From contig SCRO01000077.1 in assembly GCA_004298505.1 (NCBI GenBank), positions 1 through 33,032 on the forward strand: 33,032 nucleotides of DNA, written 5' to 3'. The notes below the pieces were generated by a model that worked only from the letters and a program-made list of their open reading frames with translations, was not told the origin of the DNA and searched no databases. This DNA comes from Rhodanobacter sp. Its GTDB lineage: Bacteria > Pseudomonadota > Gammaproteobacteria > Xanthomonadales > Rhodanobacteraceae. Positions 1 through 33,032 of the stretch are shown one piece after another. The position numbers were made by a program, and so were the translations under genes. How positions within the stretch are numbered: the first letter of the stretch is position 1; the number at the start of each line of letters is the position of its first letter.

Positions 1-193
1 ACAATGAGAGCAGCAGCGCCGGGTGGTAGGCGTCGCTACCACCACCGACATAAGCGCCTTCGATCGCCGAAAGGTCCAGCCCTTCCACCACATCCACCAC
101 GTAGCGCGCCAAGTGCGACTGCGGCAACCAGTCCTGCACGGACGGTGGCAACAAGTAGTCGGTCTCGCGATCGATCAGTCGAAATCTGCGCAT
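1..193 (-). CDS. IS1182-family transposase, N-terminal part (runs off the window)
   Basis: This minus-strand frame starts at the ATG 193-191 and stays open to the window edge, giving about 64 residues that begin MRRFRLIDRETDYLLPPSV and include DWLPQSHLARYVVDVVEGLDL and GSDAYHPALLLSL. That N-terminal pattern (FR..DR.T.YLLPPS, DWLP..HLAR.V, AYHP..LL) is what I know from IS1182-type DDE transposases. The DDE catalytic part lies outside the window. The upstream end of the element is about 48 bp away, where a terminal repeat abuts a broken gene. The family call is from memory of the N-terminal motif; the IS group cannot be named. Confidence 0.8.
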   Translation of the reverse strand, partial: MRRFRLIDRETDYLLPPSVQDWLPQSHLARYVVDVVEGLDLSAIEGAYVGGGSDAYHPALLLSL

Positions 194-242
194 GCCATCG
201 GTCGTGGTCGGGAATGGGTAATTTTAACCCAGTAGAGCGGGT

Positions 243-261
243 AAGTCCGACAGGCTGCTAG
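243..261 (-). repeat. Terminal inverted repeat of the IS1182-like element
   Basis: On the minus strand this end reads CTAGCAGCCTGTCGGACTT. The same 19 bases occur at 21901-21919 and, inverted, at 22049-22067, which shows they are a transposon end. The CTAG may be a palindromic target site rather than part of the repeat. The coding frame of the interrupted neighbour begins immediately after it. Confidence 0.8.
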
Positions 262-539
262 TCTTCAACACCGGTGCCATCGGTGAGATTTCACCGGAAA
301 TCCGGGTACAGAACAACCTCCCCGCACTGAACTCGGTGCTAGCGCAGCAAGGCGTCGACCCGGGGCAGATTGGCCAGTTGGAGCAGGCCATCAAAGAAGA
401 TGCCGGCGCCCCAGAGCATGCCGAAAAGAAGCTCGGACATTCGGTGGCAAAGTGGCTCGATGGCGTCATGAAATCAGCCGTCAAAGTGGGGGCGGAAACC
501 GCCATCAAGGCGGCTTTGCACCACTTCTACGGCTTCTAG
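262..539 (+). pseudogene. 3' fragment of an AbiTii-like gene cut by the IS
   Basis: From the IS end at 261 a plus-strand frame runs without a stop to TAG 537-539, about 92 codons starting FNTGAIGEISPEIRVQNNLP and ending ALHHFYGF. The layout (a short glycine/beta part, a helical segment with GVDPGQIGQLEQAIKED, then a terminal GHSVAKWLDGVMKSA helix and a small hydrophobic tail) resembles the C-terminal module that I recall from AbiTii-domain and related phage-defence-linked proteins. The 5' part of the gene is not on this side of the element. A GTG at 336 could serve as an internal start, but no good ribosome binding site precedes it. The truncation is seen; the family is a tentative recall. 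Confidence 0.5.
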
Positions 540-1080
540 CCGCCTGCTGCACGCGCTCGTACACCGACCGCTTCAGACAAGCATCGCAACCGTACTCCCG
601 GTTGCGTGGCTTGGCCGTTGAAACTGCCATCGAAAGCGGACAGCCCCAAGTGTCTATGACGGCAGCGAAACCGGGACGGAAGTAGTTAAATTCTTTCGCG
701 CTTGGCGTCGGCCTTCGTCGGCCGCCCGGGTCGCCGAACGTTCACCAGGCAACCCAAGTTCTTTGGCCCTCGATCTGCACGTGATTTGCTTCCGGCCTTT
801 CTGAAGAGTGCGGGCCAGGATGGCCCGCTGCTCTACCCGGGACCCCTGTGCGGCGGTGAGTCGGGGTCGACAGGCCGCGCAGCGAGAATCGACATGGCGA
901 GGGCATGGATGCCGGAGTTGAAGCAACACAGGAGCGGTTGCCCGATGGGCGGCAAGCGCCAAGCAGGGTGGCCTTTCTCTTTGGCCCCGCAAAGGGAAAG
1001 TAACTCGGGCGCCGCAGGCGCACGAAAGCTCTTGCTTTGCACCCGGACGCTCAAGCGGATCACAGTCGCAGCCACCGCAT
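540..1080. other. Gene-free interval with a probable dispersed repeat
   Basis: No open frame here has credible protein features on either strand. The block from about 690 to 1075 contains phrases in its minus-strand translation (for example SRVEQRAILARTLQKG and LALAAHRATAPVLL) that I recall from many short annotated 'hypothetical proteins' of Xanthomonadaceae. Those are probably spurious translations of a dispersed non-coding repeat. The interval lies between two convergent genes, the AbiTii-like tail and the pseudouridine synthase. Confidence 0.35.
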
Positions 1081-1965
1081 TTAGACCAGATTCGCGGATG
1101 AGATGAAGCGACGTGGCTCACCCGACAACGGGTCGATAAACCCCAACCGCCGCGCCAGCAATTTCAGTGGTCGCCGATAGTCATCCGCGGCCGCTTCCGC
1201 CAGCTCGGGATAGAACGTGTCATGCAGGATCGGCGCGCCCAGCGCCGCCATGTGCACCCGCAACTGATGCTTGCGTCCGGTCACCGGATACAGCGCGTAG
1301 CGCCAATGCGCGGTACCCCGCTTGATCACCTCGATCCGGGTCTCGCTGTTAGGCTCGCCCCCGACCTCGCACATGCGAAAAAACGGCTCGCCACGGACGA
1401 TGCGCGAGCGCCGCCACAGGGGAAACGGCAGCGCCGGCAAGGGCGCTGCCAGCGCTTCGTAGCACTTGTCGATCCGCCGCTCGCGGAACAGCGCCTGGTA
1501 CACGGCGCGACTGGCAGGGTTGGCCGAAAACAGCACCAGCCCAGCGGTGGCTCGATCGATCCGGTGCAATGGCACCAGTTGCGGATTGTCCAGCCGCCGG
1601 GCCAGCCGTCGCAGCAGGGTCTGCTCGACAAAACCGCCCGCAGGCATCACCGGCAGGAAGTGCGGCTTGTCCGCCACCACCAGGTGCTCGTCTGCATGTA
1701 ATACGGTCTCCGTGAACGGTATCGGCGTTTCATCGACTACCTCCCGGTAGTAGTGGATGCGCAGCCCCGCTCGATACGGCGAGTCCGCGGCGATGGCCAC
1801 GCCCCACCCGTCCAGCACTCGCCCACGCGTGATCCGATCCAGCCATTGGGCGCGATTGATCGCCGGGAAGCAGGCGCACAGGGCATCGAGCACACTCGAC
1901 CAGTCCCCCACCGGCAGGTGCACGGTGCTGGCATGGCTGTCGCGGCGGAAGGGTCGGCTCGGCAT
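1081..1965 (-). CDS. RluA-family pseudouridine synthase
   Basis: The 294-aa protein should convert uridine to pseudouridine in rRNA or tRNA in the cytoplasm. The core starts near residue 90 (DEHLVVADKPHFLPVMPAGG), as in RluA-type enzymes. The catalytic-loop signature is VPLHRIDRATAGLVLF at about 131-146, with Asp137 as the presumed nucleophile; the usual HRLDR is HRIDR here. RIDKCYEA follows, and the C-terminal GRKHQLRVHMAALGAPILHD is the conserved RNA-binding/active-site strand. The first 80 residues look like a shortened S4-like region. Which RNA position it modifies cannot be told. It faces yaeQ head to head across 64 bp. Confidence 0.88.
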   Translation of the reverse strand: MPSRPFRRDSHASTVHLPVGDWSSVLDALCACFPAINRAQWLDRITRGRVLDGWGVAIAADSPYRAGLRIHYYREVVDETPIPFTETVLHADEHLVVADKPHFLPVMPAGGFVEQTLLRRLARRLDNPQLVPLHRIDRATAGLVLFSANPASRAVYQALFRERRIDKCYEALAAPLPALPFPLWRRSRIVRGEPFFRMCEVGGEPNSETRIEVIKRGTAHWRYALYPVTGRKHQLRVHMAALGAPILHDTFYPELAEAAADDYRRPLKLLARRLGFIDPLSGEPRRFISSANLV

Positions 1966-1995
1966 GGCCGTGCCAGTCTAGCCGCCGCAGGTGCG

Positions 1996-2001
1996 TATAA
2001 T
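1996..2001 (+). promoter_or_regulatory. Perfect -10 box upstream of yaeQ
   Basis: TATAAT sits 28 bp before the chosen yaeQ start, which predicts a start of transcription near 2008 and a short leader of about 22 nt. No good -35 box is present at the standard spacing. The site is inferred from the consensus alone. Confidence 0.5.
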
Positions 2002-2029
2002 GCGCGGTTATTCTTCCGCGGCACCTCGC

Positions 2030-2587
2030 ATGGCACTTAACTCCACCATCTACAAGGTCGAACTGCAGGTCAGCGACATGGATCGGCATTACTACGCCAC
2101 CCATGCACTCACCCTGGCGCGGCATCCGTCGGAAACCGAGGAGCGGCTGATGGTGCGGCTGCTCGCCTTCGCGCTGTACGCAGACGACCGGCTGGAGTTC
2201 GGCAAGGGCATCTGCGACGAGGACGAGCCGGCGCTGTGGCGCAAGGCCTATACCGACGAGGTCGAGCTGTGGATCGAAGTAGGCCAGCCCGACGAGAAGC
2301 GCATCCGCAAGGCCTGCGGTCGCTCGCACGAGGTGGTGGTGGTCAATTACGGTAGCCACGTCGCGGGGATCTGGTGGAACAAGGTCGGCGCCTCGCTGGC
2401 CCGGCACAAGAACCTCACCGTGCTCGATGTTCCCGACAGCACGCTCGCCGAGCTCGTCGCCCTGCTGCAGCGTGGCATGCGCCTGCAATGCCTGATCCAG
2501 GATGGCCAGCTGCAACTGATGAACGATGCCGATTCAGTGGCCGTCGATGCGACCGTGCGCATGGCGCCGCCCGAAACCGTGAGCTGA
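2030..2587 (+). CDS. yaeQ: YaeQ family protein
   Basis: This 185-aa protein begins MALNSTIYKVELQVSDMDR and carries the family's typical stretches YATHALTLARHPSETEERLMVRLLAFAL, ELWIEVGQPDEKRIRKA and VVVVNYG. YaeQ has a PD-(D/E)XK-like fold in known structures; its cellular role is not settled, and an older link to suppression of rfaH loss is weak. The start at 2030 is chosen because all homologues I know begin MAL..T..K; an in-frame extension to 1991 would overlap the promoter. The FKBP gene follows 51 bp downstream on the same strand. Confidence 0.9.
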   Translation: MALNSTIYKVELQVSDMDRHYYATHALTLARHPSETEERLMVRLLAFALYADDRLEFGKGICDEDEPALWRKAYTDEVELWIEVGQPDEKRIRKACGRSHEVVVVNYGSHVAGIWWNKVGASLARHKNLTVLDVPDSTLAELVALLQRGMRLQCLIQDGQLQLMNDADSVAVDATVRMAPPETVS

Positions 2588-2638
2588 CCGCAGCGCGGTC
2601 CACGCTCCCCACCCCACCACTTTCCGCCGGAGTCACCC

Positions 2639-3073
2639 ATGCGCTGGTTGCTGTCACTGCTCGCCCTGTTCGCCCTCGCTGCCTGCACGGCCACACCGCC
2701 GGCGCATGCTACCGGCCAGGTGGACAAACTCATCACGAACGACAGCACGGTCGGTGCCGGTGCCGAAGCCAAGCCCGGCATGAAAGTCACCGTCCAATAC
2801 ACCGGCTGGCTGTATGACGACAGCGCCAAGGACAAGCACGGCACCAAGTTCGACAGTTCGTACGACAGCGGCATGCCGTTCTCCTTTGTTCTCGGCGCGG
2901 GCAACGTCATCGAGGGCTGGGACAAGGGTGTGGCCGGCATGCGTGTCGGCGGCAAGCGCACCCTGTTGATCCCTGCAGCGCTGGGTTATGGCGCGCGCGG
3001 TGCCGGCGGCGACATCCCGCCGAACGCGTCGCTCGTGTTCGACGTGGAACTGCTCGACGTCAGCAACCCCTGA
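2639..3073 (+). CDS. FKBP-type peptidyl-prolyl isomerase, lipoprotein
   Basis: The 144-aa protein should catalyse cis-trans isomerisation of prolyl bonds at the cell envelope. It starts with a lipoprotein signal peptide; the lipobox FALAAC puts the lipidated cysteine at residue 16. A single FKBP domain follows: VTVQYTGWLYDD, GTKFDSSYDSGMPFSFVLGAGNVIEGWDKGVAGMRVGGKRTLLIPAALGYG and the final IPPNASLVFDVELLDV. These contain the active-site aromatic and the VIEGWD and YG elements of the family. A GGAG ribosome binding site precedes ATG 2639. It is one domain with no dimerisation segment, unlike FkpA/Mip. Confidence 0.92.
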   Translation: MRWLLSLLALFALAACTATPPAHATGQVDKLITNDSTVGAGAEAKPGMKVTVQYTGWLYDDSAKDKHGTKFDSSYDSGMPFSFVLGAGNVIEGWDKGVAGMRVGGKRTLLIPAALGYGARGAGGDIPPNASLVFDVELLDVSNP

Positions 3074-3110
3074 GGTTCGCCTGCCTGCGCTCGGACGGGG
3101 CTTGCTCTTG

Positions 3111-3134
3111 CGAATCCCGAATCTCGATTCCCGG
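3111..3134. repeat. Degenerate 7-bp tandem repeat
   Basis: Three heptamers lie in a row, CGAATCC, CGAATCT and CGATTCC, followed by CGG. They belong to the same GATTCCC-like family seen at three places in the arginine operon. Confidence 0.65.
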
Positions 3135-3140
3135 CCAAAA

Positions 3141-3166
3141 GCATCACCCGCAAGTGGGCTCCTGCC
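3141..3166. repeat. Single degenerate REP unit
   Basis: The stretch begins GCATCACCCGCAAGTGGGCT and continues CCTGCC. It matches, with a few transitions, the palindromic unit at 15687-15712. The core CCCGC-AAG-TGGG can fold back with one G:U-type mismatch. Confidence 0.6.
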
Positions 3167-3248
3167 TGAATTTGGGTGAACTCAGCGTCCCGGCCCATGA
3201 GCCAGCGTCACAAGGCTGCGTCGCCAAAGTGCGGGCTTGGGGAGCATA

Positions 3249-3388
3249 CCCCGTCTCTTGATCACATCTCGATTGAGGACCAAGGCAACAGCCGGCGGGC
3301 AGTGCCCGCCCTACCGCGCGGTAATTGTAGGGCGGGCACTGCCCGCCGGCTCTTCTGCACCAAGGCCAAATCCGATCAAGGGACAGGG
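3249..3388. repeat. Nested inverted-repeat structure between convergent genes
   Basis: Inner perfect 25-bp arms at 3290-3314 and 3327-3351 flank a 12-nt loop; each arm contains GGCGGGCA and TGCCCGCC and so is nearly palindromic itself. ACCAAGGC occurs as a direct repeat just outside, at 3279-3286 and 3359-3366. Farther out, 15-bp arms at 3249-3263 and 3374-3388 pair with two mismatches around CTTGATC. The structure lies between the convergent FKBP and RIO kinase genes and could act as a two-way terminator. The flanking direct repeat also fits a small inserted element. Confidence 0.75.
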
Positions 3389-3411
3389 TTCCTACAAGCA
3401 CCCGGGCGAGT

Positions 3412-4269
3412 TCAGCCTTCCTGCGCAGCCGCCTCGCGTCCCTGTTGGCGGATGATCGCCTCCTCGCGTGCGTCGATGATCGACTGCATCACGCTGTCGA
3501 CATCGGCGATGCGTTCGTCGAACTCGAACTGGCCGGTGAGCTCGGTATCCGGGTGCAGCTCGCCCAGTTCGTACAATGCCCACATCTCCTCGCCGTAGTG
3601 CGTATCCAGCAGCTCCGGCGCGAAGCGCGACAGGCTGATGCTGATATTGCCCACGTCCCGGCGCAGCATGGTGCGCGCGCTGTTGTTGCCCGCGGCGCTG
3701 ACCGCCTGCGGCAGGTCGATGATCACTGGGCCGTCCGGGCCCACCAGCACGTTGTATTCGGACAGATCGCCATGAATCAGGCCCACGCACAACATGCGCG
3801 CGACCTGCTGCATCAGGAAACGGTGGTAGCCGCGCGCTTCGTCTGCCGACAGCTCGACTTCACCCAACCGCGGCGCCGAGTGGCCATCCGCATCGGTGAT
3901 CAATTCCATCACCAGCACGCCGCTGAAATAGCCATAGGGCCTCGGTACGCGCACACCGGCCGCGGTGAGCTGGTACAGCGCGTCGACCTCGGCGTTCTTC
4001 CACGCCGCCTCGGCTTCCCTGCGGCCGAATTTGGTCGCCTTGCCCATCGCGCGCGCCTGCCGGCTGCCACGCACCTTGCGCCCTTCCTGGTATTGCACGC
4101 GCGCCTGGAAGCTGCGCTGGGCCATGTCCTTGTAGACTTTGGCGCAACGAATTTCATCGCCGCAGCGGACGACGTAGACGGAGGCTTCCTTGCCGCTCTT
4201 GAGCGGTCTGAGCACTTGATCGATCACACCTTCCTCGATCAGTTCTTGCAGGCCCTTGGGGGTCTTCAT
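3412..4269 (-). CDS. RIO1-type serine protein kinase
   Basis: The 285-aa protein is an atypical kinase of the RIO family, found in many gammaproteobacteria, where its substrate is unknown. From the start MKTPKGLQELIEEGVID, the ATP-binding element SGKEASVYVVR is at about 25-35 and the likely ATP-contacting lysine is Lys44 in CAKVYK. The catalytic loop HGDLSEYN has Asp168, and the metal-binding IIDLPQ has Asp185 in place of DFG. ATG 4269 was chosen over the ATG at 4305 because relatives begin MKTP; neither has a clear ribosome binding site. It is convergent with the FKBP gene. Confidence 0.9.
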   Translation of the reverse strand: MKTPKGLQELIEEGVIDQVLRPLKSGKEASVYVVRCGDEIRCAKVYKDMAQRSFQARVQYQEGRKVRGSRQARAMGKATKFGRREAEAAWKNAEVDALYQLTAAGVRVPRPYGYFSGVLVMELITDADGHSAPRLGEVELSADEARGYHRFLMQQVARMLCVGLIHGDLSEYNVLVGPDGPVIIDLPQAVSAAGNNSARTMLRRDVGNISISLSRFAPELLDTHYGEEMWALYELGELHPDTELTGQFEFDERIADVDSVMQSIIDAREEAIIRQQGREAAAQEG

Positions 4270-4341
4270 GGATGCAATGGCTTCAGCATGCGAAACAACG
4301 CCCATTATGGCCGATCAACGGTCCGCGGCCGCGTCCTGTAC

Positions 4342-5337
4342 TCATGCTGGCCGCGCGGAGTGCCGTATCGCCGCCGCGATTTCGAACGAATGCCGCCTTG
4401 CGGCATGCTCGAACACGTTGGCGGTAAGTATCAGTTCATCCGGCCGATGCCGCTCGATGAAGGTGGCGATGCCGCCCTTCACCGTATCGGCATCGCCAAT
4501 CACGGCGCAGGCCAGCGCGCGCTCCACCATCAGCTTTTCCGGCGGCGTCCAGTAGGCCTCGATATCGTCGATCGGTGGCGGAACCAGTCCCGGCCGGCCA
4601 CGACGCAGGTTGATGAAACTCTGCTGCTGGGTGGTGAACGCTCGCCGCGCCTCGGCATTGCTGTCGGCGGCAACCACGTTGATCCCGAGCATCGCATACG
4701 GTTGCTGCAGCCGTGCCGACGGCATGAAGTCCCGCCGGTACAGCGCCAGCGCCTCGTCCATGGCATCCGGTGCGAAGTGCGAGGCGAACGCGAACGGCAA
4801 GCCGAGCCGGGCCGACAGTCGCGCGCTGAACAGGCTGGAACCGAGCAGCCAGACCGGCACCTCGACACCGGCGCCGGGCACGGCGCGCACCGGCTGGCCG
4901 GGTGTGGCCGGCTCGAAATAGCCGAGCAGTTCCAGCACATCCTGCGGGAAGGCGTCGGCGCTGTCGAAATAGCGGCGCAGGGCCCGCGCGGTCGGCTGGT
5001 CGGTCCCTGGCGCACGCCCCAGACCCAGATCGATGCGCCCCGGATACAGCGACGCCAGCGTGCCGAATGCCTCCGCCACCTGCAGCGGCGCATGGTTCGG
5101 CAACATGATGCCGCCGGCACCCACGCGGATGCTGGACGTACCTGCGGCCACATGGCCGATCAGCACCGCGGTGGCTGCGCTGGCGATGCCCGACATGTTG
5201 TGGTGCTCGGCCAGCCAGTAGCGACGGTAGCCAAGCTGTTCGCCCAGCCGCGCCAGATCCAGCGTGTTACGGAACGCCTGGCTGGCATCGCTGCCTTCAG
5301 TGACCGGGGCCAGGTCGAGGATGGAAAATGGAATCAT
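4342..5337 (-). CDS. LLM-class flavin-dependent oxidoreductase (luciferase-like)
   Basis: The 331-aa protein has the bacterial luciferase-like TIM barrel that uses reduced FMN or F420. It begins [15 protein letters not shown], followed by [65 protein letters not shown] and [28 protein letters not shown]. These are the strongly conserved blocks of the YhbW-type subgroup. The substrate cannot be told. ATG 5337 fits the family's N-terminus; starts at 5352 and 5394 add residues that do not match it. A GAGAG lies about 10 nt upstream. Confidence 0.88.
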
Positions 5338-5448
5338 CGCGCAGTCTCTCATGGCGGTAGCCCCTGATCTGGGGGCAAATGCGACGATTGGCAACGGAAG
5401 CTCGGGCGCAACGCCTACAATGTTTGGACTTTACTGCGCAGCACATCC

Positions 5449-5874
5449 ATGACCGAAGCCATCCGCCTCGTCAAACGCGTCGTTGCGCTCACCGGCTGCT
5501 CGCGGCGCGAAGCCGAGCAATACATCGAGGGTGGCTGGGTGCGGGTCGACGGAGTGACGGTGGTGGATATCGACCGCATCGAACAGGAGTTCGTGGTCGA
5601 AGTCGGCGGCAAATTGATCCCGAACGGCCTGGTCTTGCTCAATCATGGCCTGCGTTTCAACCATTACGCGATGCCGCCGATCAAGGTCAGCTGGCAAAGC
5701 GACCATCGACTGCGATTCGCCTTCAAGCGCTTGTCGCCGGGTCAGATCCAGCCGATGTGCGAGGCGGTCGGCCTCACCGTGCTGGCGATGAAATGCCTGC
5801 GTGTGGGCCGCATCCCGCTAGCCAGGATGCCCGCCGGCGCATGGCGTTATCTGGCGCCGACCGAGCGCATCTGA
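5449..5874 (+). CDS. S4-domain RNA-binding mini-protein (RsuA/RluF-like, no catalytic core)
   Basis: The 141-aa protein opens with an S4 domain (IRLVKRVVALTGCSRREAEQYIEGGWVRVDG at about 4-35, then VVDIDRIEQ). A middle part follows (NHYAMPPIKVSWQSDHRLRFAFKRLSPGQIQPM), and the tail VLAMKCLRVGRIPLARMPAGAWRYL resembles the end of RsuA-type pseudouridine synthases. The GRLD loop with the catalytic aspartate, normally between these parts, is absent, so it should bind RNA but not make pseudouridine. The length looks natural rather than decayed: there is no stop or frameshift, and both ends are intact. Confidence 0.8.
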   Translation: MTEAIRLVKRVVALTGCSRREAEQYIEGGWVRVDGVTVVDIDRIEQEFVVEVGGKLIPNGLVLLNHGLRFNHYAMPPIKVSWQSDHRLRFAFKRLSPGQIQPMCEAVGLTVLAMKCLRVGRIPLARMPAGAWRYLAPTERI

Positions 5875-5957
5875 CCCAGCTTCTCCCGTTCCGGCGAAAG
5901 CGCATAGAATTGCGGCTGGTACACATCCATCCAACCAATCGCAATACGGAGAAAAGC

Positions 5958-6059
5958 ATGAGCAAGGGTATGGATTCGAAGAAGAGCGAAAAGAAGAAGC
6001 CGGCCAAGACGATGAAGGAAAAGCGGGCCGCCAAGCAGGAAAAAAAGAAAGAGAAGTGA
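5958..6059 (+). CDS. Small lysine-rich protein, 33 aa
   Basis: ATG 5958 has a good ribosome binding site (GGAGA, 5948-5952) and opens a 33-codon frame starting MSKGMDSKKSEKKKPAKTMK and ending QEKKKEK. More than a third of the residues are lysine, and there are no hydrophobic segments, so it is probably disordered and nucleic-acid binding. I recall similar short K-rich proteins starting MSKGMD or MSKGKD in related genomes, without a known role. A TAGAAT hexamer at 5905-5910 could be its -10 box. Confidence 0.65.
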   Translation: MSKGMDSKKSEKKKPAKTMKEKRAAKQEKKKEK

Positions 6060-6084
6060 CCCTGCGACACCGACCGAGGGTCGG

Positions 6085-6162
6085 TTGGCGGGTGCGGTTA
6101 ATACCTATGCCTATATCGGGAATAACCCGCTTATGCGAGTTGCTCCGCGCGGCTTGTGCGCA
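6085..6162 (+). pseudogene. Relic of the C-terminal end of an Rhs core
   Basis: The plus-strand translation reads AGAVNTYAYIGNNPL and then MRVAPRGLC. NTYAY.GNNPL....P.GL is the hallmark that closes the Rhs/YD-repeat core before the variable toxin tip. No YD repeats precede it and the 33-aa gene ends 25 bp upstream, so only this scrap remains. Nothing recognisable as a toxin or immunity gene follows before the MetE-like gene. Confidence 0.65.
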
Positions 6163-6239
6163 TCCCGCCTATTGAATTGTCCAACATGCTGGCGCCCCAG
6201 TTTTTGCATCATGCGGACCGGAGCGGACCCGCAAGCGAG

Positions 6240-7307
6240 TCAGGCAACACCCAATTTCTGCGCAGCCAAGCGGGTGCCTTCCACGCGCGCTCGGATCTTG
6301 TCGAACGCCACCTTGCGCGCCGTGGAACGGTCGTCGCCGAAGGGCGAGAATCCGCAGTCATCAGTGCTGCCCAGCTGCCCCAGCGGTATGTATCGGGCCG
6401 CGAGCAGCACGCGCTCGCACACTTCCTCGGCGCTCTCCACGCGCGGGTCGTTAACGTCGATAACGCCTACGAACACGTTTTTGCCTGCGCCTAAATGTTC
6501 ACGCACGATGGCCAGCACGTGTTCCGGGTCCTTTTCAGCGGCCAGGGTCATGTAGAAGTTGCCGACGTTGATCTGGAACAGGTCCGGCAGCAGCTCGGCA
6601 TAATCCACGTCCGCGCTATGTGCGGCATCCTGATCGGCACCCGGACAGGTGTGGATACCGATGCGCGCCCGCTCCACGTCGGAGAAATGCGCCAGCACCC
6701 GGTTGTTCAGCGTCACGAAACGGCGCAGGAGCTGCTTGGAGGGGTCCAGCTTGACTGCAAGACGCCCCTCGGTGAAGTCGATCTGCACCCGCTCGGCACC
6801 CGCATCCAGGCAGCTGCGAATGTCGGCCACCGCGCTTTTTACCAGATCCTCAGTAAAAGTATCCTGCGGATATCCTGCGATGCCCTCCTCCGGATAGATC
6901 AAGCTCAGCGCCGAAGCCGCGATCACCGACTGCTTGAGCGGCCGCTGCGCGTATTGCTTTGCCAGCTTCAGATAACTGCCTGCGTACGTCTTGTACGCGA
7001 AGGGACCGCGGGTCAGCCGTGGCAACTGACGGTTGTGCCCGTCCTCGAAGGGGATGCTGATGCCGTCCGGCGCCAGGTTGTCCAGTCCGTCGATTGGGTA
7101 GGTGGCAAAGCTCGGCTTGCTCTGTTCGCCATCGCTGATGACGGGCGAGCCGGTGCGCTCGAACTGCTCGATGGTGTCACGCACCGCCGTTGCATAGGCA
7201 GCATCTAGCTCACCTCGTGCAAGCTCACCCTTCTGGTACGCGGCGACAGCATCAAGCAGTTCGTCGGGCCGCGGGATGCTTCCGATCGGCTCAGTAGGTA
7301 TCGGCAT
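6240..7307 (-). CDS. MetE-like (cobalamin-independent methionine synthase family) single-domain protein
   Basis: The 355-aa protein matches the catalytic C-terminal barrel of MetE rather than the full two-barrel enzyme of about 750 residues. The zinc-site elements appear in order: GIHTCPG (His219, Cys221) and STDDCGFSPF (Cys318), together with QIDFTEG and the N-terminal GSIPRP. The family transfers methyl or alkyl groups to thiols such as homocysteine. Stand-alone members often use a methyl donor other than methyltetrahydrofolate, so the substrate is open. It lies alone in a degraded neighbourhood between an Rhs relic and a methyltransferase pseudogene. Confidence 0.85.
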   Translation of the reverse strand: MPIPTEPIGSIPRPDELLDAVAAYQKGELARGELDAAYATAVRDTIEQFERTGSPVISDGEQSKPSFATYPIDGLDNLAPDGISIPFEDGHNRQLPRLTRGPFAYKTYAGSYLKLAKQYAQRPLKQSVIAASALSLIYPEEGIAGYPQDTFTEDLVKSAVADIRSCLDAGAERVQIDFTEGRLAVKLDPSKQLLRRFVTLNNRVLAHFSDVERARIGIHTCPGADQDAAHSADVDYAELLPDLFQINVGNFYMTLAAEKDPEHVLAIVREHLGAGKNVFVGVIDVNDPRVESAEEVCERVLLAARYIPLGQLGSTDDCGFSPFGDDRSTARKVAFDKIRARVEGTRLAAQKLGVA

Positions 7308-7419
7308 GACGTCACTTCCGAAATACAGGTCGGGCTCCCGATACTAACACCAGCGCCGCAGCCGCTCCCCGCTTCAGGGTCGCGAGAAAATTTTCCAGAA
7401 CCTCGGCATCAAGCCAGAC

Positions 7420-7640
7420 TCAGTAGTTCTGCGAGGTGAACACCAGATCCACCGGCACCGGTACGCTCAGCTGCGCCGCCGGCTGTTGCAGCAGGCTGAC
7501 GTTGGCGTAGTGCGGCGTGGTCACCAGCTCTTTCCAGTTGGCCAGGCTCTTGGCCGAAAATTTCGCACTCTCATCCGGCCAGACCGTGTAGACATGACCG
7601 CTCGGACCCGCATTGTGCTCCCGTGTCGGGACGGCATCCC
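7420..7640 (-). pseudogene. Remnant of a SAM-dependent methyltransferase
   Basis: The minus-strand frame reads GPSGHVYTVWPDESAKFSAK, then LANWKELVTTPHYANVS, and ends PVDLVFTSQNY with a stop at 7422-7420. Intact relatives (a periplasmic or predicted class I methyltransferase group) continue SQNYHD with a further 80 or so residues. Upstream the match fades into a shifted frame with a PAGG trace, where PGGGY is expected. Loss of both ends makes this a pseudogene. The open frame technically extends to 7737, but that part does not resemble the family and overlaps the ribosome binding site of the divergent gene. Confidence 0.6.
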
Positions 7641-7748
7641 CCTGCCGGTTGGCACAGGCAACCCCGCCATTGGACGTACTTTCGCGTGCAGTCGGCCGCG
7701 CACTGCGGTAAAACTGGCGAGTGCCCAACCAGATCACAGGAGCGTTCG

Positions 7749-9113
7749 ATGCGTTCCCACTGGATCCTGATCATCCTCGGCTGTGCGTGGCTGGCCTGCC
7801 CGTGCACGTCGATTCACGCGCAGTCGGCCGCGCAGTGGCGGGCCCGACAGATGGATGCCATGCGCAAGTCGGACTCGATCATGCGCGAGGCCAACCAGCG
7901 TGCCAATATGCTGGCCCAGTTCCAGTTCATGCGCGACGCCTATGTCGGCAACAAGGATCCCGCGTTTCAGCTCATCTTCGGCCAGTACCTCAGCTGGTAT
8001 CAGAGCTTCGTCGGTGACTACCAGGACGCTTCGCGCAGTTTCTCGATAACGGAGGTGGCACAGTCCGGTGATCGCCCTTCCCCACTGAACAACCCGCTCT
8101 ACACCGCCCAGCCGGCGCTGACTGCCATCCCGGAACTGGCCAGGAACTACCGCGCAGTGTTCTTCAATGAAGCACACAACGTCCCGCTCACCCGCACCCT
8201 GACCGTGCAACTTTTGGCCAAATTGCGTGCCGAGGGGTTCGACTACTTTGCCGCGGAAACCGTCTATCAGACGGATACCGGCCTGCAGTCGCGCGGCTAT
8301 CCGATCGGCAAGAGCGGTTTCTACACGGAAGAGCCGATCTGCGCGGAAATGGTGTGCACCGCGCTGCGGCTCGGCTACAAGGTCATTGGTTACGACGCGC
8401 TCTCGGATGCCACTGGCGACGCCCGGGAAGCAGAACAGGCGCGCAACATCTATCGACAAGTCTTCAAGAATGATCCGGGCGCCAAGCTGGTGCTCGACGC
8501 CGGTTATGCGCATATCCTGGAATCAGGCACCTTTCAGGGTGGCTCGTCCATGGCCGAGCATCTGGAGAAGCTGCTCCCTATCGCTGTGCTGACGGTGGAG
8601 CAGACCATGCTGTATGGGCATCCCACCGCCAGCAACAATCATCCGTACTACGCTGCAGTCATGCATCGGTTGCATCCGGAAGCACCCCTGGTTTTCATCA
8701 GCAAGACCGGGCAACCCTGGTCGCTGCGGCCGGGTTACGACATCAGCGTGTGGTTTCCCCCGCAGACCATCCGCCGCGGCCGGCCGACCTGGCTGGCGCT
8801 CGGCGGCGAGCGCAAGGCGTACTACGTCAGTGGCGAAGCGTGCAAGCATCACTTCCCCTGCCTAGTCGAGGCACGTTATGCGAACGAGCGAGACGATGCC
8901 ATCCCGGCCGATCGCCTGGTACTCGATCCGGTGCCGCTTGACGCGTTCCCCGGCGAACGCGTCACGCACGACACACTACCGCCCTATAGTGAACTCTACC
9001 TGCGCCCTGGAAAATATCGTCTGAGCTACACCGACGTAGACGCCACCAAGCTGTACTCGCACAACATCACCAGCGGGAATGCGGACGACGGCGTCACGGG
9101 AGAACCTCGATGA
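7749..9113 (+). CDS. Secreted protein of unknown function, possible ChaN/EreA/TIKI-like fold
   Basis: The 454-aa protein has an N-terminal signal peptide (MRSHWILIILGCAWLACPC, cleavage probably after HA at 23-24). The main domain has FFNEAHN at about 138-144, FDYFAAETV at 164-172, FYTEEPICAEMVCTALRLGYKVIGYD at 191-216 and LVLDAGYAHILE at 247-258. This resembles the pattern of conserved E/H residues and GxxHxxE seen in ChaN, erythromycin-esterase and TraB/TIKI-like proteins, but I cannot assign a family firmly. ATG 7749 follows AGGAG at 7738-7742. Its stop overlaps the start of the broken M28 peptidase gene (ATGA at 9110-9113), so the two were once co-translated. Confidence 0.75.
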   Translation: MRSHWILIILGCAWLACPCTSIHAQSAAQWRARQMDAMRKSDSIMREANQRANMLAQFQFMRDAYVGNKDPAFQLIFGQYLSWYQSFVGDYQDASRSFSITEVAQSGDRPSPLNNPLYTAQPALTAIPELARNYRAVFFNEAHNVPLTRTLTVQLLAKLRAEGFDYFAAETVYQTDTGLQSRGYPIGKSGFYTEEPICAEMVCTALRLGYKVIGYDALSDATGDAREAEQARNIYRQVFKNDPGAKLVLDAGYAHILESGTFQGGSSMAEHLEKLLPIAVLTVEQTMLYGHPTASNNHPYYAAVMHRLHPEAPLVFISKTGQPWSLRPGYDISVWFPPQTIRRGRPTWLALGGERKAYYVSGEACKHHFPCLVEARYANERDDAIPADRLVLDPVPLDAFPGERVTHDTLPPYSELYLRPGKYRLSYTDVDATKLYSHNITSGNADDGVTGEPR

Positions 9114-10427
9114 CCCGAACGAGATTACGTGTGGTGCTGGCCGTCGCCAGCGCGCTGGTGACCTTCACGGCAATCGCCACCGAAGCCCCCCACCAGGCAG
9201 GCAGCAACATGCTCGGCTTTACGCCCGCCAGCGCCGCCGCCCAGCTCAGTCTGGAGCAACGCTTCGATGCCCAGCTCGACCCCGCCGACCAGCACGCCTG
9301 GATGAAACAGATGTCGTCCGAGCCGAACCAGGTCGGTTCGCCGTATGACAAGGCGAATGCCGAGTCCATGCTGAAAAAGTTCCGCGAATGGGGCTGGGAC
9401 GCGCATATCGAGCAGTTCGACGTGCTGTATCCGACGCCGAAGAAGGTGGCGCTGGAATTGCTCGGCCCGCGTCCATTCACCGCCACCCTGCATGAGCCGC
9501 CGATCCCCGGCGATGCCAGCTCCAGCCTGCCCGGCGCGTTGCCGCCTTACAACGTCTACGGCGGCAACGGCGACGTCACCGCCGAAGGCGTGTAGCGCGG
9601 CTCGGTGGCAGACATACAAGCAGTACCCCGGCGACCCGCTCACCCCCGGCATCGGCTCCACGCCCGGTGCCAAGCACCTCGCGATCAAGGATGCGAAGAC
9701 AGTGCTGAAGATCCCGGTGCTGCCGATCTCCTATGCCGACGCCACGCCGTTGCTGCAAGCGCTGGGTGGCCCGGTGGCCCCAGCCAACTGGCGCGGCTCG
9801 CTGCCGTTGACCTATCACGTCGGACCAAGCTCGGCGAAAACACACCTGACCGTGCTGTCGGACTGGAGCCGCAAGCCGATCTACGACGTGATCGCGAAAA
9901 TCAAGGGCACGACCGCGCCGGATCAATGGATCATTCGTGGCAACCACCACGATGGCTGGGTCTTCGGCGCCTGGGATCCGCTGGCCGGCAATGTCGCCCT
10001 GATGGCCGAAGCCAAGGCCATCGGCGGCCTGCTCAAGCAGGGCTGGCGGCCAAAGCGCACGCTGGTCTACGCCAGTTGGGACGGCGAGGAGCCGGGCCTG
10101 CTCGGTTCCACCGAATGGGCCGAGACGCATGCGCAGGAGCTGCAGGCCAAGGCCGTGCTGTATGTCAATTCGGACACCAACGGACGCGGCTTCCTCGGCG
10201 CTGGCGGCAGCCATTCGCTGCAGCACCTGGTCAACCAGGTCGCTGCTGGCGTGACCGATCCGCAAACCCACGTCAGCGTGAGGGAACGCCTGCGTACGCG
10301 CATGATGATCCAAGGCAGCAACAGGGATGCGACCCTGGACGCTGGTAGCCGCCGGCGCGTTGCGGCACTGGCGGCGCGCGTTCGGAAGCTGATCGACGGC
10401 GCGTCGCCGGCCGGTCTCAGTCCGTGA
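9110..10427 (+). pseudogene. Broken M28-family (glutamate carboxypeptidase II-like) peptidase gene
   Basis: The 5' part (9110-9595) encodes a signal peptide and the start of an M28 peptidase (QMSSEPNQVGSPYDKANAES, FDVLYPTPKKVALEL) and stops at TAG 9593-9595. The next codons encode RGSVADI, then the frame shifts into YPGDPLTPGIGSTPGA. The piece between the stop and RGSVAD, normally the protease-associated segment, is missing. The metal-binding core survives as NHHDGWVFGAWDPLAGN and SWDGEEPGLLGSTEW, but the sequence breaks again near 10300, so the third metal ligand and the dimerisation domain are lost. The last bases overlap the end of proA. At least two deletions and one frameshift rule out a working enzyme. 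Confidence 0.88.
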
Positions 10428-11709
10428 GCTTGGGGGCAGCTGTGGAGATTCGGCTTTCGGCGTGCCGCACCTGTCCTTCCCCGCGCAGCACGAAGCGCTC
10501 GATCGTCAGCGCCTCCGCGCCCATCGGCCCGTATGCGTGCAGACGCGTGGTGGAGATGCCGATCTCGGCGCCCAGACCCAGCTCGCCGCCATCGCTGAAG
10601 CGCGAGGAGGTATTCACCATCACCACCGCCGAGCGCAGCGCATGCACGAAGCGTTCGGCGACCTCCGGGTCTTCGGTGGCGATCACTTCGGTGTGGTCCG
10701 AACCGTAGCGGCGGATATGCGCGAGCGCCTCCTCCAGGCTGTCCACCACGCCCACCGTCAGCTTGAGGCTGAGAAACTCGGCGGCGAAATCGTCATCGTT
10801 GGCCGGCGCCATCCCCGGGCAAAGCAAGCACGAACGCTGGTCGCCAAGCAGTTCCACGCCGCGTTGCTGCAAGGCTTTTGCCGCGCGCGGCAGAAACACT
10901 GCGGCGACATCGGCATGCACCAGCAGGGTCTCCAGCGCATTGCAGGCAGACGGGCGCGAGACCTTGCCGTCGATCAGGATGTCCAGTGCCTTGTCCAGGT
11001 CGGCATGGGCATCGACGTAGAGATGGCACACGCCCTTGTAGTGCTTGATCACCGGCACGCGCGCGTGCTCGGTGACGAAGCGGATCAGGCCCTCGCCACC
11101 GCGCGGGATAATCAGGTCGACGATGTCGGACAACTGCATCAACTCGAGCATCGCCTCGCGGCTGAGGTCGTCCAGCAGCATCAGCGCGTGTTCGGACAGG
11201 CCAGCCTCACGCAAGGCGCCGCGCAGGCAGGCGGCGATCGCCTGATTGGAGCGTATGGCCTCCGAGCCACCGCGCAGAATCACCCCGTTACCGGCCTTGA
11301 GACACAGCGCCGCGGCATCGGCGGTAACGTTGGGGCGTGCCTCGTAGATCATCGCGATCACGCCCAGCGGGACGCGCACGCGCTCGATCGTGAAACCCTT
11401 GCTCGAGCGCTCGCTGCGCGTCACCTGACCGACCGGGTCGGGGAGCTCGGCCACCTGGCGCAGGGCTTCGGCAATGCCGTGGACGCGCCCCTCATCCAGC
11501 GCGAGCCGATCGAGCATGGCTTCGCCGAGGCCTTTCTCGCGTGCTGCTTGCATGTCTTTGGCGTTAGCCGCCAGGATCGTCGTGGTCTGTGCGTCGAGTG
11601 CGTCGGCCATTGAGCGCAGCAAGCTGTTCTTGGCATCGGTCGACAGCCCGGCAACCTGCACGGCCGCTTGCTGGCAAAGAAGCGCGGCATCGCGCACGGA
11701 CCCATTCAT
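10417..11709 (-). CDS. proA: Glutamate-5-semialdehyde dehydrogenase (gamma-glutamyl phosphate reductase)
   Basis: The 430-aa enzyme reduces gamma-glutamyl phosphate to glutamate-5-semialdehyde with NADPH, the second step of proline synthesis. Conserved blocks are [41 protein letters not shown] and [27 protein letters not shown] carries the catalytic Cys256, and [20 protein letters not shown] lies near the C-terminus. The start codon overlaps the stop of the upstream proB (ATGA around 11706-11709), so translation is probably coupled. It is the last gene of the arginine-proline run. Confidence 0.96.
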
Positions 11710-12869
11710 GAAATCACTCCCGAATCAATGGTGACGACCAGGTCGTCGCGATGCACGATGCTCTCGCCGTAGCTGTAACCGAGCCGCTGCCGGATATCGC
11801 GCGTATGACTGCCCGCGAGCTGGTTGATCTCGGCGGCACCGTACTGGGTGATGCCCCGGGCGACAACATAGGGCTCGCCATCGGGACTGTCGCCCACGAT
11901 CTCGACCATGTCGCCTCGATGGAACTCGCCGACCGCGTCGATAACGCCCTTGGGCAACAGCGACGCGCCGCCCTCCCTGAGCGCACGCGCTGCGCCGGCG
12001 TCGACATGGATGCAGCCTGGCACCGCCGGCACCTGCAGCAACCAGTACTTGCGCGCCTGCATGCGGGTGGCGCTGGTGCGCAGCAAGGTGCCATGCAGCA
12101 AGTCGCGTGACAGCAAGTTGACCACCTCGCCATCGCGGCCATTGAACAGGATGGTCTGGATACCGGCTGCGGCGGCCTTCTCGGCGGCTTCCAGCTTGGT
12201 GCGCATGCCGCCGGTGCCGACCTGGGTGCCGGCGGCACCGGCCATGCCCATGATCGCGGCGGTCAGTTCGTGCACTTCGTCGATCGGCTGGGCATCGGGA
12301 TTGCTGCGCGGGTCGGCCGTGTACAGGCCATCGATGTCGGTAGCGATCAACAGCATGTCGGCATCGACCAGCGCGGCGACGATGGCGGCCAGGTTGTCGT
12401 TGTCGCCCAGGGTGAGCTCGTCCACCGCCACGGTGTCGTTCTCGTTCACCACCGGCATCACGTTGTAGGCGAGCAACTCGCTCAGGGTGGCGCGGGCGTT
12501 GAGATAGCGGCGCCGGTCGCGCAGGTCGTCATGGGTCAGCAGCACTTGCGCCAGTGGGCGGTCGAACAGGCGTTGCCACAAGGCCACGGTTTGGGTCTGG
12601 CCCAGCGCGGCCATCGCCTGTCGCGCGGCGTTGCTGGTGTCTTCCGGCAGATGCTGCATCAGCAGGCGCCCGGCCGCGACAGCGCCGGACGATACCAGCA
12701 CGATCTCGCGACCGGAGGCATGACACGATGCGATGAACTGTGCCAGGCCCAGTGCATAACGGGTGCTCAAGCCACCGCTGTCGGCAGCGAGCAGGCTGCT
12801 GCCCACCTTGAGTACGGCACGCCGCCATGGCGGCACGGTTTGCTGGCGAAATTTTCGTAGCTGGGTCAT
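11706..12869 (-). CDS. proB: Glutamate 5-kinase, operon copy next to proA
   Basis: The 387-aa enzyme phosphorylates glutamate at the gamma-carboxyl, the first and feedback-controlled step of proline synthesis. The amino-acid-kinase domain shows [49 protein letters not shown] and [19 protein letters not shown] domain follows from about residue 290 ([25 protein letters not shown]). The start ATG 12869 has GAGG a few bases upstream; the open frame extends back into the other proB but without kinase-like sequence. The stop overlaps proA. This is one of two tandem ProB proteins; its coupling to proA suggests it is the ancestral partner. Confidence 0.94.
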
Positions 12870-13014
12870 CGTCCTCGCGCAGGTCGGCATTGAAAACTTA
12901 TCTACTGTGGTATGGGGATGATGATCGCGATTGCAACCGCGAAGCGACCGGACCATCGCGCTGCATCCTGGTGAACTGCCTGCCTGCGGCAGCGTTGAGC
13001 AGGCGCAGCAAGCA

Positions 13015-14166
13015 TCAAGCGATGCCTGGCAGCAGGTGATCGGGCAGGTTCGCCAGATCGTCACGATGCACCACCTCGGCGCCGTAGCTGTAACCGAGCA
13101 GGGACTCGATTTCGCGACTGTGCCGTCCAACCAGGCGGCGTACCTCGGCCGCGGCGTACTGACTCAGGCCGCGCGCGATCCGGTGCTCATCGATGTCGAC
13201 GATCTCCACCAGATCACCACGCTGGAACTCACCGTCGGCCGCGATGATGCCCCCCGGCAGCAGCGACGCATGACCGCGACTGAGCGCTCTCGCGGCGCCA
13301 CCGTCAACGCGAATACGACCGCTCGCCGTGGGGGCATGCAGCAGCCAGTATTTGCGCGCCTGCATGCGCCCGTGTGGCGCGCAGACTAGGGTGCCGCGTA
13401 GTCGTCCTTCGGTCAATACCTGCACCGCGTCCGCATCGCGGCCGTTGAAAAGCACGGTCGGAATTCCCGCCGCGCCAGCCTTCTCCGCGGCCTCCAGCTT
13501 GGTGCGCATGCCGCCGGTACCGACCGCACTGCCACTGCCGCCAGCCATCGCCAGCACCGCCGGCGACATCGCCTCGACCCGCGCGATCGGAGTAGCTGCG
13601 GGATCGCGCCGTGGATCGGCGCTGTACAAGGCGTCGACGTCGGAGGCGATCAGCAACAGATCGGCATCCACCAGCGCAGCGACGATTGCCGCGAGATTAT
13701 CGTTGTCGCCAAGCTTGAGTTCATCCACCGCCACGGTATCGTTCTCGTTGACCACCGGCAGCGCCCCCAACGCCAACAGGCCTTGCAGGGTCGCCCGCGC
13801 ATTGAGATAGCGGCGACGATTGCGCAGATCGTCATGGGTCAGCAGGACTTGCGCCACCGGCCGTGCCGACAGCGACTGCCACAACACGATCATTGGCGCC
13901 TGACCCAGCGCAGCCATCGCCTGGCGTGCAGCCAGATCGCGGCCCGGTGCTGCTCGCGCGTGCAACAGCGCGCGGCCGGCAGCCACCGCACCGGAAGACA
14001 CCAGCACCACCTGTCGACCAGCGGCATGGCTGGCGGTAATGAACGCGGCCAGCGCCGTGACGAAGCGCGGCGTGAGGCCGCCACCATCGGCAGCCAGCAG
14101 GCTGCTGCCAACCTTGAGCACGGCGCGTCGCCATGTCGGCAGGACTTGAATTGGCAGCTGGTTCAT
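13015..14166 (-). CDS. proB: Glutamate 5-kinase, second tandem copy
   Basis: The 383-aa protein begins [20 protein letters not shown] and has every kinase motif of its neighbour ([55 protein letters not shown]) and a complete PUA domain. By eye the two agree at roughly two thirds of positions, with differences spread throughout, so the duplication is not recent and both copies look functional. It lies 139 bp after argH and 145 bp before the other proB. The two may differ in proline feedback sensitivity. An upstream extension to 14316 is possible but unlike any ProB N-terminus. Confidence 0.92.
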   Translation of the reverse strand: MNQLPIQVLPTWRRAVLKVGSSLLAADGGGLTPRFVTALAAFITASHAAGRQVVLVSSGAVAAGRALLHARAAPGRDLAARQAMAALGQAPMIVLWQSLSARPVAQVLLTHDDLRNRRRYLNARATLQGLLALGALPVVNENDTVAVDELKLGDNDNLAAIVAALVDADLLLIASDVDALYSADPRRDPAATPIARVEAMSPAVLAMAGGSGSAVGTGGMRTKLEAAEKAGAAGIPTVLFNGRDADAVQVLTEGRLRGTLVCAPHGRMQARKYWLLHAPTASGRIRVDGGAARALSRGHASLLPGGIIAADGEFQRGDLVEIVDIDEHRIARGLSQYAAAEVRRLVGRHSREIESLLGYSYGAEVVHRDDLANLPDHLLPGIA

Positions 14167-14305
14167 GCAGCACCCGGGGTTCGCTCGCGCTGGCGCTTGG
14201 GCGCACAGATCAGCATGAACCGGAGCTCTGCGCGGCAAGCACCGCTGCATTGATCGTTGCGCGCGTTGCCCGTACTGATAAACGGCATGACCTGCATTCC
14301 CTTCT

Positions 14306-15601
<1,296 letters not shown>

Positions 15602-15624
15602 GGTCTGTCCTTCGCTCGGTGCTC

Positions 15625-15712
15625 CGTAGGCGCCCGCTGGCGGGCGATGCCGTTGGTCTGATGCACGATGAAGAATCGGATCAAGAGCATCGCCCGCGAG
15701 CGGGCTCCTACG
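15625..15712. repeat. Inverted pair of REP palindromes between argC and argH
   Basis: Two units of about 26 bp in opposite orientation, at 15625-15650 and 15687-15712, carry CGTAGG.GCCCGC..GCGGGCGATGC. Each folds on itself through CCCGC/GCGGG and the two also pair with each other. The second unit overlaps the last bases of argC, whose stop codon is 15710-15708. Such pairs often stabilise or reduce downstream mRNA within an operon. Confidence 0.8.
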
Positions 15713-16694
15713 TCGGTTGTTGGTCGTTTACGGCTGGTGATTCGATCGGAATCGCGGTGTATTCGTCCACACCGATCGCGCGGTTGATGTTCTGCATCGC
15801 CTGGGTGGCGGCACCCTTGAGCAGATTGTCCAGCGTCGCCACGATCACTACGCGCCTGCCGTCGGCCGCCATCGCAAAGCCACCGATCTCAGCCTGGTGG
15901 CGATGCGCAATCCGGCTGACCCAGGGCGCCTCGTCGGACACATGGACCAACTTCTCACCGTCGTACGCCGCACGAAAGCGCTGCAACACCTCCTCGCGCT
16001 GCAGCGGGCGGGCGAGGTACAGGTTGCTGGTGACGGTAAGTCCGCGAAAGTGCGGTGCCACATGCGGCATGAACTCCACGGGTATGCCAAGTCGAAACGA
16101 GGCTTCCTTCTCGTGCGTGTGCCCGGTGAGCGCATACGGGATCAGGTTGTCGCGCAGCTTGTCCGGGTCGTTCTTGTCCGAGGGTGTAGTACCTGCGCCG
16201 GAGTAGCCGGACACGCCAAAGCACACTGGCGGCGCGGCCAGCAGGTCCTTCAGCGGCGCAATGGCCAGCTGCATGGCAGTCGCATAGCAGCCCGGGTTGC
16301 TGATTCGTCGCTCACCGCGCCAGAGCTCGCGGGTGAGCTCCGGCAGGCCGTAGTACCAGCGTTCGTCGAAACGGAAATCGGCCGACAGGTCCAGGATCAG
16401 TGGATCGACACCGGCCGCGTCGAACGCATCCACGCAGGCGCCGGCCTTGCCGTTGGGCAGCGCCAAGATCACCACGTCGGCACCAAGTTTCGGCAGGTCC
16501 TCGGGCGCGGGCGCGCTGTAGCAGAGGTCACCGTGGTACTCGGCAACGTGGGCGTCGACGCGCTGGCCGTCCAGCTCGCGCGAGGAGACGAAGGCCAGCT
16601 CCAGCGCGGGATGCGCCGCAATCATGCGGATCAGCTCCGTACCGGTGTGGCCCCGCGCGCCAACAATGCCAATGCGCTTTGTGCTGCTATCCAT
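15708..16694 (-). CDS. argC: N-acetyl-gamma-glutamyl-phosphate reductase
   Basis: The 328-aa enzyme reduces N-acetylglutamyl phosphate to the semialdehyde with NADPH. The nucleotide-binding N-terminus is [18 protein letters not shown], and the catalytic cysteine is Cys136 in [37 protein letters not shown] and [15 protein letters not shown] are further family blocks. The start lies 3 bp past the stop of the NAGS/K gene. The stop is inside a REP unit. Confidence 0.95.
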
Positions 16695-16697
16695 GAC

Positions 16698-18023
16698 TCA
16701 GTCCATCAGGGTGGGTTGACGTCGCGCGCAATGTGTCACGCAGCGGAAAATCGTGTCCAGATCGTCGATGCCATACCAGAACACCTTCCAGCGCGGCTGC
16801 TTGATGCAGCCATCGGACTCGGCGTAGTAGAACGGGTTCACGGCGTTGCCGTGGCGCGAGCGCCAGAACAGCCGCGGGTTCTGCTCACGCATCACCTGCC
16901 ACACGGCACGGCCCAGACCCTCGCCCTGCGCATCGTCGAGCACTGCGAACTTGTCCAGGTATACGAGCCCCTCTTCCTTGATGAGTATCATCGCGGTTCG
17001 ATAGTTCTCGCTGACATAGATGCGAAACGGGACCGTGCGCTCGAAGTAATCCGCCACCAGGGTACGGCCAAAACTCGACTCGATCAGCCCGCGCATGCGC
17101 GAGCGGTCGATGTCGGCCCACGAATCGAATTGCAGCACTTTCTCGCCGCGCCGGACCAGAGTGCCCGACCCCTTGTGGGTGAACAGTTCCTTGGCCAGTT
17201 CGGACGGTCGGGTGATCGACACCGACGAGGTCAACGGCAGGTCCGCCAGCAGGTCGGCGATCTGGCGGATCTTCAGCCGCATGCCACCGTTGAGCCACGG
17301 CTGCGCCATCAAGTGCTCGAGCTCGGTGCTGAGGTTGATCGAGTCAATCAGCTTGCCCTTGTCATCGAGCAAGCCGCCCGTGCCGGTGAGGAAGATGATC
17401 TTGTACGGCCGCAGCACGCGCACCAGTTCATTGGCGGCGATATCGGCATTGATGTTGAGGATCTGCCCTTCATCCGTTTCGCCCAGGCTGGCGATCACCG
17501 GGATCGAGTTCGCGCGCAGGCTGGCCTCGATCGGCGCGAGCTGGACACTGCGCACCTTGCCGACCAGGCCGTAGGTGTCGCGATCCAGATAATCGGCGCT
17601 GAACACGCCACTGCCCACCGAAGTGGCGCGGGTATCCATCGACTGCAACGCCTCGACCAGCTTCAGGTTCTGCTGCTGGAACACGCGGCGCACGATACCC
17701 AATGATCTTGGCGACGTCACCCGCAAACCATCGATGGTGTGCTTCTCGATGCCGGCGGCGGCCAGCTCCGCGTCCAGCTGCGGGCCGGCGCCGTGCAGCA
17801 CGATCGGCGTCAGCCCCACCTGCTGCAGGAAGGTCAGCGACGAGGCCAGGTCGACCAGTTCGTCGCGCAGCACCGCCCCCCCGACCTTGACCACGGCGAA
17901 GCGTTTGGCATCGACCTCGGAGAAGCGCTTGAGGTACTGCTGGATTTCCTTCGCGCTGCCCATGCTCGAAAGCAACCGCACGATGGTTTGCCGCGTGTTG
18001 TTATGAGTCTTGCGCGTTTCCAT
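16698..18023 (-). CDS. argB: Bifunctional N-acetylglutamate synthase/kinase (ArgA-ArgB fusion)
   Basis: The 441-aa protein joins an amino-acid-kinase domain (about 1-290) to a GNAT acetyltransferase domain (about 300-440). The kinase part has [43 protein letters not shown] and [16 protein letters not shown]. The acetyltransferase part has [23 protein letters not shown], where the QGEGLGRA loop binds acetyl-CoA, and [16 protein letters not shown]. This architecture and length match the Xanthomonas/Xylella NAGS/K, which makes and then phosphorylates N-acetylglutamate and is inhibited by arginine. It replaces separate argA and argB genes. The deacetylase gene ends 15 bp upstream. Confidence 0.94.
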
Positions 18024-18038
18024 GTTTATTCCTTGCGT

Positions 18039-19166
18039 TCATCCCTGAACGCGAGAGTCAAAAACCGGCCGTCCGTGGCCGGACTCTTCAATGATTCGAT
18101 AAACCGTTTGCACATAACGCTCAAGCTGGTCCAGCGCGACCCATTCATCCGCGCTGTGTGCCTGAGCGATGTCGCCAGGGCCGTAGACGAAGGCGGTGTA
18201 ACCGGCAGCGGAAAAAAGCGCTGCCTCGGTCCAGAAATCCACCGCGTTGCCGACCGGGATGCCGAGATCGTCGGCCAGATCGCGGGCAAGCAGGCGGTTC
18301 GCCTCGGCATTGGCGGTGTCACCAGCCGGCAGCGAGGGACCGCGAAACGTTTCGGAAAACTCCGCCGGATGGGGTTCCACCAGCGACCGGAAGCTTGCCA
18401 GCAGGCAGTCGGGATCCATCGTCGGCAACGGCCGCATGCCGAAGCGGAGCTCCGCGCTGGGCGCGATCATGTTCGCCTTGATGCCGCCTTCGACGCGGCC
18501 GATGTTGAAGCGCAGGCCGGTCAATCCACCAAAGCGCTCATGCGCCTGGGCTGCCACGAAATCCAGCGCGGCATTGCCCCAGCGCAGCACCTGGTGCAAC
18601 GCGCTGTCGCCGGGCTTCTGCTCACCCGCGGCATGCCCGGCGTGGCCGGCGAAGCGCATCAGCACCGACTGGATGCCGCGATGCGCGAGGACAGCTTCAC
18701 CCCGGGTCGGCTCGGCCACGATCACGGCCGTGTAAGCGTGCGGTTCGTGCAGGAAGCCGGCAATGCAACGTGCATCGTTGGCTTCCTCATCGGTCGAGAA
18801 CAACAGCGCCAGTGGCCCGTCACTGGCATTCGCCGCCGCCAGCAAGGCAGCCGCGGCGCCCTTGATGTCACAGGCACCGAGGCCCACCGCGCGATCGGCA
18901 GTCAACCGCAACGTATGCGGATCGGCCGTCCACCCCGGCGAGCCCGGCACGGTGTCCAGGTGCACGTTGAACAGGTATTTCGCCTCGCCGCGCACGGCGT
19001 GCATCGCCACCGCGCCAGCGCCGAAATCGGTCACCGTGATCGCAAACCCCGGCAACTGCGCACGCAGATAATCGAAAATGCCCCCGGTATCGATCGCCCG
19101 CGGTGGATTGCAGGTGTCAAACGCCACCAGCGCACGCAGGTGCTCCAGCGTCGCGTCGAGCAACAC
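18039..19166 (-). CDS. argE: N-acetyl-L-citrulline (or ornithine) deacetylase, M20 family
   Basis: The protein of about 375 aa removes acetate from the intermediate made by the acetylornithine carbamoyltransferase, so acetylcitrulline is the expected substrate. Metal-site motifs are FNVHLDTVPGS, GACDIKGAAAALLAA, FSTDEEANDARC, VAEPTRGE and AQAHSADEW. There is no ATG: the frame begins near GTG 19166 (VLLDATLEHLRALVAFDT), or TTG 19163, in phase with relatives. The ribosome binding region is made of GGAAATC repeats, so translation strength may depend on them. The frame stays open far upstream inside argG only because of base composition. Confidence 0.88.
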   Translation of the reverse strand: MLLDATLEHLRALVAFDTCNPPRAIDTGGIFDYLRAQLPGFAITVTDFGAGAVAMHAVRGEAKYLFNVHLDTVPGSPGWTADPHTLRLTADRAVGLGACDIKGAAAALLAAANASDGPLALLFSTDEEANDARCIAGFLHEPHAYTAVIVAEPTRGEAVLAHRGIQSVLMRFAGHAGHAAGEQKPGDSALHQVLRWGNAALDFVAAQAHERFGGLTGLRFNIGRVEGGIKANMIAPSAELRFGMRPLPTMDPDCLLASFRSLVEPHPAEFSETFRGPSLPAGDTANAEANRLLARDLADDLGIPVGNAVDFWTEAALFSAAGYTAFVYGPGDIAQAHSADEWVALDQLERYVQTVYRIIEESGHGRPVFDSRVQG

Positions 19167-19167
19167 C

Positions 19168-19195
19168 GATTTCCGATTTCCGATTTCCGATTCCC
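19168..19195. repeat. 7-bp tandem repeat at the argG/argE junction
   Basis: GATTTCC occurs three times without mismatch (19168-19188), followed by GATTCCC. On the coding strand this is GGAAATC repeated directly ahead of the GTG start of the deacetylase gene, so it supplies the purine-rich ribosome binding region. Confidence 0.85.
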
Positions 19196-19198
19196 CGC

Positions 19199-20437
19199 TC
19201 ACGAACGATTGACCTCGGCCCACAGCGTTGAGCTCATGCCGAACAGCTTGATGAAGCCTTCGGCTTCTTCCACGCCCCAGTCCGCCGACTGCGCATAAGT
19301 AGCACCCTTGGCGTTGAGGATATGCTTCGACTCCACCGCTACCGCACCAACACTGCCACCCTGGGTTTCCAGCGTCACCGTACCGTTGACGGTGGACTGG
19401 CTCGACCTCAGGAACGCTTCGAGATCGGTCTTCAGCGGATCGTGGAAAAAACCCTCGTAGACCAGCTCCACCCACTTGCGCGCCACCTCGGGTTTGAAGC
19501 GGTTCTGCTGCTTGCTGAGCACGGCCTCTTCCAGGGCGCGGTGTGCGGCGAGCAGTGCGGTCAGGCCCGGTGCCTCGAAGATAATGCGGCCCTTCAGGCC
19601 GATCGTGGTATCGCCGGTATACAGGCCGCGGCCCACGCCGTATTGCGCAAACAGGCCATTCAACTTTGCCAGCATGACGTGTCCGGCCATCTTCTCGCCA
19701 TCCAGCGTCACCGCCTCGCCACCCTCGAAACCGATCCTCACCTTCAGCGGTTTGGACGGCCATTCGGCACGTGGTTTGCACCAGCCCACCGCACCAGCGC
19801 CGGGCGCTTGCCACTGGTCGATTTCGCCGCCGGACATGGTCAGGCCGAGCAGGTTCTCGTTGATGGTGTAGGCCTGCTGCCTGGCGCGTACGCCAAAGCC
19901 ACGCTCCTCCAGGTACTTCTGCTCGTAGGCGCGCGTCTGTGTGTGCTCCTTCTGGATCTCGCGGATCGGCGCCACGATTTGGTATTCACCCCGCGCTTTC
20001 ACCGTCAGATCGAAGCGAACCTGATCATTCCCCATGCCGGTGCAACCATGTGCGATCGCCTTCGTCCCGAGTTCGCCCGCGCGCTTGAGCGCCGCCCCGA
20101 CGATCAGGTAACGGTCCGACACCAGCAGCGGGTATTGGCCCTGGTAACCCTCGCCCGCCCATACGAACGGCTTGACGAAACCAGCCCAGATCGCCGGACC
20201 GCCGTCGACTGTGACATGGCTGGCCACGCCCAGTTCCTTCGCACGGCTTTCGATGAACGCGCGCTCTTCGGCGTCCACGCCGCCGGTATCGGCGAACACG
20301 GTATGTACGGCCCAGCCGCGCTCCTGCAGGTAAGGCACGCAGAAGCTGGTGTCAAGGCCACCTGAGAAAGCCAGGACGATGTCCTTGCTTTCGGGAATGG
20401 GGAATGGGGAATCGGGAGTGGGAAATGCGTTGGACAT
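19199..20437 (-). CDS. argG: Argininosuccinate synthase with repeat-encoded N-terminal extension
   Basis: The 412-aa enzyme ligates citrulline and aspartate using ATP. The PP-loop is [12 protein letters not shown] at about 20-31; [29 protein letters not shown] and [12 protein letters not shown] follow. Relatives begin [12 protein letters not shown], but here SKDIVLAF is preceded by [16 protein letters not shown], encoded by 7-bp repeats, and no start codon remains at the usual place. ATG 20437 is the best start; a TTG lies just before it at 20440. No strong ribosome binding site is visible. The gene is 86 bp after the carbamoyltransferase gene. Confidence 0.94.
20393..20427. repeat. Five 7-bp repeats inside the 5' end of argG
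   Basis: The units on the plus strand are GGGAATG, GGGAATG, GGGAATC, GGGAGTG and GGAAATG. They encode residues 4-15 of the argG product (roughly [12 protein letters not shown]). Gain or loss of one unit would shift the reading frame. Confidence 0.85.
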
Positions 20438-20500
20438 CAAGGTGTGCTCTGAATGGAAGGTTCGAATGTTTCCGGGAAAAGCGAGGGCGGCGTTTCAGCT

Positions 20501-20521
20501 ATTCCATATTCTCAATTCCCC
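20501..20521. repeat. Degenerate 7-bp repeat just after the carbamoyltransferase gene
   Basis: ATTCCAT, ATTCTCA and ATTCCCC lie in series directly downstream of the argF' stop codon (20526-20524), in the spacer before argG. They belong to the same heptamer family as the other sites, but are more worn. Confidence 0.6.
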
Positions 20522-20523
20522 AG

Positions 20524-21579
20524 TCATGGCGTCGCGACCAGCGACGCCATGACTGCTTTCTGCACGTGCAGGCGGTTTTCGGCTTCGTCGATGGCAATGC
20601 ACGCCGGTGAATCCATCACCGCGTCGGTGGCCTTGATGTTCCGGCGCAGCGGCAGGCAGTGACTGAACAGACCGTGGTTGGTCAACGCCATCTTCGCTTC
20701 GTCGACAATGAAATGCCGGTTCGCCTCGCGTATGGGTTTCTCCTGCTCCCACTTGCCAAAGAACGGCAGCGCACCCCAGCTCTTGGCGTAGACCACATCG
20801 GCGCCGGTGTAGGCTTCCTCGATGTCGTGACTGACCCTCAGCGAACCGCCGTTCTGCGTGGCATTCAGACGGCCAAATTCCATGTAGCGCTCGTCCAGCA
20901 CGTAGTCGGGCGTGGGGCACAGCAAGGTGACGTCCATGCCCATTCTGGTCGCGATCAGCAGTGCCGAGTTCGCCACCGCGGTATTCAACGGCTTGGGATG
21001 GTAGGTCCAGGTCAGCACATACTTCTTGTTCTGCAGGTCGCCCAGATGCTCCTTCAGCGCCAGCGCGTGGGCCAGTTCCTGGCAGGGATGGGTGATGGTT
21101 TCCATGTTGATCACCGGCACCGTGGCGTACTGCGCGAAGGCCTTGATCAGCTTGTCCTGGCGATCCACCGCCCAGTCCTGGAACTTCGGGAACGCACGCA
21201 CCGCGATCAGGTCGACGTAGCGCGACAGCACACGCGCCACTTCAGCGATGTGCTCCTCGCTATCGCCATCCATCACGCTGCCCACCTCGAACTCGATCGG
21301 CCAGGCATCCTTGCCCGGCGCCAGCACCACCGCATGTCCGCCCAGCTGGAACGCCCCCAGTTCGAAGCTGGTGCGAGTGCGCATCGAGGGATTGAAGAAC
21401 AGCAGCGCGACCGACTTGCCGGCCAGTTGCTGGCTGTTTTGTCGAGGACTCCCACCAGGGATGGCCGGTTCTTGCGCAGCGACGCGCATTTCCCGCTTGA
21501 ATTCAGCGGCCTGCTCCAGCAGCGCGTCGATCTCGGCGCGACTGTAATCCTGGGTGGTGATGAAATGTCGTGGTGCCAT
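20524..21579 (-). CDS. argF': N-acetylornithine carbamoyltransferase (acetylated-pathway ArgF')
   Basis: The 351-aa enzyme carbamoylates N-acetylornithine to N-acetylcitrulline. Motifs are FFNPSMRTRTSFELGAFQLGG (carbamoyl phosphate binding), INMETITHPCQELAHALAL, YVLTWTYHPKPLNTAVANSA and FSHCLPLRRNIKATDAVMDS. These match the Xanthomonas acetylornithine enzyme almost word for word rather than ordinary ArgF. Residues 33-50 (VAAQEPAIPGGSPRQNSQ) form an insertion absent from the Xanthomonas form that I recall. ATG 21579 lies 6 nt after GGAG at 21589-21586; another ATG is directly before it at 21582. It is the first structural gene of the operon, behind a probable attenuator. Confidence 0.95.
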   Translation of the reverse strand: MAPRHFITTQDYSRAEIDALLEQAAEFKREMRVAAQEPAIPGGSPRQNSQQLAGKSVALLFFNPSMRTRTSFELGAFQLGGHAVVLAPGKDAWPIEFEVGSVMDGDSEEHIAEVARVLSRYVDLIAVRAFPKFQDWAVDRQDKLIKAFAQYATVPVINMETITHPCQELAHALALKEHLGDLQNKKYVLTWTYHPKPLNTAVANSALLIATRMGMDVTLLCPTPDYVLDERYMEFGRLNATQNGGSLRVSHDIEEAYTGADVVYAKSWGALPFFGKWEQEKPIREANRHFIVDEAKMALTNHGLFSHCLPLRRNIKATDAVMDSPACIAIDEAENRLHVQKAVMASLVATP

Positions 21580-21602
21580 CATTTTCTCCAAGCCTCAAAC
21601 AC

Positions 21603-21629
21603 AAAAAAACCGGCGTAAAGGCCGGGTTT
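21603..21629 (-). terminator. Intrinsic terminator in the arginine operon leader
   Basis: On the minus strand, AAACCCGGC pairs with GCCGGTTT (one bulged base) around a short loop and is followed by seven U (21609-21603). It lies only 24 bp before the carbamoyltransferase start and reads in the direction of the operon, so it must be bypassed for expression. Its 5' arm is also complementary to the end of the leader ORF. Confidence 0.75.
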
Positions 21630-21662
21630 CGTCGTCGATACACGTGAAAAGCGCGCGACAGC

Positions 21663-21767
21663 CTACCCGGCCGAATGTCCAGTCATCGGTCGGCGCGCAC
21701 GCGACGTCATGCCAGCGGCCGCGCGGGCACTGGTGAGTATGGTGGCGGTATAGACGGCTGTAGACAT
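21663..21767 (-). CDS. Candidate leader peptide of the arginine operon
   Basis: A 34-codon frame begins MSTAVYTATILTSARAAAGM, contains TSRARRPMTGHSAG and stops at TAG 21665-21663. Three of four consecutive codons at 21701-21690 are Arg (CGT, GCG, CGC, CGA). A shorter start, ATG 21710, would give a 15-aa peptide. The segment after the Arg codons can pair with the segment at the stop codon, and the latter with the terminator's 5' arm. Ribosome binding sites are weak. The leader role is inferred from these structures, not from similarity. Confidence 0.5.
   Translation of the reverse strand: MSTAVYTATILTSARAAAGMTSRARRPMTGHSAG
21665..21693 (-). promoter_or_regulatory. Candidate 1:2 stem and antiterminator arm of the attenuator
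   Basis: Segment 1 (CCGACCGA, 21693-21686) overlaps the last Arg codon. It pairs, with one mismatch, with segment 2 (TCGGCCGG, 21674-21667). Segment 2 shifted by two bases (GGCCGGGT, 21672-21665) is perfectly complementary over 8 bp to the terminator arm (ACCCGGCC, 21627-21620). The two pairings exclude each other, which is the logic of a ribosome-controlled attenuator. Confidence 0.55.
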
Positions 21768-21862
21768 GCAGGTTCCAGGTAACTGGCCGACATCATGGCG
21801 AGATTTTCGCTGCCATGCAACAAAAAAAATCGGGTCCGCGGCAATCAGCCCCCCCGAAAACA

Positions 21863-21888
21863 CCATCGCTGGCTGACGACGGCGATGG
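21863..21888 (-). terminator. Hairpin upstream of the arginine leader
   Basis: CCATCGC and GCGATGG form a perfect 7-bp stem with a 12-nt loop, followed on the minus strand by TGTTTT. It is a weak terminator candidate for transcripts from the glycine-zipper gene that pass through the MITE. Confidence 0.4.
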
Positions 21889-21900
21889 GTCACGGGAGCC

Positions 21901-22067
21901 CTAGCAGCCTGTCGGACTTTGGTGGTCGAGGCGAGAATTCGGCTGTGTGAGGACAGATTCCTGACGATTCGCCGGTCCATAGTGGTTCTGTGGACCAAGA
22001 ATCGGCGGGGATATGGACCACACAGGCGGATTCGCAGACCGGCCAGCAAAGTCCGACAGGCTGCTAG
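21901..22067. mobile_element. 167-bp MITE related to the IS1182-like element
   Basis: The element has 19-bp perfect inverted ends (CTAGCAGCCTGTCGGACTT at 21901-21919 and its complement at 22049-22067), and pairing resumes a little farther in. The ends equal the terminal repeat at 243-261. There is no coding capacity for a transposase; the interior has an imperfect stem around GGTCCA and TGGACC. The right end lies 6 bp from the stop codon of the glycine-zipper gene. CTAG at both edges may be a 4-bp target duplication. Confidence 0.85.
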
Positions 22068-22073
22068 CTAGGA

Positions 22074-22598
22074 TCAGTCGACCGGCGTGACCGACACCCG
22101 CACCCGCAGCCGCTCGCCGGGATCGTAGTCCAGTCGCGACATGTAGACCTCCCCGCGATATCGGTACTCGACATCGTAGCCGATGATCCGGCGCTGCTCG
22201 CTGACCGCGTTGACCTCACGGCACTGCGTCTGTGTGGTTTCGTAGTCACGGCCCTGGCTGGCCCGATTACCGACGGCACCGCCGGCCACGGCACCGACGA
22301 CGGTAGCCGCCTTGCGCCCATCACCCTTGCCCACGGCATTGCCCAGCACGCCGCCGATGACCGCACCAAGCACCGTCCCTGCGGTGCTATTGCCGCCTTC
22401 GTGCCGCACCACCTGCTGGTCGTAGCACTCCTGCCGCGGCACATTGGTACGGGTAACGCCCTGCACAGGATCAGCCCGCAACACATCCGCCCAACCGTAA
22501 TGGGTATTGCCATCGCTGCCGGGGCCCGGCGCATTCTGCGCGTACGCGCCCGTAGTCATCATGGCCAGCGCCAGTGCGGAAACCCATAACTTGACCAT
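22074..22598 (-). CDS. Glycine-zipper outer-membrane/periplasmic protein
   Basis: The 174-aa protein has a signal peptide (MVKLWVSALALAMMTTGAYA, cleaved before QN). A glycine-zipper hairpin (AGTVLGAVIGGVLGNAVGKGDGRKAATVVGAVAGGAVGNRAS, at about 73-114) follows, as in the Rickettsia 17-kDa-antigen and SlyB-like group. The rest is a beta-rich C-terminus (YDVEYRYRGEVYMSRLDYDPGERLRVRVSVTPVD). Such proteins sit in the envelope; a specific role is not known. GGGAGT before ATG 22598 is the ribosome binding site. It is divergent from cysS. Confidence 0.85.
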   Translation of the reverse strand: MVKLWVSALALAMMTTGAYAQNAPGPGSDGNTHYGWADVLRADPVQGVTRTNVPRQECYDQQVVRHEGGNSTAGTVLGAVIGGVLGNAVGKGDGRKAATVVGAVAGGAVGNRASQGRDYETTQTQCREVNAVSEQRRIIGYDVEYRYRGEVYMSRLDYDPGERLRVRVSVTPVD

Positions 22599-22891
22599 GA
22601 CCCACTCCCGTACTCGATGCTATCCACCGCGCCACGCGCGGACTGGCAGCATTGCAGCAAATTCACTCTGAATACACGCTTAGGACTGGCCCGATTCGTT
22701 CAGTTCCGACGCCGTCAGGTGCGGCCGTGCAAGGTGCGACGGCACACTGTCACGGGCCTGCTCTGGCGCGCTGCACACAACAATGGCAGAGGGCCTGCAT
22801 CCGGCCCGGTCGGGCGATACCGGCGCCGGCTTGTTAAGATGCGCCGCCGGCCCGGCCCGGCCAGCACGCAACTTTCCCGCGGATTTGACCG
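22599..22891. promoter_or_regulatory. Divergent intergenic region, glycine-zipper gene / cysS
   Basis: The 293 bp separates two divergent genes and must hold both promoters. TTAAGAT at 22834-22840 could be the cysS -10 region (about 50 bp before its ATG), but no -35 match is visible. ATTCACTCTGAAT near 22660 is a small palindrome of unknown meaning. No open frame here is convincing. Confidence 0.4.
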
Positions 22892-24265
22892 ATGCCGATT
22901 ACGCTCTACAACAGCCTGACCCGTCGCAACGAACCATTCGTGCCGCTCGACCCCGAACGCGTGACAATGTATCTGTGCGGCCCCACGGTGTACAACTACG
23001 TGCACATCGGAAATGCCCGCGGCCCGGTGGTGTTCGACGTGCTGGCCCGTCTGCTGCGCCGGCATTTCCCGCGTGTGATATATGCGCGAAACATCACCGA
23101 CGTCGACGACAAGATCAACGCCGCCGCGCATGCGCAAGGGGTCGAGATCGGTGCGATCACGCGCCGTTTTGCCCAGGCCTACCGCGATGACATGGCCGCT
23201 CTGGGCATCGCGCCACCCGATCTCGAGCCGCACGCCACCGATCACATCGAGCCGATCATCACGATGGTCGAGCGGCTGATCACCGACGGTCACGCTTACG
23301 TCGCCGAAGGCCACGTGCTGTTCGACGTCAGCTCCTACCCGGCCTACGGCAAACTGTCCGGGCGCGATACCGACGAGCTGATCGCCGGCGCGCGCGTCGA
23401 AGTGGCTCCGTACAAGAAGAATCCCACCGACTTCGTACTGTGGAAACCGTCTACGCCCGATCTGCCCGGCTGGCCCAGCCCGTGGGGCATCGGCCGACCC
23501 GGCTGGCATATCGAGTGCTCGGTGATGAGCGCCGCGCACCTGGGCGAAACCATCGACATCCATGCTGGCGGAGTCGACCTGCTGTTTCCGCACCACGAGA
23601 ACGAGATTGCCCAGTCCACCTGTGCGCACGGCGGCAAGACCTTCGCGCGCTGGTGGATGCACAACGGCATGCTCACCTTCGACGGCCGCAAGATGTCCAA
23701 GTCGCTGGGCAATGTATTGCTGGTGCACGAATTGCTCAAGGCGCACCCGGCCGAGGCGCTGCATCTGCGCCTGCTCAGCGGCCATTACCGGCAGCCGCTG
23801 GACTGGTCCGAAGCGGCCATCAACCAGGCGATCAGCACACTGGATGGCTGGTACCGGGTACTGCGCGACCTGGCCGCCGTCGACATTCCCGGCGGCACCC
23901 TGCCGGTACCAGAGCGGGTCGAGGCGGCCCTGTGCGACGACCTCAACACGCCCCAGGCGCTGGCCGTGCTGGCCGTGCTGGCCGATGCGGCACGCCAGTC
24001 GGGCACGGCCCAAGCAAAGGCGGACTTGCTCGGCGGCGGCGCCCTGCTTGGCCTGCTGCAACAGGCTCCAGAGGCGTGGTTCAAGCGCGGCGCCGAACAG
24101 GCGGTCGACACCGCCCGCATCGAGGCTCTGCTGGAGGAACGTCGCACCGCGCGCGCCGCGCGTGACTTCAAGCGCGCCGATGCCATCCGCGACAAGCTGG
24201 CCGGCATGAACATCGCGATCGAGGACGGCCCGCAAGGCACACGCTGGAATGTGCTGAAGCAGTAA
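22892..24265 (+). CDS. cysS: Cysteinyl-tRNA synthetase
   Basis: The 457-aa class I synthetase charges tRNA-Cys. The HIGH-type motif is HIGNARG at 38-44 and the KMSKS loop is at 267-271. The zinc site that selects cysteine is seen as Cys29 ([10 protein letters not shown]), Cys209 ([10 protein letters not shown]), and His234/Glu238 ([11 protein letters not shown]). The length is normal. The final anticodon-binding helix ([33 protein letters not shown]) is complete. Confidence 0.97.
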
Positions 24266-24271
24266 GCGTTA

Positions 24272-24297
24272 CGAACCCGGTTTTACGCCCGGGTTCG
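24272..24297 (+). terminator. Hairpin between cysS and sufE-like gene
   Basis: CGAACCCGG and CCGGGTTCG make a 9-bp perfect stem around TTTTACGC, 6 bp after the cysS stop. No U-run follows, so it may act in RNA stability or be a weak terminator. It overlaps the place expected for the -35 box of the next gene. Confidence 0.5.
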
Positions 24298-24305
24298 CAC
24301 TGCGC

Positions 24306-24311
24306 GATAAT
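24306..24311 (+). promoter_or_regulatory. -10 box directly before the sufE-like gene
   Basis: GATAAT ends 6 bp before ATG 24318. Transcription would then begin at or within a base or two of the start codon, giving a leaderless mRNA. No ribosome binding site is visible, which agrees. Confidence 0.45.
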
Positions 24312-24317
24312 ACGGTG

Positions 24318-24746
24318 ATGAACGAGACCGCCAACCCAAGTGCCGAACAAGCCCAGCAGGACATCGCCGAGGAGTTCGCGCTCTTCGGCGACTGGTCCGA
24401 GCGCTACCAATACCTCATCGATCTGGGCAAGCGGCTGCCACCGTTCCCCGAAGCGTGCAAGATCGAGGCGTACCGCGTGCACGGTTGCCAGTCGATGGTA
24501 TGGCTGGTGCCCAGCGGCGATGCCGGCAAGATACACTTCGAGGCAACCAGCGATTCGGCCATCGTCTCCGGCCTGCTCGCGCTACTGATGCGGGTGTATT
24601 CCGATCGTCCTGCCCGCGAGATCCTCGCCACTGAACCGCAATTCATCAGCACCATCGGACTGGCCAAGCATCTGTCGCCAACCCGCTCCAACGGCCTGGC
24701 GGCGACGCTGGCCAAGTTGAGGGGATACGCGTCCGCAATCGACTGA
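24318..24746 (+). CDS. sufE: SufE-family sulfur acceptor protein
   Basis: The 142-aa protein accepts persulfide sulfur from a cysteine desulfurase for Fe-S cluster assembly. The acceptor is Cys57 in RVHGCQSMVWL, the conserved SufE loop. Other family stretches are YQYLIDLGKRLPPFP, ATSDSAIVSGLLALLMRVYS and LSPTRSNGLAATLAKLR. No SUF operon lies nearby, so it could serve CsdA or SufS encoded elsewhere; SufE versus CsdE cannot be decided from sequence. Confidence 0.9.
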   Translation: MNETANPSAEQAQQDIAEEFALFGDWSERYQYLIDLGKRLPPFPEACKIEAYRVHGCQSMVWLVPSGDAGKIHFEATSDSAIVSGLLALLMRVYSDRPAREILATEPQFISTIGLAKHLSPTRSNGLAATLAKLRGYASAID

Positions 24747-24784
24747 GGCACCGCCGGAGCCCATGGCCGGTACCAACACGCCGC

Positions 24785-25852
24785 TCAGTCGCCCATCTGC
24801 TTCTGCAGGTGCTCGCGGCGCTCCTGCGCATCCAGCGACAGCGTGGCGATCGGCCGCGCGTCGAGGCGGTCGATGCCGATCTCCTCGTCGGTCTCCTCGC
24901 AGAAACCGTAACTGCCTTCCTCGATCCGGCGCAGCGCCTTGTCGATCTTCGAGATCAGTTTGCGGTAACGATCGCGGGTACGCAGTTCGAGCGAGTTCTC
25001 GGTTTCGCGAGTGGCCCGTTCGGCCTCATCGCCAACATCACGCACTTCCTCGCGCAAGTTGTCCATGGTCTGGCGTGACTCCTCCACCAGCTGGTCGCGC
25101 CAATCGCGCAGCTTGTTGCGAAAATACGCCAGGTGTCGCGGATTCATGTACTCCTCATCGCTGGAGGGGCGGTAGTCCCTGGGCAAGGTGATGGTGCTGG
25201 TAGAAGGCAAGGCGTAGCGCCCGTCTTCGCGAGTAACACTGTTGTCGAGTGATTTTGTTGCCAGTTTATTCATTGATGACGATGAATTCTTCGAGTTCTT
25301 GTGGGAGGAAGCGTGATACCCGGCGGTGTGGTGGACGCTGGGTGTCACCATGGCGGTAGCGCTCGCCACCTTGCCCTTGAAGAGCCTGCTGGCGGGTGAC
25401 GGGGAATGGTTGTTTGTCGCTGCGACCGGTTCAGGCCGGGCAGCAGGTTTCGCCGAGGCCTTGTGCACGGGCACGACTGGCTTGGCGGCTTGCCTGCCAA
25501 CCGTCTTCGTGGCCGGTTTCTTCGCCGCGACGCCCTTTTCGGCCGCGGCTTGCTTGACTGGCGCCTTTTTCACCGGCACTTTCTTCGTGGGAGCCTTTCT
25601 TGCAGCAATCTTCTTTGCGGTGGTGGCCTTCTTCGCCGGTCCCTTGGCGGGAGCTTTCCTGGCCGCCGACCTGGGTGCAGCTTTCTTCACCGCTGGCTTC
25701 ACGGCGGTCTTGGCGGAAAACTTGCTGATGCTCTTCACGATTCGCTCCTTGCTTGCGGCTGCCGTCGACTTGCCGGCCTTGGCCGCGGCCTTGACCGACG
25801 TCTTGCCCTTGTGCGCCTTGGTGGCGGTCGAACTCGCTTTGGTCTTCGCCAT
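24785..25852 (-). CDS. DksA/TraR-like protein with long Lys/Ala/Pro-rich N-terminal tail
   Basis: The 355-aa protein has two parts. Residues 1-190 are low-complexity, rich in K, A and P ([23 protein letters not shown]), like histone H1 or AlgP tails, and should bind nucleic acid non-specifically. Residues from about 230 on match DksA: long coiled coil, tip ([20 protein letters not shown]), then [47 protein letters not shown]. Of the four zinc cysteines only the first is kept; the others are T, S and A. An internal ATG at 25273 (codon 194) could give a tail-less form. It is convergent with sufE and divergent from yidD. Confidence 0.88.
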
Positions 25853-25886
25853 ATCCCTTCACCGTGGTTGGCCGTGGCGGCCGGGT

Positions 25887-25915
25887 GTTATAGCCGATGT
25901 ATTCCACACCGGCAA
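25887..25915 (-). promoter_or_regulatory. Promoter of the DksA-like gene
   Basis: On the minus strand TTGCCG (25915-25910) and TATAAC (25892-25887) are separated by 17 bp. The predicted transcription start is near 25880, about 28 nt before ATG 25852. Confidence 0.5.
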
Positions 25916-25967
25916 GCCTGTTTCTGGAATACTTGTACCATTACACGCCGCACGCCGCTCCGGCAAA

Positions 25968-26240
25968 GTGAATATCCTGACCCGATTGATACTGTGGTTG
26001 CTCCGTTTGTACAAGCGCTGGCTCAGCCCTGTGCTTGGCTCACGCTGTCGCTTCTACCCCACCTGCTCCGATTATGCACGGATTGCGGTCACCCGTTTCG
26101 GGCCCGGACGCGGCAGCCTGCTGGCCGCCTGGCGGCTTGTGCGCTGCCAGCCGCTGTGTGACGGTGGCGAAGAGCCGGTGCCCGAACACTTCCATTTCCC
26201 GCCCTGCCACCACCGGAAAGAATCCCGCGACTCCGGTTGA
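25968..26240 (+). CDS. yidD: Membrane protein insertion efficiency factor YidD
   Basis: The 90-aa protein is thought to help YidC insert inner-membrane proteins. Signature residues are [28 protein letters not shown] and the later RCQPLC..GEEPVP, with the three family cysteines. The start is GTG 25968 ([21 protein letters not shown]), giving the usual amphipathic N-terminal helix. An unusual His/Cys-rich end (HFHFPPCHH) follows. Unlike the usual rpmH-rnpA-yidD-yidC order, it stands alone here. Confidence 0.92.
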
Positions 26241-26326
26241 GCCGCTGACGCGAGCCGGGTGAATCGCCCCCTTTCTCCGGCTCGCCGCGAGTCCGTCCGC
26301 GCACTGCGGCAACAGGTCGCGGGGCC

Positions 26327-27274
26327 CTACGCAACAGAACCGTAGCCGCCTTCCACGCCCTTGCTGGCGTAGGCCGCCGCGTCATGCGGGTGGAGGCTTT
26401 CCTGGTGCTCGACACGAATATGGAAGTCGCCCAGTCGGACATCGGCATCGAGTGCCTTCTGGATGCGCCGCGCGGCGTCCTCGCAGAACATCAGGTTGCC
26501 ACCATTGGCCAGCGCAAAGGCTTGTTCATCCTCGCGTTTGACCGCAGTCTGTACCGGCGTTCCGAGCGCATGCTCGACCCGGTCGATCAGCTCGATCAGA
26601 TGGAAGCCGGCGCCGGGTGCGGGGCGTACGCGCAAACGGGCCACGCTGCGCTGCGCATGCGCGGTGGCGACAATACCCTTGTCGCTGCCAAGCCAGGCCA
26701 GCACGGCGGAGTGCTCCAGCGAGGCGCCGGGCTCGAAGTCGCGCGCGAACTGATCCTGGATCAGCTGCCGGGACAGCGCCGCCGATGCGGGACAAGTCGA
26801 GGAATAGACCACCTCGGTGCCGAATTCCAGCAGGAACTCGTTGCCGACCAGGCTGGCCTCGATGCACACCGGATAGGCACGCCAACCGCTGTTGGCACTC
26901 TTCAGCGCCGGGCGGCGCACCAGATGTTCGAAATGCAGGCTGAGACAGGCACGGTCGGACAGATCCGCGTGCGAATCGAGGAATCCCCGCAGCAGCGCCT
27001 GCAGCATGCCGACACTCAGCGTCTGCGTGCTCAACGCCTGCTCCACCTGCAGGTACAGTCGTGACATGTGGATGCCGCGCTTGTCCGGCCGCTTCAAGTT
27101 GACGAAGGCACCGGCCCGCGCGCTGGCACGCTGTGCCTGGCCATCGCCCGCGTCAAACAGCACCGGTACCTGGATGTCGGCCATGCCGACCCAGTCCAGC
27201 GCGCCAGCAAGATGGGGCTGCGCATGCACGGCGACATCGGGCAGCAGACGGGCGGTGTTTTCCTGATTCGGCAT
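26327..27274 (-). CDS. folE2: GTP cyclohydrolase FolE2 (type IB)
   Basis: The 315-aa enzyme converts GTP to dihydroneopterin triphosphate, the first step of folate synthesis. Family blocks are DWVGMADIQVPV, GAFVNLKRPDKRGIHMSRLY and YSSTCPASAALS with the metal-binding Cys161. HAQRSVARLRVRP and FCEDAARRIQKAL follow. FolE2 can work with metals other than zinc, which in other bacteria matters during zinc shortage. ATG 27274 is chosen because MPNQENTARLLPDVAVHAQP is the expected N-terminus; the frame runs open far upstream without similarity. Confidence 0.94.
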   Translation of the reverse strand: MPNQENTARLLPDVAVHAQPHLAGALDWVGMADIQVPVLFDAGDGQAQRASARAGAFVNLKRPDKRGIHMSRLYLQVEQALSTQTLSVGMLQALLRGFLDSHADLSDRACLSLHFEHLVRRPALKSANSGWRAYPVCIEASLVGNEFLLEFGTEVVYSSTCPASAALSRQLIQDQFARDFEPGASLEHSAVLAWLGSDKGIVATAHAQRSVARLRVRPAPGAGFHLIELIDRVEHALGTPVQTAVKREDEQAFALANGGNLMFCEDAARRIQKALDADVRLGDFHIRVEHQESLHPHDAAAYASKGVEGGYGSVA

Positions 27275-27384
27275 GGTTGGGATCCTGACATCGGCGAAGC
27301 GACTCGCCGCGAAGCAAGCAATCTTGGGGCACACAGGCCGCCGCACAATAGTGGCGTGGCGGAAACGCAGTGTCTTGAACGAAT

Positions 27385-28218
27385 TTACCGACGCTGTCGC
27401 TGCCACGCGCGAGCAGCCCGCCAAGCCTGCCACGCCGTCGACAAACGGGTACGCGACCGGCCAGCCTGCAGCGCGGCCAGCGCATCGGCCGAGCGCACAG
27501 CGCGACGTGCCAGCTTGCTGGCGTGACGCGATTCCAGTGCGCGGAACACGCTTAGCGGGCCCGGCAGTGCGGATGACCCATTCCAACTGCCCAGCAAATC
27601 CTCGAGCTGTGCCTGGACCGCCCGCTGCCGCTGCGCACTGGCCTTGCCCAGTTGCGTACGATCCAGACTGTGCCGTGCCAGCCGCGCCATCGGCAGCGGC
27701 AAACGGTCGCGCTCGATGTCCGCATCCAACCGCGACAACGTATACAGAAGGTGATTGAGCACCGCAATCTGCGCGGCGCGTTCGGACGAGGCATCGGGAC
27801 CGTACCACCAGGCTGTCTCCAGCGCAGCCAGTGCGCCGTGCAATGGCATCGCGTCATGGAGCTGGCCGGGGTAGTCGGCGGCCGTGCCCTGCTCCAGTTG
27901 CGCCATCGCTGCCAGCACCGGCGCCAACCACAGCTCACTGGCGAGCGCATGCGCACGCTCGTCGTCGAACAGCACCTGGGTGAGTGGATGGCGGCCACCG
28001 CTGGCGGCGGCGCCAGCCAGTTCCTCGGCCCACCAGCCCAGCTTGGCGGCGGCCACCTGTGGCTCGCGGATACCGTAGGCAGCGCCGAGCAGCTCCTGCT
28101 CGAGCGCGGCCAGCGCGACATGACCGGGATAACGCTGGCCGTCGACGAAGGCCAGCGCGATGCGCTGCTGCGGCTGCACCGCCAGCCATTTATCGATGAA
28201 GCCCTGCAGCTCGATCAT
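27385..28218 (-). CDS. Squalene/phytoene synthase-like protein
   Basis: The 277-aa all-helical protein resembles the trans-isoprenyl diphosphate synthase group: ALEQELLGAAYGIREPQVAAAKLGWWAEEL at about 36-65 and RHPLTQVL at about 75-82. The first aspartate-rich motif of true phytoene or squalene synthases is not seen; a partial LSRLDADIERDRLPLP lies near 160-175. It may therefore be a non-catalytic relative, like the NDUFAF6 group. Its ATG overlaps the stop of the phosphatase gene (ATGA at 28218-28215), so the two are co-translated. Confidence 0.72.
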   Translation of the reverse strand: MIELQGFIDKWLAVQPQQRIALAFVDGQRYPGHVALAALEQELLGAAYGIREPQVAAAKLGWWAEELAGAAASGGRHPLTQVLFDDERAHALASELWLAPVLAAMAQLEQGTAADYPGQLHDAMPLHGALAALETAWWYGPDASSERAAQIAVLNHLLYTLSRLDADIERDRLPLPMARLARHSLDRTQLGKASAQRQRAVQAQLEDLLGSWNGSSALPGPLSVFRALESRHASKLARRAVRSADALAALQAGRSRTRLSTAWQAWRAARAWQRQRR

Positions 28219-28898
28219 GCGGACGCCGGCTCCAGCTGCAACAGCGCAGCCAGCTCGCCCGGATGCTCCAGCACGGCATCCGCACCCCAGCCATGCGGAT
28301 CGCCGCCATCGAGATAGCCCCAGGTCACCGCCACGGTGAACAATCCCGCCGCCGTCCCGGCCTGGATGTCGCGCTGATCGTCACCCACGAACAGGCAGTG
28401 CGCTGGCGACACCCCGGCGCGCTCGCACGCCAGCAGCACCGGTGCCGGATCGGGCTTCTTCACCGGCAAGGTGTCGCCTGAAATCACGGCACTGGCACGT
28501 TCTGCCCAGCCAATGCGGCCGACCAGTTCATCAGTCAGGAAGGCCGCCTTGTTGGTGACGATGCCCCAGCGCAGGCCACCGGCCTCGAGTCGCACGAGCA
28601 GGTCGTCGACACCATCGAACGGGCTGGTCTGCTGGCCCATCACCCTCTGATAAAGCTGCAGATAGCGGGGCACCAGCGATTCCACCACCGCTTCGCCGCG
28701 CGCGGCAAATCCGCATCGCAGCACGGCACGGGCGCCGCGCGACACCACCTGCCGCACTCGCGCATAAGGCGGCGGCTGGATGTCCTCTTCGGCGCACTGT
28801 GCGCGCAGCGCGGCATACAAATCCGGCGCACTGTCCAGCAAGGTGCCATCGAGGTCGAACAACACGCCTTCGACGGCTTGCGGCAGACGCTGGCTCAT
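28215..28898 (-). CDS. HAD phosphatase, probably MupP-like (annotated gph in relatives)
   Basis: The 227-aa HAD hydrolase begins MSQRLPQAVEGVLFDLDGTLLDSAPD; Asp15 and Asp17 are the nucleophile and acid. Motif II is IVTNK and motif III-IV is KKPDPAPVLLAC with VGDDQRDI. VSRGARAVL, WGIVTNK, DIQAGTAAGLFTVAVTWGY and WGADAVLEHP agree closely with Pseudomonas MupP, the N-acetylmuramic acid 6-phosphate phosphatase of peptidoglycan recycling, also encoded beside ubiG. Phosphoglycolate phosphatase is the alternative. The ATG overlaps the ubiG stop, and its own stop overlaps the next start. Confidence 0.88.
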   Translation of the reverse strand: MSQRLPQAVEGVLFDLDGTLLDSAPDLYAALRAQCAEEDIQPPPYARVRQVVSRGARAVLRCGFAARGEAVVESLVPRYLQLYQRVMGQQTSPFDGVDDLLVRLEAGGLRWGIVTNKAAFLTDELVGRIGWAERASAVISGDTLPVKKPDPAPVLLACERAGVSPAHCLFVGDDQRDIQAGTAAGLFTVAVTWGYLDGGDPHGWGADAVLEHPGELAALLQLEPASA

Positions 28899-29611
28899 GC
28901 GGGCTTTCGTGCGCACAGCACGTAGTTGACGGCAGTGATCGGGCTCAACCAGGCCTTGCGGTTGAGCGGGTTGTAGGCCAGCCCGCTGACGTCCTCCAGC
29001 TCCAGCCCGGCATGGCGCAGCAGCTTCGCCAGCTCGGAAGGCTTGAGGAACTGCGCATAGTGATGGGTGCCGCGCGGCAGCATCTTCAGCACGTATTCCG
29101 CGCCGATGATCGCCGCGCCGAACGCCACCGGGGTGCGATTGATGGTCGACATGAACAGTCGGCCGCCGGGTTTCAGCAGCGCGGCGAGGTCGTTGACCAG
29201 TGCCGCCGGGTCAGGCACGTGCTCGATCAGCTCCATGCAGCACGCAGCATCGAAACTGGCCGGCTCGGCAGCCGCGAGCGCGGCCGCGGACTGCACCCGG
29301 TAATCGACGTCCAGCTTCGACTCGTGCAGGTGCAGCCTGGCAACGTCGATTACCTTCTCGCCGAGATCGATGGCGGTGACGCGGGCACCGGCATGTGCCA
29401 ATGACTCGCTCAGCAGGCCACCGCCGCAGCCGACGTCGGCCATGCGCGCACCGCGCAGGTCGGCGCGTACCGCGATATAGGCCGTACGCACCGGGTTGAG
29501 ATCGTGCAGCGGGCGCGACTCGCCATCCGGATCCCACCAGCGTGCCGCCAGAGCGTCGAACCGGGCGATTTCCTCCGGGCTGACGTTGGGACCGGACTGC
29601 GCAGCTTGCAT
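28895..29611 (-). CDS. ubiG: Ubiquinone O-methyltransferase UbiG
   Basis: The 238-aa SAM-dependent enzyme carries out both O-methylations of ubiquinone synthesis. The family N-terminus EIARFDALAARWWDPDGESRPLHDLNPVRTAYI is followed by the SAM site ADVGCGGGLLSESLA (58-72). VTAIDLGEKVIDVARLH, MELIEHVPDP and FMSTINRTPVAF..AIIGAEYVL follow. A GAGGA ribosome binding site precedes ATG 29611. It is co-transcribed with, and overlaps, the phosphatase gene. The mtaD-ubiG-phosphatase order is also found in Pseudomonas. Confidence 0.96.
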   Translation of the reverse strand: MQAAQSGPNVSPEEIARFDALAARWWDPDGESRPLHDLNPVRTAYIAVRADLRGARMADVGCGGGLLSESLAHAGARVTAIDLGEKVIDVARLHLHESKLDVDYRVQSAAALAAAEPASFDAACCMELIEHVPDPAALVNDLAALLKPGGRLFMSTINRTPVAFGAAIIGAEYVLKMLPRGTHHYAQFLKPSELAKLLRHAGLELEDVSGLAYNPLNRKAWLSPITAVNYVLCARKPA

Positions 29612-29730
29612 GGTGGAATCCTCGTATGGCGCCATCGCGTGGCTCGCCCGACAGTTTACTTCGCCCGCCACGCGTACACCGTGAGTTGCCAACCGCCCAG
29701 GATCAGATAACGATTCATGCGCGGCTCGGG

Positions 29731-31074
29731 TCAGGCGGCGACGATGCGTTCGCGCCAGGCGCGCGTGCGCGCCAGGATGGCTACGGTGTCCATGCCAGGC
29801 AACTCGCGCGCGGCGAGCTTGCGCCGTCCGGCGATCCACACGTCGGTGACCTGCTGGCGACTGCACGCATAGACCAGTTGGGAGGCGACGTGAAACAGCG
29901 GCTGGGTTTCAAGATCGCTCAGCCGCACCGCAGCAAGATCGGCCTGCTTGCCGACCTCGATCGAGCCGATCTCCGCTTCCAGGCCGAGCGCCCTGGCGCC
30001 GTTGAGCGTGGCGGCGCGCAGCGCAAAAGCGGCATCAAAGGCGGCAGCATCGCCTGCCACCGCCTTGGCCAGCTGCGCCGCCGTGCGCATTTCGCCGAAC
30101 ATGTCCAGATCGTTGTTGGAGGCGCAGCCGTCGGTACCGATCGCCAGGTTGACGCCGGCGCGCCGGAACCGCTCGGCCGGGCAAAAACCGGAGGCCAGCT
30201 TGAGATTGGATTCCGGACAGTGCACCACCGACACTCCGGCGCTGGCACAGGCGGCGATCTCGCCCTCGGTGACCTGGGTCATGTGCACGGCAATCAGCCG
30301 ATCGTTGACCAGGCCCAGCTTCTGCAGGCGCTGGAATGGGCGCAGCCCGCTCTTCTTCCTCTCTTCCCCGATTTCGTGCGCGGTCTCGTGCATATGCAGG
30401 TGCACCGGGATATCGAGCTGGTCGGACTGCACGCGGATACGCTCGAAACTCTCGTCCGACACGCTATACGGCGCATGCGGCGCAAACGCGGTGCTGATCA
30501 GCGGGTCGCCGATGAAGCTGTCGTGCACCTCGGCGGCGCGCTCGAAATATTCGTCCTGGCTGTTCGCCCAGGCGGTCGGAAACTCGATCACCGGCAGCCC
30601 GACCACCGCGCGGAAACCCAGTTTGCGGTAAGTGGCGCCGATCACGTCCGGAAAGAAGTAGTTCTCGTTGGCACAGGTGGTGCCGCCGCGCAGCATCTCG
30701 GCCACCGCCAACTCCACGCCATCACGCACGAACTCCGGCCCGATCACCTTCGCCTCGGCCGGCCAGATGTGTTGCTGCAGCCACACCATCAGCGGCAGAT
30801 CGTCGGCCAGCCCACGCAGCAAGGTCATCGGGTTGTGCGTGTGGCTGTTGACCAGGCCGGGAATCAGCGCGTGCTCGCCCAGCTCGACGCGCTCACTCGC
30901 CGCGTAGGCGGTGCGGGCGTCGGTGATCGGCAGCACGGCGACGATTACCTCCTTGTCCACGACCACCGCGTGGTGCTCCAGCACCAGCGCATGCGGCTCG
31001 ACTGGCACGACCCAGCGCGCTTCGATGATCAGGTCGACGGGCTGTGCTGCGGTCTGGTTCATGGCTTGACTCAT
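29731..31074 (-). CDS. mtaD: TRZ/ATZ-family amidohydrolase (MTA/SAH deaminase-like)
   Basis: The protein of about 447 aa is a metal-dependent deaminase of the 5'-methylthioadenosine / S-adenosylhomocysteine group. Metal ligands are His78 and His80 (LVNSHTHNPMTLLRG), the His of HLHMHETAHE, the His of IAVHMTQ and the Asp of IGTDGCASNNDLDM. Removing SAH beside the methyltransferase gene ubiG makes metabolic sense. The start is either ATG 31074 (MSQAMNQ) or ATG 31062; no ribosome binding site decides. It ends 119 bp before ubiG. Confidence 0.88.
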   Translation of the reverse strand: MSQAMNQTAAQPVDLIIEARWVVPVEPHALVLEHHAVVVDKEVIVAVLPITDARTAYAASERVELGEHALIPGLVNSHTHNPMTLLRGLADDLPLMVWLQQHIWPAEAKVIGPEFVRDGVELAVAEMLRGGTTCANENYFFPDVIGATYRKLGFRAVVGLPVIEFPTAWANSQDEYFERAAEVHDSFIGDPLISTAFAPHAPYSVSDESFERIRVQSDQLDIPVHLHMHETAHEIGEERKKSGLRPFQRLQKLGLVNDRLIAVHMTQVTEGEIAACASAGVSVVHCPESNLKLASGFCPAERFRRAGVNLAIGTDGCASNNDLDMFGEMRTAAQLAKAVAGDAAAFDAAFALRAATLNGARALGLEAEIGSIEVGKQADLAAVRLSDLETQPLFHVASQLVYACSRQQVTDVWIAGRRKLAARELPGMDTVAILARTRAWRERIVAA

Positions 31075-31095
31075 TACTGTGCAGGATGGATGCGA

Positions 31096-31161
31096 CGAGG
31101 GGCGGCACCTGACAGTTGCCGCCCCTCGCACGTGGTCATTCCAGTTCCTGCCGGAATGACC
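31096..31161. repeat. Two consecutive hairpins after efp
   Basis: CGAGGGGCGGCA/TGCCGCCCCTCG (31096-31107 and 31117-31128) is a 12-bp perfect stem. GGTCATTCC/GGAATGACC (31134-31142 and 31153-31161) is a 9-bp perfect stem. Neither is followed by a U-run. They lie between the efp stop and the mtaD start and could terminate or stabilise the efp mRNA. The second recalls dispersed TCATTCC..GGAATGA repeats. Confidence 0.7.
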
Positions 31162-31200
31162 CACCGGCCAAGGCACGAGCGCTGCCCGCCTGCCGCATCG

Positions 31201-31779
31201 TCACTTCACACGACTGTCGTATTCGCCGGTGCGGGTATCGACCTTGATGATTTCGTCCTGGCCGACGAACAGCGGCACGCGCACCACCGCCCCCGTCTCC
31301 AGCGTGGCCGGCTTGCCGCCACCGCCCGAGGTATCGCCGCGTACACCCGGATCGGTCTCGACGATCTTCAGCTCGACGAACTTCGGTGCCTGCACGGCGA
31401 TGATGCTGCCGTTGAACAGGGTGACAACGCACTCTTCCTCGCCCTTGAGCCACTTCCACGCGTCCCCCATGGCGGCCAGCGGTGCGGTGGCCGTCTCGAA
31501 CGTCTCCATGTGCATGAAGTGCCACACCCGGTCCTTGCCCACGCCCTCGATAAAGGAAAGCTGCATGTCGGTATCGGTGACATCGGCCTCTTCGAACGAA
31601 TCGCTGGACTTCAGCGTCTGCTCGGTGGTGCGACCATCCTTCAGGTTGCGGATGCGGATGCGGGTAAACGCCTGGCCTTTGCCCGGCTTGACGAAGTCCG
31701 CCTCGGTGATGAGCCAGGGATCGCCGTTGTGAAGGATCTTCTTGCCCGTTTTGACATCATTGAGGCCAAGGGTCGCCAT
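31201..31779 (-). CDS. efp: Elongation factor P
   Basis: The 192-aa factor rescues ribosomes stalled at polyproline. Three beta domains are complete: the KOW-like N-terminus, the OB domain ([33 protein letters not shown]) and the third domain ending [25 protein letters not shown]. The loop PGKGQAF places the modified lysine at Lys34, the same position as in E. coli. The enzyme preparing its lysine modification is encoded divergently by epmB, 88 bp away. Confidence 0.97.
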
Positions 31780-31803
31780 GCGCTGTCTGCTCCAAAGGTA
31801 AAA

Positions 31804-31821
31804 CCGCCCCGCAGGGCGGCT
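31804..31821 (-). terminator. Hairpin in the efp/epmB divergent region
   Basis: CCGCCC and GGGCGG pair around a 4-nt loop. On the minus strand the stem is followed by TTTTACC, which looks like a small terminator ahead of efp. On the plus strand TAAAAT follows at 31821-31826 and could be the -10 box of epmB. The role is uncertain. Confidence 0.45.
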
Positions 31822-31867
31822 AAAATGGGTATCTTTTACGGGCCAAGAAGCCCACCCAAGGCTTTCC

Positions 31868-32878
31868 ATGATAACCGCAAGCCCCAGCGCACGCCTATCA
31901 CCACCTGTATCCGACTGGCGTGAGCTCTGGCGCAATGCCATCACCGACCCGGCCGAACTGCTCCAGGCCGTCGGCCTGGGCGATCGCACCGACCTGCTGC
32001 CACCGGACGATGCCGGCTTTGCACTGCGGGTGCCGCGTGGCTTCGTGGCGCGGATGCATCGTCGCGACCCGTTCGACCCGCTGCTGCTGCAGGTGCTCCC
32101 GCAACGACTGGAACACGACCGCGTCGAGGGCTACGCGACCGATGCAGTCGGTGACATGGCGGCAAAGACCGGGCACGGCATACTGCACAAATACGACGGC
32201 CGCGCGCTGCTGATCGCCAGCGGCAGCTGCGCGGTCAATTGCCGCTATTGCTTCCGCCGGCACTTTCCCTACAATGAGGAAATCGCCGCAGCATCGCAGT
32301 GGCGCGAGGCACTTTCCCACGTGCGCGCCGATCCGTCGATCCGCGAGCTGATCTTGTCCGGCGGCGACCCGCTGGCACTGGCCACGCACAAGCTGCAGGA
32401 ACTCACACAGGGCCTGGCCGACCTCCCGCAGGTGATCCGCCTGCGTATCCACACGCGGCTGCCGGTGGTGCTACCCGAACGGATCGATGCCGCCTTCATC
32501 GGCTGGCTCGGCGCCGTTCCTCTGCAAAAAGTGGTGGTTCTGCACGCAAACCACGCCAACGAGTTCGATACCAGCGTGGATGCGGCTTGTGCAAAGCTGC
32601 GCGAAGCCGGCGCCACCCTGCTCAACCAGTCCGTCTTGCTGCGCGGCATCAATGACCATGCCGATACGCTGGCCGAGCTGTCCGAGCGGATGTTCGCCGC
32701 CGGTATACTGCCCTACTACCTGCACCAACTGGATCGGGTCCAGGGTGCGGCCCACTTCGAGGTCAGCGATAGCATTGCCCTGGAATTGGAGCAGGCCCTG
32801 CGCGCGCGGCTGCCAGGCTATCTGGTTCCCAGGCTGGTACGCGAGGTAGCTGGTGATCCTGGCAAACGACCGCTGTGA
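31868..32878 (+). CDS. epmB: EF-P beta-lysylation protein EpmB (lysine 2,3-aminomutase-like)
   Basis: The 336-aa radical-SAM, PLP-dependent enzyme turns alpha-lysine into beta-lysine for attachment to EF-P by EpmA. The cluster motif is [17 protein letters not shown] with Cys121, Cys125 and Cys128. [38 protein letters not shown] and [18 protein letters not shown] are the aminomutase blocks. The C-terminal extension of true lysine 2,3-aminomutases is missing, as in EpmB. No epmA is in this window. Confidence 0.95.
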
Positions 32879-33002
32879 GCGCAGCAACGCCTGCCGCCTG
32901 TGCTGGCGGCCGCTGGCGGAATCCGCTACAAACATTGATTGTCATCAACCTGGTGGACCCTCCCCTCACGCCTGCACCGACACACGGACAACGTCGCACG
33001 CC

Positions 33003-33032
33003 ATGAAAAAAGATTTCGTCATCAAGATCCTG
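33003..33032 (+). CDS. Start of a further gene, cut by the window edge
   Basis: ATG 33003 opens a frame MKKDFVIKIL that is still open at the end. Ten residues do not allow a family call. A small palindrome TTGATTGTCATCAA lies at 32935-32948 upstream. Position and strand agree with a gene following epmB. Confidence 0.5.
   Translation, partial: MKKDFVIKIL

Follow-up and report, generated by a model that had tools for sequence, protein, structure and literature searches.

The orf34 leader of speF in Salmonella, also named SpeFL, is one of the described systems closest to the locus studied here. It has 34 codons with adjacent Arg codons and a conserved peptide core, ribosome progress along it under low or high arginine reshapes the RNA, and it acts via Rho, translation and RNase G decay on the ornithine decarboxylase gene (available text of PMC6386406). 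The attenuators of trp, his, thr, ilv and leu contain a leader ORF with codons for the amino acid of the pathway, mutually exclusive antiterminator and terminator structures, and a conserved complementary triple around the segments that form them, as is widely known and as the available part of PMC1262725 describes. The same part of that article gives T-boxes as RNA control for arginine. The arginine pathway is also the target of ArgR, which is a protein repressor (PMC5343134, available part). Searches of the open-licence PMC literature gave no paper with an arginine attenuator of the order to which Rhodanobacter belongs in its title or abstract opening.

We analysed a stretch of 33,032 nucleotides from Rhodanobacter sp. 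(GenBank assembly GCA_004298505.1, contig SCRO01000077.1), which is called the window. A preliminary description of the window had proposed that the region before argF' has the layout of ribosome-controlled attenuators such as trp and his. We consider it likely, with a probability of roughly 0.87, that the leader is a ribosome-mediated transcription attenuator, through which expression of the argF'-argG-argE-argB-argC-argH(-proB-proB-proA) cluster would follow the supply of arginine.

Leader and gene cluster of the window

The features of the locus are listed in Table 1. The core codons had been described as a run of Arg codons. The short ORF (21767-21663) and its CGT-GCG-CGC-CGA codons (21701-21690) are present, but GCG encodes Ala, so that the core contains three Arg codons; one further Arg codon is located upstream in the leader ORF. 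The intrinsic terminator with seven U before the first gene is confirmed, and the last T of its T run (21609-21603) is separated from the ATG of argF' at 21579 by 23 nt. An in-frame ATG is also present at 21582. The reported 8-bp complementarity is likewise present in the window: GGCCGGGT (21672-21665) is a perfect 8-nt complement of ACCCGGCC (21627-21620).

Table 1. Positions of the leader elements and of the downstream genes in the window
Feature	Position	Strand	Sequence or extent	Remark
Likely promoter	21792..21820	-	TTGCAT 21820-21815, 17-nt spacer, CATGAT 21797-21792	Read from sequence; predicted
Leader peptide ORF	21663..21767	-	34 codons, MSTAVYTATILTSARAAAGMTSRARRPMTGHSAG, then stop	Read from sequence
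Control codons	21690..21701	-	CGT-GCG-CGC-CGA (R-A-R-R)	Presumed ribosome stall site
Segment 2	21665..21672	-	GGCCGGGT	Antiterminator 5' strand, overlaps ORF end; complement of segment 3
Inner hairpin	21634..21659	-	GUCG...CGAC	Within antiterminator loop; minimum-energy antiterminator fold of window
Segment 3	21620..21627	-	ACCCGGCC	Terminator 5' arm, common to terminator and antiterminator
Segment 4 and U run	21603..21614	-	GCCGG 21614-21610, seven T/U 21609-21603	Intrinsic terminator 3' half
argF', N-acetylornithine carbamoyltransferase	20524..21579	-		NCBIfam NF003384, 587 bits
argG, argE, argB-type acetylglutamate kinase, argC, argH, two proB-like, proA	10417..20440	-		NCBIfam; downstream of argF', same strand

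The predicted promoter is consistent with the distribution of TTGC: of the 151 rows of the alignment described below, 147 contain it at 22-62 nt 5' of the leader start, against 79.7 expected from shuffles. The genes from argF' to proA would be co-transcribed. A second copy of the leader is not found in the genome from which the window comes: seven more matches (L114-L120) are detected, the best with E 0.042, and none contains the core.

Several other features are visible around the leader and in the cluster. On the minus strand, at 11706-13130 and 13015-14316 of the window, two proB-like genes for glutamate 5-kinase stand in tandem and are followed by proA; they show 64% identity across 369 aligned positions. 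Upstream of the leader promoter, at 21901-22067, an imperfect 49-nt inverted repeat is present with its arms 69 nt apart; it is 82% complementary, has the ends CTAGCAGCCTGTCGGAC and is MITE- or REP-like. In L008, L015, L017, L045, L072 and other Rhodanobacteraceae, extra short palindromes (CGCGGATCC..CCGCG and CCGGCCATCCATGGCCGG) are located between the terminator and argF', and the gap between these two is 135-149 nt in the five loci named.

Conservation of the leader peptide and its codons

The argF'-chosen set consists of the best 80 of 570 ArgF'-protein matches, from named genomes, and the window (81 loci), and was picked by the ArgF' protein alone without regard to the leader. The selection tree contains 80 of these 81 loci. 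The alignment contains 151 rows (124 Rhodanobacteraceae and 27 from other families), which include 14 second copies of the same genomes and therefore represent 137 distinct loci. Codon, spacing and pair-type counts refer to the distinct loci, all others to rows. The leader-peptide profile supplied the 56 distinct loci that are not among the 81, so that the presence of the core in them is by construction.

A leader with the core [AS]GMTSRARR is present 5' of argF' in all 81 loci of the argF'-chosen set (best 80 of 570 matches and the window); 79 of these leaders are detected by pattern search, and those of L065 and L080 in the translations. Across the 80 argF'-chosen loci of the tree, the eight codons of GMTSRARR have undergone 56 synonymous and no nonsynonymous changes, while codons 9-13, past the residue after RARR, have undergone 19 synonymous and 103 nonsynonymous changes. 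The corresponding numbers for 136 distinct loci from four families are 114 and 0 for GMTSRARR, and 37 and 221 for codons 9-13, which extend beyond the stop codon in the few loci with an early stop. The leader ORF is under coding selection.

The non-Arg residues A, A, G, M, T, S and A are each invariant in 136 of 136 distinct loci; the two Ala among them that lie further upstream in the leader never vary. Outside this set, G is replaced by S in L198 and L209. The N-terminus of the leader varies among families, RARR is followed by P, L, R, C, N or T, and the ORF of L143 ends directly after the P of RARRP. The peptide around the Arg codons is nearly fixed in Rhodanobacteraceae and three related families, and it is conserved near the presumed stall codon, as arrest peptides require.

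Conservation of the Arg codons in relatives had been set beforehand as a check of the proposed control. The three core Arg positions of the 136 distinct loci comprise 408 codons, and all but one of these (407) are CGT, CGC or CGA. The last core Arg codon is CGA in 134 of the 136 loci, and CGA accounts for only 41 of the 2565 Arg codons in their argF' genes. CGT, CGC and CGA are decoded by tRNA-Arg with the anticodon ACG. The genome from which the window comes encodes this tRNA, and also tRNA-Arg CCG and tRNA-Arg TCT.

At E 0.001, the leader profile has matches in 167 of the 299 genomes examined in the order, a count that includes the chance matches in families f9, f10 and f12 given below. Among 369 genomes of the class, seven match; the five strong matches (E 1e-13 or better) are all within the order. 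The argF' gene is located 81-384 nt downstream of the leader stop codon in all 71 core-carrying loci fetched with the peptide, which partly overlap with the 81 loci. The matches in L165 and L166, outside the order, and in L207 (f12) and L208 (f9) are rejected as chance matches, and argF' is absent from these loci. The match in L206 (f10, genome G201) is rejected as well: it lacks the core, and no ArgF' match is found in G201 at E 1e-20.

Pairing and covariation of the antiterminator and terminator

The 2:3 pairing, when examined by dinucleotide shuffling, gives p of approximately 0.02 for the window and p below 0.05 in 137 of 151 rows. In 54 chosen loci, the variable 2:3 pair is C-G in 28, U-A in 18, U-G in 4, and other or unpaired in 4, and the variable 3:4 pair is G-C in 33, A-U in 19, and other or unpaired in 2. 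The covariation score, the number of cells paired and the number of cells changed on both sides are above all 500 shuffles for both 2:3 and 3:4, and the paired fraction drops from 96-98% to 25-58% in slid controls. Neither the number of pairs with changes on both sides (1 and 2) nor the number of pair types in these 54 loci is above the shuffles, because only one or two positions vary on both sides. L141, L142, L149 and L150 are misaligned in one of the alignments (A4) and are kept in the counts. At the variable position of the 137 distinct loci, 131 pairs are Watson-Crick, 4 are wobble and 2 are mismatched. A-C or G-G mismatches are present in L132 and L133. On the tree, L143 and L154 are single tips in which both segments have switched; in a larger lineage of 22 tips, segment 2 shows one change at the base and segment 3 shows changes at several points inside.

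A terminator-like hairpin followed by a T run is present in 151 of 151 rows, of which a stricter pattern missed L033 and L086. The predicted antiterminator and terminator are mutually exclusive, conserved and covarying. The inner hairpin GTCG..CGAC is present in 115 of 124 rows of Rhodanobacteraceae; it is absent from all 27 rows of other families and is therefore not a general part of the leader.

Segment 2 was searched with the pattern G-N-N-GG-N at 15-30 nt after CGA. GCCGGG starts 21 nt from CGA in the window, and this spacing is 21 nt in 122 of 137 distinct loci within the range searched. The evidence that segment 2 is tied to the codons and not to the stop codon rests on four early-stop loci, because in 121 of 137 distinct loci the stop codon, too, has a uniform distance from CGA (27 nt). 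In the four loci (L125, L129, L143 and L154), the stop codon comes as early as 6-18 nt after CGA; segment 2, which is located at or past it, is still complementary and is positioned 18-21 nt from CGA. In L200 and L203 (family f4), GGGUUUCG after the stop codon would, by eye, pair with CGAAGCCC of the terminator arm. Segment 2 has seemingly moved in these two loci, which suggests turnover of the antiterminator with its function kept.

The preliminary description had called for covariation in three stems, and the antiterminator and terminator are conserved and covary, but the third stem, 1:2, is weak everywhere. This competing stem, between 21693-21686 and 21674-21667, does exist in the window, but it contains one mismatch. 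Its longest unbroken pairing is 4-5 bp in 117 of 124 rows of Rhodanobacteraceae and in 21 of 27 rows of other families, as counted without a chance control, and a strong protector hairpin 1:2 is found in no family among the 151 rows. Such a hairpin is present in trp and is not universal among attenuators. The stem is unnecessary for the logic of the switch, so that its weakness does not exclude the leader from the attenuators.

Folding energies and ribosome models

The whole leader of 191 nt does not fold better than shuffles (z 0.29). The fold of the whole leader is therefore uninformative, and the case rests on conservation. With a model ribosome placed on CGA, pairing of segments 2 and 3 precedes the synthesis of segment 4 in 150 of 151 rows. 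A ribosome footprint with CGA in the P site would end just before segment 2. With the model ribosome at the stop codon, all 151 rows form the terminator, with segment 2 masked by construction in most of them. When the full length is folded to equilibrium and segment 2 is left free, 104 of 151 rows favour the terminator and 35 the antiterminator, so that antitermination would have to be kinetic and timing would matter. The terminator hairpin of the window is the weakest of the 151 rows (-9.1 kcal/mol, against a median of -14.9 kcal/mol), and position 21609 of its 3' arm is T in the window and a nearly invariant G in relatives. Control may therefore be leaky in the genome of the window.

Arg-run leaders in sister families

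Families without GMTSRARR were reached via argF' and 38 loci were scored; L223-L228 and L253-L257, which are distant, partial or from family f12, are left out of this number. According to a fixed rule, a terminator and adjacent Arg codons in a suitably spaced ORF before argF' are present in 24 of 38 loci, or in 23 of 37 when L209, which has MTSRARR, is left out. Shuffles of the whole region predict no such locus, and the reverse strand has none. If shuffling is confined to the DNA 5' of the terminator, the expected share of passing loci is 31%, against 24 of 26 in the real sequences. The strict rule finds a terminator in 26 of the 38 loci, and L236 and L238 are those with a terminator only. 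By eye, a leader and a terminator missed by the rule are visible in L230, L233, L242, L246, L249 and L252, and a leader is not visible in six of the 38 loci (L211, L214, L221, L244, L248 and L251).

In many sister loci, an Arg leader of the classical kind precedes a CCCAGC/GCTGGG terminator, often with GCTGGG as segment 2. The Arg runs are RRRRR in L218 and L219, RRRR in L210, L229 and L215, RRLRRPR in L220, RRARRTRRP in L216 and RRVRRT in L231. The peptide is not conserved in the sister families, and the feature that they share is the adjacent Arg codons. These runs are the strongest independent support for arginine as the signal.

Distribution of ArgR

Arginine biosynthesis is usually described as ArgR-controlled, and the leader had been proposed to represent a different mode. 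This proposal agrees with the distribution of ArgR (PF01316), which is not found in the genome of the window nor in 291 of 299 genomes of the order; the same search is positive for 9 of 14 control genomes. The eight genomes of the order with ArgR all belong to family f12, in which no leader is found in L223-L225 by the rules used. In these three loci (L223, G011:C17; L224, G021:C52; L225, G030:C6), the carbamoyltransferase gene and ArgR, which is encoded on the other strand, are approximately 1.3 kb apart, an arrangement that agrees with the expected alternative mode of control. The absence of ArgR therefore extends beyond the GMTSRARR form of the leader and is in line with attenuation being widespread in the order. 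Not every argF' locus without ArgR has a leader, as none is seen in the six sister-family loci mentioned above. The leader would offer an explanation of the means by which arginine synthesis is controlled in a large part of a bacterial order that lacks a detected ArgR.

Relation to the small RNA Xoo5

Rfam detects nothing in the window at the gathering threshold. In a relaxed search of seven loci, Rfam RF02242 (Xoo5) matches L124 with 126 bits and L122 with 104 bits, and the copy of the window (L113) with 26.6 bits, which is below the cut-off of 50. RF02242 is over the cut-off in 56 of 299 genomes of the order, and the genome of the window is not among them. The match begins two bases before the AUG of the leader. 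Rfam types Xoo5 as an sRNA of Xanthomonadaceae.

According to the available text of Liang et al. 2011 (PMC3039613), sRNA-Xoo5 of Xanthomonas oryzae is 124 nt long, has a 5' end determined by 5' RACE, and is located between PXO_00354 and PXO_00353, the latter of which is listed as N-acetylornithine carbamoyltransferase. In the relatives L122 and L124, the match to Xoo5 is located at the same place before argF'. The Northern blots of the authors show bands of approximately 130 and 100 nt, with a pair of transcripts in early growth, of which the short one alone is seen at later stages, and the level of Xoo5 is unchanged without Hfq (PMC3039613). The ORF of Xoo5 would be nearly leaderless if the 124-position Rfam model equals the cloned RNA. 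In its available parts, PMC3039613 catalogues Xoo5 as an sRNA and does not describe the ORF, the terminator or a link to arginine, and its main text does not contain the words 'arginine', 'argF' or 'leader'. In a separate part of that study, the spots that decrease when sRNA-Xoo1 of Xanthomonas oryzae is deleted include those of PXO_00352 (argininosuccinate synthase) and of PXO_00353 (ArgF') (PMC3039613, Table 4).

Some of these data count against attenuation. The distance from two bases before the AUG to the U run is 156-159 nt in L122 and L126, and the cloned Xoo5 is 32-35 nt shorter. Seven sRNA deletions caused no change in growth in rich or minimal medium, and the expression of flanking genes is stated to be unaffected (available text of PMC3039613). 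Both the shortfall in length and the unaffected flanking genes speak against the reading of Xoo5 as an attenuator.

Proposed mechanism and alternatives

Transcription would start just 5' of the leader ORF, with the ribosome trailing RNA polymerase. A shortage of charged tRNA-Arg (anticodon ACG) would make this ribosome stall on CGY-GCN-CGY-CGA, with its leading edge just short of segment 2, so that 2:3 pairing would block the terminator and the cluster would be transcribed. When arginine is plentiful, the ribosome would advance and cover segment 2, 3:4 pairing would occur, and transcription would stop before argF'. The attenuator layout proposed earlier is supported by conservation, by covariation and by the Arg runs of the sister families, but not by the 1:2 stem. 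Compared with that earlier reading, the 1:2 stem is weak in all families, and the peptide itself is under strong selection in four of them.

Classical attenuators do not need selection on the leader peptide itself. The peptide around the Arg codons is nearly frozen in four families, and it is conceivable for this reason that the nascent chain adds to stalling, although we hold this idea only tentatively. A stronger form of it is that the nascent AxxA[AS]GMTSRARR itself, and not uncharged tRNA alone, stalls the ribosome, either in response to arginine or a pathway intermediate or constitutively, with the downstream RNA switch unchanged. The non-Arg residues A, A, G, M, T, S and A, which are as fixed as Arg (136 of 136 loci, 56 of them profile-found) while synonymous sites vary freely, point in this direction, as does the variation of the N-terminus and of the residues past RARR; the ORF may end right after the P of RARRP. 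However, the sister families conserve adjacent Arg codons and not the peptide, like plain codon-based attenuators, and CGA is held at the codon level (134 of 136), which the peptide alone would not require. We regard an arrest peptide of this kind as possible, at somewhat below an even chance. It may also be, though we would not call it probable, that a plain attenuator with a run of Arg codons became an arginine-tuned arrest peptide in an ancestor common to Rhodanobacteraceae, two related families and, presumably, Xanthomonadaceae. In this peptide, the 13-residue AxxA[AS]GMTSRARR and a nearly fixed slow CGA would let three Arg codons do the work of the four or five present in some sister families, in lineages in which ArgR is not found.

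It is very improbable that the leader RNA acts in trans as a small RNA, the class in which Xoo5 is catalogued, and is located before argF' by coincidence. The type given to RF02242 and the Northern bands of Xanthomonas oryzae (PMC3039613, available text) agree with a small RNA, but the leader is directly 5' of argF' in 81 of 81 argF' loci (best 80 of 570 and the window), argF' is downstream in 71 of 71 loci with the peptide core, the ORF is under coding selection, the terminator and antiterminator covary, and the RNA level is unaffected by loss of Hfq in the blots of the same authors. The strong amino-acid conservation of the core would also be compatible with a gene for a conserved small protein followed by an ordinary terminator and unrelated to the control of argF'. 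This explanation can hardly be correct: segment 2 tracks the sequence of the terminator, including four loci in which it is non-coding, the ORF can end right after RARRP (L143), and the sister families keep the Arg codons and not the peptide. According to the attenuator reading that we prefer, the catalogued 'sRNA' Xoo5 would be re-read as a coding leader.

Comparison with known systems

The leader of the window shares the pathway codons, the exclusive pair of structures and the complementary triple with the trp, his, thr, ilv and leu attenuators, and differs from them in that it would serve the arginine pathway, its peptide region is nearly fixed in four families, and it has no strong protector stem. 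The series from Arg-run leaders to a nearly frozen peptide is a natural one, in which codon-based and peptide-based stalling may be compared. The predicted target pathway is the same as that of the protein repressor ArgR, which is not found in the genome of the window. The leader resembles orf34 in its 34 codons, its adjacent Arg codons and its conserved core, and the progress of the ribosome at low and high arginine would likewise reshape its RNA; unlike orf34, it has an intrinsic terminator and precedes the genes of arginine biosynthesis.
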